Translations under genes and position numbers: made by a program
Assembly (NCBI GenBank): GCA_024280835.1
Contig: JAJRPJ010000017.1
Span: 1 to 64,000 of the forward strand
Source: Candidatus Zixiibacteriota bacterium
GTDB lineage: Bacteria > Zixibacteria > MSB-5A5 > GN15 > JACZUZ01
Direction: 5' to 3'
Length of the DNA stretch: 64,000 bases
Shown: positions 1 to 64,000 of the stretch, piece after piece
How positions within the stretch are numbered: the first letter of the stretch is position 1
How the letters are laid out: every line of letters begins with the position of its first letter
The notes under the pieces: model-generated
Seen by the model: the letters and a program-made list of their open reading frames with translations, nothing else
What the model was told of the DNA's origin: nothing
The model's database searches: none

Positions 1-2717
1 GCGCCTAGGGCTAGGACGAAGCCGTTGGAATCGGGACGGATGCTGTAGGCTCGGCCAGTGGCGGTTAGGCGTTTGTCGATTGATTGTCCGCGGAGTTTTC
101 TTCCGCTGGTGGGAATTGTCTTTGAGAAATTGATTGGGCGTGTGTGTTGGGGGGCATCGAGAATGAGATAGTCAATAATTTGTTCTGAGATGCGGCTGAG
201 TCGGCCATCGGGATAGCGTCTGTAGCGAAGTCCTTCGATTTGTTCGTCGGTTAGTGGAATGGGGACGTCCCAGAAGTCGCGCATCTGTTTGAGATACCAA
301 TCGGTATTGCCGAGAGAGAGATTGAAGATAGCGATATCGCGTCGGTAGCCATAGGCGGCCTGTAGCGCCCAGAGTGGGAAAGTGTCATTGTCGCCTCCAG
401 TGACTAGGATGGCGTTTTTCTCAGTTGAGTCTAGGAGATTTGTGGCGTAGTCATAGGGGATGTAATTGCCAGTGCGGTCTTCTATTTCATAATTGAAGGC
501 CACAGCTAGCGCTGGGAGTGTTAGTGATAGCGCGGCTAGCGCTGGCAATAGGTATGTCAGACGCTTATTGGCGGTTTGCAAGAAGTCTTGGGCGAGCCTT
601 AGTAGGGCTATTATGCCGAGTCCGATTACTAAACCGAAGATCATGAAGCCAGGTGTGAAGAAATAGTCTCGGTCACGGACTTCGAGATAGTCTGCCCCCC
701 CTATCATTCTTGAGCCATCGGCGAAGTTCATATAGAGGATTAGCCCGACTGTTCCTGCAAGTAGAGAAATAAAGATGACACCACCGAGGGCTTTGTTGCG
801 GCGGAACAATTCCCAAAGTCCAAAAACTCCGATGACGAATAGCGCCGGGAATCTCCATCCGCCAGTAGTGTTCACAAGGCCATCAGGGGCGCCGTATTGT
901 TGGCGGAAGAACTCCCAGAACCCCATGCGGCGATGAATACCAAATTGGCTCATCCATTCTGCTCGGCGAGTGAACATGCGCTTGGTCATTGAGGTACTGC
1001 CGTATTGTTTGCGTTCGATGTAGCCGACGAAGGCGGCGACTGAGCGTGAGGGATTATTTTGGTCAATCATTGGTGATTGCGAGGAGCGCACGGGTATGAT
1101 GAGATTGTTTGAATAGCCGACTAGCGCGAGGATGATGATTACTACAGCGGTGTTCCATTGTGCGGAGAGGCTGAGCTTACTTGATTTTGCGAGGGTTAAC
1201 CAAAGTATGCAGAGAGTGGCTATGACTGCGAGGAATGCGCTGGCTTCTAGCGGGGCTGATTCGAGAATGCTTGTTTGTCGGAGGAAAATGACGGCGGCTG
1301 CGAATAATGCGCCTATGCCGATTTTGCTTGTGAGAGTTAAAGGATTATTGGACTCACGTTGGCGGATGAATTCTAGGGCGGTAATGATTGGGATAACCAT
1401 TAGTGTGCCATGGACGAATTCCCAGAAACCGAGGATCATGCCTGAGGCGGCTAAGGCCGCTAGCGCAAGTAGCCAATTGACACGAGTGCGGATGACAAAT
1501 AGAAGACCTGCGCCTAGAAGTGCGGTGATGATTAGAAAGGCTGTGTAACCGCGAACGTATTCTGTCATGCAGGCTAGGAAGAATGCGCAGAGCAAATAGA
1601 GGAATGAGGTAAGGTAGCCGTCTGCGGTTTGGTTTTTGAAGCCCTGCCCCGCTTGATAATTGCGGAATAGTTTTGTGGCGAGAAATAGCGCCCAAGCTAG
1701 GGCTCCAGCTATGCCTAGCCAGCCGATGGGTAGTGACGCTAGAGAGTTTATGGTCTCGGGTAGTTCGGCGCCAGCGCCGTTTGTGTTGTTGATATTGCGC
1801 CAGATATCGAAAATGATTGAATAGGAGCTGAGGGCCAAGAGCGCGGCGGTTATCATTAGAGCTCTCGGAGTTTTGGTCAACGAGAACATGTGGAACATGA
1901 GGCCAATTAGGGTTAGCGCTAGTGGTAGAGCTAATGGAATTTCGTTGGGTCTTGATGAGAGCGCGAAGATGAGGTAGAGTTCGACCAAGGCGAAGATTGT
2001 CAGCATGAGCCAGTCGCTTTGGCGGGCTTCTTTGAGGGCGAAAACTGGGATTATGATTATGGCAGCTAGCGCGACTGTCATGTGAACGCCGATTCCTAGG
2101 ACCATTAGGTAGAGCGCGAGTAAGGCATAGCGAGTGCGGACGCTTGAAGTTGGGGCTTGATAGGCGGCGATTGACAGCCAGATGATTGCGAAGTAAATGG
2201 CCATGGCGAAGCCGTAGACTTCGGCTTCGACAGCGCTGGCCCATGTGGTCAGGCCGAAGGCTAGGAGTAAGGCGCCTGTTAGTGAGCCGAAGTTTATGGT
2301 TAGGTTTTCGGCAAGGTTTTTGGCTCCTCCCCAGAGGGCATCAGCTAGACGACGGACAATTAGGTAGCCGATTGAAGTTGAGAGGGCGAATGAGATTGCG
2401 GAAATCAAATTGATGCGCCATCCGACATCATCGCCGATTGGCAATGTGGCAAAAAGTCTTCCAAGGACGATGAAAAGAGGCGAACCTGGTGGATGGGCGA
2501 TTCCTAGGGTGGTTGAGCAAGCGACAAACTCTCCGCAGTCCCAGAAGGAAAACGTTGGGGCTAGGGTTTTGAGATAGACAATCAGAGCGATAACAAAAGC
2601 GGCCAAGGCGAAGAAGCGATTTAACCAGTCAGGCGCTGTTTGATAGGCAGTATGACTGGCTGATGTTTGGTTTTCGAGATTCACTGGACTGGAGCTACTG
2701 GGTATCATCATGGACAT
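1..2717 (-). CDS. DUF2723 family multi-pass membrane protein (GT117-type), C-terminus outside window
   Basis: The minus strand is open without a stop from an ATG at 2717 to the window edge (about 905 residues). After a hydrophilic start the protein reads FWDCGEFVACSTTLGIAHPP, the hallmark N-terminal region of DUF2723 proteins, which resemble PMT/GT-C glycosyltransferases and are classed as GT117. Roughly a dozen hydrophobic segments follow, then a soluble stretch with LVTGGDNDTFPLWALQ and RRDIAIFNLSLGNTDWY, also typical of the family. The acidic pair near the first helix (DCGE) would be the presumed catalytic region of a lipid-linked sugar transferase. The activity in bacteria is poorly defined; a role in glycosylating envelope proteins is inference. 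It lies 175 bases downstream of nusB on the same strand and may be a separate transcript. Several open frames on the other strand here are shadows of this gene. Confidence 0.88.
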   Translation of the reverse strand, partial: MSMMIPSSSSPVNLENQTSASHTAYQTAPDWLNRFFALAAFVIALIVYLKTLAPTFSFWDCGEFVACSTTLGIAHPPGSPLFIVLGRLFATLPIGDDVGWRINLISAISFALSTSIGYLIVRRLADALWGGAKNLAENLTINFGSLTGALLLAFGLTTWASAVEAEVYGFAMAIYFAIIWLSIAAYQAPTSSVRTRYALLALYLMVLGIGVHMTVALAAIIIIPVFALKEARQSDWLMLTIFALVELYLIFALSSRPNEIPLALPLALTLIGLMFHMFSLTKTPRALMITAALLALSSYSIIFDIWRNINNTNGAGAELPETINSLASLPIGWLGIAGALAWALFLATKLFRNYQAGQGFKNQTADGYLTSFLYLLCAFFLACMTEYVRGYTAFLIITALLGAGLLFVIRTRVNWLLALAALAASGMILGFWEFVHGTLMVIPIITALEFIRQRESNNPLTLTSKIGIGALFAAAVIFLRQTSILESAPLEASAFLAVIATLCILWLTLAKSSKLSLSAQWNTAVVIIILALVGYSNNLIIPVRSSQSPMIDQNNPSRSVAAFVGYIERKQYGSTSMTKRMFTRRAEWMSQFGIHRRMGFWEFFRQQYGAPDGLVNTTGGWRFPALFVIGVFGLWELFRRNKALGGVIFISLLAGTVGLILYMNFADGSRMIGGADYLEVRDRDYFFTPGFMIFGLVIGLGIIALLRLAQDFLQTANKRLTYLLPALAALSLTLPALAVAFNYEIEDRTGNYIPYDYATNLLDSTEKNAILVTGGDNDTFPLWALQAAYGYRRDIAIFNLSLGNTDWYLKQMRDFWDVPIPLTDEQIEGLRYRRYPDGRLSRISEQIIDYLILDAPQHTRPINFSKTIPTSGRKLRGQSIDKRLTATGRAYSIRPDSNGFVLALG

Positions 2718-2855
2718 TCTTCTATTAGCTAGGGCCGAGTTTCAGCTACTGGGAAACCCCATAAGATTAGGAACCAGTATTGAGAGGCGAATATAGATGT
2801 TTTGGGCTGAAACTCAAAGTCAGGGCTTTGAGGCTCTAGAGACCAGTTGCTCGGG

Positions 2856-2896
2856 ATAGATTCTTAGTAGTTTGTTGGGATTATCTGAGAATCTAT
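2856..2896 (-). terminator. inverted repeat at the nusB stop codon, possible terminator of the rib operon
   Basis: ATAGATTCT (2856-2864) and AGAATCTAT (2888-2896) are perfect reverse complements around the nusB stop codon. The stem is AT-rich and no long T tract follows on the minus strand, so intrinsic termination is uncertain. Confidence 0.3.
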
Positions 2897-3297
2897 TTTA
2901 TGGTTTTGGCGAATGTATCGAGAATACCGTTGATGAATCGTGGGCTTTCTTTGCCACCATAGCGTTTGGCTAGCTCTACGGCTTCGTTGATTGAGACATT
3001 GACTGGGATATCTGGGAAGTGCGCGAGTTCGGTCATTGAGAGTCTGAGGATATTTTTGTCGACAGTGGCGATTCTCTCGAAGGTCCAGTTTTTGGCGAGT
3101 GCGGTTATTTGAGTGTCGGCTTCTGATGAATTGGAGATGATTTTTTCATAGAGGGTTCTGACGAATTTTTGGGTGTCGTCGTCGAATTTACTACGCTCCA
3201 TTAGAGAGTTGAAGGCCACCTCTGGCTTTTGCTCACCTACTTCATGGGCATAGAGGGCTTTTAGAATTAACTCTCTGGCTTTTCTGCGTGAACTCAT
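2893..3297 (-). CDS. nusB: transcription antitermination factor NusB
   Basis: A 134-residue protein starting SSRRKARELILKALYAHEVG, the conserved opening of NusB, and ending with the conserved VNEAVELAK / FINGILD-type region (here SINEAVELAKRYGG and FINGILDTFAK). NusB with NusE (S10) binds boxA RNA and forms the rRNA antitermination complex in the cytoplasm. An open frame continues upstream to 3441, but that part overlaps ribH in another frame and has no family similarity; I chose the ATG at 3297, five bases after the ribH stop. nusB following ribH is a common bacterial arrangement, so the gene is probably the last member of the riboswitch-controlled rib operon. Confidence 0.95.
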   Translation of the reverse strand: MSSRRKARELILKALYAHEVGEQKPEVAFNSLMERSKFDDDTQKFVRTLYEKIISNSSEADTQITALAKNWTFERIATVDKNILRLSMTELAHFPDIPVNVSINEAVELAKRYGGKESPRFINGILDTFAKTIK

Positions 3298-3301
3298 CTT
3301 A

Positions 3302-3841
3302 TTAGACGCTCTGCTCTTGGCAAAGTCCCCTCGTGACAGACATCTCTTGGGCGAGTAGGGCCATCTCGACTGCTGTACGAACGCTGCTACGGCCTTTGTG
3401 TCCGTGGACCCCTGTGCTGTTTTCTTCTCCTGAGCGCTCATTGGCTTGCTCGATATTTTCCGTGGTTAAGACACCGAAAATAATTGGCTTCCCTGTTTTC
3501 AATGATAATGATTCCAATCCATTCGCGCAGGATTGGCAAATGTATTCGTAGTGTGAGGTTTCTCCGCGAATCACACACCCTAGGCATATTATCGCGTCAT
3601 ATGTGTCATTAAGCAAGAGAATATTCGCAGCTTGTGGTAATTCAAAGGCGCCTGGGACTTCGACGATGGTTATTTTTGATTTTTCGGCTCCGAGTGAGTT
3701 GAGTTCGTCGAGCGCTCCTTCTAGCAGTCGGGCTGTGACTGCGCTATTAAAGCGACTGACGGTTATCCCTAGACGCAGTCCTTGGGCGTTTAGCTGGGGT
3801 TGTTTTAAGTCTGTGCCTGTATTTGAGTAGTCTATTGCCAT
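3302..3841 (-). CDS. ribH: 6,7-dimethyl-8-ribityllumazine synthase (RibH)
   Basis: 179 residues. The protein condenses 5-amino-6-ribitylamino-uracil with 3,4-dihydroxy-2-butanone 4-phosphate to lumazine, the penultimate step of riboflavin synthesis. Visible family signatures are ITVSRFNSAVTARLLEGA near the N-terminus, VPGAFELP, LGCVIRGETSHYEYIC and the catalytic-loop region FGVLTTENIEQANERSG. About 20 extra residues precede the core compared with short homologues, and the C-terminal tail (TRGLCQEQSV) is atypical. It sits 56 bases after ribBA and directly before nusB. Confidence 0.97.
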   Translation of the reverse strand: MAIDYSNTGTDLKQPQLNAQGLRLGITVSRFNSAVTARLLEGALDELNSLGAEKSKITIVEVPGAFELPQAANILLLNDTYDAIICLGCVIRGETSHYEYICQSCANGLESLSLKTGKPIIFGVLTTENIEQANERSGEENSTGVHGHKGRSSVRTAVEMALLAQEMSVTRGLCQEQSV

Positions 3842-3897
3842 TTGAGGATATTCCGTCTAAAGATGTTCCGTTTGTCGAATTAGTTGATTGGCTACTG

Positions 3898-5217
3898 TTA
3901 TTGAATCTTTTGAGTTGGGAGTTTGTCCATTTCGGAGATGAGATGACCGAGTTTCTCTCGCTTGGTTTGCATGTAGAACTCATTGAATTGGTTTGGGGCT
4001 GTGAAAGCTGAATCGCGGTGGATGACTTTTATGCCGCCTGAGACTAGTCCTTGGATTTTGCGAGGGTTGTTTGTCATTAGGGTTACTGAACTGACATTTA
4101 GTTTTTGTAGAATTGCGGCGCAGGTCGAGTATTCGCGCAGGTCTGGTTCAAAGCCTAATTGTAGGTTGGCTTCGACTGTGTCGGCGCCTTTGTCTTGGAG
4201 GGCATAGGCTTTGATTTTGTTGGCTAAGCCGATGCCTCTTCCCTCTTGGCGCATGTAGATGACTATGCCGCGTCCTTCTTTTTCGATTCGTTCGAGGGCG
4301 AGAGAGAGTTGGGGGCCGCAGTCACAGCGCTGGGAGCCGAAGGTGTCGCCTGTTAGACATTCTGAGTGGATACGAGTGAAGATATTTTCTCCGCCTTGTA
4401 TGTCACCTTTGATGATGGCGACGTGGTCTTTGCCGTCAGCGAGTGAGCGGAAGAGATGCAGTTTGAAGTCGCCGAATTTTGAAGGGAAGTTTACGACTGC
4501 GACTTCTTTGATCAGAGCTGGGTCTGGAATTGATTCTATGTTTGTTATGACAGTTGCTTTTGTGCCGTTGGTTTTGGCTTTTAGTTCATTGCGCTCTGTT
4601 TGGTATTTAACCAAGGCCTCAATGGTGATTATTTTGAGTCCCCACTCTTTGGCTTTCTCTAGCAGCTCTGGTGTGCGGGCCATTGTGCCATCGTCTGAAA
4701 GTATTTCACACAGGGCGCCGACTGGGGCTACGCCTGCGAGTTGACAAAGTTCGACTGCCGCTTCTGTGTGACCTGGTCGGGCTAGGATTCCGCCAGCTTC
4801 GCATTTCAGGGGGAAAATGTGTCCTGGTCGGCCGAACTCTTCTGGTTGGGTGTCTATTCGCGCGAGGGCATTGAGAGTTTGCGCGCGGTCGGCTGTTGAA
4901 ATGCCTGTGGTTGCGCCAGCTAAGAGATCGACTGAGACGGTGAATCTTGTGTTTAGTCTAGCGGTGTTATCTGCGACCATTTGATTTAGCGCTAGACGCT
5001 CCAGCCATTCTTGGGTCATTGGCGCGCAAAGCAAGCCACGCGCGTTGCGAGTGATGAAGTTGACATCGGCGGGTGTAACAGAACGGGCGGCCATGATGAT
5101 GTCGCCTTCGTTCTCGCGGTCTTCGGAGTCGAGAACGATTATCATCTTGCCGTCGCGAACGTCGCTGACGGCTTCTTCAATTGTATTGAATTTTGTATCA
5201 GTTTTAGGATTGTTCAT
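3898..5217 (-). CDS. ribBA: bifunctional 3,4-dihydroxy-2-butanone 4-phosphate synthase / GTP cyclohydrolase II
   Basis: 439 residues with two domains. Residues about 10-205 are RibB: DSEDRENEGD at 30-39 holds the acidic metal-binding loop, followed by FITRNARGLLCAPM and RPGHTEAAVEL. Residues about 210-415 are RibA: SECLTGDTFGSQRCDCG supplies the zinc-binding cysteines and RQEGRGIGL is the GTP-binding region. The enzyme feeds both branches of riboflavin synthesis. The frame extends to 5241, but AAGGAG lies inside that extension 9 bases before the ATG at 5217, so 5217 is the supported start. It follows ribE after a 153-base gap that holds a possible small ORF. Confidence 0.97.
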   Translation of the reverse strand: MNNPKTDTKFNTIEEAVSDVRDGKMIIVLDSEDRENEGDIIMAARSVTPADVNFITRNARGLLCAPMTQEWLERLALNQMVADNTARLNTRFTVSVDLLAGATTGISTADRAQTLNALARIDTQPEEFGRPGHIFPLKCEAGGILARPGHTEAAVELCQLAGVAPVGALCEILSDDGTMARTPELLEKAKEWGLKIITIEALVKYQTERNELKAKTNGTKATVITNIESIPDPALIKEVAVVNFPSKFGDFKLHLFRSLADGKDHVAIIKGDIQGGENIFTRIHSECLTGDTFGSQRCDCGPQLSLALERIEKEGRGIVIYMRQEGRGIGLANKIKAYALQDKGADTVEANLQLGFEPDLREYSTCAAILQKLNVSSVTLMTNNPRKIQGLVSGGIKVIHRDSAFTAPNQFNEFYMQTKREKLGHLISEMDKLPTQKIQ

Positions 5218-5312
5218 ATTGTGTTTCTCCTTCGGCGACAAGAGGTGTTGTTGTTCTTGTTTGCTTCTGGTGGTTTTTGGGTAGCGCCCTTTTTGCCAGC
5301 TTTATTTGGCAT
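5214..5312 (-). CDS. candidate 32-residue basic peptide ORF ending in the ribBA start codon
   Basis: In the ribE-ribBA gap a short ATG frame encodes MPNKAGKKGATQKPP followed by an Asn-rich and then Arg-rich tail. Its TGA overlaps the ribBA ATG as ATGA, and the ribBA ribosome-binding site lies within it. No convincing ribosome-binding site precedes its own ATG. It may be chance, or a leader that couples translation into ribBA. No family is recognised. Confidence 0.22.
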   Translation of the reverse strand: MPNKAGKKGATQKPPEANKNNNTSCRRRRNTI

Positions 5313-5370
5313 ACAATTCATCTATTATTCTGAAACTATACTTATTACACTATCATGTTTTAGTACAACA

Positions 5371-6084
5371 TTATTCAGCGAAACTAATTATTGATTCGAT
5401 TTCGTTGTGTTTTGCTGGGTTTATGTTTTCTCCACTGGCGCGTAATTCTGCGTTGCGGAGGGCGAATTTTGCGAACATATCAAATTCTAGGTTGACGTTC
5501 TCCCCGACTGACAGAGCGGCGAAGTTTGTTTGCTCATTGGTGTGGGGGATTATATTGATGGTGAAACTTTTGGTTGTTGTTGAATCAGTATCTGCTGTTT
5601 CATCGATTAGAGTGTTGATGGTTAAGCTGACACCATCGATAGTGACGCTGCCTTTGGGTATCACAAGCGCGCTATGAGTGGCGGGATAGGACACTCTTAT
5701 GAGAGTCGAGCCTGCGTTGGGTTTGGCTTCGGTGATTTGGCCGAGGCAATCGATGTGACCGCTGACGACATGCCCGCCGAAGCGGTCGCCGAGCTTTAGG
5801 GCGCGTTCTAGATTTACTGTGGCGCTTGTTTTTATTTTTCTGAGGGTTGTTAGTGAGAGCGTTTCCTCAGAGACGAAGAATAACAAATTCTTTGGAGCGG
5901 TATTGCTATCCGAGCCTTGCTTAGCAAGGACTGTCAAGCAGCAACCGTTGACGGCGATTGATTCCCCATCGACTGGTGGATCTGAGTCTGGGAAAGGATT
6001 TGACATCTTTAGTGTCGCGCCGCCTTCTGGTAGCGCTTCGACAGCGTTTATTTTTGCTCTATGAGTAATCAGGCCAGTGAACAT
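5371..6084 (-). CDS. ribE: riboflavin synthase, alpha subunit type
   Basis: 237 residues beginning MFTGLITHRAKI, the near-invariant N-terminus of riboflavin synthase, which dismutates two lumazines into riboflavin and the pyrimidine precursor. Two homologous lumazine-binding halves are visible: the first with SIAVNGCCLTV and the second with GSVTIDGVSLTI and HVVSGHIDCLG. An upstream in-frame ATG at 6105 is possible, but the MFTG start at 6084 matches the family and is preceded by a purine-rich AGAGAAGAGGG. The start lies four bases after the ribD stop, consistent with translational coupling. Confidence 0.96.
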   Translation of the reverse strand: MFTGLITHRAKINAVEALPEGGATLKMSNPFPDSDPPVDGESIAVNGCCLTVLAKQGSDSNTAPKNLLFFVSEETLSLTTLRKIKTSATVNLERALKLGDRFGGHVVSGHIDCLGQITEAKPNAGSTLIRVSYPATHSALVIPKGSVTIDGVSLTINTLIDETADTDSTTTKSFTINIIPHTNEQTNFAALSVGENVNLEFDMFAKFALRNAELRASGENINPAKHNEIESIISFAE

Positions 6085-6088
6085 TAGT

Positions 6089-7249
6089 TTACCCTCTTCT
6101 CTCATTTATTGTTCGTGTTTGGGGATAGCCGCTGAACATCATGTCGGAGCCGATGGCAGAGAATGAACTTCTGTCGTAGGAAATTGCGTCAGTGATTTTT
6201 TGAGAATGCAAATCTCCGACGGCTTCAATGCCGGCTCCGAGAGTTAGAGGCGCAATGATGACGATGTGTTTGTCGACGAGGCCGAGTTTTAGGAAGTCTG
6301 TTGCTAGACGACCGCCACCTTCGACCAGTATCGAATTTATGCCGAAGTCCCAAGCCTTGGCGAGGAAGTCTTCAAGGTTTAGATGTTCTCCCTGTGATTT
6401 ACTCTGCCGCTCTACTTGCCACCATGTGAGTCCATTGGTTTGGCTGAACGATTTGGGTAAACGTGACTTGCAAGTTACCAGAATTGTTTTGCGGTCTTGG
6501 TTGTCGGTAAAGAGTTTTAGTTTTGGAGAAAGATTGGCATTGGTTGAAAGGACAATGCGATAGGGATTGGCGCCTTTGACGTGGCGAACAGTTAGGGCAG
6601 GATTATCTAGCTCGACAGCGCGCGCGCCGAGTACGACTGCGTCGACTTCGGCGCGGAGCCTGTGGGCAAGTTCTAGTGAGCTTGTTCCTGAAATCCATTG
6701 GGAGTATCCATTGGCGCAGGCGATACGTCCATCTAGCGTTTGGGCTGACTTGAGAATGACGAATGGGCGCTTTCGGCGAAAGCGATTGATGTAGATTTCG
6801 TTTAGCGCTTCAGCTTCTTCTCGGAGTAGTCCGCTTTTGACTGACAGACCTGCGCGGCGTAAGGTTTTTGCTCCTTGGCCATTGACTAAAGGATTTGGAT
6901 CTTTGGCGGCAAAGATTGTTTCTTTGAGACCAGCTTCGATGATGGCTGTTGTGCAGGGGCCTGTACGGCCAGTGTGACAACAGGGCTCAAGAGTGACGTA
7001 CAAAGTGGCGCCCCGAGCTTTTGGGCCTGCTTGTTTTAGGGCGGCTATTTCGGCGTGGCGGCTGCCAGCTTTCTTGTGATAGCCCTCCCCGACTATTATG
7101 CCTTTGCGGACAACTACTGCGCCGACATTTGGATTGGGGGCAGTTAGACCGCGCCCACGTTCGGCGAGTTCTAGCGCTCTGCGCATGAACTGGGTGTGGT
7201 CTGTTTTGGCAGTATTTTTTTTGGCTATAGCCATACTAAATTTGCTCAC
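6089..7249 (-). CDS. ribD: bifunctional diaminohydroxyphosphoribosylaminopyrimidine deaminase / 5-amino-6-(5-phosphoribosylamino)uracil reductase
   Basis: 386 residues. The N-terminal deaminase domain carries the zinc motif HAEIAAL and PCCHTGRTGPC (the usual second motif is GRTPPC, so one Pro is Gly here). The C-terminal reductase domain starts near ILKSAQTLDGRIA and includes ISGTSS, DAVVLGARAVELDNPALTVR and NSILVEGGGRLATDFL. The enzyme performs steps two and three of riboflavin synthesis from the GTP branch. The first codon of the frame is GTG at 7249; an ATG at 7234 is an alternative. It is the first gene behind the FMN riboswitch and its long leader. Confidence 0.96.
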   Translation of the reverse strand: MSKFSMAIAKKNTAKTDHTQFMRRALELAERGRGLTAPNPNVGAVVVRKGIIVGEGYHKKAGSRHAEIAALKQAGPKARGATLYVTLEPCCHTGRTGPCTTAIIEAGLKETIFAAKDPNPLVNGQGAKTLRRAGLSVKSGLLREEAEALNEIYINRFRRKRPFVILKSAQTLDGRIACANGYSQWISGTSSLELAHRLRAEVDAVVLGARAVELDNPALTVRHVKGANPYRIVLSTNANLSPKLKLFTDNQDRKTILVTCKSRLPKSFSQTNGLTWWQVERQSKSQGEHLNLEDFLAKAWDFGINSILVEGGGRLATDFLKLGLVDKHIVIIAPLTLGAGIEAVGDLHSQKITDAISYDRSSFSAIGSDMMFSGYPQTRTINERRG

Positions 7250-7594
7250 GCTTCTTTGTTCGGTTCTTTCGGTTTAAAGGCAATAGGCTCGAAGCAATAG
7301 AACTGTGATTGACTATTGCGGAGCCGAAAAGAGCCGAACTTCATATTTGTATTTTCGGGGTGTTAGTGGAGAAGAAAGGCGAGAGTTCACAATTGCCGCT
7401 TAGAACAAAGCGCTGCGTTGTGAATCGCTCTGACGATGTGGCTAACGCTGTGTAAGACAATCGCCAGCGTTGAACAGGGTTTCTAAGTTACTGCCTATGG
7501 CAATGACTTCGATACCTGAGACTTAGGTATTGTCTTAACAAGCGGCAGTATTAGAAGACTGTACTAATCTCCAAATACTGAGCCACATCGTTTT
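7250..7594 (-). promoter_or_regulatory. long structured leader between the FMN riboswitch and ribD
   Basis: 345 untranslated bases separate the aptamer from ribD. I see several inverted repeats: CGATGTGGCT (7434-7443) with 7581-7590, AACGCTG (7444-7450) with 7465-7471, AAGACAAT (7454-7461) with 7529-7536, TACTGCC (7489-7495) with 7544-7550, and ATACCT (7512-7517) with 7525-7530. The AAGACAAT pairing crosses both the AACGCTG and the TACTGCC pairings, so these cannot all form in one nested fold. No convincing ORF was found. This may be the expression platform or a separate element. Confidence 0.55.
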
Positions 7595-7718
7595 GATTCT
7601 TCTCCCATCCGGACTGTAACCGTCGGCGCTGGAATTACACCAGCTCAATCCATGTGTTTTTCATGGACTCGCGGACTTTCACCGCCGGTTGAGGTATTTC
7701 ACCTCACCCCGAAGAATC
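7595..7718 (-). ncRNA. FMN riboswitch (RFN element)
   Basis: On the minus strand the segment begins with an 8-bp P1 (GATTCTTC against GAAGAATC) and contains the RFN conserved pieces GGTGAAATACC-like, CCGGCGGTGAAAGTCCGCGA, the GGTGTAATTCCAGCGCCGAC block and CAGTCCGGATGGGAGAAG. These are the core of the FMN aptamer. FMN binding should reduce expression of the downstream ribD-ribE-ribBA-ribH-nusB operon by early termination or start-site masking. No T-run hairpin follows at once; the next 345 bases are the likely platform. Confidence 0.97.
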
Positions 7719-7790
7719 TGAGGGTAAATTAGTAACTACTGTCTGGATGTCAAGTACGAAATTGGAATAGATGAGAGCGGAATTGAGGGC

Positions 7791-9926
7791 TTAGATGGTG
7801 GTTTTGGGCATGGTAGCGATGACTTCTCGCACATCTTTGAGATAGAACGGTTTGGCGACCACGGTGAAAACGCCCTTATCGAGCATTTCGGTTTGATTTA
7901 GTTGCGCTCCCCATCCAGTAACCATGGCTACTGGTATTTCTGGGTCGAGTTTTTTGAGTTCCTCGGTTAGTTCAAGGCCTGACATACCAGGCATTCCTAG
8001 GTCGGTGATGACCAGATCGTATTTGCCTTTTTCAAACGCCGCCAAGGCGCTGTGTCCATCTGGGAAGACGTCTGAGACTTGATCGATTAGTGTCAACATG
8101 TCTCCGAGGACTTCTCTGATTTGTGGGTCGTCGTCGACGACCATGATGTTCAGTGGCCGCTCTATTCTTTTTTGAATTATTGTCTGTTCCTCGATTGGAA
8201 CTGCGTCGATTAGCGGAAAGTTTGTGATGAAGGTTGAGCCAATTGTTGAGTCGCCAGATTCCGCGCGGATTGCGCCTCCGTGTCTGACAGCGATACCGTG
8301 GGCAACGCTGAGTCCGAGTCCTGCGCCTTTGTGTGATTTGGTGCTGAAGAACGGGTTGAAGATTTTGTTTTTGATACTCGCGGGGATACCCCGACCTGCA
8401 TCGCTGACGCTGATGGTGACTCTTTGCTTACTGACGCTCAGTGAGACTTTAACCGAACCTCGGGGGGCTGTGGCTTCGATTGCGTTTTTGATGAGACTAT
8501 CGAGCAGGATTTCAATATCGTCGCCTTTGGCGGCAATCATGACTGAATCCTGTTTGGGAGCGACAAAAGAAACTGAAATATTTTTTTCGACGGCGACAGC
8601 GCTCCAGGCGTGTTTAGTCATTGAATAGTTTTCGAAGCAGCTTTTGATATCAAATGGTTCAAGATTGGCTGGCTTGGCGGCTATAGCAAATTCTTGCAGG
8701 CGTTTGATTCTCTCGGCGCCTTCTTCAGCAAGATTTGTTATGGTTGCCAATTCCTCAAGCAGGGCTGAGTCGTCGTAGCGGTTGGCCATTAGCTCTACCC
8801 TGCCGATAATTCCGCCGAGTAAGTTATTGAAGTCATGTGCGATTCCAGTCGCCATGTCTCCTAGGGCCGCTAATGATTCTGCTTCGACTAGTCTGTCTTG
8901 CGCGGAGCGTAATTCGTCGTTGACTTGTCTTTGGTTGCGAAGCAAGCTGTAATTTGCAATGGCTACAACAGAGTATGAGCCAAAGAGTTTTAGCAGGTGA
9001 ATTTCGTCATCGCTGAACTCGGTATATTGATTGGGCCAAAAGCGAAGAATCCATTGGGGTTTAGGGCCTCTTTCGAGACCTACTACATATGAGCTATCAT
9101 CGAAGCGCCATGCTCCGATTGACGAGTCCATTTCAACTAACGTTTCATCGACCTCTGAAGTCACGGAGCATTTGTTGGCTGAGTCACCATTGAGAGCGAT
9201 GCCAAGATTATGTTCGACTTCTAGTTCTTGCTCGAAGCGTATTAGGGCGGCGTGATAGGCGTCTGGAAATGATTCTCTTGAAAGCAATTCTACTTCCCTG
9301 ACACCAGTTAACTCGCAACTCGACAAGCGGATTTTATCTAGCGCATCGCTGACGGCTAGGCCTTCGAAGCTCATGGCTGAGAGACGTAAGATAACTTTCA
9401 TGAAAGCGGTAATTACTATTTGGCGCAATTCTAATTCTACAAATTGGAAAATGACATTGAATTGTTGCGCGGCTAGTTGACAGACTTTTCGGGCTGAGAC
9501 GATTCCTGTACGCTCATCGGAGGGCATTAACGAGACAATCATGGCGCTATCACCGTTGTTGGTTTCAAAGAGATGGGAGTAAGCTCGCACCAAATTCAAA
9601 CGACTCATGATTTCTTTGACAGTCGGGTAGCTCTCGACGATGGAATTGACTTCTAGGTAGCGGTCGTTGAGCTCTTGGCGCTCTCCGAATTGATTCAGGA
9701 ATGCTTCGATCGCTGGTAGTTCGGCGGTTGCTAGCCCGGCGGTGTCTTCGACTGCTAGGAGGCGGAAATTGGAATCGCCGTTGGTGCGGTAGAGAGTGAT
9801 ACATATATTGGCGCCAATTCTATCGGCGACCATCTCGGTGATGATATCCAGAATTTGCAACGCGCCATCGAAGCGTACGCCAGATGTGCTGGCGAGTGAG
9901 CGGAGTATGTTTTCTTGAGCCGACAC
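7791..9926 (-). CDS. soluble hybrid histidine kinase with N-terminal GAF-like regions and C-terminal receiver
   Basis: 711 residues, no membrane segment. Residues about 1-340 look like two GAF-type sensor regions. The dimerisation/phosphoacceptor region near 350-420 contains LAALGDMATGIAHDFNNLLG with the H-box His. The ATPase domain near 430-585 has DSLIKNAIEA (N box), DAGRGIP (G1), FFSTKSHKGAGLGLS (F and G2 boxes). A receiver follows at about 590-711 with VDDDP acidic residues, the phosphoacceptor Asp in VITDLGMPGMSG and the conserved Lys in VAKPFYL. The start is GTG at 9926, 11 bases after the stop of the membrane protein upstream. No separate response regulator or HPt gene is adjacent, so its output is unknown. 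Confidence 0.9.
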   Translation of the reverse strand: MSAQENILRSLASTSGVRFDGALQILDIITEMVADRIGANICITLYRTNGDSNFRLLAVEDTAGLATAELPAIEAFLNQFGERQELNDRYLEVNSIVESYPTVKEIMSRLNLVRAYSHLFETNNGDSAMIVSLMPSDERTGIVSARKVCQLAAQQFNVIFQFVELELRQIVITAFMKVILRLSAMSFEGLAVSDALDKIRLSSCELTGVREVELLSRESFPDAYHAALIRFEQELEVEHNLGIALNGDSANKCSVTSEVDETLVEMDSSIGAWRFDDSSYVVGLERGPKPQWILRFWPNQYTEFSDDEIHLLKLFGSYSVVAIANYSLLRNQRQVNDELRSAQDRLVEAESLAALGDMATGIAHDFNNLLGGIIGRVELMANRYDDSALLEELATITNLAEEGAERIKRLQEFAIAAKPANLEPFDIKSCFENYSMTKHAWSAVAVEKNISVSFVAPKQDSVMIAAKGDDIEILLDSLIKNAIEATAPRGSVKVSLSVSKQRVTISVSDAGRGIPASIKNKIFNPFFSTKSHKGAGLGLSVAHGIAVRHGGAIRAESGDSTIGSTFITNFPLIDAVPIEEQTIIQKRIERPLNIMVVDDDPQIREVLGDMLTLIDQVSDVFPDGHSALAAFEKGKYDLVITDLGMPGMSGLELTEELKKLDPEIPVAMVTGWGAQLNQTEMLDKGVFTVVAKPFYLKDVREVIATMPKTTI

Positions 9927-9937
9927 TTTGAGATGCC

Positions 9938-11506
9938 CTATGTTGTTGAAGAAGTTAAGGGTGCATTTGATAACGAAAGAGTTGACTCTTGCCTACTATG
10001 TGAGTTGACACCACTTGAGCTGGCGTTCTGGATTATATCCGCGAGTGAGGATCTGCGTTCGGTGGTTATGCTAGTGAGTGACGCTGGTTGTTTGATGTAA
10101 TGAATTAGCGATTGTAATTCAGATATTATTTGATTGACTACTTCCAATTGAGATTCTCCGAAGACATTCTTGGCTTTGGTTCCTATGACTACTACGAGTT
10201 CAGATTGTGAGTCAATGATTATGGTACCGTGGATAATCGCGCTCAGATGCTCACTGGTTATCCTTTGCCAGTGGGGTCGTGAATCATAGATGGGCAAAGT
10301 TTTTATGAGCGCCGCGCTAGTTTTATTGGGTGAGTTGAACCATAGACGCCTTGTATGTGGATAGAAACCAATGCGCGGTTGGGCGTTGTGGGATGCAATG
10401 CCGGCGCTGAAAGATTGAGAGAGAGAGCCGGTTCTTTCGGATTCGGTGTTTGAGTATTCGACTGCGATGAAGTTCGCTGGAACTAGATCGTTCCCTAAGT
10501 CTCTTAGAGTCTCAATTAGGGTTTCAAAAACTATCTGCGTGGTTTTGATTTCACCAGATGAAGTGGTTGGCATTTCAGATTTCGTGGAATTTGAATTCAG
10601 CAGTTTTTTGAAAGTTTTCTTGAAGGCTCTTTGGACAAATTCGGCGATGTGCTTCTTTGATTCTAGCTGAGTTATTTGACGGGCTAGTGACTGTTTTTTT
10701 AGAGCGGCTCCAAATAATCTTAGGCCAAGGCTTAGCGTTTTCTGTTTTTCTGTAAAGCGTCTGTCATACTGACTGAGTAGGATGATATTTGCGGTGGCGC
10801 TAATCTGTAATTGTCCTTGAATGCCGCGTAAACCAACGGTTGTCCTTGATTCGGAGGCCAACGCTTGGGAGAGAATTTTCTGTCCTGTCTTTGTGTCAAT
10901 GCCTCTGGTTGCTAGGAGGATTGGAGCGGAAGCAATATTGCCATTTGCCTTTGCTGTCAATGCCAAGAGTGAGTTTTGTACGCCTTGGGATTCGTCAAGT
11001 ATCTTTAGAAACGATTCGGCGAGACTGTGTGGGTTCATTAGGTGACTGGTGTTCTTTGACCATGAGAGACATGTATCAACAAAGCTAACAAATTTGTTTG
11101 TGGCAGCGAAACTGGTTCGAATTGCTTGTTGAGACCCTGAGACTTTGTTGTTGTTTTGGGTTGTGACTCTATGTGGCTGTGTGGCTGAATGCCATTGTGA
11201 CAAGCCACGTAAGGCGACGAGTATGCTAATCGCTGAGCCGAGAGTTGTTCCATCGGCTATGTAATTCTTGAGAGTTGGACTAAAGGTTCCTTCTGATAAT
11301 ATGGCGACTAAAGACAAGACTGAAGCCATCAGGAAGCCGTCCCTCACAAGACGTAAGCCGTGGGTTGCATTGGCATTGGATTTTTTTCTCATGTGAATTG
11401 CATATAGCGCGAGTCCTAAGAAAAGTACGACTGAGAGAAGTTCCATGAAGATTTCTGTCGTGGCATTCTTGGACATTATCGTTTCTAAGATAGGGTTTTC
11501 TAACAT
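9938..11506 (-). CDS. membrane protein with GAF-like cytoplasmic regions, candidate sensor partner of the downstream kinase
   Basis: 522 residues. Three hydrophobic segments lie near the N-terminus (about 21-38, 54-72 and 84-100). The rest is soluble, with two alpha/beta stretches resembling GAF domains (about 140-270 and 300-480) joined by a charged helical linker (about 260-300). No histidine kinase, GGDEF or other catalytic motif is visible. It ends 11 bases before the hybrid kinase on the same strand, so the two are almost surely co-transcribed. I infer a membrane sensing subunit. Other in-frame ATG codons exist at residues 11 and 21; the true start is uncertain. Confidence 0.6.
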   Translation of the reverse strand: MLENPILETIMSKNATTEIFMELLSVVLFLGLALYAIHMRKKSNANATHGLRLVRDGFLMASVLSLVAILSEGTFSPTLKNYIADGTTLGSAISILVALRGLSQWHSATQPHRVTTQNNNKVSGSQQAIRTSFAATNKFVSFVDTCLSWSKNTSHLMNPHSLAESFLKILDESQGVQNSLLALTAKANGNIASAPILLATRGIDTKTGQKILSQALASESRTTVGLRGIQGQLQISATANIILLSQYDRRFTEKQKTLSLGLRLFGAALKKQSLARQITQLESKKHIAEFVQRAFKKTFKKLLNSNSTKSEMPTTSSGEIKTTQIVFETLIETLRDLGNDLVPANFIAVEYSNTESERTGSLSQSFSAGIASHNAQPRIGFYPHTRRLWFNSPNKTSAALIKTLPIYDSRPHWQRITSEHLSAIIHGTIIIDSQSELVVVIGTKAKNVFGESQLEVVNQIISELQSLIHYIKQPASLTSITTERRSSLADIIQNASSSGVNSHSRQESTLSLSNAPLTSSTT

Positions 11507-11688
11507 AGCGCTCTCATTTTTGTTCTAGTCAAAACTAGATGTCTGATGTGAATCAGTTTGCCTATCCAACGGGCTTTCCGCTCACTGGATTCTTCTCTTT
11601 GTGTTATCGGCTTTGATGGCAAGGGCTTAAGGCTCTCGGCTAAGTTGGACATAGTTCAGATTGGAACGATTACCAAAGTGAGTTCTGA

Positions 11689-11964
11689 ATGACTGGGCGA
11701 GATTTCGAATTCAGAGACTTGCTATCGGAGATGCTCCAGCGTCTATGGGATTTGTCCGATACATTCGGCCGAATGTTTTATAGCGAACCTTCACCTCCAT
11801 CTCCTAAGTTACTGCTACCACGCCCATTGCATATCTCCATGGAAGCTGGCGCCATCTTTGTTTCATTTTGTGTCGTTGGCGGTTTCGTGATTCTTAGAAT
11901 TAGCTTTTGGACGGATTCGGAACTGCCAGTTGTTGGAGATATCGGGACAGAAATGGGGATTTAA
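11689..11964 (+). CDS. possible 91-residue protein with one membrane segment
   Basis: A short frame upstream of the lipoprotein gene encodes an acidic N-terminus, a Pro-rich stretch (PSPPSPKLLLPRP) and one hydrophobic segment (AIFVSFCVVGGFVI). Its TAA overlaps an ATG of the next frame as TAATG, which would permit coupling. There is no good ribosome-binding site and no recognised family, so it may be spurious. If it is not real, 11507-11981 is an intergenic region in which I see nothing else. Confidence 0.3.
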   Translation: MTGRDFEFRDLLSEMLQRLWDLSDTFGRMFYSEPSPPSPKLLLPRPLHISMEAGAIFVSFCVVGGFVILRISFWTDSELPVVGDIGTEMGI

Positions 11965-11981
11965 TGCGGAAGGAAGACAGC

Positions 11982-12845
11982 ATGTTGAATTCAGTTGGTG
12001 GAGCAGGTAACGAAGTAAGGATTGGCGTATCAGGTTTGCGCCGCGGGAGTAGATTGGTGGCCTTGGCGATCTTGGCTGTTTCTACCTTTTCGATGGTTGG
12101 TTGCTCAAATAGCGACAGTGTTGTTTCCAATGCTGGGGCACAGAATACGGACTTTGGGGCTCTGAATTATTTGCCAGTTGAGGCTGGTTATTCGGCCAGC
12201 TATGTGGTTACTGACGCTAGTGGCGCTGAACTTAGACGCGAGTCGTATTCTGCCGACAGCGTTGTTTTTGTGGATGGGTATTCAGGAGTCAATTGGGTAC
12301 AGCGAAATTTAGCGAATGATAGTGTCTTAAGCGAAGGCACTATGTACTGGAATAGTGACAAGTCGATTCTTTTTCATTCGGATAATAATTCGACTAAAGT
12401 AGAGCGTTTGTTGCGTTCGCCTTTGGAAGAAGAGGCTCAGTGGCCACGTTGGCGTGAGCCTAGTGTTGTCACTGGTGGCGGTATAATCATTGGCTCAGGG
12501 ACGGACCAACTTGGTGATAATACTGCTCTGGATAATAACCTTCCAGGTGATGGCGCTAATGGCGCAGGGTTGGAGATAGACAAGGACAATCCATACGGAG
12601 TTGAAGACCCTCAGTTCTCCTCGTTTCCAACTCAGGGCGCATCAACGTTCTTTGTGGGCGCTATGGGTGAAGATTTGATTGTCAACGGTACTTTATACAA
12701 TGACTGTTTGCTAATCGAAACCGCTAATTCAGATGGTACAATAAATCGTTACTGGTATTGCGTAGGTGTGGGATTGGTGCAGTATGCGCTTAGCTCTATG
12801 CCTGATGAGGTAGTTGGAACTGTCAATGGGGCTTTGATAAATTAG
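11982..12845 (+). CDS. secreted lipoprotein of unknown function
   Basis: 287 residues. A hydrophobic segment and lipobox FSMVGC give a lipid-modified Cys at position 41, after an unusually long n-region. The mature part is acidic, rich in Ser, Asn and Asp, and probably all beta; it contains a run GGGIIIGSGTDQLGDN resembling a low-complexity loop. I do not recognise a family. The start at 11982 is chosen because GGAAGGAAG lies just upstream; in-frame ATG codons at 11907 and 11964 are less likely. It is one of the few plus-strand genes and converges with efp. Confidence 0.75.
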   Translation: MLNSVGGAGNEVRIGVSGLRRGSRLVALAILAVSTFSMVGCSNSDSVVSNAGAQNTDFGALNYLPVEAGYSASYVVTDASGAELRRESYSADSVVFVDGYSGVNWVQRNLANDSVLSEGTMYWNSDKSILFHSDNNSTKVERLLRSPLEEEAQWPRWREPSVVTGGGIIIGSGTDQLGDNTALDNNLPGDGANGAGLEIDKDNPYGVEDPQFSSFPTQGASTFFVGAMGEDLIVNGTLYNDCLLIETANSDGTINRYWYCVGVGLVQYALSSMPDEVVGTVNGALIN

Positions 12846-13031
12846 AACGGTAATGAATTAGAAGCTAGACTTAGAAGATATTGGCAAGAGATATTTCAGA
12901 CAGAGTATGGGGCTGAACAAAGTGTTTTCTGCTATCGGATAGCGGTGTTGTTGGAAGTTATTTCTTGGAAGATGTCCTATAAATGATATTTTTTTACCCG
13001 AGGTTGTTCCCCTTCCCCCTCTGGTCCCATC

Positions 13032-13064
13032 GAAGTCGGTCTGGTCGTCCACCAGACCGACTTC
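13032..13064. terminator. strong hairpin between convergent lipoprotein and efp genes
   Basis: A perfect 14-bp stem, GAAGTCGGTCTGGT (13032-13045) against 13051-13064, with a five-base loop. It lies between convergent genes and can serve both, though neither side has a long T tract. Confidence 0.6.
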
Positions 13065-13123
13065 ATTATTGGGAGTCAGAAAGATAATAACTACATCGTC
13101 GATACTAGAAACAAATAGGATAC

Positions 13124-13687
13124 TTACTTGCGGACGCGCTCGAGATATTCGCCAGTGCGTGTATCGACTTTGACGAAGTCACCTTCTTTGATGAAGAGTG
13201 GCACTTTGACATCGAGTCCTGTTTCTAACTTCGCAGGTTTGGTGATATTGGAAACGGAGTCACCTTTGACGGCGGGGTCTGATTGGACAACTTCCAGAAT
13301 TACGGAAGCTGGTAGGTCCAATGATAGAGGATGGCCTTCATAGACTAGGAGTGAATATTCTTCGTTCTCTTTTAGATAGAGACGCAAGTCACCGAGTTCT
13401 TCAGAGCGGAGGATGTGTTGCTCGAAATCAGTGATATCCATGAAAGTATATTCTTCGTTGGCTTCGTAGAGGAATTGCATTTTGCGATTTTCAAGATCTG
13501 GCTCTTTGAAGTTTTCGCCGCCGTTGAAAGTTTTTTCATAGATGGCTCCCGTCTTGAGATTACGGAGTTTGGTTTTGACGGTTGCGCCACCACGGGCGAC
13601 TTTTTGGTGCTGAAAATCGACGATAATCAGCGGTTCGCCATCGATTGAAATTCTCCGCCCTTTGCGTAAATCTTTCGTTGAAATCAT
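13124..13687 (-). CDS. efp: translation elongation factor P with Arg at the loop tip
   Basis: 187 residues with the three beta-barrel (KOW/OB) domains of EF-P, which relieves ribosome stalling at polyproline. The start at 13687 (MISTKDLRKG) follows GGAG and matches the family; the frame's upstream extension to 13720 does not. The loop that reaches the peptidyl transferase centre reads FQHQKVARGGA (25-35). Aligned without gaps to the usual FQHVKPGKGGA form, the modified Lys position is Arg32 and the Pro-Gly is Val-Ala. The C-terminal motif region VKVDTRTGEYLERVRK is normal. No modification enzyme gene (EpmA, EarP, YmfI type) is seen in the window. Confidence 0.96.
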   Translation of the reverse strand: MISTKDLRKGRRISIDGEPLIIVDFQHQKVARGGATVKTKLRNLKTGAIYEKTFNGGENFKEPDLENRKMQFLYEANEEYTFMDITDFEQHILRSEELGDLRLYLKENEEYSLLVYEGHPLSLDLPASVILEVVQSDPAVKGDSVSNITKPAKLETGLDVKVPLFIKEGDFVKVDTRTGEYLERVRK

Positions 13688-13875
13688 TTGATTCTCCAAT
13701 ACATATTCATTTGCATACAATCTTCATGTGCGAAGCATTATTTACGGTTTTGATGATTATAGATCCGGATTGTATCGCTGAGCGACGCCAGAGCTATAGT
13801 TTGTTAATATAGTAAGGATAGCGGAATTCGCAATGTTTCGGGAGTTCCTAGAATTTCAGGCGCTTCTAATTATGC

Positions 13876-15771
13876 TTAGGCTCTACTGGGGAGGCTGTTT
13901 GGATTCGATACGGCTCTCTCGGAGGTAGATTCCTGATAGCGTGGGAGTTGGATGGTGAAGGTTGCTCCGCAATCTGGACGGGAGACTAATTCGAGAACGC
14001 CCCCATGTAATTCTATGATTTTTCGCGCTAGTGGCAGTCCGAGTCCTACTCCTGAGGGCGAGCCAGAATAGAAGGGTGTGAAGATTTTTAGCTGTTCGCT
14101 TTCTGAGATACCACAACCGTAGTCGCTGATGACGAAGATGACCTCGTCTGCTGAAACATTGGCAGTGATGTCTACAGGCGAATTATGGGATTCCGAGGCT
14201 CGTAAAGCATTATCTACGAGATTGACGATTACTTGTTTGAGTAGAAGAGTGTCTAGTTCGGCTTCGCCATTGGTTTGGATATTTAGTTGTACCCGTGAAT
14301 CTGTCTTTGGATTGAGTTGATAGCCAGCGAGTACATCTGCAAGGAAGTCCTCTACTTGGGTTGGTTCTGTAGCCAAGGCGAGTGGTTTGGCGAATGAAAG
14401 AAATCTGTCGACTAGAGCGGCTTCGTCGTTTAGCTCTTTGAGCAAGGAGTCAATTGATTCGACTGAACCTTGGAAGTCGGATTTTTCCGCGCGGCGTTTT
14501 ACCAGAGACGAGAAGCCCATGGCCGCTGAGATTGAATTGCGTAATTGGTGAGCTAGTCCTGCGGACATCTCTCCAATGGTGGCTAATTGACGACTGTCTT
14601 CGAGACGTCTTTGGGCGCGGACTACTTCGGTTTGATCGGAGATTAGTAGCATCAATTCTCGCAGTGAGGAATCAGCTTCGATGAGTGGCATTAGTGAAAC
14701 TCGAAAAGTATTGATTGAGCCGTCTGGGCTTTTTTGCTCGAATTCAAAGTCGTTTATTTCGCAAGTAGGGTTGAGTAAGACACGCTCTACTTGTAATTTT
14801 ATTTTCGGGTAGTCGTAGAACATTCCAACATAGTCATCGTTGTTATTTTTTTGTAGTGTCTTCCCTAGTTGTATTGGCGAATGACATTCTAAGAATGTTC
14901 GGGCTTTGTCATTGACGCCGATTAGACGGCCTTGACTATCAAGGACTACGACGCCAGTTGTGATGGCTCCGAGCAGACTGTCATTGAATCGTTCGATATC
15001 ACCGATGCGTCCTTCTAGTTGTTGATTTAGTTCGAGGAGGCGTGTTTCTTTGGAGCGTAGTTTTTCGATTGTCTGTTTGTATTTGCTGACAAGTTCATCG
15101 ACGGCGCTTTCGGCATCGGGCGAGCTGGCGCCGACTTCGGCGACACTTTCTTTGATGCGTTTGAATGGTGAGGTGACGCCGCGAAAGAAGGCGAATACCG
15201 CTAGAGTCATCAAGAGCACGATGACCGCTCCACCTATGAGCAGGTAGCGCGCATCACGCTCTACTGCGGCTAAGGGAACTGTGCGTTTGGCTAAAGCGAG
15301 GACTCTCCACTCACCAGCGCTGACGACTGGACAGTGATAGAGTTCCCATTCAGATTCTGCATTTCTCTTGTATGAGAATTGGTACTTGTTATTGCCTAGA
15401 GTTCCACGCTCTTCACTATCGAAGAGTAAGGCGTGGATGTTTACTCGCGCGTTGCGTGAGAAAACTGATGGGTAGCTGGCGACTTCGGTGAGGTTTGAAT
15501 CTAGGATGAGAGCATAATCGACATCGTCTCTTGTGACGAGGGCGCTGAGGATGACGCTCGTGGCATTCTTAGTTGTGTCGCTTTCTATTTCAGCGCTGAT
15601 TCTAAGGGCTACAGATGTGAGCCTTTCGCGATTGGATTCTCTGAGGTCATTGGTTACACGCGAAAGAGTTCTGTTGGCCGCGAAGTTCATGATGGCCATG
15701 ACCATGACAAAGGCGAGAATTGCGATGGCAACTTCGGTTTGGAAAGGGGCTTTTTTGTGCAGAGTTAGCAT
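13876..15771 (-). CDS. membrane-bound sensor histidine kinase with PAS domain
   Basis: 631 residues. A first membrane helix (about 15-33), an extracytoplasmic sensor region, a second helix (about 172-193, IGGAVIVLLMTLAVFAFF), then a linker/HAMP-like region, a coiled coil and a PAS domain (about 255-380, with GAITTGVVVLDSQGRLIGVN). The H-box is GEMSAGLAHQLRNS; the ATPase domain has VDNALRAS, DYGCGIS and GSPSGVGLGLPLA. The order resembles NtrB/PilS-type kinases. It is monocistronic here, with no response regulator next to it. The downstream prepilin peptidase gene is on its far side (lower coordinates are EF-P), so no operon partner is evident. Confidence 0.9.
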   Translation of the reverse strand: MLTLHKKAPFQTEVAIAILAFVMVMAIMNFAANRTLSRVTNDLRESNRERLTSVALRISAEIESDTTKNATSVILSALVTRDDVDYALILDSNLTEVASYPSVFSRNARVNIHALLFDSEERGTLGNNKYQFSYKRNAESEWELYHCPVVSAGEWRVLALAKRTVPLAAVERDARYLLIGGAVIVLLMTLAVFAFFRGVTSPFKRIKESVAEVGASSPDAESAVDELVSKYKQTIEKLRSKETRLLELNQQLEGRIGDIERFNDSLLGAITTGVVVLDSQGRLIGVNDKARTFLECHSPIQLGKTLQKNNNDDYVGMFYDYPKIKLQVERVLLNPTCEINDFEFEQKSPDGSINTFRVSLMPLIEADSSLRELMLLISDQTEVVRAQRRLEDSRQLATIGEMSAGLAHQLRNSISAAMGFSSLVKRRAEKSDFQGSVESIDSLLKELNDEAALVDRFLSFAKPLALATEPTQVEDFLADVLAGYQLNPKTDSRVQLNIQTNGEAELDTLLLKQVIVNLVDNALRASESHNSPVDITANVSADEVIFVISDYGCGISESEQLKIFTPFYSGSPSGVGLGLPLARKIIELHGGVLELVSRPDCGATFTIQLPRYQESTSERAVSNPNSLPSRA

Positions 15772-15900
15772 ACTCTGCTTATCGACAGATTAGCTATGGG
15801 GATTTAGATAATTTGGTTTTTTACTCTATGGTTGAAACAGCGTCAGGTTCTAGGACATTGTCTCATGGCGTTGAGATTGAGGCGGCGGGATAGGGTTATG

Positions 15901-16695
15901 TTATTGAACAAGGAAATTATCGACGTAAAGACGGATGATCTTGTCGCCATAGACCATGGCGACAAAACCCGCTAGAGCGAGAAATGGGCCAAAGGGCAAC
16001 ATGCGTTCGCGGCGGAATTTCTCTGAGAAGGCCATGACGGCTATTGAAACCAACAGGCCGATTCCCGCTGAGGAAATGAATATCAGGAGGACTCTTTGCC
16101 ATCCGAGGAATGCGCCGAGCATGGCGGCCATTTTTATGTCACCACCGCCCATGCTTTCTTTTTTGAAGAGAAAATCACCGAGAATGGCGATGGCGTAAAG
16201 CGCTCCCCCACCGACGAGAAGGCCGATTGCTGATGAGGCGATTCCTATTCCATCGGAGGTTAATGAATATATTAGTCCGAGAATCATGCCTGGTAGGGTT
16301 AGTTTGTCGGGGATAATCATGTGTTCCAAATCGATGAAGATTATGACAATTAGCGCGGCGCCTAAGAGAGCCATGGCGGCAAGTTGCAAAGTGAAACCAA
16401 AGGAGAAATAGAGCCAGACAAAGACACCTGCGTGGAGGGCTTCGACGACGGGATAGCGCCAAGGGATGTGGGTTTTACATGTGCGGCAACGTCCGCGTAG
16501 AATCAAGTAACTGATTAGCGGGATATTATCGAAAGCGCGGATCATGGCGCCGCACTGAGGACAGGCCGAGCGACTGGTTCCGAAGGGTATGTTACGTGGT
16601 AGCCTGTAGATTAGGGCATTGCCGAATGAACCTAGGAGCAGGCCCATGACGGCGACTACGGCTAATTCGATTATGGCTATTTCGGTGATCTGCAT
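15901..16695 (-). CDS. pilD: prepilin peptidase (A24 family) with N-methylase domain
   Basis: 264 residues. An N-terminal LLLGSFGNALIYRLPR is followed by a zinc-binding pair of CxxC motifs (CPQCGAMI and CRTCKTHIPWRYP), as in bifunctional type IV leader peptidases. The aspartyl protease residues are in FIDLEHMIIPD and GGGDIKM. About eight hydrophobic segments are visible. It cleaves and N-methylates prepilin-like signal sequences at the inner membrane for type IV pili, type II secretion or competence pseudopili. None of those structural genes is in this window. Confidence 0.95.
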   Translation of the reverse strand: MQITEIAIIELAVVAVMGLLLGSFGNALIYRLPRNIPFGTSRSACPQCGAMIRAFDNIPLISYLILRGRCRTCKTHIPWRYPVVEALHAGVFVWLYFSFGFTLQLAAMALLGAALIVIIFIDLEHMIIPDKLTLPGMILGLIYSLTSDGIGIASSAIGLLVGGGALYAIAILGDFLFKKESMGGGDIKMAAMLGAFLGWQRVLLIFISSAGIGLLVSIAVMAFSEKFRRERMLPFGPFLALAGFVAMVYGDKIIRLYVDNFLVQ

Positions 16696-16772
16696 GATAT
16701 TTAATATATCGGCAGAATTGCTTGATGAAAACAGTTTTGATTGGAATAGTGTTGATTAGGGCAGTGGGGTTA

Positions 16773-16819
16773 GCGTCGGGTCACACGTCAGCTGAAGCCG
16801 CCGCAAGACCCGACGCAAC
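16773..16819. repeat. hairpin-forming dispersed repeat related to the 28427-28588 element
   Basis: GCGTCGGGTC (16773-16782) is the perfect reverse complement of 16808-16817. The arms GCGTCGGGTCACAC and CGCAAGACCCGACGCAAC recur, with one mismatch and in inverse orientation, at 28451-28500. It lies between rsmE and the prepilin peptidase gene. Confidence 0.65.
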
Positions 16820-16913
16820 TTGGGACGTGTCGACATTATCGGGAGAAGATTAGGATGCACTTGTTGAAGTCGTATTTGATGAAGTAAAATAGTGTTTTCA
16901 TTGAGATGCGAAA

Positions 16914-17675
16914 CTAATGAGTTAGAAGAGCTAGTGAGGCTAAGGATACGGCGGCGGTTTCGGCTCGGAGTACTGATTGGCCGACTTTGAAGGGTGTGAA
17001 ACCGTTTTCGGAGGCTAGAGTGATTTCTTCGGGGGTGAAACCTGATTCTGGTCCGACTAGGATTATTAGCGGCTGTGATGGGTCGCTCATGATTTGCAGT
17101 CCTTGAGTAGTCTCTGCATTTCCAGCGCTGGGTTCGGCGATTAGTTTGCCGATTTCTGTGCGAGAATCTCGCTGGGAGTTGGTTAGCCGTGAGTTAGTCA
17201 AGAAATTTTCTAATGATTGTGGTGGGGCTATTTCTGGTAGGCGGCTGCGTTCGGATTGCTTGAGCGCGGATTTGATGACTTCGCGCCAGCGATTTAGTTT
17301 GCGTTGGATTTTGTCAGCTTCTTCGAGGCGGACTTTTGATTTTGCGGTTAGGACAGGCGCGAAGGCGCTGACTCCGACCTCGACGCACATTTGTAGGATT
17401 TGATCAAACTTTGAGGCGGTGGACATGCCGATGGCCATGGTGACTTTTCGCTGTGGTTCGCCGACATTGCGTCTGGTGGTGATGATTTCAAATGATGAGT
17501 CTTTGTTGCCAGCGCGGGTGATGATGCAATCATAGACGAGACCTGCGCCATCGGTGAGCGAAAGACGGTCACCTTTTTTGTGGCGCATGACTTTAGTGAC
17601 ATGCTTATGCTCGGCTCCGCTGAGTGTCAGGGAGTCGCCATTGATGTCTTTGATTTCGACGAAATTGAAAGGCAT
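16914..17675 (-). CDS. rsmE: 16S rRNA (uracil-1498-N3)-methyltransferase
   Basis: 253 residues. The N-terminal PUA-like part contains GAEHKHVTKVMRHKKGD, and the C-terminal SPOUT knot has ILVGPESGFTPEEI and LRAETAAVSLASLALL, the RsmE SAM-binding signature. The enzyme methylates U1498 of 16S rRNA in the assembled 30S subunit. Between the two domains is a longer, low-conservation stretch (about 160-190). It follows the DinB-like gene after a short gap on the same strand. Confidence 0.95.
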   Translation of the reverse strand: MPFNFVEIKDINGDSLTLSGAEHKHVTKVMRHKKGDRLSLTDGAGLVYDCIITRAGNKDSSFEIITTRRNVGEPQRKVTMAIGMSTASKFDQILQMCVEVGVSAFAPVLTAKSKVRLEEADKIQRKLNRWREVIKSALKQSERSRLPEIAPPQSLENFLTNSRLTNSQRDSRTEIGKLIAEPSAGNAETTQGLQIMSDPSQPLIILVGPESGFTPEEITLASENGFTPFKVGQSVLRAETAAVSLASLALLTH

Positions 17676-17714
17676 GTGAGGGCTAGTGAGATATTTTGTT
17701 TTGGCTTTAAGTGT

Positions 17715-18218
17715 TTATCCTACTAGACGACCATAGCCTAGGAATTTTCGGATTAGGGCGATTTGACCGATGTGGAATGTTTCGTGGAAGTTTAGAAAAG
17801 TTAGACTTCCCTGCACGGTTTTTTCTTGGCCTGGGAAAGCATATTCTGATTTTGCTCGAAACTCTTCTTCTGTGATATTTTCGAAGCGGTCTTTGATTTT
17901 TTCTGTGATGTTATTGAAAGAATCGATTACTTCAGGCAAAGCTGGATAGTCTTCGGAAGCTGTTAGATCTGCGGCGCGAATAAATAATTTCTCAAAATTG
18001 TGTTCGGCGTTAATTCTGAGGATTTTCGCGATATTGTAACGACTGGAGGTTATGTGGCCGTATATCCAGTGAATCGAATTTGTGTGTTCGTTGGGACGGG
18101 TGTGGATGTGTTCGTCCTTGATATCATTTAGAGCTTGCTCGAGTAATTTCACATTGAGGGTATACAACGCCGCAACTGGAGCGGCGCTGGCGATAATAGT
18201 ATTTGTATTTGAACTCAT
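17715..18218 (-). CDS. DinB-like four-helix bundle protein
   Basis: 167 residues. Three His positions typical of the DinB/YfiT metal site are visible: one in HWIYGHITSSR and two in NFHETFHIGQI. The start at 18218 follows GAGGAAGAAGG. DinB-superfamily members include thiol-dependent S-transferases and many uncharacterised metal-binding proteins, so the substrate cannot be given. It is placed between mlaD and rsmE. A second, divergent member of the family is at 26103-26606. Confidence 0.85.
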   Translation of the reverse strand: MSSNTNTIIASAAPVAALYTLNVKLLEQALNDIKDEHIHTRPNEHTNSIHWIYGHITSSRYNIAKILRINAEHNFEKLFIRAADLTASEDYPALPEVIDSFNNITEKIKDRFENITEEEFRAKSEYAFPGQEKTVQGSLTFLNFHETFHIGQIALIRKFLGYGRLVG

Positions 18219-18248
18219 AAACCTTCTTCCTCAATTCTTATCTTAGCC

Positions 18249-19175
18249 TTAGAAGACTGAGACTTTGAAATATTTCTTGGGGTTGGTTTCCATATCGAGT
18301 AAGAGATTTTCTAGACGGGCCATGAGATTGTGGAGGTTTTCATAGACGCTGTCGTCATTGACGAAACCACCGATGGTTCCTTGGCCACTGTCGACTTTGG
18401 CGAGGATTGAGCTGAAGCGCTCGCTCATGATTGCTAGGTTGGTATAGAGCGATGAGTCATAGAGCAATTTGCCAACCGTGCCGCTGGAGTCAGTCCACGC
18501 TTTTGTTAGTTTTGTCATTGAGGCTACGCCCTCTTCGAGACTGACGAAAGCGCGTTCTTGGTTTTTGTTGAAACCATCGAGGGTTTCTTTTAGTGACGCT
18601 AGAGCGGCATCCATATTGTCGTACATGGAATCGTCTTTGAGAAGTTTCCCGATTGTACCTTCGCCGCTGTTGATGATTTCCAAAGTGGTGTTCAATTGTT
18701 TTGAGAGAGCGTTCATGTTTTCGAGAGCGCTGACACCTTCGTCCACGATTTTTTCGGTTTCATCACTAGCTGGTTGAATTACACCATTGCTTTCTAGTTT
18801 TGGACTTGTGGGATCACCTGGAGATAGAGCGAGATATTTGTCGCCAATCAAGCCAATTGATGAGACTTTGACGGTGGCGTCGGTTTTGACTAGCTCCCAG
18901 ACATTGTTGCGGACTCGGCCGACGACTTTGATTTGGTTTCTTTCGTTGGCGAATTTGATTGATTTGACATTACCGACTTCAATACCTTTGACCCAAACTG
19001 GTGAGCCAGGTGTTAATCCCTTGACATCATCAAAGTAAACGACGAAGAATTTCTTGCCCTCGAAGATTGATGTGCCACCGCCTGTGAATGAGGCGTAAAG
19101 CATGAAGGAAAAGGCAAATATGACAACGATGGCTATCTTCAGCTCAGACCATTTGACTCTATTGGAACGACGCAT
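18249..19175 (-). CDS. mlaD: MlaD-family MCE-domain lipid transport protein
   Basis: 308 residues. One N-terminal membrane anchor (about 13-30) precedes the MCE domain (about 40-117), with YFDDVKGLTPGSPVWVKGIE and GLIGDKYLALSPGD. The C-terminal half is helical with repeated pieces GEGTIGKLLKDDSMYDN, SGTVGKLLYDSSLYTN and GQGTIGGFVNDDSVYEN, the usual hydrophobic-tunnel repeats. With the upstream MlaF and MlaE it forms an ABC system moving phospholipids between inner and outer membranes. A 164-base gap separates it from mlaF and may carry its own promoter. Confidence 0.92.
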   Translation of the reverse strand: MRRSNRVKWSELKIAIVVIFAFSFMLYASFTGGGTSIFEGKKFFVVYFDDVKGLTPGSPVWVKGIEVGNVKSIKFANERNQIKVVGRVRNNVWELVKTDATVKVSSIGLIGDKYLALSPGDPTSPKLESNGVIQPASDETEKIVDEGVSALENMNALSKQLNTTLEIINSGEGTIGKLLKDDSMYDNMDAALASLKETLDGFNKNQERAFVSLEEGVASMTKLTKAWTDSSGTVGKLLYDSSLYTNLAIMSERFSSILAKVDSGQGTIGGFVNDDSVYENLHNLMARLENLLLDMETNPKKYFKVSVF

Positions 19176-19339
19176 TGTTTTTTCTCTGACTCTTCTCTAT
19201 TTGGTCTACTCTCTTTTCTGAGAGTCTTGTCTTATCTCTACTATACTGTAACCAATGATACTGCTACAGATTCTGAGTTGCGAGTTAAATGCAACGGGAT
19301 ACTTTCAATATTTATGAAACTAAGTTAAGCACAAATTAA

Positions 19340-20128
19340 CTAAACGAACTGCCTTCTTTCCATCAACTTTAGCGAGGCTCGAAAAGGTTCGAGAAAAGTT
19401 AGGACTCTTTTGTCGGACGAGCTTTGCAAATCTGGTAAACTTCCATCGAAAGCAACTGAGCCTTTGTCAATCAGAATAAACTTATCTGCGATGGCTAGGG
19501 CATCGAGGAACTGATGTGTCACAACAATTGTGGCGATATTTCGTTCCCGAGTCAACTGATCCATCAGGTGTAGCACCTGGGTGGATGATTCGGGGTCTAG
19601 ACCCGTTGTTGGTTCGTCGTAGAGCATGATTTTCGGGGCTGTGGCTAGCAGCGCTCTGGCGATGGCGACTCTTCTTTGCATGCCACCAGAAAGTTCTTCG
19701 GGCATGCGGTCCATTATTGATTCTTCCAAACGCACAAATCCGAGCATCTCGCGGACTTTTTCTTCGACTTGTTCGATGGTCATATCGGAGTGCTCTATCA
19801 AATAGAAGCCGACATTTTCGCCGACGGTTAATGAGTCGAAAAGAGCGCCGTCTTGGAAAACCATACCCATTTTCTTGCGAACATCGCTTAGTTGTTTTTC
19901 GGTGAAATCGCTGACGTGTTCATCATCGATACAGACATCGCCTGAATCTGGTTTGTACAAACCAAGTAAGAGTTTAAGGATGGTCGATTTGCCAGAGCCA
20001 GACTGCCCCATGATTACCCGCGACTCGCCTTCGGGAATACAAAAGGAGACATCCTTTAGGACGGGCTCACCGCCTGGGTAGGCAAAAGTGACGTTCTCTA
20101 GGCGGATCATGTCTTGTGGTTTGGACAT
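19340..20128 (-). CDS. mlaF: ABC transporter ATPase, MlaF type
   Basis: 262 residues. Walker A GQSGSGKST, Q-loop MGMVFQDGALFDSLTVGENV, signature ELSGGMQRRVAIARALL, Walker B IMLYDEPTTGLDP and the switch His in VVTHQF are all present. The sequence ALFDSLTVGENVGF is characteristic of the MlaF/Ttg2A branch. It powers the MlaE permease. The start lies 31 bases after mlaE stops on the same strand. Confidence 0.95.
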   Translation of the reverse strand: MSKPQDMIRLENVTFAYPGGEPVLKDVSFCIPEGESRVIMGQSGSGKSTILKLLLGLYKPDSGDVCIDDEHVSDFTEKQLSDVRKKMGMVFQDGALFDSLTVGENVGFYLIEHSDMTIEQVEEKVREMLGFVRLEESIMDRMPEELSGGMQRRVAIARALLATAPKIMLYDEPTTGLDPESSTQVLHLMDQLTRERNIATIVVTHQFLDALAIADKFILIDKGSVAFDGSLPDLQSSSDKRVLTFLEPFRASLKLMERRQFV

Positions 20129-20159
20129 AGCTCTGTTCTTCCACTTATTCTAAGTTGTC

Positions 20160-20942
20160 TTAGAAGTAACCTTTGATGAGTTTGAAAATTACTTGAGTGA
20201 TTACGAAGTTGGCGAGCAGGATTGATATTGAAGTGATCACCACTGATTGATTTGTGGCGGCGCCAACTCCTTTGGCTCCTCCCTCGGCGGTGAATCCTTT
20301 CCAGAGGGAGACAAAGGCGATAATGAAAGCGAAGACAATTGGTTTGACGAGTCCCATGGTGATGTTGCCGAAGTTGAGGTGTTCGACTACAGGCGCCCAA
20401 TATAGTGAGCCTGAGATATGGGCCAAGAGGACGGCGATGATGTATCCGCCAAAGAGTCCGACGACATCGCAGATGATGGTTAGTACTGGCACCATTATCA
20501 GGAGAGCCACTAGGCGCGGTACAGCTAGTTTTTGCAAAGGGTCGATGGAATAGGCTCGGAGGGCGTCGATTTGGTTTGAGGATTTCATGGAGCCGATTTC
20601 GGCGGTTATGCCACTGGCGACACGAGCGGCGACCATGATGCCTGTTAGGGTTGGCCCGAGTTCACGGACGATGGCCATGATCATGATACGGCCAAGGTAG
20701 TTTTTGGCGCCGAAGTCACCAAGTTCATTGGCGAAGTTGATGGCGATGGCTTGGCCAGCAAGGATTCCAGTTAGGGCTACTAGCCAAAGTGAGCCGACAC
20801 CACCGAGGTACATTTGCTCGAGGGTTTCGGTGAGATAGAACGGACGACTGAAGAGGGCCTTGGTTACACGTCCTGAAAAACGTATTAGTTGGTCGGTTTG
20901 GTAGAAGAAGTTTTTCATCGGGCCAAGTTTGTGAGTTGCCAT
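20160..20942 (-). CDS. mlaE: MlaE-type ABC permease
   Basis: 260 residues with five or six hydrophobic segments and the MlaE family signature region ELGPTLTGIMVAARVAS followed by TAEIGSMKSSNQIDAL. The MlaE dimer is the inner-membrane core of the phospholipid transporter that docks MlaD and MlaF. It is the first gene of the mla group. The ATG at 20942 has no clear ribosome-binding site; an ATG eight codons later is an alternative. MlaA, MlaB and MlaC homologues are not in the window. Confidence 0.95.
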   Translation of the reverse strand: MATHKLGPMKNFFYQTDQLIRFSGRVTKALFSRPFYLTETLEQMYLGGVGSLWLVALTGILAGQAIAINFANELGDFGAKNYLGRIMIMAIVRELGPTLTGIMVAARVASGITAEIGSMKSSNQIDALRAYSIDPLQKLAVPRLVALLIMVPVLTIICDVVGLFGGYIIAVLLAHISGSLYWAPVVEHLNFGNITMGLVKPIVFAFIIAFVSLWKGFTAEGGAKGVGAATNQSVVITSISILLANFVITQVIFKLIKGYF

Positions 20943-21259
20943 ACGTGAGTAAACAACTAATTGGAAACAATGTTCGGCGATTCTTGATAAAAAGATAGTC
21001 GTTTTTGAGACAATCCCGAGCGCAGTAATTGGCGCCCTTTCGCGGGGGCATACTAGGACTCAAGTTGGCTCCTGTCAAGGTATTACTCTGGGGAGTATGT
21101 TGAAGCTGGCGCTATGTTATACTCACCCAATCTTGGCTCAGGTATTGACTTTCTGGTAGTCTGGCGTGAGATTAGTTGCGTTGTTGAATTTTGGATTGGG
21201 CAGTTTGGTTTAAGATATATCTTAGTAAAAAAATATAATTGTATCGAATGTGGGGGCAC
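20943..21259. promoter_or_regulatory. divergent intergenic region with palindrome and -10 box before the PP-loop gene
   Basis: Between mlaE and the PP-loop gene. TATAAT lies at 21234-21239. Seventeen bases upstream, where a -35 box would be, is the perfect 14-bp palindrome TAAGATATATCTTA (21211-21224). The arrangement suggests an operator overlapping the -35 region of the plus-strand promoter. I see nothing distinctive on the mlaE side. Confidence 0.45.
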
Positions 21260-22366
21260 ATGAGCGACGAGACAGCAGAGAAAGCAATAACATCACCAGT
21301 AACAGCAGAGACTAAGAGTCCGGTTGAGTCAGAGCCAGTAACGCAAAAAGCTAAGGCCAAGAAACGGCCACATGCGATTGCGCTTTTTTCGGGTGGTTTG
21401 GATTCTGCGCTGGCTATTTTGCTTTTGCTTAAGCAGGATATCGAAGTTACGGCTTTGACATTTATGACGCATTTCGGTTGCGATGCCTCGTCAGATCGCT
21501 CTTCATGCGGCTCTAACCCCTACCCTATGGCTGACAAGTTTGGCTTCAATGTCAAGTTGATGCATCTGGGTCAAAAGTTTGTGGATATTGTTGTCGATCC
21601 GAAACACGGGCGTGGCAAGCATATGAATGTTTGTATTGATTGTCGGATGTTGATGATCAATGAGGCGGCGCGTTGTATGCGGATGATGAATGCTGATTTT
21701 CTGGTGACAGGTGAGGTGATGGGTCAGCGTCCGATGTCACAACGTAAACCGATTATGGAATTGGTGGACAAGGAAACTGATCTTGGCGGCAGGTTGTTGC
21801 GTCCACTTTCGGCCAAGCTTTTGCCACCGACATTACCCGAGCAAATGGGTATGGTTGATCGTGAGCAGCTGGAAGGTATCTCTGGTCGGAGCCGTAAACG
21901 TCAGATGGAACTGGCTAAAGAGTTTGGTTTGGATGAATATCCGACTCCCGCTTCGGGATGTTTGCTGACTGACGCGAATTATAGTCGTCGGCTCAGGGAT
22001 TTGCTTGCTCATAGTGGGACTATAAATTTTACGGATTTGAATTTGTTGCGGCTAGGTCGTCAGTTTCGTATTTCTCCAGAATGCAAATTGCTTTTGGGGC
22101 GGGATGAGAATGATAACAAGGCTTTGATGCAGTATCGTAACAAGGAAGTCTATGTGCTGGAGGCGCGTGAGACTAGCACGCCATTTGGTCTGCTTTATGG
22201 TTCTCCGAGCGAGGAGGATTTGCGATTTGCGGCATCGACTGTGGCTCGTTATTGCGATCAAAGGGACTTGCCTGAGGTTAATGTGACGATTGTCCGTGAT
22301 GGGGTTGAGCGTGTCTTGCGAGTGGCTCCCGCCAATGAAGATGCGCTCTCTAAGGTTCGACTTTAA
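21260..22366 (+). CDS. PP-loop ATPase with C-terminal NFACT-R-like domain, predicted tRNA sulfurtransferase relative
   Basis: 368 residues. A variable, Lys- and Glu-rich N-terminal extension of about 35 residues precedes the PP-loop ALFSGGLDSALAI. Paired Cys in VCIDCRMLM and further conserved blocks (GEVMGQRPMSQ, LLRPLSAKLLPPT, YPTPASGCLLTD) match proteins often annotated ThiI-like or thiouridylase-like. The last about 100 residues resemble the NFACT-R_2/DUF814 RNA-binding module (LLLGRDENDNKAL). There is no THUMP domain. A role in tRNA thiolation is inferred, not shown. The start at 21260 is chosen because GGGGG sits just before it; the frame extends to 21239. Confidence 0.82.
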   Translation: MSDETAEKAITSPVTAETKSPVESEPVTQKAKAKKRPHAIALFSGGLDSALAILLLLKQDIEVTALTFMTHFGCDASSDRSSCGSNPYPMADKFGFNVKLMHLGQKFVDIVVDPKHGRGKHMNVCIDCRMLMINEAARCMRMMNADFLVTGEVMGQRPMSQRKPIMELVDKETDLGGRLLRPLSAKLLPPTLPEQMGMVDREQLEGISGRSRKRQMELAKEFGLDEYPTPASGCLLTDANYSRRLRDLLAHSGTINFTDLNLLRLGRQFRISPECKLLLGRDENDNKALMQYRNKEVYVLEARETSTPFGLLYGSPSEEDLRFAASTVARYCDQRDLPEVNVTIVRDGVERVLRVAPANEDALSKVRL

Positions 22367-22397
22367 TTTTGCTATTGGGTAACAAAAATTAAAGGGA

Positions 22398-22417
22398 CTC
22401 CGCTCTGACAAGCGGAG
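22398..22417 (+). terminator. hairpin after the PP-loop gene
   Basis: CTCCGCT (22398-22404) pairs with AGCGGAG (22411-22417), 32 bases after the stop. It is followed by C's rather than T's, so efficiency is uncertain. Confidence 0.4.
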
Positions 22418-22860
22418 CCCCCCTCTCTCCCCGTCAACGCACCTAAGACAACCCTAACCGCCGGGAAATAGTCGTCTACGTCAGCGACTCACCTCTGAAT
22501 CACTGACGCTTGCGCTCATTGGCGCGATACGTTGACACTCTACTTACTTACAAAGATGGCGCCAAACTCGTCGCGCACAACCTATGTCGCTATTGTTCAA
22601 TGACTTAGTCTGACATGTAGATATGGCTTATCGATTTGTTTGGGATTAGACGCATTTTCTGCGTGATTTGATTATTGTGGATGGAAACCTGACTGACGTA
22701 AGCTGTTGATGGATTTAGGGTTGTGTGTTGGTAGGGAGGTACGAAACGAATATGGAGAATTCGTACGTTGCTACGTTTGGTGTCATTGGAATAATGACTG
22801 TCCGACTTGTGCATTAGTCAAACCTAAATGTATATCTAGGAAGAGATTTCCAAAAAGAAT

Positions 22861-22887
22861 AGAGGCCCCAACATTGTTGGGGCCTCT
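22861..22887 (-). terminator. intrinsic terminator of the cohesin-like gene
   Basis: A perfect 12-bp stem (AGAGGCCCCAAC, 22861-22872, against 22876-22887) with a three-base loop. On the minus strand it is followed by ATTCTTTTTGG, a T-rich tail. Confidence 0.85.
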
Positions 22888-22959
22888 AGGGAAATACTAA
22901 TCTAATCGAAAAAAAACATTCCAGATATGTACGTATCTGGTACGCAGAACTGTCTTCTC

Positions 22960-23802
22960 TTATTTCAAGAGGACCATCTTGCGAGTTTGGACAAAGACAC
23001 CGTTTCCAACATTGAGCTTGGAGAAATACATGCCCGAGGAAACAAGAGCGCCGTTGGAGTCCCGACCATCCCATTCAACAACTTGAATGCCAGCTTCCTG
23101 CTCTTCGTCAATCAGAGTGCGAACACGCTGACCGAGAACATTGAAGACCTCAATAGTCACGTGAGAGGCGACTTTTAAGGCGTATGGAATTTTTGTTGTT
23201 GGGTTGAATGGATTCGGATAGTTCTGCTCCAGAGCGAACTCTGTTGGTAGAACTGAGCCAATCGTGCCACCAGAAAGAGCAACTTCCACTGGAGCGAAGC
23301 TTGGCGTTTCCATGACGACGTGTGGCACTTTCTGTTCGTCGTATTCATTATAGACGAAGTATAGAGCGTGATCTGGGTCTTTTAGTACAATGGCTTCAAT
23401 GCGCACAGTCTCGAGAGAAGCATCGTCTACACTGAAGTGTAAATTGGCGACAACACCTTCTCCAGCTGAAAGATCACTCTTGGAGCCGAAAACCATGTTA
23501 ATAGCGCCGATGATAACGGTGTTGTTCTCTTTATCGATATTTGCGGTCTTGAAGTCATAGCCACTGAGCATATCACCAAAGGTAACCTCTGTTAGGGTTA
23601 CACCCTTGGAGTATTTCAACGGAATATCCAAGGCCGTCAAATTGGCGCCATAAGCGATTTTAATTGGTACAATCACTTCATTGATGGCTTGCGCATTTGG
23701 AGCCGCTTTCGCGGAGATATTAAATGCGCTCTTATTTGCCGCTATGGCTGAGCCCGACAAAAGCAGTGTTCCTATCACTGCCAATGAGCAAAAACGTTTC
23801 AT
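22960..23802 (-). CDS. secreted cohesin-like protein with C-terminal FlgD-Ig/T9SS-type sorting region
   Basis: 280 residues. Start at 23802 follows AGGAGGGGA. A signal peptide (KRFCSLAVIGTLLLSGSAIA) leads into a beta-sandwich (about 25-165) with cohesin-type features: ALDIPLKYSKGVTLTEVTFG and a late LSAGEGVVANLHFSV. The C-terminal about 90 residues begin with EQNYPNPFNPTTKIPYAL and continue VTIEVFNVLGQRVRTL and SSGMYFSKL, the FlgD-Ig-like tail common on exported proteins of Zixibacteria, Marinimicrobia and related groups and similar to type IX sorting domains. It may be surface displayed and could bind dockerin partners such as the one at 58895. Local base skew is opposite to the surroundings. 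Confidence 0.85.
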   Translation of the reverse strand: MKRFCSLAVIGTLLLSGSAIAANKSAFNISAKAAPNAQAINEVIVPIKIAYGANLTALDIPLKYSKGVTLTEVTFGDMLSGYDFKTANIDKENNTVIIGAINMVFGSKSDLSAGEGVVANLHFSVDDASLETVRIEAIVLKDPDHALYFVYNEYDEQKVPHVVMETPSFAPVEVALSGGTIGSVLPTEFALEQNYPNPFNPTTKIPYALKVASHVTIEVFNVLGQRVRTLIDEEQEAGIQVVEWDGRDSNGALVSSGMYFSKLNVGNGVFVQTRKMVLLK

Positions 23803-24688
23803 GTAATCCCCTCCTGTTCGGGAGTAAGTTGATTCTTGTGACCCTATTTGGCGTCCTGCCTTTTTTGGGGCCTCTATCAAGTTCCGCAAATCAAAAATAT
23901 CTTCTTGTTTACTTATCTAAGTTGTTTACCTAAAAAAATTGTTTACTGCGTGTAAAAGGTAAATATCTGGTTTACAACCAATCAGTTCATTGCAAATCTG
24001 GCGCCTTATTGGGCCTTTTTACGGTTAAATGCTATGGGTCCTCATTCTGTGTGTCTTGAGTGGGGTCAAGTTTGAATCCCCTGATCAATTACAAACGATC
24101 AAAACTTCGCTGTGATAGTTTCTGTGAGGACTAACTTTGCAAACTCCTCCGCCATTTTTTTGCCACCTACCATAAGACCGAAGGTGTTGTCTTGAAATCA
24201 CTTACTGACTCTACAGAGCCAAGCTTGACTGACGTGAGGGATCTGTAAGGCAATAGTAAAATACTGGATGCTTTGAGGACTGTCAAGCATTTTTTGTCTG
24301 GCTCGGGTCTCGCTTTGACTCTCTCAAAAGCGTCTTTCTGAGGTCTTTGCGGTATCTCTTCTGGCTTTGATGTATGCAAGCCGAGGCGCTTTTGGTGGAA
24401 AGCATTTCCACTTTCGGTTTTTTTACCGCCTTGGGTCAGTTTTTAACTCAGGTTTCAACAAAGTCTTCTCCGCTTAGTCCTTTGCTTGCCTCCGATTGGG
24501 AGTTTGAAACTCTGGACTCGCCTGCGAGGGGATTTTAGCTCTGGTTGAACATTCAATGGGCGAGAATTTGCACTTGAGAAATCACCTAAGCCTTGTGCGC
24601 CTATTGGCATTCTCTCTTTCTCTTTATAGTCCAGCGGGGCTGAAAAAGTTCAATTTACTTTGTGCGAATTATAGATAACGCAGCAAAC
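23803..24688. other. 886-base gene-poor region upstream of the cohesin-like gene
   Basis: Holds the GTTTAC repeats at 23905-23975 and a hairpin at 24394-24410 (GTGGAAA, GCA loop, TTTCCAC) followed by TTTCGGTTTTTTT, which looks like a plus-strand terminator although no plus-strand gene precedes it. A 70-codon minus frame at 24167-24379 has no support. The rest may be degenerated sequence. Confidence 0.5.
23905..23975. repeat. direct repeats of TTGTTTAC at 17-base steps
   Basis: TTGTTTAC occurs at 23905, 23922 and 23939, exactly 17 bases apart, and TGGTTTAC at 23968. Two inverted GTAAA pieces lie at 23952 and 23959. The array is 103-173 bases upstream of the cohesin-like start and may be a regulator binding array. 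Confidence 0.5.
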
Positions 24689-25156
24689 TTATTTTGACAG
24701 CTTTTTGTGGACTTCATTGACCTGCATCAGGGCCGCAGAGCCATACCAAGGGTGGAGTTCCATCAATAGCCGTCCCGCTTGGATGGCGGGGTCTGTGGCA
24801 GTTATTTTTTGGGCTTCTTCAACTGTTTTGACATTGAAGATGAAGATTCCTCGGAACTCTCCATCGTCCATGAAAGGTCCAGCGAGAGCTAGTTTCCCTT
24901 CGTCGGCTAGTCGATTGATGTTGGCTCTATGTGCTTTTTGCAGAGTTATGGCCTCGGCTTCATTCTGATCTCGATTTGGCCCTGCTTTTAGAAAGGCCAC
25001 TACATATTGGCGCATGCCGTATTCGTCGGCGCCGAGTTTTTGGGCAAGTTGGGCGTCGAAACTGTTGGTTGGCTCGGTTTTGATGTTTGACTCCTCTGAT
25101 TTATTGGCACAGGCCGATAGTGTGCAGGCTAGTAAGAGAACGAAAATAATGCGCAT
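24689..25156 (-). CDS. lipoprotein with YciI-like domain
   Basis: 155 residues. Signal with lipobox LSACA (Cys16), a short linker, then a domain of about 100 residues matching YciI-like dimeric alpha-beta proteins: QYVVAFLKAGPNR, LADEGKLALAGPFMDDGEFRGIFIF and the following EEAQKITATDPAIQAGRL. YciI-family proteins are usually cytosolic and of unclear activity; export as a lipoprotein is seen in Bacteroidetes-type genomes. It seems monocistronic. Confidence 0.85.
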   Translation of the reverse strand: MRIIFVLLLACTLSACANKSEESNIKTEPTNSFDAQLAQKLGADEYGMRQYVVAFLKAGPNRDQNEAEAITLQKAHRANINRLADEGKLALAGPFMDDGEFRGIFIFNVKTVEEAQKITATDPAIQAGRLLMELHPWYGSAALMQVNEVHKKLSK

Positions 25157-25308
25157 GAATCCCCCTTGAATGTTAGTTTGATAATTGTGTCAGGTTTGTG
25201 TGGCTGATTTTCAGCTCTGGAAGTCTGGGAAGACTCGCCATATTGTTTCGAGTGTTTCGCCGCGTTTGTCTGATGCACCTGTGGTGTGAATCTATTGGGT
25301 CTGCAATT

Positions 25309-25992
25309 CTAGCGTCTGGTTCTCTCGTCTTTGGGGGCTAGGAAGACTATTCCGATTCCAATTGAGACAAGAAACTGCTTGTCAGTCATGTCCCTTGTGA
25401 TACCTGCCTGGAGGGCAAAGCGAGCTCCGCGTTTTCCAGTTATCATACTTATTGAGCTAGATATTGAGTAAATAGGTCTTGGGGTCGCCCCGCTCCTTTG
25501 CCTAATAACTGGCGCCATAACTCCTGCACTTATGCTTGGGTAGATTGTTGTCACTGGGGAAAGTTTGTGACTGACAAACCCCGTGATTCTTCCTCCGAAA
25601 TATAGGGTATTCTGGACTTTGGCTCCAAAAATGCGGCTGGCTGTGACCGTATATGCCCCACGCACCCTCTCGTTTTTGCCAGGGCCAATTGCGGTGTATG
25701 ATACCGCTATCGAATTCGCAGAAGTCGTGTTTCGGCGAATTCGGGAATTGTGTTTGCCGATACTAAACCCAAACTCTGAGCTCTTGCTAGTTCCAAAACC
25801 TAGAGCCAGAGCGCCGCTAGAAACATCTCCCCCTACACCATAGCCAGCTGCGAGGCTTATGGGGACGGCGTCATCTTCCCATAGTTCCGCTAGTTCTTGG
25901 GACTGGACTGGCCTATTTGCTAACAACAATACGCTCATGATCATAATGAAAAGAGCGCTCAGGTGTGAGGGGCTTGGTTTAGTTTGTAACAT
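25309..25992 (-). CDS. predicted small outer-membrane beta-barrel protein
   Basis: 227 residues. An N-terminal hydrophobic segment (about 12-28) ends in a likely signal-peptidase site near VQSQE. The rest alternates polar and apolar residues with many Gly, Ser and Thr, and ends FLVSIGIGIVFL plus a charged tail, as expected of an 8-stranded barrel. I do not recognise a family. It is divergent from the DinB-like gene at 26103. Confidence 0.6.
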   Translation of the reverse strand: MLQTKPSPSHLSALFIMIMSVLLLANRPVQSQELAELWEDDAVPISLAAGYGVGGDVSSGALALGFGTSKSSEFGFSIGKHNSRIRRNTTSANSIAVSYTAIGPGKNERVRGAYTVTASRIFGAKVQNTLYFGGRITGFVSHKLSPVTTIYPSISAGVMAPVIRQRSGATPRPIYSISSSISMITGKRGARFALQAGITRDMTDKQFLVSIGIGIVFLAPKDERTRR

Positions 25993-26102
25993 ATGTCACA
26001 ATAATCAGTATCACATACTGTGTCAATGTGGTTGGTTTTCTGTAGAAAGCTGGCTATATGATTATGTGGAAGTTGCAGGCAATCTCAAAAGGAGAAAATA
26101 CT

Positions 26103-26606
26103 ATGTATCGCAAGGTAGCGGATTTTTTGAAGAGTTATGAATATGAAACAGCAGCTACGATTAAGACACTTGGCGCTTTGAGTGATGAATCATTGTCGCA
26201 GTCGGTTTGTAATGAGCATCGGACATTGGGGCGCATTGCCTGGCATACTGTGACGACTATCACTGAGATGATGTCGCAAACTGGACTTAGTTTGCCTGCT
26301 GTTGACAAGGATGCGCCTGTTCCGAAAACGGCGGCGGAAATAGTTGAGGGTTATAAGCGCGCGTCATCTGAGTTGGCGACAAAAGTTGAGGCTGAGTGGA
26401 CAGATGAGAGTTTGCTGACTGAGGATAATATGTATGGCGAGACTTGGGTTAAGGGTCAGACGCTGGCGGTTTTGGTTCATCATGAGATTCACCATCGCGG
26501 TCAGATGACGATTTTGATGCGTCAGGCGGGATTGAAAGTTCCGGGGATTTATGGGCCTTCTATGGAAGAATGGGCGGCTTTTGGGGCGCCTGTTCCTAGT
26601 GTTTGA
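26103..26606 (+). CDS. DinB-like protein
   Basis: 167 residues. The metal-site His residues are visible in RIAWHTVTTI and VHHEIHHRGQMTILMRQAG, the DinB/YfiT signature. The start at 26103 follows AAAAGGAG and is preferred over the upstream 26058. Function beyond membership of the DinB superfamily cannot be stated. A strong terminator follows. Confidence 0.88.
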   Translation: MYRKVADFLKSYEYETAATIKTLGALSDESLSQSVCNEHRTLGRIAWHTVTTITEMMSQTGLSLPAVDKDAPVPKTAAEIVEGYKRASSELATKVEAEWTDESLLTEDNMYGETWVKGQTLAVLVHHEIHHRGQMTILMRQAGLKVPGIYGPSMEEWAAFGAPVPSV

Positions 26607-26628
26607 AGCGCTTAAGAGTATTAAGAGG

Positions 26629-26664
26629 GGCGGTGTTGACATAGTGTCAACACCGCCTTTTTTT
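26629..26664 (+). terminator. intrinsic terminator after the DinB-like gene
   Basis: A perfect 13-bp stem (GGCGGTGTTGACA, 26629-26641, against 26645-26657) with a TAG loop, then seven T's. It lies between convergent genes. Confidence 0.95.
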
Positions 26665-26685
26665 GTGCCAATGATTTGATGTATT

Positions 26686-27099
26686 TCAAGCTGGCGGTTG
26701 TGATGGGGCGCCTGTTTTTTTTGAGCGGAAGCAGGTGGCCATTACGAGGATTACTGCGAAAATTCCAGCAGTCATGGCGATTGTTCTGGCGATTTCGATT
26801 GGGGCTATCAACCATGCCAGAGAATATATTATTCCTGCGATTGTGAAGGTCCAGCCCGCGAAGCGACGACGGGCCTGCCCATTTGGCGCGCCGCATTTCT
26901 CATCAGAAAGCGGTCTGATTTTTTTGGGAAGTGCATTTCCCATGACTATCAGGACGATACCGAAGACTATGCCCATGCCTCGTCTAGCTTGTTCGGGGTT
27001 AATGTAGTCATGGGCGCTGAGATATTGGGCCAGAAGTGACAGACCGATTATGCTGGCAGCTCCTAGTAAGGCTTTGAGTATTGGCTTGTTCTGCATCAT
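26686..27099 (-). CDS. small membrane protein, SdpI-like
   Basis: 137 residues with four hydrophobic segments. The middle reads MGNALPKKIRP and later RRFAGWTFTIAGI, resembling the GN.LPK..PN ... R.aG pattern of SdpI/YhfL-like membrane proteins, though the match is weak. The start at 27099 follows GGGAGAGAGG. It lies 52 bases downstream of an ArsR-family regulator on the same strand, as in Bacillus sdpRI, where SdpI is an immunity and signal-transducing protein. The functional transfer is inference. Confidence 0.6.
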   Translation of the reverse strand: MMQNKPILKALLGAASIIGLSLLAQYLSAHDYINPEQARRGMGIVFGIVLIVMGNALPKKIRPLSDEKCGAPNGQARRRFAGWTFTIAGIIYSLAWLIAPIEIARTIAMTAGIFAVILVMATCFRSKKTGAPSQPPA

Positions 27100-27151
27100 T
27101 TGAAACCTCTCTCCCATTTGGGATGGTATCTACGTTCTTATAACTACACCG

Positions 27152-27484
27152 TCAATTATTATCTTTGGCAAGCTCGGCGGATTCACCTGTCTCTAGTTTA
27201 TCTTTCACCATTACATCTGTTTTTAGCTGCATGCCGAATACTTGAGCGAATCCCAATAGGGCATCTTCGAGTACTGAAATTTTTAGGCGGTAGGTTATTG
27301 TGCGGCCGCTTTTGGTGGCGTCGACTAGGTCGGCTTCTAGTAGGGTTGAGAAATGGGCTGACATTGTTGGCTTTGAGACCTCGAATTCGGCGGACAACTC
27401 CCCTGCTGTTTTTGGTCCTTGGCGAAGGATTTCCAAGACTTTTCGTCTGGTTGGGTCGGCTAGGGCTTTGAATACTCTGCTCAT
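27152..27484 (-). CDS. ArsR/SmtB-family winged-helix repressor, SdpR-like
   Basis: 110 residues. MSRVFKALADPTRRKVLEIL, then AGELSAEFEVSKPTMSAHF as recognition helix region and the wing GRTITYRL. There is no Cys metal motif, so it belongs to the non-metal autorepressor type (SdpR/Rv2034-like). It is upstream of and likely co-transcribed with the SdpI-like gene. A near-perfect palindrome 6 bases before its start is the probable autoregulatory operator. Confidence 0.92.
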   Translation of the reverse strand: MSRVFKALADPTRRKVLEILRQGPKTAGELSAEFEVSKPTMSAHFSTLLEADLVDATKSGRTITYRLKISVLEDALLGFAQVFGMQLKTDVMVKDKLETGESAELAKDNN

Positions 27485-27490
27485 AGATTG

Positions 27491-27514
27491 ATAGTTAGCT
27501 AATTATCTAACTAT
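27491..27514 (-). promoter_or_regulatory. palindromic operator immediately before the ArsR-family start codon
   Basis: ATAGTTAG (27491-27498) is the exact reverse complement of CTAACTAT (27507-27514), and the intervening eight bases are almost palindromic too. It ends six bases before the ATG at 27484, so repressor binding could block both transcription start and, in RNA, the ribosome site. Confidence 0.7.
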
Positions 27515-27574
27515 TGTCAAGTAATAATGGCGAATATTCTGTACTATTGGCGTATGTTGTTGTCTGTACATGAC

Positions 27575-27787
27575 TTATTTGAGATTCTTATCCAAGACTT
27601 CGTCTTGGAAAATATCTTCAATTTTAATATTGAAGAGGCGTGCGGCTCTGAAGGCCAGCGGTAGACTTGGATCGAATTTGCCTTTTTCGATAGCATTGAT
27701 TGTCTGACGTGAGACATCCAAAGCTGTGGCGAGTTGGGCTTGGGTCCAGTCTCTTTCTGCGCGGAGGACTTTTAGCTTGTTCTTCAT
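27575..27787 (-). CDS. XRE-family transcriptional regulator (YozG-like)
   Basis: 70 residues, a bare helix-turn-helix: KVLRAERDWTQAQLATALDVSRQTINAIEKGKFDPSLPLAFRAAR is the core, read in pieces. It ends with the FNIKIEDIF motif typical of the short YozG type. Its ATG overlaps the stop of the upstream membrane protein gene (ATGA). Such regulators are usually paired with a small membrane protein and probably autoregulate the pair. Confidence 0.93.
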   Translation of the reverse strand: MKNKLKVLRAERDWTQAQLATALDVSRQTINAIEKGKFDPSLPLAFRAARLFNIKIEDIFQDEVLDKNLK

Positions 27788-28206
27788 TTGTACCTGCGAT
27801 ATCCGAGAACGACACTAGTGACACAAGTCAGGGCCATTATTACGATAAGATGTGAGATTTCAGGTTCGAATGTAATCAGTTTGCTGGCCTCAAGAGCTTC
27901 GTAGCTCAACCCCACTACCAGCCCTACTCCAAGCGCTATTGCCATGGCTTCGAGTTGTATCTTTCGCATCAGATCATCTAGTCCAACCAAGTGCTGTTTG
28001 TGGGCGAAAATCATTCCAAAGCCAAAACCTAGTTGGAGTAGGACGCTGATCATGGACAGCGTTGTGTTGTAGTCCCAAATGTATTCTGGGCCGAAAGTTG
28101 TGAGTGCTGTGGACATCACCCACGCGCTTGTCCAGAAGGCTAGTTGAATAGTGGTTTTTCGAGCTCGAGCTTCTAAGCTGCTGTTTTGAGTTGTCTCTTT
28201 GTTCAT
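27784..28206 (-). CDS. four-helix membrane protein paired with the XRE regulator
   Basis: 140 residues with four hydrophobic segments (about 20-40, 48-68, 87-107, 118-136) and a conserved-looking cytosolic loop DDLMRKIQLEAMA. It precedes the XRE regulator with a 4-base overlap. Function unknown; possibly a membrane ligand sensor for the regulator. Confidence 0.8.
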   Translation of the reverse strand: MNKETTQNSSLEARARKTTIQLAFWTSAWVMSTALTTFGPEYIWDYNTTLSMISVLLQLGFGFGMIFAHKQHLVGLDDLMRKIQLEAMAIALGVGLVVGLSYEALEASKLITFEPEISHLIVIMALTCVTSVVLGYRRYK

Positions 28207-28686
28207 TTGTCTGCTTTCTTTGTCTCAATGTATGGTTTCCTTTACTTTTCTTAGGATAGGCACGCAAACGACATATGTCAAGTACCTTTTACAAAAAGAT
28301 TGGTTTTAGTGACTATTTTTGATTTGCGGTAGATGAGTTAGTCTTTCATATACTGAATTTGAGAAACTGGGGATTTTGGGAATATAGTGGTTGTGGTGAG
28401 AATCTTACTTGAAGCATGCCCTAGAAGGGCTTGTTGATAAACCCCGAAACTGTTGCGTTGGGTCTTGCGACGGCGCTTTTTGCCGTTGTGTGACCCGACG
28501 CTCCCCTCTGAGCGAGTGTCAGGTCACAATTTTCAAAAAGCGAAAATCAAGACCCGACACAACTCAGTGGGACTTTATCAACAAGCCCAGAAGGGCAGGC
28601 CACCTGAACGTTCATGAATCGGTGCATTCAAGTTCGATGCTTGACGATTTGTGAACTGTTGGCGTTGAGCGAGCGCTTATCTGGGG
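28207..28686. other. intergenic region holding an inverted-repeat element
   Basis: 480 bases between the XRE/membrane pair and the DUF4126 gene. Apart from the 28427-28588 element I see no gene or clear promoter. Confidence 0.6.
28427..28588. mobile_element. 162-bp MITE-like element with 41-bp imperfect terminal inverted repeats
   Basis: The left end GGGCTTGTTGATAAA and its continuation to 28467 match, inverted, the right end 28548-28588 with some mismatches in the middle. AGAA flanks both ends (28423-28426 and 28589-28592) and could be a target duplication. Inside is an arm pair shared with the 16773 hairpin. No transposase frame is present, so it would be non-autonomous. Confidence 0.6.
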
Positions 28687-29790
28687 TTAGGTGCCTTCTG
28701 GGTTGGAAGGATATTTCGAGCGATATAATGGCACGGCAGTTTGCTCGATAGGATAGACGGGCGCTGGTGTTACATCCTCTGAATTAGATTGAGGTTGCTC
28801 TCCGTGAATAATCGAAATGAACTTGACAGCCAAATGCTCCTGTCCTTTGGGGAGCTGGAATTTTTCAATTCGATTTTCGTAGCGGATATTTAGTCTGTCG
28901 AGCAGTATGCCTTTTTTGAATTCGCATTGACTAAATTCTTCTTTGACAATGACGTAGTTGTGGATTTTGAAGCGTTTCTTGAAATGAATTGTGAGGTGTC
29001 CGTCGATTACGCTGAGATAGCCGCGATAGTTTGTACCGAATTTTTTATGCCCAATTTTGACTCCTTTGCCAGTAAATAACAGAAGATATATGTCAGATTC
29101 GCTTCGGATATGATATGATGGTATTAGGCTGTCGAATTTATCTGGTAGCGAGCTGACTAGAGAATCTCCTTTTACGATTTTCATGGCGCGCAGGACTGTT
29201 TTGATGATGGCGCTGATAGCCGAAAGTTCGAGCCGAATTAGGCGGATCATTTTGGGAAAGAAAATTGCTGTTATGGCCAGTATCGAAGCAACAAACCAGA
29301 ATGAAAGGACTGGATGAGCGGTTGCCATGTATACGCCTCCAATTACAACTACGTCCTCGGCGAGACTCATGGCGATATTGGTAAATGGCTCGGGACTTTG
29401 ATTGATAAGGAGTCGGGCGCCTGATTTTGAGGCATGCGACGAGAGCCCTACCCCACCTAAAACTAGCGCCGCGACAGTTTGGTTGACAGGGCCGATATCA
29501 CCGAGAGCGACAACTCCAAGAACCGCGGCGCCGACAGGGCGGATGAAAGTGTGAATTGCGTCCCAAATGCTGTCGACCCAAGGGATCTTATCAGCGAAAA
29601 ACTCGACTAAGAATAGTAAACCAGCCACTGCAATAACGTATGGTTCTGAGAGAATCGCGAGACCTTGTACCTGTTCGGGAAGTTGGAAGATTCCAAAACG
29701 AGTTCCCAGACCGATTGCCAAAACTGCGGCATAGAGATTTATTCCTGATAAATATGCCAGACCAAGGGCTGGTCCTAGTAATTGAATCAT
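28687..29790 (-). CDS. DUF4126 membrane domain fused to a soluble C-terminal domain
   Basis: 367 residues. Residues about 1-190 are DUF4126-like: LAYLSGINLYAAVLAIGLG, VEFFADKIPWVDSIWDAIHTF, IRPVGAAVLGV and SSHASKSGARLLINQSPEP, with internal membrane helices. Residues about 215-345 form a charged beta-rich domain (YLLLFTGKGVKIGHKKFG, GHLTIHFKKRFKIHNYVIV) that may be a PH-like or GRAM-like fold, followed by a Pro-rich tail. DUF4126 alone is usually about 190 residues, so this is a fusion. Function unknown. Confidence 0.82.
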   Translation of the reverse strand: MIQLLGPALGLAYLSGINLYAAVLAIGLGTRFGIFQLPEQVQGLAILSEPYVIAVAGLLFLVEFFADKIPWVDSIWDAIHTFIRPVGAAVLGVVALGDIGPVNQTVAALVLGGVGLSSHASKSGARLLINQSPEPFTNIAMSLAEDVVVIGGVYMATAHPVLSFWFVASILAITAIFFPKMIRLIRLELSAISAIIKTVLRAMKIVKGDSLVSSLPDKFDSLIPSYHIRSESDIYLLLFTGKGVKIGHKKFGTNYRGYLSVIDGHLTIHFKKRFKIHNYVIVKEEFSQCEFKKGILLDRLNIRYENRIEKFQLPKGQEHLAVKFISIIHGEQPQSNSEDVTPAPVYPIEQTAVPLYRSKYPSNPEGT

Positions 29791-30113
29791 GTGTATGTCT
29801 ACATCCCTTGACTGTTAGCTTTTTTCGGCAAAATAGAAATCACTCTTGCGCTTATCAAAATGTAGAGTTCGAGTTTGAATTGCAAGTGCGGGGTTGGTTA
29901 CGATAATCACTTCTATGAAGTCTACCGCTATGACATGCACTTATACGATCGACCTCCCGCCATCCCTCAAAAGCTGTGGCTTGACAGCGAGTTACCTGTT
30001 GTGGTACATTGGGTTGACTGTAATTTTGGCGGTTGTTTGATTTCAGAGAGCCGCCTGACTCCTCCCCAACGGTTCATAACGTTTTTTTCGCTTACGAGAG
30101 GTAGACTTTTACC
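29791..30113 (+). promoter_or_regulatory. divergent promoter region for the OPT operon
   Basis: 323 bases between divergent genes. TTGACA at 29981-29986 and TACATT at 30005-30010, with an 18-base spacer, form a plausible sigma-70 promoter about 100 bases before the OPT start. A plus frame from 29875 into the OPT gene is a shadow. Nothing else recognised. Confidence 0.45.
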
Positions 30114-32174
30114 ATGGCAGAGCCCGCGCATAGTTCTCAATCTGGTAGTTCGCAATCCGAATCAAAAATTGAGCAGTTTCAGCCTTATATTTCCGCTGAT
30201 AAAAATATTGCTGAAGTGACGATGAAGGCGCTGGTTTTGGGCGCTATTCTTTCGGTGGTCTTTGGTGTGGCTAATGCCTACTTGGCTTTGAAATATGGTA
30301 TGACTGTATCGGCTTCGATTCCTGCGGCGGTTATGTCGATGGCGATTCTGCGGACCCTGTTTAAGAACGTTACAGTTCTCGAGAATAATATTGTGCAGAC
30401 GGTTGGCTCCGCTGGCGAGTCACTGGCGGCTGGAATCACTTTTACTATTCCAGCGTTTTTTATATGGGCGGCGCAGCCGAAGTTTGCGGCGATGAAGGAT
30501 ATACTTGGTTCGGAGTTGCCTTCATGGTGGTTGATATTTCTGCTCTCAATGCTCGGCGGTACGCTGGGCATTTTGTTTATGATTCCATTGCGTCGCTATC
30601 TAGTTGAGAAAGAGCATAAGACTCTGGCTTTTCCGGAGGGCACGGCCTGTTCTGAGATTATTATCGCTGGCGAAGAAGGTGGCTCTAAAGCTAAGAGCGT
30701 TTTCTTGGGCATGGGTATCGGGGCGCTTTACAAGTTGCTAATGAACGGTGTGCGTGTATGGCCTGAGTCACTTGAGATGCATTTGAAGAAGTTCTTAAAG
30801 GGTGGCGTGCTTTCTATTGAAGCCACGCCAGCGCTTTTTGGAATTGGATATATTCTTGGGCCACGTGTGGCTGGGTTTATGCTTTCGGGGGCTGTGCTGG
30901 GTTATTTGGGTATTGCCCCGTTGCTGTCGTTTGTCGGTGGATTTATTCCTGAGGGCGTTTTTATTCCACCCGCTGGACCTGGTGACACGCCGCTGGGTAT
31001 GATGACGAGTGATGAACTTAGGACGTTCTATATTCGGTATTTGGGAATTGGAGGTGTTTCGGTTGGTGGCTTTATTGCGCTGTTGCGTGCGGCTCCGACG
31101 ATTGTTCATTCATTCCGCGAGGCTTTTGGTCAGGTGTTTGCAAGATTTAGTCCGAACGGGAACAAGGTCAACGATGCGGATGTACCGCGAACAGATAGAG
31201 ATTTACCATTTGTTTGGGTTCTTGGCGGTGTGCTTTTGGTCGTTGTGGCATTGTTCTTTTTGCCAGGGATTGATATTACAATTTCCGCTGGCGTGGCCGC
31301 TACGGTCTTTGGGTTTTTGTTTGTAGTTGTTGCGGCGCGGATTGTCGGTGAGATAGGTTCGACTAATTCGCCTGTCAGTGGTATGACTATTGCGACATTG
31401 TTAGTGACGGCGTTTATTTTGATGGCGACTGGCGCGACCGGTGTGGCGGGTATGGTGGCGACTTTGATGGTTGGTACGGTTGTTTGTATTGCTGTGTGTA
31501 TGTCAGGTGATATTGCACAGGATCTTAAGACGGGATATTTACTGGGCGCGACACCACGTAAGCAACAGCTGACTGAGTTTGTGGGTTTGATCTTCCCTGC
31601 TTTGGCGATGGGTGTGACGATTTATATTCTAGATGACGCATTTGGTTTTGTGGCTTCGGCTGAACATCCGAATCCGCTTGCTGCTCCGCAGGCTAATGCG
31701 ATGGCGACTATTGTGCAGGCGGCTTTTGGTGATGGACTGCCATGGGCGCCGATTTTAGCTGGTGGTATGATGGCTTTGGCGGTTGAGTTGTTGGGGATTC
31801 GTTCATTGCCATTTGCGATTGGAATGTATTTGCCGCTGTCACTATCTACGCCGATTTTCGCTGGTGGTATTTTGCATTGGATGATACATCGTCCGAGTAA
31901 GGCAACGAAAAGTGATAAGACATTGGTTAAAAAGTGGCATCAAAAAGGTATTCTCTTTAGTTCGGGAGTTGTCGCTGGTGATGCGTTGATCGGTGTGGCT
32001 GTTGCGGCGTTGGTGGCAGGCAGTACAACATATCAAGGTTATTTTGACAGTCATGGTGGCGCTGAGACGAGTTTAGTTGGTGAGTATGGGCCAGCGGTTT
32101 CGTTGTCTATCTTTGTGGCGCTGGCGTTGTATTCGTATCGTTATTTCAAGTCAAAGAGTAAAGATGAAGTTTAA
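30114..32174 (+). CDS. OPT family oligopeptide/metal-chelate transporter
   Basis: 686 residues with about 15 hydrophobic segments. The N-terminal KALVLGAILSVVFGVANAYL followed by LKYGMTVSASIPAAV, the KEHKTLAFPEGTACSEII block and the C-terminal LLGIRSLPFAIGMYLPLSLS are signatures of bacterial OPT transporters. The family imports peptides or metal chelates by proton symport; the substrate is not known here. GAGAGG precedes the ATG. It is followed after three bases by the glycosyltransferase-TPR gene, so the two are co-transcribed. Confidence 0.95.
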   Translation: MAEPAHSSQSGSSQSESKIEQFQPYISADKNIAEVTMKALVLGAILSVVFGVANAYLALKYGMTVSASIPAAVMSMAILRTLFKNVTVLENNIVQTVGSAGESLAAGITFTIPAFFIWAAQPKFAAMKDILGSELPSWWLIFLLSMLGGTLGILFMIPLRRYLVEKEHKTLAFPEGTACSEIIIAGEEGGSKAKSVFLGMGIGALYKLLMNGVRVWPESLEMHLKKFLKGGVLSIEATPALFGIGYILGPRVAGFMLSGAVLGYLGIAPLLSFVGGFIPEGVFIPPAGPGDTPLGMMTSDELRTFYIRYLGIGGVSVGGFIALLRAAPTIVHSFREAFGQVFARFSPNGNKVNDADVPRTDRDLPFVWVLGGVLLVVVALFFLPGIDITISAGVAATVFGFLFVVVAARIVGEIGSTNSPVSGMTIATLLVTAFILMATGATGVAGMVATLMVGTVVCIAVCMSGDIAQDLKTGYLLGATPRKQQLTEFVGLIFPALAMGVTIYILDDAFGFVASAEHPNPLAAPQANAMATIVQAAFGDGLPWAPILAGGMMALAVELLGIRSLPFAIGMYLPLSLSTPIFAGGILHWMIHRPSKATKSDKTLVKKWHQKGILFSSGVVAGDALIGVAVAALVAGSTTYQGYFDSHGGAETSLVGEYGPAVSLSIFVALALYSYRYFKSKSKDEV

Positions 32175-32177
32175 GCT

Positions 32178-34391
32178 ATGAGTAATTCTGTTATCAGTTC
32201 GTTTGTTGGCCGTGTTAAGGAGAATCCTTGGCCGTATGTTATTTTCGCGGTGGCTTTTGCGGCGCGGTTAATTTATATCATTGAAAAATCAATCAATGAC
32301 CCTGCTTTTGCGCATCCGATGGTTGATGAATTGTGGAATTGGCGCTGGGCTGAGGAGATTCGCACGGTTAGTTTTTGGGGTGAGGATGCGCTTTTTCGAG
32401 CGCCTCTTTATGCTTATTTCTTAGCGGGCATGAAATCGTTGACTCAGTTTCTGACGCAAACTGGTGAGGCCCCAGCGACACAGTTGTTTGTGATTCGGAC
32501 ACTTCAGGCGGCGCTCGCTAGTGTCACTGCGGTTCTTGTTTATCGTTTGGCTAATGAGACAGTTTCAGAGTGGGCTTCAGACCGAGTTGGTAAGTTTGCT
32601 GGTTTGGCCTACGGTCTCTGGGGGACTTTGATTTTCTATGAGACGATGTTGTTGATTCCTGTGGTGTTTTTGTTTTTGACGGTAGCGGCGACTTTGCAGC
32701 TTGTGCGCTGGGCTAAGCGCCCACAACTCTCTACTCTAGTTTATTCTGGTTTACTTTTTGGACTGGCGGGAATTACTCGTCCGAATATTTTGTTGGTTAT
32801 GCCACTCTTGGCGGTCTATGTCCTTTTTGTGGGAGCCAAGAGTAGTTTGCTGGTTGGACGATTGAAGAATGTTTTGATTTTGACACTGGCTGTTTGTGTG
32901 CCTGTGTTTTCTGTGACATTGCGGAACAAGATTGTTACTGGCGAAGCGACATTGATTGCGACACAAGGTGGCGTGAATTTTTATATCGGCAATAATCCAG
33001 TTGCTGAGGGACTGACGATGCAGATTCCAGAAGTTAATTTGGATAATGTTTCGTGGTCGCATTTTGCGCCAACTACAAAGCGGATTGCCGAAAAAGAAGC
33101 TGGCCGCGCATTGACACCTACTGAGGAATCATCGTTTTGGACGGATAAGGCTTTTGACTATATCAGCGCTAATCCGATGGCGTTTCTGGCGCTAACCTGG
33201 CACAAGATTACTTATATCGGACTTGGGTTTGAGAACTCGGACAATGGTGATATTTATTTTAAGCGCGGGCAGTCTTTGCTGTTGACGGCGCTTATTTCGG
33301 GCCGGACTTTTCCACTTAAGTATCCTTGGGCTTTGTTTTTGCCATTGGCGTTGATTGGAATGACCGTGGCTTGGAAGAAGCGAGAGTCACTTGGGCCATT
33401 GTATTTGATTTTCTTCGGTTATCTGCCGACGATTTTTCTGTTTTTGGTGACGGCTCGTCATAGGCTATTGCTGGTTCCTTTTATTGCGATATTTAGCGGA
33501 GTTGGGTTTTATTATCTCTATGATCTGGTTAAAGAGAATGCTGTTAAGCGACTAATTTTGCCAGGTGGCGTGACAGTAGGTTTGATGATTATTCTGAGTG
33601 TTGTGTATTATGATATTGGTTTTCAGAATGAAGCGCAGATTTATCAGAATCAAGGAATAGCCCATACTCGTCGCGGTGACTGGACTGAGGCGGCCAACTC
33701 TTTCTCTCAAGCGCTCGAAGTTGATTCGATGTCATATATCAATTGGAATGAACTGGGTTATGCTTTTATGCGGATGGACAGTGTTGAACGGGCTGGGCGT
33801 TGCTTTAATAAGTCGTTTGAATTGAATCCGCAGTATATTGAGCCACTGTTAAATTTTGGGCAAATGTTATCGCATACGACAATGTATGATTTGGCATTGA
33901 AGCGCTTTGAGAAAGCGCACCAGGTGGCTCCAAATGATTTCAGACCAATCATCAATATCGGTGATGTTTATTTGCGCCAAGCTATTTATGATAGCGCCGA
34001 GAGTTATTATCGTCAGGCTAAAGCTTTGGCGCCTGAGGAGAAGGAAGTTTATTTTAAGTTGGGTGAGTTGTTCGCGAGGACAAAAAAGTTTTTCTCAGCC
34101 GATCAAGAGTTTCAACGTGGCGCGTATTATGGCCAACCTTCGGCAATAGCTCTGTTAAACTGGGGTAATCTTTCACTGGAGCGCGGCGAAGATGAAGTAG
34201 CTCTTGAGAAATATAAGCAAGCTTTGCGTCTCAATCCGCGAATGAAGCAGGCTTGGTATAGTGTCGGGATGACATTCTATAAGATGAAAGCTCCAGCAGA
34301 TTCTGTGAGGCGCTATTTGCGTGTGGCTCTTGAAATGGATCCTAATATGGAACAGGCACGGCAAATAATGACACGTGTTAATGCGCAATAA
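32178..34391 (+). CDS. PMT/ArnT-like membrane glycosyltransferase fused to TPR repeats
   Basis: 737 residues. Residues about 1-480 hold ten or more membrane segments; the first periplasmic loop has the acidic HPMVDELWNWRWAEE, as in GT-C enzymes of the PMT_2 group. Residues about 490-735 carry about seven TPRs (for example GIAHTRRGDWTEAANSFSQA and LGELFARTKKFFSADQEF). Such enzymes transfer a sugar from a polyprenyl phosphate donor to a protein or lipid; the TPRs may hold the acceptor. The start three bases after the OPT stop suggests coupling. Confidence 0.9.
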   Translation: MSNSVISSFVGRVKENPWPYVIFAVAFAARLIYIIEKSINDPAFAHPMVDELWNWRWAEEIRTVSFWGEDALFRAPLYAYFLAGMKSLTQFLTQTGEAPATQLFVIRTLQAALASVTAVLVYRLANETVSEWASDRVGKFAGLAYGLWGTLIFYETMLLIPVVFLFLTVAATLQLVRWAKRPQLSTLVYSGLLFGLAGITRPNILLVMPLLAVYVLFVGAKSSLLVGRLKNVLILTLAVCVPVFSVTLRNKIVTGEATLIATQGGVNFYIGNNPVAEGLTMQIPEVNLDNVSWSHFAPTTKRIAEKEAGRALTPTEESSFWTDKAFDYISANPMAFLALTWHKITYIGLGFENSDNGDIYFKRGQSLLLTALISGRTFPLKYPWALFLPLALIGMTVAWKKRESLGPLYLIFFGYLPTIFLFLVTARHRLLLVPFIAIFSGVGFYYLYDLVKENAVKRLILPGGVTVGLMIILSVVYYDIGFQNEAQIYQNQGIAHTRRGDWTEAANSFSQALEVDSMSYINWNELGYAFMRMDSVERAGRCFNKSFELNPQYIEPLLNFGQMLSHTTMYDLALKRFEKAHQVAPNDFRPIINIGDVYLRQAIYDSAESYYRQAKALAPEEKEVYFKLGELFARTKKFFSADQEFQRGAYYGQPSAIALLNWGNLSLERGEDEVALEKYKQALRLNPRMKQAWYSVGMTFYKMKAPADSVRRYLRVALEMDPNMEQARQIMTRVNAQ

Positions 34392-34413
34392 GCCGAGCAT
34401 GTTTCGACCAACC

Positions 34414-34431
34414 TATATTGTTAACAATATA
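34414..34431. repeat. perfect 18-bp AT-rich palindrome between convergent genes
   Basis: TATATTGTT followed directly by AACAATATA, without loop, 23 bases after the TPR gene stop and 29 before the end of the GGDEF gene. No T tract; not a typical terminator. Confidence 0.5.
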
Positions 34432-34459
34432 TATTGTCACTTAGATTGTTACTCGCAGG

Positions 34460-35386
34460 CTAGTATTTGGCTCGGCGCTCGATGACGTAGTTTGAGCCAG
34501 GTAGTGACTTGGCGAATTTTTTCAAATCCGCGAGCATGCGCGACATCTCTCCTGCATGGGAGAACATATTGTTGCGATTGATAACCACTGCAATAGAAAT
34601 TGATAGTAAGGCAAAACGTTCCATCACGCCGCGACGGTTGGTAGTGACTATGCTGCCTCGGTCTCGGTCACGTTTGTGGTAGCGATGCGGTATTAGTGTA
34701 TCGAAGACTTTCAGAACTGACTCACTGATTTGTGGGGCCATTGGTGCGGGGATAATGTAAATGAAGTCATCGCCGCCGATATGTCCGACGAAGCCTTCTG
34801 GGCAAAGGTCGAAGACGGCATCACGGATGATTCGTGAAGTTAGGCGAATGACCTTATCGCCATAGTAGTAACCATAGGCGTCATTGTAGGCTTTGAAATT
34901 ATCTAGATCGCAGTAACAGACGGCGAACTCTTGCTGGAGGGCTAGCTGTCTGTCTATTTCTCTTTCTATCATTGATGGCCCAGGGAGCATGGACGAGGGG
35001 TTGATAGAGATGTCACGGATGGATCTGTTCGAGAGCATCTTTATTCGCACTTGACACAAGCGCTCTAGCCACTCCCCTGTCATGAAGTCGTCGCATCCGT
35101 TTTCATAGGCGGCAATCACAGTTGAGCTATCTGGATTGGGGTGATAGAGAGCCAGTGGAATTATTGAAGTGAAGACATTTTCTTTGATGCGTCTGACCAA
35201 TTCGATTTCGGTTGTGAAGGCTGATTGTCCTGCTATGAGGGCTAGATCTAGTGGGAATCTTTGTGAGATTCTGAGGAGTTCATCGAAGGTTCTAAAGTAA
35301 TGGAAAGAGATTTCTCCATTTGGGAAGTACCCTTCCAAATGGTAGACGAGGTCTATCTTTTCTTGTCTTAGCGCGCAATGGAACAT
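34460..35386 (-). CDS. GGDEF protein with degenerate receiver domain
   Basis: 308 residues. Residues about 1-120 follow a response-regulator receiver fold, but the phosphoacceptor position reads LDLALIAGQ instead of an Asp and the conserved Lys motif reads FMTGEW, so it is a pseudoreceiver. Residues about 130-300 are a GGDEF domain with the active-site loop HIGGDDF and the CDLDNFKAYNDAYGYYYGD motif intact; no RxxD inhibitory site precedes the loop. It should make cyclic di-GMP unless otherwise impaired. It is last in the long minus-strand gene run. Confidence 0.88.
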   Translation of the reverse strand: MFHCALRQEKIDLVYHLEGYFPNGEISFHYFRTFDELLRISQRFPLDLALIAGQSAFTTEIELVRRIKENVFTSIIPLALYHPNPDSSTVIAAYENGCDDFMTGEWLERLCQVRIKMLSNRSIRDISINPSSMLPGPSMIEREIDRQLALQQEFAVCYCDLDNFKAYNDAYGYYYGDKVIRLTSRIIRDAVFDLCPEGFVGHIGGDDFIYIIPAPMAPQISESVLKVFDTLIPHRYHKRDRDRGSIVTTNRRGVMERFALLSISIAVVINRNNMFSHAGEMSRMLADLKKFAKSLPGSNYVIERRAKY

Positions 35387-35401
35387 AGTCTACTCTGGAG
35401 C

Positions 35402-36367
35402 CTAGTTTTCTTGCCGTTCTAGTGGGTGAAATGATTTGACTGTTGAGCGTAAGAACTCTTTGTCGGGATGTGTGTACATTTGGGTTGTGGTTATTGAAGT
35501 GTGTCCGAGTAATTCTTGTACGACACGTAAGTCGGCGCCACCATCAAGCAGGTGAGTGGCGAAACTATGGCGGAAACTATGTGGTGAGATATTGACTCCT
35601 GCCCCAGCTAGGTTTGCGTATTTGCGAACGACACGGAAGGCGCTGATACGACTTAGTGAGCCACCGCGCGCATTGACGAATAGGGATGCTTGAATGGCGT
35701 TCATGGCGATGTTTTTTTCGTGGTTTTTGACAAGCTTTTCTCGGCCATCGCGAATGTAAAGAGTTAGCGCCTGACTCATTCGTGTTCCGATGGGAGCTAT
35801 TCGTTCTTTATTGCCTTTGCCTCGAACGACTATGAATCCAGCTTCGGGCATGAAGTTCGACAGCGATAATTTTACGGCCTCTGAGACTCTGAGTCCTGCG
35901 CCATAGAGAGTTTCTAGTAAGGCGCTGTCACGTTGCCCCAAAGCAGTATCTTTATTGGGGAGGTTCATAATTTTTGTAATTTGCTTAACGCTCATGGCTC
36001 CTGGGCGATATTTTACCAACGAAGGTGTGCGGATTTTTTCGGGTAGGCCTGCCCCGCCTAAGGAATGGTCTTTGAGGTAGGCGGCGAAACTTCTGACTGC
36101 TGAGATTTTGCGCGCTACAGTTGCTGGGCGGGAGCCCTGATTTTCTAGCGTTGAGAGGAAACGGTTGATGTCCGATGTGCCCGAGGCTGTGACAGGCCCT
36201 CGGCAGGCGGCTATGAAGGCGCTGAGGTCACTGCGGTAGGCTGACACTGTGTTGGCGGAGAGTCCTCTTTCGAGATCTAGAAACGAGAGGTACTCCTCTA
36301 ACGCGGCGTGACTTTGTTTTTGGGCGTCAGTGGTTGCCGCCGTTTCTTGTGCGTTGGAATCTTTCAT
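35402..36367 (-). CDS. xerD: tyrosine recombinase, XerC/XerD type
   Basis: 321 residues. An N-terminal SAM-like core-binding domain (YLSFLDLERGLSANTVSAY) and a catalytic domain with Arg in GAGLRVSEA, Lys in VRGKGNKER, HSFRHSFATHLL, LGHTSITTTQMYTH carrying His and the nucleophile Tyr. The length and order fit chromosome dimer resolution recombinases acting at dif. The ATG at 36367 overlaps the ComF stop as ATGA and is preferred to 36394. The usual gene neighbours of xerD are absent, so XerC versus XerD is not certain, and no dif site was recognised here. Confidence 0.93.
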   Translation of the reverse strand: MKDSNAQETAATTDAQKQSHAALEEYLSFLDLERGLSANTVSAYRSDLSAFIAACRGPVTASGTSDINRFLSTLENQGSRPATVARKISAVRSFAAYLKDHSLGGAGLPEKIRTPSLVKYRPGAMSVKQITKIMNLPNKDTALGQRDSALLETLYGAGLRVSEAVKLSLSNFMPEAGFIVVRGKGNKERIAPIGTRMSQALTLYIRDGREKLVKNHEKNIAMNAIQASLFVNARGGSLSRISAFRVVRKYANLAGAGVNISPHSFRHSFATHLLDGGADLRVVQELLGHTSITTTQMYTHPDKEFLRSTVKSFHPLERQEN

Positions 36368-37212
36368 TGTGCTGGTTTTGATATTGTGCAACAATCTATG
36401 GCTGACGCTAGCGCTACGGCGCCGACTACTTTGATTCCCGCTTGTTCTATTGTTTTTCCAACCTCGGCGATTGTTGAGCCAGTGGTCATGACATCATCCA
36501 CAATTATTACCCTTTTGCCTGAGAACTCGGAACCATGAGCAATGAAAGCGCCCGCCAAATTGCTTTGGCGGTGTTCGGTTGATAGGTTTGCTTGATTCTT
36601 CGTTTTGACAATTTTCTCGACCATATTTGTAGCCACAGGCAGTCCTGTTAGCCTATTTAGTATATCGGAAATAACTAGGGCTTGATTGAATCCTCGGGCC
36701 TTAAAACCTGTAATATGTAACGGAATGGGGATTAGGACGTCGGCTCCTAGAGCTTGAATTTGCCTAGCTCGCAGCCGTACAAGCGTCAGAGCCAGCCTCT
36801 CTCCTAGTGAAAGAAAGCCTTCATACTTGAATTTCTGTAACATCTCTGACAGAGGAGAGCAATATGTGCCCAAATATATGGTGGGTATAGGTGAGATTTG
36901 TGGTTCTGAAGCTTGGGGTCGAATCGATGGGTAGGCGGCTCTTTTCTTGTTTGAGAGCGAGGTCTTTGTAATGATCGGCCTTTGGCGTTTTTTTAGCATT
37001 TGGCCCCAGCAGTAGGGGCAAACGGAGTAACGGCCTGAGCTGTAGCGCTTATCACAGATTATGCATATGGCTGGATAGATTAGCTCGCTGATGGCTGAGC
37101 CAATATTAGTGAGGCCTTGTGGCAAATTCGCCTGCCAAAGATTCGGAAACTTGGTTGGTGACTGGTTACCTCTCATGGACTGAAAGATATTTGGCTGGCT
37201 CCTAAAGGGCAA
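36364..37212 (-). CDS. comF: ComF-family phosphoribosyltransferase-like protein
   Basis: 282 residues. A four-Cys zinc site (CIICDKRYSSGRYSVCPYC) near residues 50-70, then a type I PRTase domain with IPIPLHITGFKARGFNQA and the PRPP loop IVDDVMTTGSTIAEV. ComF proteins assist DNA uptake or handling of incoming single strands in competent bacteria. The frame starts with TTG at 37212; an ATG at 37176 is an alternative and neither has a good ribosome-binding site. The stop overlaps the recombinase start. Confidence 0.92.
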   Translation of the reverse strand: MPFRSQPNIFQSMRGNQSPTKFPNLWQANLPQGLTNIGSAISELIYPAICIICDKRYSSGRYSVCPYCWGQMLKKRQRPIITKTSLSNKKRAAYPSIRPQASEPQISPIPTIYLGTYCSPLSEMLQKFKYEGFLSLGERLALTLVRLRARQIQALGADVLIPIPLHITGFKARGFNQALVISDILNRLTGLPVATNMVEKIVKTKNQANLSTEHRQSNLAGAFIAHGSEFSGKRVIIVDDVMTTGSTIAEVGKTIEQAGIKVVGAVALASAIDCCTISKPAQ

Positions 37213-37262
37213 TATGAATTATTGACTAGATGGGATTTGGCTGAATGTTCTGGTAGGAGATA

Positions 37263-39434
37263 TTATTTTGAGCCCGTGTTACTTCTTTGAATGTCGATAA
37301 CGCCTTGGATTTTTTTGATGCGGAGAAATAATGATTGCAGGTGATCTAAGGAATGGACATCGATTGAGAATAAGCCTTTGGCGGTTGTGCCGATGGCGTG
37401 CATTTCGGCGCCACGAAGATTGGCATCGGAGTCTGAAATTGTTTGGGTGATATCGCGGAGCATATTTTTGCGGTCCGCGACTCTGATCTCTACACGGACT
37501 CGGAACATTTGATTAGCTCGGACATCCCAATTGACTTCCATTTGTCGTTCTGGGTTATTATTGATGACTTCTAAGTTGGGACAATCTGAGCGGTGGACAG
37601 TCACGCCTCGTCCGCGAGTGACATAGCCGATGACTTCGTCTCCTGGAATCGGCTGACAACAACTTGCCAAACGAAAGAACATATCGTCATGACCTTGGAT
37701 CTTTACTCCTTGGACCTCGGTTCTTTGGGTAGAAGCTTCAGAGTCAGCAATTGTTCGGTGTTGTTTTTGTTCTTCGGGTGTCAGCTTAGAAACGATATGG
37801 CCGACAGTCATGTCTCCATTGCCGAGGCTCGCCAGTAGTGAATCTATGGAGTGATAGGATAAAGACTCTGCGATTTCGAGCAAGTCTTTGTCGGGGGGGT
37901 AGTTTATGCGGACTTTGCGTAGTTCGCGTTCTAGTAGGTCTTTGCCGATTGGCACTAGCTCGTCATGGCCGATTTTCTTTAGCCAGCGACGGATTTTCGA
38001 GCGGGCGTTGGAAGTTATTACTAGTTGGAGCCAATCACGTGATGGGGTTCTTTGGGGATGGGTGATGACTTCAACTATGTCACCTGTTTTGAGGCGTGTC
38101 GCTAAAGGGGCAATGCGGTCGTTGATTTTGGCTCCAGCGCAGCGCATGCCAACTTCGGAGTGGACGGCAAAAGCGAAGTCTAGTGGAGTGGCGCCTGTGG
38201 GTAAGTGAATGATTTTACCGTTGGGCGTGAAGACATAGATGTCATGCGGAAAGAGATCAATTTTGAGATATTCCAAAAACTCCGCAGGATTCTGCATGTC
38301 GTTTTGCCACTCGAGGACATCACGTAGCCAGACCATTTGCTGGTCGCCTTTGTCGAAACTTTTCTTGCCCTCTTTGTAAAGCCAATGCGAAGCGATGCCA
38401 TTTTCGGCGATGTAGTGCATTTCATGTGTGCGGATTTGGATTTCTACTAAGCGTCCATTGATGCCAACTACCGTAGTATGCAGCGACTGGTAGCCATTGG
38501 GTTTTGGACTGGCGACATAGTCATCGAATTTGTCTGGCGCTGGTTTCCACATGGCGTGAATCACACCGAGAACATGGTAGCAGTCGTGGACACTACCGAC
38601 GATGATACGAATTGCCGAGAGATCGAGGATCTCTTCAAAGGGCACTCCTCGTACACGAATTTTTCGGCTGATAGAATACAAGTGTTTTGCTCTTCCGCTG
38701 ACATCGGCTTTGATTTTTGCGGCGCTGAGGGCTTCACTGATGGGACCAGTTAGTTCGGCTATGTAACGCTCGCGATCATCGCGGGTTTCATCAAGACGAT
38801 TTGCTAATTCGCGATAGAACTCTGGTTCTAGGTATTTGAAGGATAAGTCTTCTAGAGCCACTTTGGCTTTGGCGATTCCGAAGCGGTTGGCCATGGGAGC
38901 ATAAATGTCCTGTGTTTCTTGGGCGATTCTGAGGCGTTTTCTGGCTGGGACATGCTCTAAGGTTTGCATATTGTGCATGCGGTCAGCCAGTTTGATAAGA
39001 ATCACACGAATGTCACGGGCCATTGAGAGAAGCATTTTGCGAAAGTATTCGGCTTGTTGCTCTTCGTGGGACTTGTACTTCATGGCGCTGAGCTTGGTGA
39101 CGCCGTCCACGAGATGGGCGATTTCATCCCCGAAGTCTTTCTTGAGTGACTCAATGGTGACACCTGTGTCTTCGACAGAGTCATGCAAGAGTCCAGCCGC
39201 AATTGTTGAGGAGTCTAAGTGCCATTCGCCAAGGATTGCGGCGACTTCGCGGCAATGATCGATGTAGGGTACGCCCGAGTCGCGCATTTGCTCTTGATGG
39301 GCGGTCTCGGCAACTTCATAAGCTTTACGTAGTAGGGGGATGTTGATATTGGCGTTATGAGATTCTAAGCGGATGATGAACTCTGCGAGATTTTTATCGC
39401 GCGCGTATTGGCGCTGTATATCGAGGTTGCTCAT
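37263..39434 (-). CDS. rel: bifunctional (p)ppGpp synthetase/hydrolase Rel
   Basis: 723 residues. The HD hydrolase domain has the metal pair in LLHDSVEDT (His84-Asp85) and IKLADRMHNM. The synthetase domain has GRAKHLYSISRKI, ILDLSAIRII and PKPNGYQSLHTTV. TGS (about 385-450, DIYVFTPNGKIIHLPTGATPLDFA), a conserved-cysteine region (CCQPIPGDEVIGYVTRGRG) and a C-terminal ACT domain follow. All catalytic residues I can see are intact, so it should make and degrade the alarmone on ribosomes. TAAATG joins it to the preceding GT9 gene. Confidence 0.97.
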   Translation of the reverse strand: MSNLDIQRQYARDKNLAEFIIRLESHNANINIPLLRKAYEVAETAHQEQMRDSGVPYIDHCREVAAILGEWHLDSSTIAAGLLHDSVEDTGVTIESLKKDFGDEIAHLVDGVTKLSAMKYKSHEEQQAEYFRKMLLSMARDIRVILIKLADRMHNMQTLEHVPARKRLRIAQETQDIYAPMANRFGIAKAKVALEDLSFKYLEPEFYRELANRLDETRDDRERYIAELTGPISEALSAAKIKADVSGRAKHLYSISRKIRVRGVPFEEILDLSAIRIIVGSVHDCYHVLGVIHAMWKPAPDKFDDYVASPKPNGYQSLHTTVVGINGRLVEIQIRTHEMHYIAENGIASHWLYKEGKKSFDKGDQQMVWLRDVLEWQNDMQNPAEFLEYLKIDLFPHDIYVFTPNGKIIHLPTGATPLDFAFAVHSEVGMRCAGAKINDRIAPLATRLKTGDIVEVITHPQRTPSRDWLQLVITSNARSKIRRWLKKIGHDELVPIGKDLLERELRKVRINYPPDKDLLEIAESLSYHSIDSLLASLGNGDMTVGHIVSKLTPEEQKQHRTIADSEASTQRTEVQGVKIQGHDDMFFRLASCCQPIPGDEVIGYVTRGRGVTVHRSDCPNLEVINNNPERQMEVNWDVRANQMFRVRVEIRVADRKNMLRDITQTISDSDANLRGAEMHAIGTTAKGLFSIDVHSLDHLQSLFLRIKKIQGVIDIQRSNTGSK

Positions 39435-40472
39435 TTAGATTTTACCCTTTGAGCTAAGGGTGGCGAGAATTTCACTGGAAACATCATTGACTGGGATATT
39501 CAGAGATTCGGAATTGGTATCATGGTTTTGCGGTTGCAGGATGGTTGTATTCTCTACAGGCGGCGCCCAGCGGGTTGGTGACATGGAAGCGGTACGTGGG
39601 AATAAACCGATTGTATTGACGCCGATTGCCGCGGCGAGATGTAGGGGGCCTGTTGAGTTGGCAACTACGACATCGGTTAGCGCTAGGAGCGCTATTAGCT
39701 CTTTGAGGGTTGTTTGCCCTGCTAATGACTTTAATGCTGATGAGCGGTTGGCTAGAGCGATGTCAATTAGTTTTTGTTCGGTTTGGTTGCCTGTGAAGAT
39801 CGGGATTATTCCTTGCTTCAGTAAATCTTCGGCTAGATGTATAAAATTATCTAGGGGCCAATCAATTGCTGAGCCGGCTGAGCCAGGATGAAGAGCGACT
39901 ATAGCATTCGTTGGCTCATTGTTATTTATGACGCCTAGTTTTTCTAATGTTTTCTTGGCCATATTGCGCTCTGTTTCTGTCACTGACACTTCGAGTGTCG
40001 TATCTGATGACAGTATACCAAGCGGTTGCAGTAAATCAAGATTGTATTGGGCTTCGCTTTTTTCATTGCGTTTGCGTGACTGATGTATGCGGTGAGTGAA
40101 TTTCCATGAGTGGAAGCGTCTGGCGCTACCAATGCGAACGGGGATTGTTGCGGCTTTGATCGCTGTGGCGCAAAATGGTGAGGGGAACAAGGCTATGGAG
40201 ATATCATAGGCGCCTTGTTTGAGGTGTTGGATTGTGGCTTCTAATTCTGCGGAGTCTTCTTGGTTGATGGTGATGATTTCATCAATATTGGGATTGTCAC
40301 GTAAGATTGGCTCGGTGTATTCCCTACAGAGGACTGCGATGTGACAATTTGGAGCTGTTTGTTTTATGGCCCGATAGACAGGTGTGGTTAGAATTACGTC
40401 ACCTAGGGCATCTGTACGGGTGATAAGGATTCGTGAGGCGTTTGTGAGGGGCAATGAGTGGGTGTTTTTCAT
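39435..40472 (-). CDS. glycosyltransferase family 9 (heptosyltransferase-like)
   Basis: 345 residues. RILITRTDALGDVILTTPVYRAI is the GT9 N-terminal motif (read to its core), with LHPGSAGSAIDWPLDNFIHLA and VANSTGPLHLAAAIGV in the second Rossmann half. Family members add heptose or related sugars to lipopolysaccharide core. The ATG at 40472 overlaps the GT2 stop as ATGA; the frame to 40532 is not needed. It is the second GT9 of the cluster. Confidence 0.94.
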   Translation of the reverse strand: MKNTHSLPLTNASRILITRTDALGDVILTTPVYRAIKQTAPNCHIAVLCREYTEPILRDNPNIDEIITINQEDSAELEATIQHLKQGAYDISIALFPSPFCATAIKAATIPVRIGSARRFHSWKFTHRIHQSRKRNEKSEAQYNLDLLQPLGILSSDTTLEVSVTETERNMAKKTLEKLGVINNNEPTNAIVALHPGSAGSAIDWPLDNFIHLAEDLLKQGIIPIFTGNQTEQKLIDIALANRSSALKSLAGQTTLKELIALLALTDVVVANSTGPLHLAAAIGVNTIGLFPRTASMSPTRWAPPVENTTILQPQNHDTNSESLNIPVNDVSSEILATLSSKGKI

Positions 40473-41269
40473 TGGTTTGCCCCGTCGCTCGCACTTTGTT
40501 GGTCGATGGTCTTCTGGTGTGACAGGCGCCATAGTTTGGCGTATTTTACGAAGACATAGACAGATGAGAGGAAGGCGATTTGGAAGCCAGCCCAGCCATC
40601 AAGGACACCTAGTTTGAGGATGTAGCGCTTTATGAAGATTGCGGGTGGTTTTATTAATGGGCGCCAGAGGCGGAAGCGCATACCTGAGTTAGACATTTCT
40701 TGGGCGGCTAGTGTGGTGTAACGGTTTAGACGCTCGAGGTAGTCTTCAATTGATTTATAAGAATAGTGCAGGATGTCGTTTTTTAGTTGGCCGACAGTTC
40801 CTGAGGAGATGACGGTTTCGTGGACGGTTGCTTCCGAAAATTTGCCGTGAGTTTTGCGGAAGAGACGCAGGACAAAGTCTGGGCGCCAACCAGAGTGATG
40901 TATCCAAGCGCCGACGAAATTTGTTAGGCGTGGGATTTTGTAGCAGTCACATTGGGTGTTTTGGGAAGATTTCAGAATGTGTTTGATTTCTTTGGCTAGG
41001 TCTGGTGTGATGCGCTCGTCGGCATCTAGTGAAAGTATCCACTCCCCTGTGGCGTAGTTGACTGCTGTTTGTTTGGCGTGACCGAATCCTTGCCATTCTA
41101 TTTGATGTGTCACGGCGCCTTCTTGTTCGGCGCGTTTTACAGTATTGTCGGCGGAGTTTGAATCAACTACGATTATTTCATCAGCCCAGCTTACCGAACG
41201 TACACAGTCTATGATGTTCTGCTCTTCGTTTTTGGTGATTATCACTACTGATAACTTTGGAGCGCTCAT
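40469..41269 (-). CDS. glycosyltransferase family 2, WaaE/KdtX-like
   Basis: 266 residues. SVVIITKNEEQNIIDCVRSV, DEIIVVDSNSADNT and LSLDADERITPDLAKEI give the GT-A nucleotide- and metal-binding (DAD) motifs; HHSGWRPDFVLRLFRKTHGK matches the WaaE/KdtX branch that modifies LPS inner core. A hydrophobic C-terminal stretch may contact the membrane. Both ends overlap neighbours by 4 bases, so it is tightly coupled in the cluster. Confidence 0.94.
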   Translation of the reverse strand: MSAPKLSVVIITKNEEQNIIDCVRSVSWADEIIVVDSNSADNTVKRAEQEGAVTHQIEWQGFGHAKQTAVNYATGEWILSLDADERITPDLAKEIKHILKSSQNTQCDCYKIPRLTNFVGAWIHHSGWRPDFVLRLFRKTHGKFSEATVHETVISSGTVGQLKNDILHYSYKSIEDYLERLNRYTTLAAQEMSNSGMRFRLWRPLIKPPAIFIKRYILKLGVLDGWAGFQIAFLSSVYVFVKYAKLWRLSHQKTIDQQSASDGANQ

Positions 41270-42468
41270 GGCTTTGATCCTTGCGCTTCAATCTTGAATG
41301 TTCGGGCGCTGACTTTTGAATACTCTTGGAAGACTTGCTGGACTGTGATGTCAAAGATGTCACAAGCGCTGCCTCCTAGGACTACGCCATCGGGCTGGCC
41401 ATAGGGACTCCACTGCGCTAATGATCTCCCGTGGGTTGGATAGATACCGACAACTGGGACGTCATATTGGCGCGCAACATGGATTAGAGATGTATCAGGT
41501 GAAATCAGGATATCCAGATGAGAGATGATGGCGGCGACTTGTAGGATGCTACCACGTGGTGGAATTAGTTCAACTTGGCAGTTGCATTTTTCTTTGATAC
41601 TCTCAGCAAGCGCTCGTTCGTTTGGAGCGCAGAGCAAGCTGATGAAGTTTCTAGGGTTGGACTCGCCTAGTTGATTCAATAATTCGACGAACTTTTTTTC
41701 GCCCCACATGCGGTTTGGTTTGCCTGCGGAGATATTGACCCCAATGATTTTGGTACTTGTTGAGTCGTTTGTTTTTAACTTTTCTGAAGAGCTATGTAGT
41801 GAGTTGATAAACTCTGAGGCTCTTTGCTTGTCGATTGCTGAAGTTGCCAATGGCGCTTGCTGGACATAGCCTTTTTTTTCGACACCTAGCGCGTCTAAGA
41901 CAGAGAGAGTTGTGTCGACTATGTGGGCATAGTTGGATTCGTAGAGTGGGATGTTGGTAGTGTAGTATTTGGCGAATCGTGATTTGCCTATGCCTATGCG
42001 CGGGACATTGCGGCCGACTAATTGCGAAACGAAAAGCGCCGTGACACTATCTAGGCAGATCATGTCGATAACCGCGTCGTAGTTTCTTTTGCGTAGCATC
42101 CACAGAGTTCTTAAGTCCTGCCACGGACGTTTGGTGTAGAGCCAGATGGCTCTTATGCGCGAGTCTTCGGCAATTATGGCTCGGCTACTTGGTGAGGCGA
42201 TGACTTCGATTTGGAGGTCGGGCAATTCACTGGCTAGAGTTTCGAAGACTGGCAATGAGATGACCATGTCTCCTAGTTTGTCGAAACGTAGGAAGAGCAC
42301 GCGCTTGTACTTGCGCACTTCACTTGAGTTGGTGGACGACGCGCTCTTTGGGCCTGTGGTAAAGAACAGACTCAGCAGAGCCATGACGAGTCTCTTGAAA
42401 ATGAACTCTAGGCCTTTGAGGAAGCGCTTGTACTTGAGTATTAACAAGTCTGTAATTCCAGTTTCCAT
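41266..42468 (-). CDS. glycosyltransferase family 9 with N-terminal extension
   Basis: 400 residues. The GT9 core begins near residue 57 with RVLFLRFDKLGDMVISLPV; the acceptor-half motifs VNISAGKPNRMWGEKKF and ISPDTSLIHVARQYDVPVVG are present. About 55 extra residues precede the core and include a hydrophobic stretch (LVMALLSLFFTTG). Likely a heptosyltransferase-type enzyme of lipopolysaccharide core assembly. It follows the MsbA-like gene after 37 bases. Confidence 0.93.
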   Translation of the reverse strand: METGITDLLILKYKRFLKGLEFIFKRLVMALLSLFFTTGPKSASSTNSSEVRKYKRVLFLRFDKLGDMVISLPVFETLASELPDLQIEVIASPSSRAIIAEDSRIRAIWLYTKRPWQDLRTLWMLRKRNYDAVIDMICLDSVTALFVSQLVGRNVPRIGIGKSRFAKYYTTNIPLYESNYAHIVDTTLSVLDALGVEKKGYVQQAPLATSAIDKQRASEFINSLHSSSEKLKTNDSTSTKIIGVNISAGKPNRMWGEKKFVELLNQLGESNPRNFISLLCAPNERALAESIKEKCNCQVELIPPRGSILQVAAIISHLDILISPDTSLIHVARQYDVPVVGIYPTHGRSLAQWSPYGQPDGVVLGGSACDIFDITVQQVFQEYSKVSARTFKIEAQGSKP

Positions 42469-42505
42469 ATTCGGCGGCTCGGGCCAGTATAGTTATTGAA
42501 CTTGA

Positions 42506-44482
42506 TTAGGTGGCGCTGGGTTCTTTGTGATCTGAGAGCAATGTATGCTGCATATCATAGAGCCGACGATAGAGACCGTCTTGGGCCAAGAGTTCTGTAT
42601 GTGTCCCTGATTCAACTAGACGCGCGTTTTCGATGACGAGGATTTTATTTGCGCGTTGGATAGTTGAGAGACGATGGGCAACAACTAAGGCGGTGCGGTT
42701 TTTCATGAGATTATCGATGGCGCTTTGTACGAGGTGTTCTGATTCGGTGTCGAGCGCTGAAGTGGCCTCATCGAAGATTAGAATTTCTGGATTGCGCAGG
42801 AGAGCGCGGGCTATGGCGATTCTTTGACGTTGTCCACCAGAGAGGCGGACACCTCGGTTTCCGATCTGCGTTTCGTAGCCTTCGGGGAATTCGCTGATGA
42901 ATTCGTGGGCATTGGCCGCTGTGGCCGCTTCGATTAGTTCGTCTTGCGTGAAACTTTCTACCCCATAGCCGATATTGGCGGCGATTGTGTCATTGAATAA
43001 ATATGTTTCTTGGGTGACGACTCCGAGGAGCGCTCGAAGGGAGTCTAGGGTTAGGTCGCGGATGTCTACTCCGTCGATTAACACTCCTCCGTCTTGTGGG
43101 TCATAGAAGCGTGGGACCATGTCGACGAGTGTGGATTTGCCACCTCCTGAGGGGCCGACTATGGCGACAATTTCACCGCGCTTGACTGTGAAGTCGACAT
43201 TATCTAAGGCTTGGTCACCGCCTGGGTAGCGGAACGAGACATTCTTGAAGACGAGCGATTCTTTGAGGCCTTGAATTGTGATTGGGTTTTCACGCTCTTT
43301 GACTTTTGGGACAGTGTCGAGAGTTTCGAAGATTCTTTCGGCGGCGGCCATGCCTTCTTGGAGGCGTGTGTGGGTGGTGGTTAACGATTTTGCGGGTTTG
43401 ATGAGCGAGAACATGGCGACGATGAAGACCATGAAGTCGGAGGCGTCCATGCCGCCAGTGTTGGCCATGACATTTGAACCTGCATAGTAGAGCATGACTA
43501 TTCCAGCGAAAGAAGCCAGGGTGTCATTCATCGGTGAGTTGAGATGTTGAATTCGCACCATGCGCAGAAGTGAGTTGAAGTAGGCGCGTGTAGTGGAGTG
43601 AAACTTTTTGCGCTCTTTCTCCTCTGTTCCGAAAGCTTTGACGATGCGGAAGTTTGAGATGTTTTCTTCTAGTGCAGAACTGACATCGGCCATACGCTCT
43701 TGTGAACGAGTTGAGTACTTGCGGATTTTACCGCCTAGGAACCAGACAAAAAGGAACAAACCTGGCAAAACGAGCATGGCCATGAGAGTTAGTTTCCAGC
43801 TAAGAATGATGAGGAAACTTGTTAGGAGTGTGACGAGAGATATGTCAGCGACGAGGTGATTGAAGCCGAGATCGAGAGTCGCATTGAGGACACTGACATC
43901 GTTAGTGACACGGCTCATGAGAGCGCCTGTACGTTCCATGTGGAAGTGATCAAACGAAAGGTCTTGGTATTTGTTGAACAATCTGTTGCGCAGGTCGCGC
44001 ATCATAGATTGCTGAACAAAAACCATGAGGAAACCCTGAAGATAGTTGAAGGCATTCTTGCCGACGATAATGACTAGGACGAATACGCAAAAGTTGAAAA
44101 GGGTTTTTGTGGGTGTGTCGGCCTCGACGAAAGATTGGATGGCGGCTTTGGCTCGGTCCTTGAGTCCAACTAAGACTTCTTCAGTCTGGGCTATTTGCTT
44201 TTTGGCAGCGCTGTTTTGGGCTGTCTCCCCTGCTGTCGTGTCAATCACAACTGTTGAGTCTTGTGCTGTTGAATAGAGAGCAGTTCGTGAAGTTGTGTCT
44301 TGCCCAGCTTTGTGTTCGTCTAGGTTGACACCTGTCATGCCGAAGACAGTGAGTAAGAGTGGGCCGATCATCCAAATCATTAGCGCTGATGAAGCAGAAT
44401 ATAGCGCAGCGGAAATCGAAGCGGTTAGAAGTCTGCCGCGATAGGGTTTGAGGAATGCGAATGTGCGCCAATAGATATTCAT
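42506..44482 (-). CDS. msbA: MsbA-like ABC exporter (lipid A/lipopolysaccharide flippase type)
   Basis: 658 residues, a half-transporter. Six membrane helices, then an ATPase domain with Walker A GPSGGGKST, signature LSGGQRQRIAIARALL, Walker B ILIFDEATSALD and the switch His in VVAHRLST. It is about 75 residues longer than typical MsbA because of a hydrophilic insertion of about 85 residues between helices 1 and 2 (from VNLDEHKAGQDTTS to EADTPTK), predicted to be outside the inner membrane. As first gene of the surface-sugar cluster it probably flips the lipid-linked product. Confidence 0.92.
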   Translation of the reverse strand: MNIYWRTFAFLKPYRGRLLTASISAALYSASSALMIWMIGPLLLTVFGMTGVNLDEHKAGQDTTSRTALYSTAQDSTVVIDTTAGETAQNSAAKKQIAQTEEVLVGLKDRAKAAIQSFVEADTPTKTLFNFCVFVLVIIVGKNAFNYLQGFLMVFVQQSMMRDLRNRLFNKYQDLSFDHFHMERTGALMSRVTNDVSVLNATLDLGFNHLVADISLVTLLTSFLIILSWKLTLMAMLVLPGLFLFVWFLGGKIRKYSTRSQERMADVSSALEENISNFRIVKAFGTEEKERKKFHSTTRAYFNSLLRMVRIQHLNSPMNDTLASFAGIVMLYYAGSNVMANTGGMDASDFMVFIVAMFSLIKPAKSLTTTHTRLQEGMAAAERIFETLDTVPKVKERENPITIQGLKESLVFKNVSFRYPGGDQALDNVDFTVKRGEIVAIVGPSGGGKSTLVDMVPRFYDPQDGGVLIDGVDIRDLTLDSLRALLGVVTQETYLFNDTIAANIGYGVESFTQDELIEAATAANAHEFISEFPEGYETQIGNRGVRLSGGQRQRIAIARALLRNPEILIFDEATSALDTESEHLVQSAIDNLMKNRTALVVAHRLSTIQRANKILVIENARLVESGTHTELLAQDGLYRRLYDMQHTLLSDHKEPSAT

Positions 44483-44521
44483 AGTTCGAACTATACTTTT
44501 GTGATTAGCATATTCTTGTGA

Positions 44522-45274
44522 TTACCACTGTACAGGTACGGCTTCTGCTGGAATGTTCAGGACAAACTTTTGGGCTTTGATTTTCTTTTGGCGTTTTAGG
44601 ATACGACGTTTGCCGGTGACTTTTCCTTTGCCATCTTCTGGGATGTAGTTGAACTCTTTGAGGAAATACAACCTTCCCCAGAAAGGTGAGTTTTCTTGTA
44701 GGTCGAATACAAGTTGGACTTTTGTTTCACATTCCCCGAGAGTCAAGATCGCTTCAATCTCCTTGTCGGTTTGTTTAGCGATTTGAAGCGGGGGGTCTTC
44801 ATCGCACGCAATAGAAAATGGGAACCTTCCAGAAAAGATAATTGGAATAATCTGTTGTAGGTCTCCCCCGCTAGCACAACCCGCTCGTGTCATTTCATCG
44901 AGGGGACCTGAGAAGTATTCTTTTAGAGTTGGGAAATAAAATAGTGACGAGTCTGGGCGCCAGATGCCTTTGGCTACGCCTTTGCCCAAGTAAGCGCGCG
45001 CGGTGAAGAGCGCAAGGGAATCGCTGATGTAGACATCTAGGCGAACTGAGCGGCGTTTGCCGTTTTCTTTGAATTTGACATCGAAGAGGTAGGCATCGAC
45101 GATTACTTTTGTATTGCCTCTCTTTGCCTCTTCTTGTATGGAAGCGCCGCTGGGACTACGACGACCGAAGATGCAGCTTTGTAGTGTCAGAGACATTAGT
45201 GTCACCACTGACAGCAAAGTTAGAGTTCGCAGAGTTTGTGAGCTGGGTTTAGAGCTGTGTTTAGAGTAGGACAT
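44522..45274 (-). CDS. lipoprotein of unknown function
   Basis: 250 residues. A hydrophobic signal with lipobox LQSC (Cys near position 34). The mature part is beta-rich and reminiscent of LolB/DUF4292-type lipoproteins in spacing (SLALFTARAYLGKGVAKGIW), but I cannot make a firm assignment. The C-terminus is strongly basic (GKRRILKRQKKIKAQKF). Its start overlaps the protease gene by 14 bases on the same strand. Confidence 0.65.
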   Translation of the reverse strand: MSYSKHSSKPSSQTLRTLTLLSVVTLMSLTLQSCIFGRRSPSGASIQEEAKRGNTKVIVDAYLFDVKFKENGKRRSVRLDVYISDSLALFTARAYLGKGVAKGIWRPDSSLFYFPTLKEYFSGPLDEMTRAGCASGGDLQQIIPIIFSGRFPFSIACDEDPPLQIAKQTDKEIEAILTLGECETKVQLVFDLQENSPFWGRLYFLKEFNYIPEDGKGKVTGKRRILKRQKKIKAQKFVLNIPAEAVPVQW

Positions 45275-45893
45275 TTAGAATTGGCCTGAGTATTGGTCCG
45301 AGGATTGTGAAGATACCTGGGAAGCCGGGGATGAATCTTGGGATAACTATCAGGCCTATGAGAACCATTGGGGCTATGCGCTCAAACTCCTGTAGTTTGG
45401 CTTCATACTCACGTGGCAAAACTGAGCGGAGCATGTGTGAGCCATCGAGTGGGAAAAGCGGTATCATATTGAATAGCGCGAGAACAATGTTGATCTGGAT
45501 GCCGAAGTAAAGTAGTGAATAGAAATATGTTTGTGGAGCTAGTGTGAGGGTGTTGAAGATTATGGACATGATTAGCGCTAGGCCGATATTTGAAAGTGGT
45601 CCAGCGAAGGATATCCAGAAGTCGGCGACGCGGTAGTTGCGGACGTTCATTAGGTTGACGGGCACGGGTTTGGCCCAGCCAAAACTAAATTGGCTGAGGA
45701 CCATGACGATTGTACCCATCATGTCCATGTGGACCAGAGGATTCAGTGTTAGTCGCCCAAGACGTGTGGCGGTATCATCGCCGAATTTTAGAGCTGACCA
45801 AGCGTGAAAGAACTCATGCACCGATAGTGAAAAGATTATCATTGGGCCAGCTATTATTGCTCGACGTAAGAATTCGCTGTCAAAATCAAACAC
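45261..45893 (-). CDS. site-2 protease family (M50) membrane metalloprotease
   Basis: 210 residues, mostly hydrophobic. The zinc motif is HEFFH (about 26-30) in IIFSLSVHEFFHAWSALKFGD, and the third ligand is in NMIPLFPLDGSHML. LGRLTLNPLVHMDMMGT and GWAKPVPVN complete the short-type M50B signature found in Bacillus YwhC/SpoIVFB-like proteins. It would cleave membrane-embedded substrates; none can be named. Confidence 0.93.
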   Translation of the reverse strand: MFDFDSEFLRRAIIAGPMIIFSLSVHEFFHAWSALKFGDDTATRLGRLTLNPLVHMDMMGTIVMVLSQFSFGWAKPVPVNLMNVRNYRVADFWISFAGPLSNIGLALIMSIIFNTLTLAPQTYFYSLLYFGIQINIVLALFNMIPLFPLDGSHMLRSVLPREYEAKLQEFERIAPMVLIGLIVIPRFIPGFPGIFTILGPILRPILNVLL

Positions 45894-46118
45894 GTTATAT
45901 CCTCTACAATTTGGCAGTCACAACAAAACTATTCTCAAAAATACAGTCAATTTCGAAGACGCCCCGAATAGAGCCAATTGCCTTTTATACTACAATCATC
46001 TCTAATCGGAGCGTATTCACATTACTCCAGTTCACGTCACTTCGAAATCACGGCCAAATTGGTAGCCCTGTCAAGTCTGAAAAACAGTCTCAAGAAAAAC
46101 AATCTCAAAGACTATGAA

Positions 46119-47387
46119 TCAGGCGTAAATGCCACGTAATTCAAGAATCGCGACAACTCGTTTGATGGCTATCATATAGGCCGCCAAACGTAGCGAGACG
46201 TTTTCATCGTCAGCCATTTGCTGAACATCATCATAGGCCTCGACCATTTTGATTTCCAAGCGACGATTAACTTCGGCCTCTTCCCAGAAGTATCCCATTC
46301 TATCTTGCACCCATTCGAAGTAGGAAACAATCACACCGCCAGCATTGCAGAGAATGTCGGGGATGACTGTTATGCCTTTCTTATACAAGATTGCGTCAGC
46401 TTCGGGTGTAATTGGGCCATTGGCCCCTTCACCAATAACTTTAGCGCGGACTTTTCGGACATTGGCCTTGGTGATTTGGTTCTCCAGCGCGGCTGGAATG
46501 AGAATGTCGACTTTGGCAAAAAGCACGTCTTCTGGTTTGCATTTTTTGGCGCCGCGGAAACCGACGACTTTTTTGCGTTTTTCGACGTGCTTGAGGAGTT
46601 TTTGAATATCGATGCCATCTGGGTTGTGGATGGCGCCATATTGGTCGGAGACATAGGTGATAGTCGCACCTTCTGCGGCTAGGAGATCAGCGGCTACGCT
46701 TCCGACATTGCCGAAACCTTGAACTGAGACTGTTGAATTGCTGATGTCCATGCCGAGTTTCTGGCAACATTCACGAACAGTGAACATTACGCCGCGACCT
46801 GTGGCCTCTACTCTGCCAAGCGATCCGCCGATTTCGAGCGGCTTGCCTGTTACTACTGAGGATGAGGTGTAGCCTTTGTGCATGGAATAGGTGTCCATAA
46901 TCCAAGCCATGGTCTGCGAGTTTGTACCGACGTCAGGCGCAGGAATATCGACATTTGGTCCGAAAACATCGATTAGATCCGCTGTATAGCGACGCGTTAG
47001 TCTCTCTAACTCTTTAATGGAAAGTTTGCGTGGATCGCAAATGATTCCGCCTTTACCACCGCCAAATGGGATTTTGGCCACGGAGCATTTCCATGTCATC
47101 CATGAGGCTAGGGCTTGGACTTCATCGAGAGTCACACCTGGATGGTAGCGGATACCGCCTTTGGCGGGACCGCGAACGATGGAGTGTTGGACGCGATAAC
47201 CAGTGAACATTTTGAATTCACCGTTGTCCATGCGCACGGGCAGTTTTACGATTGTTGAACGCCTTGGCTCTTTGATGTATTGCATCAGCGCTGGGTCGAC
47301 GTTCATTTTTGAGGCGGCATTGTCCAAGAGTTTGAGGACATTGCCAAAGACTGAAATCGGAATTGTTCTTGACTTGATGTTTGCCAT
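46119..47387 (-). CDS. gdhA: Glu/Leu/Phe/Val dehydrogenase (glutamate dehydrogenase)
   Basis: 422 residues, the usual length of hexameric [22 protein letters not shown] and the active-site Lys in [38 protein letters not shown] and the Rossmann [11 protein letters not shown] are visible. The enzyme reversibly deaminates glutamate to 2-oxoglutarate, and several relatives take NAD or NADP. It appears monocistronic. It ends in TGA, which shows that TGA is a normal stop in this genome. Base skew is weak here compared with neighbours. Confidence 0.96.
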
Positions 47388-47566
47388 GTTTAAACCGTCA
47401 GATTGATTCTTGGTGATTAGAGTTTAGCGCAATCGTTCTTTTTTGTTTCTTCACGATTGCTCTGTTGACTGTTACTACGTTCTAAAATGTTGTTACTAAA
47501 TATTCTATTTGTTGTGATTTGAGATGATTGAGTTGGTGAGTATTTCTTGCTTTGATTGGTTACTTG

Positions 47567-48208
47567 TTATTTGCTTTTCTTTCCTGAAACGAAATCTGAA
47601 TTCTCATCAAAGAAGCGCCATTTTCTTTCCTGCCCGACTGAAATGCCGATGCGGGAACTGGTTTCTATTCTCGCTCGGCCGAGGTTCTTTTCGCTACTTA
47701 TACTTTGAAAACCTCTCGCATTTGGAACAACTTTGTCACCAGCAATGCGGTCGGCAACATACATAGGGCCGTTCACCAAATCAAGACCATTTTGTCGCAG
47801 ATCCAGCCCTAGCGCCAGTGATAGTTTTCCTGGTCCGTTGGTTTGATATGGCAGTCCTGTTTTGGGGTTGATTTCTAGTTTTCCCGCCAGTGGCTCTGCG
47901 GCTCTAATCAAGATTGCCGCAGGAAATCCTTGTGGCTCGGTTACTATATTAAGGCAATGGTACATGCCATAGATAAAATACATATAGGCGAATCCAGGGG
48001 GGCCGTACATCTGACTATTTCATGGAGTTCGACCTCGGGCGGCATGGCAGGCGGGGTCTTCCTCGCCGATATAGGCCTCGACTTCGACGATGCGTAGGTG
48101 TTTTTCTTTGGCGCCTCTGGTATCTACTAATATTGCTCCGATTAACTCTCGGGCGACTTTTAGAGTTGGGCGAGAGTAGAATAACAGTGACAATCTGTTG
48201 AGTGGCAT
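47567..48208 (-). pseudogene. mpg: 3-methyladenine DNA glycosylase (AAG/Mpg) gene interrupted by one in-frame TGA
   Basis: Two pieces in the same frame make one AAG-family protein. The first (48208-48023, 62 residues) has LARELIGAILV-like and VEVEAYIGEEDPACHAARGRTP; the second (from 48019) continues NSQMYGPPGFAYMYFIYGM, YHCLNIVTEPQ, ILIRAAEPL, TNGPGKLSLALG and RIGISVG. The TGA at 48022-48020 falls exactly where homologues have Arg/Lys (as in RRTKRTEIM), so a single CGA-to-TGA change explains it. Without the stop the protein would be about 213 residues, normal length. Either a recent pseudogene, an assembly error or a population variant; readthrough is less likely. The enzyme removes alkylated bases in repair. 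Confidence 0.88.
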
Positions 48209-48511
48209 ATCTTTAGCCTAATGTAGAGCAACCATTACTGGAACATACTTGTTCCCCGACGCTGAAGCTATGGCCCTTGGTGGGCTGTGTCAATATACTC
48301 GATCTATTTGCGTGGTGTTACCGAGTATTCTGGAACTTATTCAATGAAGACTTGTTTTTGAAACTTTGGTATAACAACGTCGTTAAACAATCCATAGGGG
48401 ACAGCGTCATAGGCTCTAGAGGCCCACGGGCCAGACGGTGTTGAGAAATATATTAGAATTCAGACACATCGCTATTAGGGAAATTGGCAAAATTTCCAGA
48501 AGGATTACATT
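48209..48511. other. divergent intergenic region before the DUF5916 gene
   Basis: 303 bases between mpg and the plus-strand DUF5916 gene. It must hold both promoters, but I cannot place them with confidence. No gene seen. Confidence 0.5.
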
Positions 48512-51262
48512 TTGAGCTATTGCTATAATCAGGTGGATTTTCTTAAGGCTACAGTCATAACTTTGCGCGCTAAGTTTTGCTTGCTCCTATTGGGCGCGGT
48601 ATCGGTTTTCCTAGTCTCCCCTGCGGCGGCGCAAATGGGGCGTAATGTTGACCGCAAGCAAGTTTCGGCTGTTGGAATTGAGAGTGGCTCTATCAAACTT
48701 GATGGCGTTTTGGATGATGCGATTTGGAGCAAGGCGGCATTTGTTTCTGACTTTATGCAGAAAGAGCCAAACGAGGGTACTGCGCCTAGTGATAGGATGC
48801 GGATTGCTGTCGTTTATGATGGTGGGGCTTTGTACATTGGCGCCGAATTGTTTGTGGAGGATGGGCGTGATTTTCCACTGTATTTGGGTCGTCGCGATTC
48901 TCAAGGACCGACTGAGCAATTGATTGTTGCTCTGGATACATATTTGGATCATCGAACGGCCTATGTTTTTGGGGTGAATGCCGCTGGTGTGCGTTTTGAC
49001 CGCTTTCATGGATCCGATAATCAAGGTGATAGGGATTTTTCGTTCAATCCAGTTTGGGAGGCAAAGACCAAGATTACGGCGAAGGGCTGGAGCGTTGAAA
49101 TGCGAATTCCGTTTTCGCAATTGCGGTTTACTTCGAAGGATGAACAGGTTTGGGGAATCAATTTTAATCGCTGGATCCCTTCGCTCAATGAGGATGTTTT
49201 TTGGGTGTTTGTTCCACGGCAAGAAACAGGTTATTCGTCTTGGTTTGGTGAATTGCGCGGTATTTCCGCAATTGAGCCTTCTCGCCGAATTGAGCTGACA
49301 CCTTATGCAGCTAGCAATGGCAGTGTCACTGATCTGAATGCTGATGGTGATCCATTTGATGATGGTAGCGAATTGAGTTCGCGACTGGGTGGAACACTCA
49401 AGATGGGATTGGGTCCAAATCTGACATTTGAAGCGACTGCCAATCCTGACTTTGGACAAGTCGAGGCTGATCCCGCAGAAGTTAATTTGAGCGCATTTGA
49501 GACTTTCTTTCCTGAGCGTCGCGACTTCTTTACTGAAGGCAGTCAGTTATTTAACGCCGAAGGAGGACGCTATTTTTATTCACGTCGCATTGGAGCTAAT
49601 CCACATGGGTCGGCTGAAGGCGAGTTCGTTGACCGTCCTCGAAACACAACCATCTTGGGCGCAAGTAAGTTGACTGGTCGTCTGCAGTCGGGACTGTCGA
49701 TTGGTGTTCTTGCGGCTGTTACGAGTCGAGAAGTGGCCTCGGGATTTACTCCTGCATTCGATACAATTTCTGCGCAGAACTTTGAAACTGAGATTGAACC
49801 TAGGAGTTTTTATGGTGTGACTCGTCTTCAGCAGGAATTCGGGAAAGACGGTTCAACTGCTGGAGTAATTTTGACTACCGTCCAGCGAGATATTGATGAA
49901 TCCAGCCCGTTACGTTCTAGATTGCGAACTGGGGCCTATAGCGGAGCGGCCGATTGGAATCTTCGTTTTTCGGGAGGTAAGTATGATTTGATTGGAAACG
50001 TCGGATTCAGTAATGTTCGAGGTGATACATCAGTTATTCGGCGCACTCAGGAGTCTAGCGCGCGGTATTATCAACGTCCCGATGCAGATTATGTAAGTGT
50101 CGATCCGACTCGCACTTCATTGGGTGGCTATCGTTATGGTTTGCGCGGCGGTAAACGTAGTGGCAAGCATTGGTTGTGGGGCGGCGGATTTAATGTCGAG
50201 TCGCCGGGGTTTGAGTTGAACGACGCGGGGATTCTTAATTCGGCTGATGGGATTTCGTTTTGGAATAATGTTGGATATCGCGAAACTAGCCCAGGAAAAA
50301 TATTTAGAAATTACTCTATTTTCTTGAGTTCATTCCAAAGTTGGAACAATGGTTATGAAAGACAATGGGCCAGCGCGGATATTAGAATCAATGTGCAGTG
50401 GAATAACTTTTGGAATTCATGGATGGGGTTTGAGCCAAATATTCGGTTTAAGAACCATTCACGGACTCGTGGTGGCCCATTGATGGGCTTTGAATCGGGT
50501 TGGAATTTTTGGACTGGATTTTCTAATAATTTCTCTGCCTCTACTCGCTTTGGTCTGAACGGGAATTATGCGGTTGATGAATTGGGTGGATTCAATTATG
50601 GAATCAACGGAAACATATCGACACGAATTGGCTCGGGGCTTGAACTTAGTTTGCGTCCGAGGTACAGACGCGAAGATCAGCCTCGGCAGTATGTGACGAC
50701 TTTGACTGGGTTGGATACAACTGACGCTGGCGCTCTGCTGCATAATCATGCAGCTGGTGGCTCGGCCACTTTTGGTTCGCGCTATGTTTTTTCGCGGATT
50801 GCTCGTGATCAATTGTCGATGCAGATTCGGGCAAACTATTTCTTCACGCCTGATTTGAGTCTTGAGGTTTATGCGGAACCGTTTATTGCCAATGGCCGGT
50901 ATTATCAGCATGGTCAACTTAGTGGACCTGGTGAGCTGGGCTTAGAGACGGTTGCTCCTGATGGTTCGAAGATTGAGAGTAATGAGGACGGAACATTTAC
51001 TCTTACTAATCCAGACGGGACAGTGAGTACAGTAAATTCATCGCGAAGCAATTTTAGTTCGTTACAGTTTAGTAGTAATATGGTCTTGCGCTGGGAGTTT
51101 ATTCGTGGTAGCACGCTATTCTTGGTATGGCAACGGAGTATTTTCAATGATGGCGAGAGACCTGGAAAGCGGACTCGTGTTGGTGAGATATTTGATACGT
51201 TTAGCGGTGATGGTAGTGATTTTTTTGCGCTGAAGATTAGTTATTGGATACCTGTGTCATGA
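48512..51262 (+). CDS. secreted CBM9-like plus DUF5916 outer-membrane-type protein
   Basis: 916 residues. A signal peptide (FCLLLLGAVSVFLVSPAAAQ) is followed by a CBM9/DOMON-like sandwich (about 60-235: IKLDGVLDDAIWSKA, YIGAELFVED, WSVEMRIPFSQLRF) and a long DUF5916 region from about 255 with LTFEATANPDFGQVEADPA and FFPERRDFFTEGSQLF, the latter the family hallmark. The C-terminal half is rich in alternating strands and ends in an aromatic-poor barrel-like end. The start is TTG at 48512, supported by AAGGA eight bases before. DUF5916 proteins are abundant in Bacteroidetes-like genomes; their role is unknown. Confidence 0.9.
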   Translation: MSYCYNQVDFLKATVITLRAKFCLLLLGAVSVFLVSPAAAQMGRNVDRKQVSAVGIESGSIKLDGVLDDAIWSKAAFVSDFMQKEPNEGTAPSDRMRIAVVYDGGALYIGAELFVEDGRDFPLYLGRRDSQGPTEQLIVALDTYLDHRTAYVFGVNAAGVRFDRFHGSDNQGDRDFSFNPVWEAKTKITAKGWSVEMRIPFSQLRFTSKDEQVWGINFNRWIPSLNEDVFWVFVPRQETGYSSWFGELRGISAIEPSRRIELTPYAASNGSVTDLNADGDPFDDGSELSSRLGGTLKMGLGPNLTFEATANPDFGQVEADPAEVNLSAFETFFPERRDFFTEGSQLFNAEGGRYFYSRRIGANPHGSAEGEFVDRPRNTTILGASKLTGRLQSGLSIGVLAAVTSREVASGFTPAFDTISAQNFETEIEPRSFYGVTRLQQEFGKDGSTAGVILTTVQRDIDESSPLRSRLRTGAYSGAADWNLRFSGGKYDLIGNVGFSNVRGDTSVIRRTQESSARYYQRPDADYVSVDPTRTSLGGYRYGLRGGKRSGKHWLWGGGFNVESPGFELNDAGILNSADGISFWNNVGYRETSPGKIFRNYSIFLSSFQSWNNGYERQWASADIRINVQWNNFWNSWMGFEPNIRFKNHSRTRGGPLMGFESGWNFWTGFSNNFSASTRFGLNGNYAVDELGGFNYGINGNISTRIGSGLELSLRPRYRREDQPRQYVTTLTGLDTTDAGALLHNHAAGGSATFGSRYVFSRIARDQLSMQIRANYFFTPDLSLEVYAEPFIANGRYYQHGQLSGPGELGLETVAPDGSKIESNEDGTFTLTNPDGTVSTVNSSRSNFSSLQFSSNMVLRWEFIRGSTLFLVWQRSIFNDGERPGKRTRVGEIFDTFSGDGSDFFALKISYWIPVS

Positions 51263-51363
51263 TTGGGGTAATTTATGTGTCTAGACATCCTTGGGGTGGG
51301 GATGGATTGTCCGCGGCGGACGAGTGATTCTCGCATTGCATGAGTGGTGAGTCTAACTGAAGG

Positions 51364-52233
51364 CTAGCCGCCGATTTCCGAGAAGTTTCGGGAGGTGAAC
51401 ATTATCTCTCCTGACACTACGTCAACATAGAGAGTCCACTTACTGGAATTACCCATTTCGCCACAGCGGTCAACGTCGATTTTCCAAGTAACGTAAAGCT
51501 CAATGCCCTGTGCTGTCTGGAAAGGAAAAACCACTTTTTCGAATTCTATTGATGAATTTGAATCTGTAGGGTTAGCGCAAAACGAATCATCGTCAATTAT
51601 GAACTCTCGCTGTATTCCGCCCAAATCATTCCAAGTAATCTTGTGGTCAATCAGACCTTCTTTGATATCATCTGGTTTAGTTTTGGTCAGCGGGATGATG
51701 ACATCAGGGTAATGATTGCCACGAACGTAGATGGGGCCGAGAGAATCAACTGTCACTTGTATGGCTGAATGATAGACTCGGAGTCCTTCAAGTATCTGGG
51801 CCCCGAAGGTAATACTCAAGTCTTTCAAGTCACCATTGTCGAAGCGTTTTACTCGCATCGATATTACTTCGAGATTGCTGATATCACCAACACCAGTAAA
51901 TTGACTATTCTTTGTTAAAAAATCTCTGGCTTCATCTGAGACGATGTCAGATTTGAAGTCGGCGCTTACTCCTCTTCCCTGAGCCAAACAAGGTGTAGTT
52001 CCAATAAACCCAAACGCATTGAGCCCACTGCAAACATCAGGGTTAGAGGCAAGAAACACGTCCTTCAGCGCCGTCAAACTGTCCTGTGCTAATGGAGCGT
52101 AGGTGAACGGGTATGTTTGCTTAGTCGGCAAAGGATTTTGCGAATTTGTTGGAGAATTGCCAGAGCATGAAACTGCGAAGACAGCTATTGCAATGGTTAA
52201 GTATCCGACTTTGGTAGCGTTTGTGGATTTCAT
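51364..52233 (-). CDS. lipoprotein resembling an FTP/PepSY-type propeptide without a protease
   Basis: 289 residues. Lipobox VSCSG (Cys23) and GGAGGGAAG before the ATG. The middle region (about 85-190) reads NLEVISMRVKRF, LSITFGAQILEGLRVYHSAI and VTVDSLGPIYVRGNHYPDVI, which resembles FTP-type propeptides of thermolysin-like proteases (Q..l.g.pV....v.vd..G.v....g). The end (LYVDVVSGEIMFTSRNF) resembles a PepSY strand pattern. No HEXXH or other protease motif is present. Function unknown. Base skew of this gene is weak. Confidence 0.6.
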   Translation of the reverse strand: MKSTNATKVGYLTIAIAVFAVSCSGNSPTNSQNPLPTKQTYPFTYAPLAQDSLTALKDVFLASNPDVCSGLNAFGFIGTTPCLAQGRGVSADFKSDIVSDEARDFLTKNSQFTGVGDISNLEVISMRVKRFDNGDLKDLSITFGAQILEGLRVYHSAIQVTVDSLGPIYVRGNHYPDVIIPLTKTKPDDIKEGLIDHKITWNDLGGIQREFIIDDDSFCANPTDSNSSIEFEKVVFPFQTAQGIELYVTWKIDVDRCGEMGNSSKWTLYVDVVSGEIMFTSRNFSEIGG

Positions 52234-52465
52234 GAATCTTCCCTCCGAGGGTCGTTATCAATTCACTGATATATCTAATCGATTATACACATTATGTTGC
52301 AATAACGGGGAAAGAAAGAATACATGTCTTCTGACTGCAAACCTGGCGGTTAGAAACAACGTTACTAATTGTAATCTATCGGAGCTCGACTAATCTGTCA
52401 AGGGGAAAGTTGGTAGCTTTGGCTGTTGAGGGTTTGTAATAACTGCAATAAATGACTGCGTGGAG

Positions 52466-53122
52466 CTATTTATTGACTGATTGTAATTCTAGGAGGAAGG
52501 GGTTGGTGGCTCTTTCTCGGCCGACTGTGGTGGCGGAGCCGTGGCCTGTGTAGAGAAAGATTTCGTCGTCGAGAGTTAGGATTTTGTTGGTGAGAGTTTG
52601 CATCATGACGTTATGGTCACAGCCAGGTAAGTCTGTGCGGCCGATTGAGCCCATGAAAACGACGTCACCTGAGAACATGGTCTTGTCATGGAGATAGCAA
52701 ATTGACGCAGGTGAATGGCCAGGAGTTAGGAGGATTCTGAAAGTGAAACCAGCGACTTCTAACGTGTCACCATCTTTGAGAAGATGGTCGGCTGGTGGTG
52801 AAGTGACGTTCAATCCGAAAGCCGCAGATAGGTTTTTGGTGGGATCGGTGAGCATGTCTTGCTCTCCCTCGCCGATGTAGATCGGGATATCGAATGCGTT
52901 TTTGATATCACGCACGGCGCCGATATGGTCTGAGTGACCATGTGTTAGGAGGATGGCTTCGAGTTTGATACCGAGTTTTTCGATACGGCTCAGTAGCCTT
53001 GGGCCTTCGGCGCCAGGATCTACAATGACACCGCGCATGGTTTCGGCGTCCCAGACTAGGAAGGTGTTTTCTTGATAGTCTGAGACAACTAGTGATTCGA
53101 CTTGCATATCTACTTGTGACAT
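52466..53122 (-). CDS. MBL-fold metallo-hydrolase, glyoxalase II-like
   Basis: 218 residues. The metal-binding motif THGHSDHIGA, the later GHSPASICY His, GDVVFMGSIGRTDLPG Asp and YTGHGSATTVGRE His are all present, as in the short YcbL/GloB-like hydrolases. The likely substrate is a thioester such as S-lactoylglutathione or a related bacillithiol-type conjugate, but this is not shown. It starts 7 bases after the PD40 gene stop on the same strand. Confidence 0.95.
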   Translation of the reverse strand: MSQVDMQVESLVVSDYQENTFLVWDAETMRGVIVDPGAEGPRLLSRIEKLGIKLEAILLTHGHSDHIGAVRDIKNAFDIPIYIGEGEQDMLTDPTKNLSAAFGLNVTSPPADHLLKDGDTLEVAGFTFRILLTPGHSPASICYLHDKTMFSGDVVFMGSIGRTDLPGCDHNVMMQTLTNKILTLDDEIFLYTGHGSATTVGRERATNPFLLELQSVNK

Positions 53123-53129
53123 CTACGCT

Positions 53130-54155
53130 TTATTTGCTCCATGCAGGTGCAAGGTTTCCAGATGAAGGCGTGACTTTTTTGAGTTGAGCGCCAGTGATGT
53201 CACAAATCCAAATTGAGCCCTCGCCTGTGGCAAAGGTCAGCCATTTGCTGTCTGGTGACCAGCTAGGAGAATTTGTTGAAGGTGTGGGGCCGCCTTTGGG
53301 GGTGTAGATGACGTATTTTTGTATTAGGTCAGGACTAACAACATAGATAGCGGGTTTGTTGATGTCGTTGTAGACATAGGCTATCCACTTGCCATCAGGT
53401 GACCAACTAGGAGCTATGGCCTGCACTAGGAGATTGGCTTGTTTGCGAACGTTTTCGTATGAAGGCATAGGGTCGCCAACTTTGGTAACAATTAGGCCTT
53501 GCGGTTTTTGCTCGAAAAGCGCGATGAAAGCAAAGCGACCGTCTGGGCCTGCAGTTGGGTTGATACTGAAATAGTCTGTTTGTTGGTAATCTTTACGAAT
53601 TGGGTGTGCGTCTGCGCCACTAGGATGCACTTGCGACATTTGGTAATTCGGGAAAGTGGCGTCGACGAAATTGGCGTTGTAGTCATTGGTATAAAGAATA
53701 GATTCGCCGTCGGTTGACCACTCAGGGTAGCGTCCGCCCAAGCTGGTGGTGACTCTCTCCCACCAATCCACATTGACAGGGATACTATCGACAATGACTT
53801 TGAAGATGTCGTAGACACGATGTTTGCCGCCAAGTAGATTTGGACCTTGGAAATCGACTTGTCCACGACGAGTGAAGGCAATTTGTTTGTTGTCTGGCGC
53901 CCAACTTAGACGACCAAATGCATTGGTGGAATTGCAGGCAAGGACTTCATTGGTTCCGTCGAGATTCATGACATAGACATTGCCATCGCGGATGAAAGCT
54001 AGCTGTCCTGATGGTGCGGAAATTTTTCCCGCTACATCGGCTGGCATGGATTTGACATTCGAGACTTGGGCATTGGCGGAACTCGCGGCCAAACACAAGA
54101 GCGTCAGAGCCATTAGGGACATGATTGTTTTTCTGATTGTTTTCATAGAATTCAT
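53130..54155 (-). CDS. secreted TolB-like beta-propeller (PD40) protein
   Basis: 341 residues. A signal peptide ending near SANAQ, then repeated propeller blades with PD40 signatures: LSWAPDNKQIAFTRRG, PEWSTDGESILYTND, PSWSPDGKWIAYVYND and PSWSPDSKWLTFATGEG. Six blades fit the length. It resembles TolB-type propellers but lacks the TolB N-terminal domain. It would bind partners in the periplasm or outside the cell. Co-transcribed with the MBL hydrolase. Confidence 0.9.
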   Translation of the reverse strand: MNSMKTIRKTIMSLMALTLLCLAASSANAQVSNVKSMPADVAGKISAPSGQLAFIRDGNVYVMNLDGTNEVLACNSTNAFGRLSWAPDNKQIAFTRRGQVDFQGPNLLGGKHRVYDIFKVIVDSIPVNVDWWERVTTSLGGRYPEWSTDGESILYTNDYNANFVDATFPNYQMSQVHPSGADAHPIRKDYQQTDYFSINPTAGPDGRFAFIALFEQKPQGLIVTKVGDPMPSYENVRKQANLLVQAIAPSWSPDGKWIAYVYNDINKPAIYVVSPDLIQKYVIYTPKGGPTPSTNSPSWSPDSKWLTFATGEGSIWICDITGAQLKKVTPSSGNLAPAWSK

Positions 54156-54525
54156 GGGCCTGTGTTAGTCTGTTATTGGGGTGAGGTGTTATTTGTTCAA
54201 CACTATTCTATCTATTTGTTGCTGTAATTCTACCTATCCTCTTTCAGTTTGTCGGCTTATGGAGCCTGTAACTCAAGAGGCAATCGGAATGTATACAGTC
54301 CAACGACGACAAGCAACCGATTGGCCTTTATACACAGATATGCACTTTTGGTTATACACTATTGGTGGTTTTTGGGGCGAATCATTGGGATATTATGTGG
54401 TTTGTAGAAAACAGGTTGCTGGGCTGGTTAAGACTTTGAGTGGGTGGGTGTGAGCGCTGTGTCGCTTTGTGCCTCGCAATGACGGATTGGGAGGGATTAT
54501 GGATGGATTTGCTTTGGGCGGAAAA

Positions 54526-54550
54526 GGCACAGCACGCTGTGCCCCTACGG
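54526..54550. repeat. dispersed palindromic repeat, copy 1
   Basis: GGCACAGCACGCTGTGCCCC, a short hairpin followed by TACGG. Preceded about 50 bases upstream by CTCGCAATGACGG, the same order as copy 3. Further copies at 55867 and 56809. Confidence 0.7.
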
Positions 54551-54624
54551 GGTTTGGGTTGGGAGAATAGCGCAACCCGACACCACCAGCGAGGGCTTTT
54601 CTCGACAATCCAAATGGAGAAAGA

Positions 54625-54659
54625 CCCCTATGAAGCAGATTTGGGTTGCTTCATAGGGG
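54625..54659 (-). terminator. intrinsic terminator of the outer-membrane protein gene
   Basis: CCCCTATGAAGC (54625-54636) pairs perfectly with 54648-54659, and TCTTTCTC follows on the minus strand. It lies 40 bases after the stop. Confidence 0.75.
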
Positions 54660-54699
54660 CCTTGGTGTGCTAGTATTCTACGAGGAACTGGTATTTGTT

Positions 54700-55659
54700 C
54701 TACCAGCTCATGAATTTGCGAATCTCGAATTTACTACGTAGTCCCGAGAAGTCTAGCCCTACTTTGTCGGCTGAGTTGGCGGAGAAAGTGGCGAATATCT
54801 CTTGGTTGAGGGCGTTATTCCAGCGAGGATTTGTGAACTTCAACTGCATGTAACTGCCTTCAATAGCCAGAGAGGTTCCGAAGATGTTGGTTGGCAGCGC
54901 TAGACGTAGTCCTGCGCTGAAGCCTGGGGCTTGGTCTTTTAGAGAGCCACCGATTTGCTCAAAGAGGGATGTGGAGAGATTGATATTGCCACTTCCCTGC
55001 CAGAGGTCCCACTTGGTGAAATAGAAGCCAGCGGAGCCAATGGCCTCGATCGAGAGTCCTTTTTTGAAAGTACCCGTCCTTGATGGCGGATTGAGCAAAA
55101 AGTAACCGAAGTTACCAGCTAATCCGAAGATTGCAATTTCAGATTTTAGCTCAAACCCAGTTTGGGAGCCAATCGGCTCAACGGCGAGTGTGAAATCACC
55201 TAGAGTATTTGAGCCATTTTTGAGCCAATAGTCAAAGTTTACGGAGACCGAAGTTTTCTTGCCAGTCATGACGCCCATCTCTACACCGATTTCATAGCTA
55301 TTGGAAAGGCCACCGAGTCCTTCGACTCCGCCGTCTGTTCTAGTGATATTGGCATTGTTGAAGGCGGCGAACTTATCATAATCGCCACCACTGAGTAAAC
55401 CACCACCGACACGTATCGACATGAAGGAGACGTGGCGAGTGTGCTTCTCTGTGCTGGTTTTCAGGAAGTTGGCTTTGACTGCCGCTTCATTTTCAGTTGT
55501 CCCAATAGATGGACGGCCAAGGTCATTGGAATTATCAGTTTCAGCAACGGCATATTGGAAGGCGCTGAGGACGGTTAGTAGCGTGAGGGCAAACCCCAAA
55601 GTCGCGGTTTTGACGACACTAAATAAAGACTGGAAAATTACTTTTTTGTGGCGATTCAT
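54700..55659 (-). CDS. predicted outer-membrane beta-barrel protein
   Basis: 319 residues. The start at 55659 follows GAGGAG and gives a signal peptide (VVKTATLGFALTLLTVLSAF...VAE); the frame's extension to 55872 is repeat DNA. The mature chain has alternating strands (FMSIRVGGGLLSGGDYDKF, SVNFDYWLKNGS, SAGFYFTKWDLW) and an N-terminal Asn-rich linker. Overall it resembles porin-like or opacity-like barrels, with no specific family recognised. C-terminal residues RKFMSW end in an aromatic. Confidence 0.75.
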   Translation of the reverse strand: MNRHKKVIFQSLFSVVKTATLGFALTLLTVLSAFQYAVAETDNSNDLGRPSIGTTENEAAVKANFLKTSTEKHTRHVSFMSIRVGGGLLSGGDYDKFAAFNNANITRTDGGVEGLGGLSNSYEIGVEMGVMTGKKTSVSVNFDYWLKNGSNTLGDFTLAVEPIGSQTGFELKSEIAIFGLAGNFGYFLLNPPSRTGTFKKGLSIEAIGSAGFYFTKWDLWQGSGNINLSTSLFEQIGGSLKDQAPGFSAGLRLALPTNIFGTSLAIEGSYMQLKFTNPRWNNALNQEIFATFSANSADKVGLDFSGLRSKFEIRKFMSW

Positions 55660-55866
55660 GTTTGACGCTCCTCGACTGAAATTCACAGTGTGAATGCTAT
55701 TATGTGAAAGATAATGTGTTTGATAACTCTTCTTGATAATATCGGAGGATTGTGGGTGTGACTTAACCTGTGGGGGATTTCTCTTTGAAACATCGGATAC
55801 GTTGGGGCTTTGTTTTGGGCTAGGGAGATTGCTTTTGGAGGGCAAGATTGCGGCTTGGGAAGGAAA

Positions 55867-55891
55867 GGGCACTGCACGCTGTGCCCTTACG
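55867..55891. repeat. dispersed palindromic repeat, copy 2
   Basis: GGGCACTGCACGCTGTGCCC then TTACG, matching copies 1 and 3 with small changes. Confidence 0.7.
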
Positions 55892-55931
55892 TAGGCTTGG
55901 TGAGGCCTAGAGGTGAGGTTTTGATATGAAA

Positions 55932-55956
55932 AAGGCCCACCGAGATGGTGGGCCTT
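55932..55956 (-). terminator. intrinsic terminator of dcd
   Basis: AAGGCCCACC (55932-55941) pairs with 55947-55956; on the minus strand the stem is followed by TTTC. It starts 25 bases after the dcd stop. Confidence 0.85.
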
Positions 55957-55981
55957 GGAGATGTTCTATTGCGGGTTAGGA

Positions 55982-56539
55982 CTATTTGATGACTCTTGCC
56001 AAGGTTATGTTTCTTTGGCCTTGGTATTTGCCTTTCTTGTCCTTGTATGAGACTTCGCATTCCTCGTCTGACTCGAAGAATAGCAACTGGGCAATGCCTT
56101 CGTTGGCGTAAATCCTTGCTGGCAGTGGAGTTGTGTTGGAAATCTCAAGTGTCGCATGGCCTTCCCACTCTGGTTCGAAGGGAGTGACATTGACGATGAT
56201 GCCACAACGGGCATAGGTCGATTTGCCAAGGCAAATTGTCAGGACATTGCGGGGGATTTTGAAATACTCGACGGTTCTCGCCAAGGCGAATGAATTTGGT
56301 GGTACGAGAATGGATTTGGCTTTGACGTCGACAAATGATTTGGAGTCGAAGTTCTTGGGGTCAACAACTGAGCATGAGACATTGGTGAAGATTTTGAACT
56401 CATCGGCGACACGAATGTCATAGCCATAGGATGAAAGCCCGTAGCTGACGCCTTTTTTGACTTGTTTGGCGGAAAACGGGCGAATCATTTCATGCTTGCG
56501 GGCCATCTCACGAATCCAGCGATCCGGTTTAATTGACAT
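55982..56539 (-). CDS. dcd: dCTP deaminase
   Basis: 185 residues. [50 protein letters not shown] and the active-site block KSTYARCGI with the catalytic Glu in [16 protein letters not shown]. The enzyme deaminates dCTP to dUTP (some relatives continue to dUMP) for thymidylate synthesis. The start is ATG at 56539. Length is normal for the family. Single-gene transcript with its own terminator. Confidence 0.97.
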
Positions 56540-56671
56540 GTGAACTCTCCAACGCTGCTTTTTTGTTTCTGTTTGTTATCTCGATTTGGTCAAGTTGATA
56601 CACTTGTCTTCTTCCTGAAGAAACGGTGAACCACTTGGAGTGGCCAGTATACATAGAAAAATGCTGGCGAA

Positions 56672-56714
56672 CAACTTCCTTGAGAAGCAACTTCCTTGAG
56701 AAGCAACTTCCGCC
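56672..56714. repeat. 16-bp tandem repeat, 2.6 copies
   Basis: CAACTTCCTTGAGAAG at 56672-56687 and again at 56688-56703, followed by the partial copy CAACTTCC. Confidence 0.85.
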
Positions 56715-56808
56715 AGATGAATCGTAGGATTGAGATTGCCGCGTCGCTATGCTCCTCACAATGATGGTTGTTTTTTTTGGGAGGGGGTATTTGCTTTGGG
56801 GAGAAAAA

Positions 56809-56832
56809 GGCACAGTACGCCGTGCCCCTACG
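56809..56832. repeat. dispersed palindromic repeat, copy 3
   Basis: GGCACAGTACGCCGTGCCCC then TACGG. About 45 bases upstream is CTCCTCACAATGATGG, so the composite order equals that of copy 1 at 54452-54550. Confidence 0.7.
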
Positions 56833-57007
56833 GAGGCTGGGTGTGATCTTCCCCCACAATAGTGGGAGGTCGAGGGTTAATTTATGCTGGTCCTAGACCG
56901 CAATTTGTTGCGTATGGAGTGTGGGTCGTGTACACTTACGGTGGCTTGAGAAGTCTCGAGCCTAGTTGAGATGTATCAAAAGATTAAGAGACAGAGTGAA
57001 AATAAAT

Positions 57008-57553
57008 ATGTCAGAGAAAACATCCAAAGACGGTCTCTTGATAGTCTATACTGGAGACGGCAAAGGCAAGACAACAGCGGCATTGGGAATGGCTTTGCGG
57101 GCCGCTGGTTATGGGTGGAAGATCGCAATTGTGCAGTTTATTAAGGGTAGCTGGAAGTATGGCGAGCTGGAGAGCATTAAGCGTTTGGCTCCTGAGGTTG
57201 AATTGCATGTAGCTGGCTCGGGTTTTGTTGGCATTGTCGATGATAAGTTGCCATTGGAGGAGCATCGTAAAGCTGCACAAGCGGCCTTTTCGCTCTCTAT
57301 GGACATTGTTCGTGAGAACTCGCATCGTTTGTTGATCCTTGACGAGCTCAATGTTGCCACGGACTTGGAATTGGTTAGTGTTGAGCAGGTGATGGAGTTA
57401 CTTGACGCCAAGGCTCCAGAAATGAATTTGGTGATTACTGGTCGTAATGCGGACACTTCCCTTATTGAAAGAGCGGATTTGGTCACAGAAATGAAGGAAA
57501 TCAAGCATCCGTACCAACAAGGGATATTGGCTAAGAAAGGAATTGACTTTTAG
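57008..57553 (+). CDS. cobO: corrinoid adenosyltransferase (CobA/CobO/BtuR type)
   Basis: 181 residues. P-loop GDGKGKTTAALGMALRAAG, IVQFIKGSWKYGEL, LLILDELNVAT and the late LVITGRNADTSLIERADLV-type region (here split) are signatures of ATP:cob(I)alamin adenosyltransferase. It makes the adenosyl-cobalt bond for coenzyme B12 synthesis or salvage. The ATG at 57008 is preferred; the frame also has a TTG at 56966. No other cobalamin gene is near, so salvage is plausible. Confidence 0.94.
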   Translation: MSEKTSKDGLLIVYTGDGKGKTTAALGMALRAAGYGWKIAIVQFIKGSWKYGELESIKRLAPEVELHVAGSGFVGIVDDKLPLEEHRKAAQAAFSLSMDIVRENSHRLLILDELNVATDLELVSVEQVMELLDAKAPEMNLVITGRNADTSLIERADLVTEMKEIKHPYQQGILAKKGIDF

Positions 57554-57771
57554 TCTCCCCTAGCTGGCGGTTGCCAGTGGGAACCTCTAGATGACTTTGT
57601 GGTTATTCCGTCTGGAACCGCTGGCGAGGAGCATCAGTTTACTTTTTGATGTTCTACTCTGGCGAAGATGTATTTGGAAGACGATATAGATGAACGTAGT
57701 TTTTTTTGATAACATATTGTGATAAGAATTCGAATTGATGATTTTTTTGTGGGCATCAGGAAGGAAGAATA

Positions 57772-58728
57772 GTGAGTGATTTAATTACAGATTATGAAGT
57801 AGCGATTATCGGCGGCGGTCCAGGTGGTCTGACTGCTGGACTTTACTGCGCACGCGCAACTCGGAAGACGATTATTTTTGAGAAGTATATTGTCGGCGGT
57901 CAAATTGCCAATACCGATTTGGTTGATGATTACCCTGGTTTTGAATCGATTGACGGCCGTGAGCTCGCTGAGAAAATGAGTAACCACGCTACGAAGTTTG
58001 GTGTTGAAATTGTTGCCGATGAGGCAGTTGATATTTGGAGTGATGGTGACTTCAAGATGGTTAAAACAGTTAGCGGCAAGGAATACAAGGTCAAAGCTGT
58101 GATTATCTCGACTGGTGGTTCGGCTAACAAGTTGGGTGTGGACGGCGAAGAGCGCTTGTATGGTAAGGGTGTTTCTTATTGCGCGATTTGTGATGGGGCT
58201 TTTTTTAAGGATCAGGTTTTGGCGGTTGTTGGTGGCGGAGATGCGGCTCTTGAAGAGGGTGGCTATTTGACCAAATATGCCTCGAAGGTCTATGTCATCC
58301 ACCGTCGCGACGAGTTCCGTGCGGCCAAGATTGTCCAAGAACGAGCATTGGCAAATCCTAAACTCGAAATGGTTTACGATACCGTTGTGGAAACAATTAA
58401 CGGTGAGAATAGAGTTGAGTCTGTGACTATTAAGAATGTCAAGACTGGTAAGGTTAGTGACTTGCCCGTGGGCGGCGTGTTTCCGTTTATCGGATTTACA
58501 CCAAACTCGAATGTCACTCGCGAAGAACTAAAGAAAGACTCTGGTGGTTATATTCTCACGAGCGACCATATGGAAACGTCTGTGAAGGGCATTTATGCTT
58601 GTGGTGATGTTCGTAGTCAACTTGTGCGGCAGATTACTAATGCTGTTGGAGATGGAACAACAGCGGCTGTTGCAGCTGAGCATCATATTGTCTCAATTGA
58701 AGACAAACAGCGTGTGACTGCTAATTGA
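57772..58728 (+). CDS. trxB: thioredoxin reductase
   Basis: 318 residues. FAD-binding IIGGGPGGLTAGLYCARA, GGQIANTDLVDDYPGFE, the redox pair CAIC in YCAICDGAFF, NADPH-binding VVGGGDAALEEG with HRRDEFRAAK, and the terminal GIYACGDVRSQLVRQITNAVGDG. The enzyme reduces thioredoxin with NADPH in the cytoplasm. Start is GTG at 57772 following AGGAAGGAAG. It is a stand-alone gene 218 bases after the adenosyltransferase. Confidence 0.97.
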   Translation: MSDLITDYEVAIIGGGPGGLTAGLYCARATRKTIIFEKYIVGGQIANTDLVDDYPGFESIDGRELAEKMSNHATKFGVEIVADEAVDIWSDGDFKMVKTVSGKEYKVKAVIISTGGSANKLGVDGEERLYGKGVSYCAICDGAFFKDQVLAVVGGGDAALEEGGYLTKYASKVYVIHRRDEFRAAKIVQERALANPKLEMVYDTVVETINGENRVESVTIKNVKTGKVSDLPVGGVFPFIGFTPNSNVTREELKKDSGGYILTSDHMETSVKGIYACGDVRSQLVRQITNAVGDGTTAAVAAEHHIVSIEDKQRVTAN

Positions 58729-58873
58729 ATTAGCTAATCAACGCCTAGATACTATTGTAGATTGATTTGATTGAGGACAAATGTAGTGGAGAAAAGAATA
58801 CTGTAATAGAAGAAATCAGTAAGAAGTTTTTGAACCTACGTTGAGTCTACCTAGCTTATCGAGAATTAAGATA

Positions 58874-58919
58874 CGGCCTGCTTTCCATGGCTGCTTACAA
58901 GCAGCATGGAAGTGGGCCG
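58874..58919 (-). terminator. hairpin containing the stop codon of the dockerin protein gene
   Basis: Nested arms CGGCC, TTCCATG and CTGCTT pair with AAGCAG, CATGGAA and GGCCG across 46 bases, with one small bulge. The TAA of the dockerin gene is in the apical loop region (58895-58897), so the stem also encodes the last residues. Only weak T content follows. Confidence 0.7.
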
Positions 58920-61210
58920 TTTGTGAAGATAAAGTCAATTAAATATGTCACATCCGCGACATTGAAAGACCCCGAACAATTGGCATCACCTGTTCCGGGG
59001 ATGACAGCTCCAGGGCCACCAGAGAATATTGTCGAAATCATGTGAGTCACGTCGGCTATGTTGACTGTGCTAGAGTTATCGACATCACCAGCCAAATCGC
59101 AACAGGCATTCGAGATGTCGGTTGGGCATGGGTCACAAACATCTCCAAAGCCATCGTCATCGGTGTCCAATTGGTCTGGATTGAAAGTGAACTTGCAGAC
59201 ATCACAGAGGTCACCGAATCCATCACCGTCGGAGTCCTCCTGATCTGTGTTGGCCATAGTCGGGCAATTGTCGCAGACGTCACCAATTGAGTCATTGTCA
59301 AAGTCCTCTTGACCTGGATTCGCGACTAAAGCGCAGTTGTCACAGGCATCGCCTATGCCATCACCGTCTGTATCTAGTTGAGTTGGGTTTGAAGTCGTTG
59401 GGCAATTATCCAGACAGCCAAAGATACCATCGCCATCACGGTCGCCAATGATCATCATCTCACCAGAAGCTAGGAAACCTTTTCCAGCAGAGACTCTTAT
59501 GCCTGTGTCAAAGGCGGCCAATGGGGCGCCAATTAGTAAATCATCAATGCCATCATCATTGACATCGCCAGAGGCTAAGCTTGCGCCAATTCTATCACCC
59601 ACACGTGAACCATAGACAAAGGCATCAGGGATTATGCCCTGCATATCGAGAAAACCAGTGATGTGACCAGGATCGAAAAGAACCCAAACTTCACCCGAAC
59701 CGCCCAGTGAGTTATTGGGACCGTCACCACCGACAAGAGAGATAGCCAAATCTAGTGAGCCAGAGTTATCGAAATCTCCGACAGTTACATTAGTGAGTGA
59801 TTCAAATCCTGTCGGAGGATAAAAGACGGCGTCTGCGTCAAAATGAGCGTTGCTGACAACTGGAATTGTAGCGACGCCATAATGTATATAGAGTTCGTTC
59901 GAGAAGTCACGAGTATTGAAGAGTCCATCGGCATTTAGCGGAATCATAAAGATGTCGTCAAAGCCATCGTTATCCAGATCGTCAACAAAAACGGTGGCGA
60001 GTACATCTTCAGTTTCAGCCCCATAGAAAATATGGTGTGGCATGGTTAGGAGGTCAACGGTAGTGGCAATTTGCTCATTAAGAATCAGCCGCACAGAGCC
60101 GCTTTCGGGGGTTGTGCCACCGCTACCATTGTCACCCGGGAATGAGACGACAATGTCACCCGCTCCGTTGCCATCAATGTCACCAATAGCGCAGGTATTT
60201 AGTGCACGCACTGCGAAGCCTTCAATATTGTAGGGGCCATCGCCAGCGCGGGGGCCGTAGATAATGACATCTGAACCAACCCCAAGAGTAAGCGTTGCTG
60301 GCCATGTCAGCCCGCGTCCATAGAGTACGTGATACTCGCCGCCATCTAATCGTGAATTCGCTGGTCCATCGGCGCCGGGAACTCCGATAATAATATCTGC
60401 GATAGCGTCACCGTTGATGAAACCTACAGCTAATGATGTTCCTGAATGATCAGGGACAGAACCACCGCCGACTTCTTCGCCTAGGATAATGGCGTCGGCT
60501 TCTAGGGCCAAGTCAATATCTTGTTGGAGTGAGCTGGCGCCAAAAACGATATATGTTTTACCAGCGTTCTTGTTGGCGCCAAATTGGTCACGGCCACCTG
60601 GGGCTCCAATGATTAGATCGGCAATACCGTCTCCATTGACATCACCACAAGCTAAGGCTTCACCGACGAACTCATCTGCAGCAGAACCATGCAAGAGAAC
60701 ATCAGGCGTTTGATTGAGTAAGTCGAGTGTATCACCAACGAAGTTTCCATTTCCAAAGAAAACAGCCACAGCGCCAACACTATCGATTATTAGTAGATCG
60801 AAATAAGGACCTGAGATAATAAAATCGTCACGTCCGTCATTGTTGAAATCACATGAGATGATTTGGGCGCCCCAATTGGCGCCTGACGGATTGCCGAGAA
60901 TAGTTTTGGCGCAGAGGGCGCTTTCCCCCAGACCGTAATCGGCCTGGCTAAAGGGTATAGCTTCTACTTCAGACGAAGCGCTAAGTTTTGAACTGGATTC
61001 GGAGAAGAGTTTATTTGTAGACGAGTTTTCGAAGACACCTATAGGGGCCGTCTTGGGGGTTGTTAAAAGTTCTACTGGCTGTAATGCCTGAGAAGCTTTC
61101 TTAGCAACGCCTTTCCCATTTGCCGAAACAACGGGAGAAACAACAAGTTGCAATGCCACCAAGACAGAGGCAAAAATGAGGGAACGAGCCCCTCCGTCTT
61201 GTGCCTTCAT
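58895..61210 (-). CDS. secreted protein with FG-GAP propeller, thrombospondin type 3 repeats and dockerin domain
   Basis: 771 residues. Start at 61210 follows GAGGT; signal peptide FASVLVALQLVVSPVVSA. Residues about 115-575 carry about seven FG-GAP/integrin-type blades with Ca-binding DxNxDGxxD loops (FNNDGRDDFIIS, VNGDGIADLIIGAP, FDNSGSLDLAIS). Residues about 580-700 are TSP3-type repeats (DNCPTTSNPTQLDTDGDGIG and similar, rich in Asp and Cys pairs). The end (GDVDNSSTVNIADVTHMI and GDANCSGSFNVADVTYLI) is a type I dockerin-like pair of calcium loops. A calcium-dependent surface or extracellular protein; it may dock to cohesins such as that at 22960. Confidence 0.93.
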   Translation of the reverse strand: MKAQDGGARSLIFASVLVALQLVVSPVVSANGKGVAKKASQALQPVELLTTPKTAPIGVFENSSTNKLFSESSSKLSASSEVEAIPFSQADYGLGESALCAKTILGNPSGANWGAQIISCDFNNDGRDDFIISGPYFDLLIIDSVGAVAVFFGNGNFVGDTLDLLNQTPDVLLHGSAADEFVGEALACGDVNGDGIADLIIGAPGGRDQFGANKNAGKTYIVFGASSLQQDIDLALEADAIILGEEVGGGSVPDHSGTSLAVGFINGDAIADIIIGVPGADGPANSRLDGGEYHVLYGRGLTWPATLTLGVGSDVIIYGPRAGDGPYNIEGFAVRALNTCAIGDIDGNGAGDIVVSFPGDNGSGGTTPESGSVRLILNEQIATTVDLLTMPHHIFYGAETEDVLATVFVDDLDNDGFDDIFMIPLNADGLFNTRDFSNELYIHYGVATIPVVSNAHFDADAVFYPPTGFESLTNVTVGDFDNSGSLDLAISLVGGDGPNNSLGGSGEVWVLFDPGHITGFLDMQGIIPDAFVYGSRVGDRIGASLASGDVNDDGIDDLLIGAPLAAFDTGIRVSAGKGFLASGEMMIIGDRDGDGIFGCLDNCPTTSNPTQLDTDGDGIGDACDNCALVANPGQEDFDNDSIGDVCDNCPTMANTDQEDSDGDGFGDLCDVCKFTFNPDQLDTDDDGFGDVCDPCPTDISNACCDLAGDVDNSSTVNIADVTHMISTIFSGGPGAVIPGTGDANCSGSFNVADVTYLIDFIFTNGPLPCCL

Positions 61211-61767
61211 AAGTACCTCAAAAGAGACGGGGATGTACGCCAACGACCGTACTGAGTTAAGGTAGTCGAAAATGGCCCATCTGTCAAGGAGATTTCGCCT
61301 ACACACAGCCTTACATTGTAGTATGTAGGTCTATTCATGGGGTGTTTCCCGTTCTTTTTTGTAATCCACAATACTTGTTTCTTATCAAGAGAATTCTCTT
61401 CTTGAGCGTCACACAGCGAATTGTTTCGCATTTGTCCCTAGAATCAGTAGTCTGCTGAAACGCTTAGATTCAATGTCAGCAATGCAATTATCTGGCCGAA
61501 TTGATTTGACTGGCTCTATTTGCCTTCAGAAACAAAGGGTTTGTCTAGGTTGTATTTAGAGTCATATTGGATTGGCATTCGTCGTTTTCTTGTGATAGTT
61601 GCAATGAGTTCATATAGCTTGCAAAAAAAAGCACATTTCGTTGCAGTTTTGAGCAATTGATGAGGTTAGTCTCTTTAAGTTGACCGACTCGGCGCTGCTC
61701 CCTAAGTTAGCTTTCGGAAAAGAGCGCCGGTTTGCGAAGCTCTAAATGTGATATTGTTGTATAATAA
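61211..61767. other. 557-base divergent intergenic region
   Basis: Between the dockerin gene and the kinase gene at 61768. Only a possible -10 box TATAAT at 61760-61765 next to the kinase start is evident. No gene, repeat or terminator recognised. Confidence 0.5.
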
Positions 61768-63837
61768 ATGAATATGAAGCAGAACTTCAGAATTGGCCAC
61801 CGCTCGTTGCTGTTACTGGCATTTCTAATTGCTGGGACAGTTTTTGCATTTACCTATACTACTATAGATAAACGAACACAAAGCAGTTTGGAGCTTCTCC
61901 AAGGCCAAGGCCAAACTCTACTGACAATCCTGATTCAATCGGCTGACAATGCGATTCGCGCTAATGGATATTTTTGGGAGTCGTTTATTTCGCGCGTCTC
62001 CCCTGTCGCTCAACTTACATTTGAAGATTATGATTCCGAAGATGCATTAGTTTGGTTGCACGACAATGCACCTGAGGTCACGGCGCTTTCTGTTTATCAA
62101 TTTAATGACCGCTTGGCGTTGATTTCTTCAGCGACCAACACTGATATTGAACCGCACTCTGGTATTGAGTCCGACTTCTTTGAGGCGGCGAGCGCGTTGT
62201 TGGCTGACACTACGGCTTATCAATCATTGATTTTTTTGCAGGACTCATTGCATGAATCTATTACCGCCTTGTTTTTGGAAATTGACTCGACACGTTCACA
62301 GGGGCTGTGTATGGCGCTTGATTTTCCAGATTTGTGGGAGATGGAAAATGATATTGGTATTGGGCCGTTGATTCAGCGTCTCGGTGAGGCTCCTAATGTT
62401 GTTTATATTCTGTTTCAGGACCCAGATGGTTTGGTTTTTTCTTCAACAGAAGTTGATTCGGCTTTGGCAATTGACGCTGATCCTTTTTTGTCGGCGACAT
62501 TCGCTGGTGACACATCGACGACACGTGTTTGGAGTTTTCAGGGTGAGGAAGTTATTGAATTTGTAGAGCCGTTTACTTCGACACTCTACCCTGCGGGACT
62601 TTTTCGTTTGGGGATATCACTAGAGCGTTTCACGGCAGCTAAATCTGAGTTTAATCGCCAAATGATAGCTTTGGCGCTAATTCTGTTTTTGGTGGCGGCT
62701 TTGATTCCACTTTATTTAGGACTTCGCAAGGAGCGTACTGCGCTTGGAATTTCACTGGCGCGAACACAATCACTGTCGGCGACAATTTTGGAGAGTATGC
62801 GTTCTGGAGTTATTGCTATTAACTCTGATAATTCAGTTGAGCTGGTTAATCAACAAATCGGTGAAATGTTTTGTCTCGGTGAAGATTTACGCGGCGCTAG
62901 AGATTGGCGGCGGACGGGGCTAGCTGATTTCTTACCTGCAGATATATTTGAGAGAGAAAACATTGTTGAGAGTGAGAATGTCACGACACATGAATTCGAG
63001 GTTGTTGTGGCTGGTGAGCGTAAGTGTTTTTTGTATACTGTGGCTGTAATTCCTTCAGATGGTTCTGGCGATTCTGGTAAGGCTTTGGTGATGTATGATT
63101 ACACGCATCAACGCGAACTTGAGGCCAGCAATGCGCGGCGTGAACGATTGGTTGAATTGGGAGATTTGGCCGCTGGTGTGGCGCATGAGATTCGCAATCC
63201 GCTTAATGCTATTTCATTGGCGGCTCAACGTCTGGATGCGGAATTCTCTGAACAAATTACTACTGACCGTAAAGAGTTTTCGTTTTTTACTTCGCAAATC
63301 AATAAGGAGACTACGCGTCTGGATGGGATTGTTAGTCGTCTGCTGGGCTTGACTAGAGCTCCGAAGTTGGCTCCTGAGATTCATTCTGTTGGTGAGGTTA
63401 TAGAAGAGTGGTTGCGATTTATGCAGCCTGAACTAGAACGTGACAGTGTCACTCTGGTTGCGGAAGTTGATCTTTCGATTGTGGCGCGATTTGAGAAAGA
63501 TAAGCTTCGTCAGGCGCTGGGGAATTTGTATCGTAACTCTGTTGAGGCTTTCGCGGATAAGAATGAGCCTAGAAACAGTAGTAGTGAGCGTTTGAAGATG
63601 TTGATAGAACTGGAAAAGACCGAAGAAACTGTTTGTGTGGTCGTTAGCGACAATGGACCTGGTATCTCTGAGGAGATTGTCGGCAAGCTTTTCACCCCTT
63701 ACTTTACTACGAAGGCTGAAGGCTCGGGTCTTGGTTTGTCTATTTGCTTTCGGTTGATAGCCGATATGGGTGGGGCATTGGAGTATGACAGCAGTTATGC
63801 TGACGGGGCGAGATTTACTATTACTTTACCTACCTAG
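61768..63837 (+). CDS. membrane-bound sensor histidine kinase with PAS domain
   Basis: 689 residues. A first membrane helix (about 13-31), a large extracytoplasmic sensor (about 35-300), a second helix (about 302-325, MIALALILFLVAALIPLYLG), a PAS domain (about 340-450, with ESMRSGVIAINSDNSVELVN) and a kinase core: H-box GDLAAGVAHEIRNPLNAIS, N box NLYRNSVEAF, G1 DNGPGISE, F box FTPYFTTKAEGSGLGLS. It resembles NtrB/ZraS-type kinases that pair with sigma-54 regulators, but the partner is not in the window. No ribosome-binding site precedes either ATG (61768 or 61774). Confidence 0.93.
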   Translation: MNMKQNFRIGHRSLLLLAFLIAGTVFAFTYTTIDKRTQSSLELLQGQGQTLLTILIQSADNAIRANGYFWESFISRVSPVAQLTFEDYDSEDALVWLHDNAPEVTALSVYQFNDRLALISSATNTDIEPHSGIESDFFEAASALLADTTAYQSLIFLQDSLHESITALFLEIDSTRSQGLCMALDFPDLWEMENDIGIGPLIQRLGEAPNVVYILFQDPDGLVFSSTEVDSALAIDADPFLSATFAGDTSTTRVWSFQGEEVIEFVEPFTSTLYPAGLFRLGISLERFTAAKSEFNRQMIALALILFLVAALIPLYLGLRKERTALGISLARTQSLSATILESMRSGVIAINSDNSVELVNQQIGEMFCLGEDLRGARDWRRTGLADFLPADIFERENIVESENVTTHEFEVVVAGERKCFLYTVAVIPSDGSGDSGKALVMYDYTHQRELEASNARRERLVELGDLAAGVAHEIRNPLNAISLAAQRLDAEFSEQITTDRKEFSFFTSQINKETTRLDGIVSRLLGLTRAPKLAPEIHSVGEVIEEWLRFMQPELERDSVTLVAEVDLSIVARFEKDKLRQALGNLYRNSVEAFADKNEPRNSSSERLKMLIELEKTEETVCVVVSDNGPGISEEIVGKLFTPYFTTKAEGSGLGLSICFRLIADMGGALEYDSSYADGARFTITLPT

Positions 63838-63872
63838 CCAATAGACTTTTCATAGGATATCTGCATTACAAA

Positions 63873-63906
63873 AAAGCCTTCGATGATTGTTATCATCGAA
63901 GGCTTT
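63873..63906. terminator. terminator after the histidine kinase gene
   Basis: AAAGCCTTCGATGAT (63873-63887) pairs perfectly with 63892-63906 around a TGTT loop; A's on one side and T's on the other allow use from both directions. Confidence 0.85.
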
Positions 63907-63942
63907 GTAATTACTGAGTAATCAATACTTTGAATATGCGTG

Positions 63943-64000
63943 CTAGACTTTTACTGGTTGCTCGAATTGCGAGACTACCCAGTCACTGGTTACAGACTTT
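63943..64000 (-). CDS. possible 3' end of a minus-strand gene cut by the window edge
   Basis: Only one minus frame is open from the window end to a TAG at 63945-63943; it reads KSVTSDWVVSQFEQPVKV. Its position behind the bidirectional terminator fits a gene end, but 18 codons are too few for confidence or for a family call. Confidence 0.3.
   Translation of the reverse strand, partial: KSVTSDWVVSQFEQPVKV

Follow-up and report, generated by a model that had tools for sequence, protein, structure and literature searches.

The closest described systems are the FMN riboswitches of Rfam family RF00050, with which the locus described here shares a full-length aptamer upstream of ribD, a riboflavin operon, and P1 as the switching helix. 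In the Escherichia coli ribB leader, which combines Rho-dependent and translational control, exposure of a rut site depends on FMN, that is, the rut site is closed without ligand and open with ligand (PMC10085680; opening by the ligand is also described in PMC5234074). Dual transcription/translation attenuators are defined by a terminator that is separated from the start codon by 10 nt or less (Barrick and Breaker 2007, PMC2258182). We found no paper on riboswitches of Zixibacteria in the literature.

The locus lies in a 64,000-nucleotide stretch of DNA from a Candidatus Zixiibacteriota bacterium (the window; all coordinates refer to it). It differs from the RF00050 riboswitches in that its anti-P1 segment is located ~240 nt downstream, behind a folded spacer. 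The E. coli ribB leader also has an anti-P1 segment downstream of the aptamer, at 66 nt from the aptamer core versus 236 nt in the window; in addition, Rho action in the window is proposed by analogy, and the start site is not predicted to change in the window's fold. Leaders elsewhere in the order resemble the dual attenuators: the anti-P1 element (a', below) supplies the 5' arm of a terminator, and the U-tract of that terminator abuts the ribD start codon. The window, in contrast, has no such terminator, and its start is >100 nt beyond a'.

The FMN aptamer and the riboflavin operon

The aptamer (RFN element) occupies positions 7720-7593 of the minus strand (cmscan, 109.6 bits against a curated cut-off of 66.2 bits, E 1.3e-24) and matches the model over its full length (positions 1-138 of 138). 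In the Rfam alignment, the 5' strand of P1 is GAUUCUUC (7711-7718, model positions 3-10) and the 3' strand is GAAGAAUC (7595-7602). Downstream on the same strand are ribD (bifunctional deaminase/reductase; 6089-7234, PF00383 and PF01872), ribE (riboflavin synthase; 5371-6105, two Lum_binding domains), and ribBA (3898-5241, PF00926 and PF00925), followed on the minus strand by a probable ribH (lumazine synthase; 3302-3841) that was recognized by reading the ORF translation. The ribD ORF is open from a GTG at 7249, but comparison with the N-termini of relatives makes the ATG at 7234 the preferred start; the leader from the aptamer to ribD is ~345 nt. An earlier note on this DNA had described an FMN riboswitch followed by a long leader; both are real, although the strand needs correction, the RNA being that of the minus strand.

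We consider it fairly probable that the aptamer controls the ribD-ribE-ribBA(-ribH) operon as an FMN OFF riboswitch that uses a distant anti-P1 segment; we infer the direction of switching (FMN = OFF). Two further features of the region were observed. The probable ribH and the next ORF, whose translation reads as NusB-like, are in different frames and share 140 bases (window 2893-3841, minus strand). A 32-codon ORF (window 7246-7344, minus strand) begins just past the anti-P1 segment and has a stop codon that overlaps the GTG at 7249. This ORF and a 37-aa candidate were rejected as features of the leader because no counterpart was seen in relatives.

Distant segments predicted to pair with P1

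Two downstream segments, a' and b', are able to pair with P1 and thereby exclude the aptamer fold. The anti-P1 element a' (CACCCCGAA; 7354-7362, minus strand) lies 236 nt after the aptamer core and can form 9 bp with UUCGGGGUG (7713-7705), that is, with the P1 5' strand and the GGGGUG that follows it; its CCCCGAA is the complement of UUCGGGG, so that it matches both the P1 strand and the adjoining conserved GGGG. Just upstream of a', b' (UUCUUCUCC; 7368-7376, minus strand) can form 9 bp with GGAGAAGAA (7605-7597), which overlaps the P1 3' strand. The minimum free energy fold of the full leader, calculated without FMN, contains the two pairings together, with the structured spacer as a looped-out domain; its energy is -181.2 kcal/mol versus -167.6 kcal/mol when P1 is forced, values that describe secondary structure only and ignore FMN, tertiary contacts, and the order of co-transcriptional folding. 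Applied to E. coli ribB as a positive control, this search also returns a 9-bp anti-P1 pairing.

CCCCGAA would be expected by chance with a probability of 0.021 in a 350-nt segment of this genome, yet it is present in all four members of the window's family. To place this in the order, we compared 54 FMN leaders, 4 in the family and 50 outside it (L002, L004-L017, L019-L031, and L034-L055). CCCCGA follows 53 of the 54 aptamers (the exception, L024, has CCCCGG); in 48 of the 50 outside-family leaders it pairs as the 5' arm with a GGG(G) that closes the hairpin, and the U-tract behind this hairpin runs directly into the ribD start codon (GGGG-U4-9-AUG/GUG). The terminator pattern missed L022 and L024, in which similar hairpins are found by eye. 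Where the U-tract adjoins the start codon in this way, a single hairpin can act as terminator and at the same time cover the Shine-Dalgarno position. The support for a' is conservation, not covariation, because P1 itself is invariant. The probability that a 16-mer drawn at random from this genome equals b' in pairing is 0.0005; b' is essentially confined to the window (3 of 53 leaders at p <= 0.05), so it was rejected as an order-wide feature.

With FMN bound, P1 would be held closed. Without FMN, the C/U-rich, G-poor segment 7376-7354 would invade P1 from both sides, with b' taking the P1 3' strand and a' taking the 5' strand and the GGGG. The proposed switching segment, 7376-7354, lies outside the inverted-repeat arms that the earlier note had listed.

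Possible outputs of the switch

In the predicted folds, a' becomes largely unpaired on closure of P1 (probability 0.88, up from 0.12), and the 45 nt before a' become partly so (0.53, up from 0.37); the ribD start site is nearly unchanged (0.52 versus 0.46 in the two predicted states). This predicted behavior is consistent with a C-rich, unstructured segment that becomes exposed when FMN binds. FMN would then most likely lower expression because Rho could enter at the single-stranded segment, in the manner of E. coli ribB. Rho is the effector that we favor by this analogy, and it is the weakest step of the proposal, weakly supported because the rut-like composition is just moderately unusual: C minus G is at the 97.6th percentile, and 13% of 340-nt genomic segments match or beat its rut-like (spaced-C) score. 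The Rho signature is absent in two of the four family members. Rho itself is encoded both in this genome and in the same-genus genome G001. In this genus, the ORFs that contain the RNA-binding domain of Rho (G000:C10:331810-332031 and G001:C16:67652-67873) reach 498 and 484 aa, compared with 418-439 aa elsewhere in the order.

The same FMN switch could instead act through an intrinsic terminator that is weak, having decayed from the CCCCGA...GGGG-U7 type of the order. Here a' would pair with UUCGG (~7338-7334), which is followed by CUCUUUU, at a position that matches the terminator in the 48 outside-family relatives; also, one family member, L032, retains a strong terminator (UGCCCC...GGGGCAUUUUUG). 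However, the 5-bp stem has an energy of -3.9 kcal/mol versus a mean of -8.9 kcal/mol in the relatives (range -12.2 to -4.7), the terminator scan called none in the window leader, and nothing comparable is found in L018 or L033, so we regard this output as unlikely. Neither the scan nor this best candidate provides the window leader with a GC-rich hairpin and U-tract under the control of the anti-P1 segment, and three of the four family members, the window included, are without the order-type terminator.

A general loss of intrinsic terminators in the family was also considered and is not borne out by the counts in this genus, which exceed those in local shuffles (28 and 25 per 100 kb versus 15 and 19.5). 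The TPP leaders also bear on this point: both genomes of the genus contain a TPP riboswitch (L183:1501-1617 and L184:1501-1615) that scores below the Rfam cut-off (47.9 and 46.9 versus 54.3 bits), and their leaders are long, appear by eye to have terminator-like hairpins, and precede an apparent secreted-protein gene.

FMN binding might also mask the ribD start. Translational control is the default class for leaders without a terminator (Barrick and Breaker, PMC2258182), and a stable hairpin ends ~8 nt before the GTG at 7249. This distal hairpin (GUUCGG...CCGAAC, 7258-7339, minus strand; z -3.5 for offsets 245-350) is, however, predicted whether P1 is closed or not, no GGGG with which a' could pair lies near the start, and the nearly equal start-site accessibilities given above do not describe a start that is masked only in the ligand-bound state. 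Masking of the start seems to us improbable.

The structured spacer and the leaders of the family

The 236 nt between the aptamer and a' appear to be a structured spacer composed of a compact domain and a hairpin. The domain (7433-7591, minus strand) is closed by a perfect 11-bp helix and holds 10-bp and 8-bp pairs; the hairpin (7377-7431, minus strand) is found in both the minimum free energy and centroid folds (z -2.1 for offsets 166-238). The first 160 nt of the leader (7592-7425) fold at z -6.6 and the exact domain at z -7.4; the background of 798 160-nt blocks of the window has a mean z of -0.5 (sd 1.2), with one block below -6. That block, which has the lowest folding z in the window, is a strong intrinsic terminator (window 26620-26670) downstream of a gene that ends at 26606.

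As the earlier note had claimed, the leader is rich in inverted repeats: 12 perfect repeats of at least 7 bp versus 2.8 in dinucleotide shuffles (a count reached by 0 of 500 shuffles), one of which is at least 10 bp (versus 0.05 in shuffles; 25 of 500 reach it). The leader also folds clearly better than shuffled RNA (z -5.5). The four arm pairs singled out in the note are all exactly complementary, and its outer 10-bp pair (7434-7443/7581-7590) is in fact 11 bp (7433-7443/7581-7591). The note went on to propose that crossing among these arms implies alternative folds or a pseudoknot. The outer pair and the 8-bp pair (7454-7461/7529-7536) coexist in one nested minimum-energy fold, with pairing probabilities of 0.985 and 0.991; the 8-bp pair is crossed by two 7-bp pairs, 7444-7450/7465-7471 and 7489-7495/7544-7550, which have pairing probabilities of 0.000 at costs of 5.9 and 11.8 kcal/mol, that is, they are the losers in one fold and do not form a switch. 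The pseudoknot of 7489-7495/7544-7550 with 7454-7461/7529-7536 was rejected: at ~-104 kcal/mol versus -110.2 kcal/mol for the nested fold, it is ~6 kcal/mol worse even before any pseudoknot penalty. Thus, when the leader is considered alone, the crossing of arms does not reflect alternative states. The leader does hold mutually exclusive pairings, as the note had supposed, but these are not the listed arms as equally populated alternatives; judged from sequence, the exclusive pairing that comparison backs is the one with helix P1 of the aptamer. The listed arms stay unsupported by covariation, the criterion that the note itself had set, because they have no counterpart in relatives; no homologous leader could be aligned by DNA in 60 relatives.

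Long leaders are a lineage-specific trait that all four family members share: the first ribD match lies 227-350 nt from the aptamer in the family (n=4) versus 48-144 nt in the other 50, figures that are affected by the match often starting a few codons inside ribD. The fold of the spacer is not shared. Even in the same genus, the spacer has an unrelated sequence and an ordinary fold (z -1.5), the spacers of the three other members give z -1.5 to -2.4, and no shared sequence is detectable among the four; because the other spacers are ordinary and unrelated, this genome is the only one of those compared that has the exceptional fold. We suggest that the spacer would bring the ends of the aptamer and a' together and delay transcription of a'.

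The strength of this fold (only one of the 798 blocks of the window is below -6) is what recommends the domain as an RNA in its own right within the leader, regulatory or protein-binding, an idea close to the second regulatory RNA of the earlier note. The domain has no Rfam match (no second Rfam family matches the leader), it has no homologue in the 60 relatives, and its same-genus counterpart is the unrelated, ordinarily folded spacer described above; nothing beyond fold strength supports a second RNA, and we judge the proposal very unlikely. A more specific version, in which the domain is a second sensing or protein-binding RNA between the aptamer and the anti-P1 segment, so that two inputs would converge on one switching segment, is a long shot. 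A small inserted mobile element, suggested by the perfect 11-bp inverted ends of a 159-bp domain, is highly improbable, given a single copy in the genome (BLAST and pattern search), no flanking target duplication by eye, and long leaders in all four family members. The locus is an unusual layout of a known device, not a new regulatory RNA.

The FMN platform has been rebuilt within one family: in the order it is a compact terminator fused to the start codon, whereas the family keeps just the anti-P1 segment, up to ~240 nt downstream, and three of its four members are without the terminator. These leaders provide a natural series for testing how much distance between the aptamer and the switching segment is tolerated, whether the time available for FMN to bind is set by the length of the spacer, and by what route a switch based on an intrinsic terminator acquires a different output.
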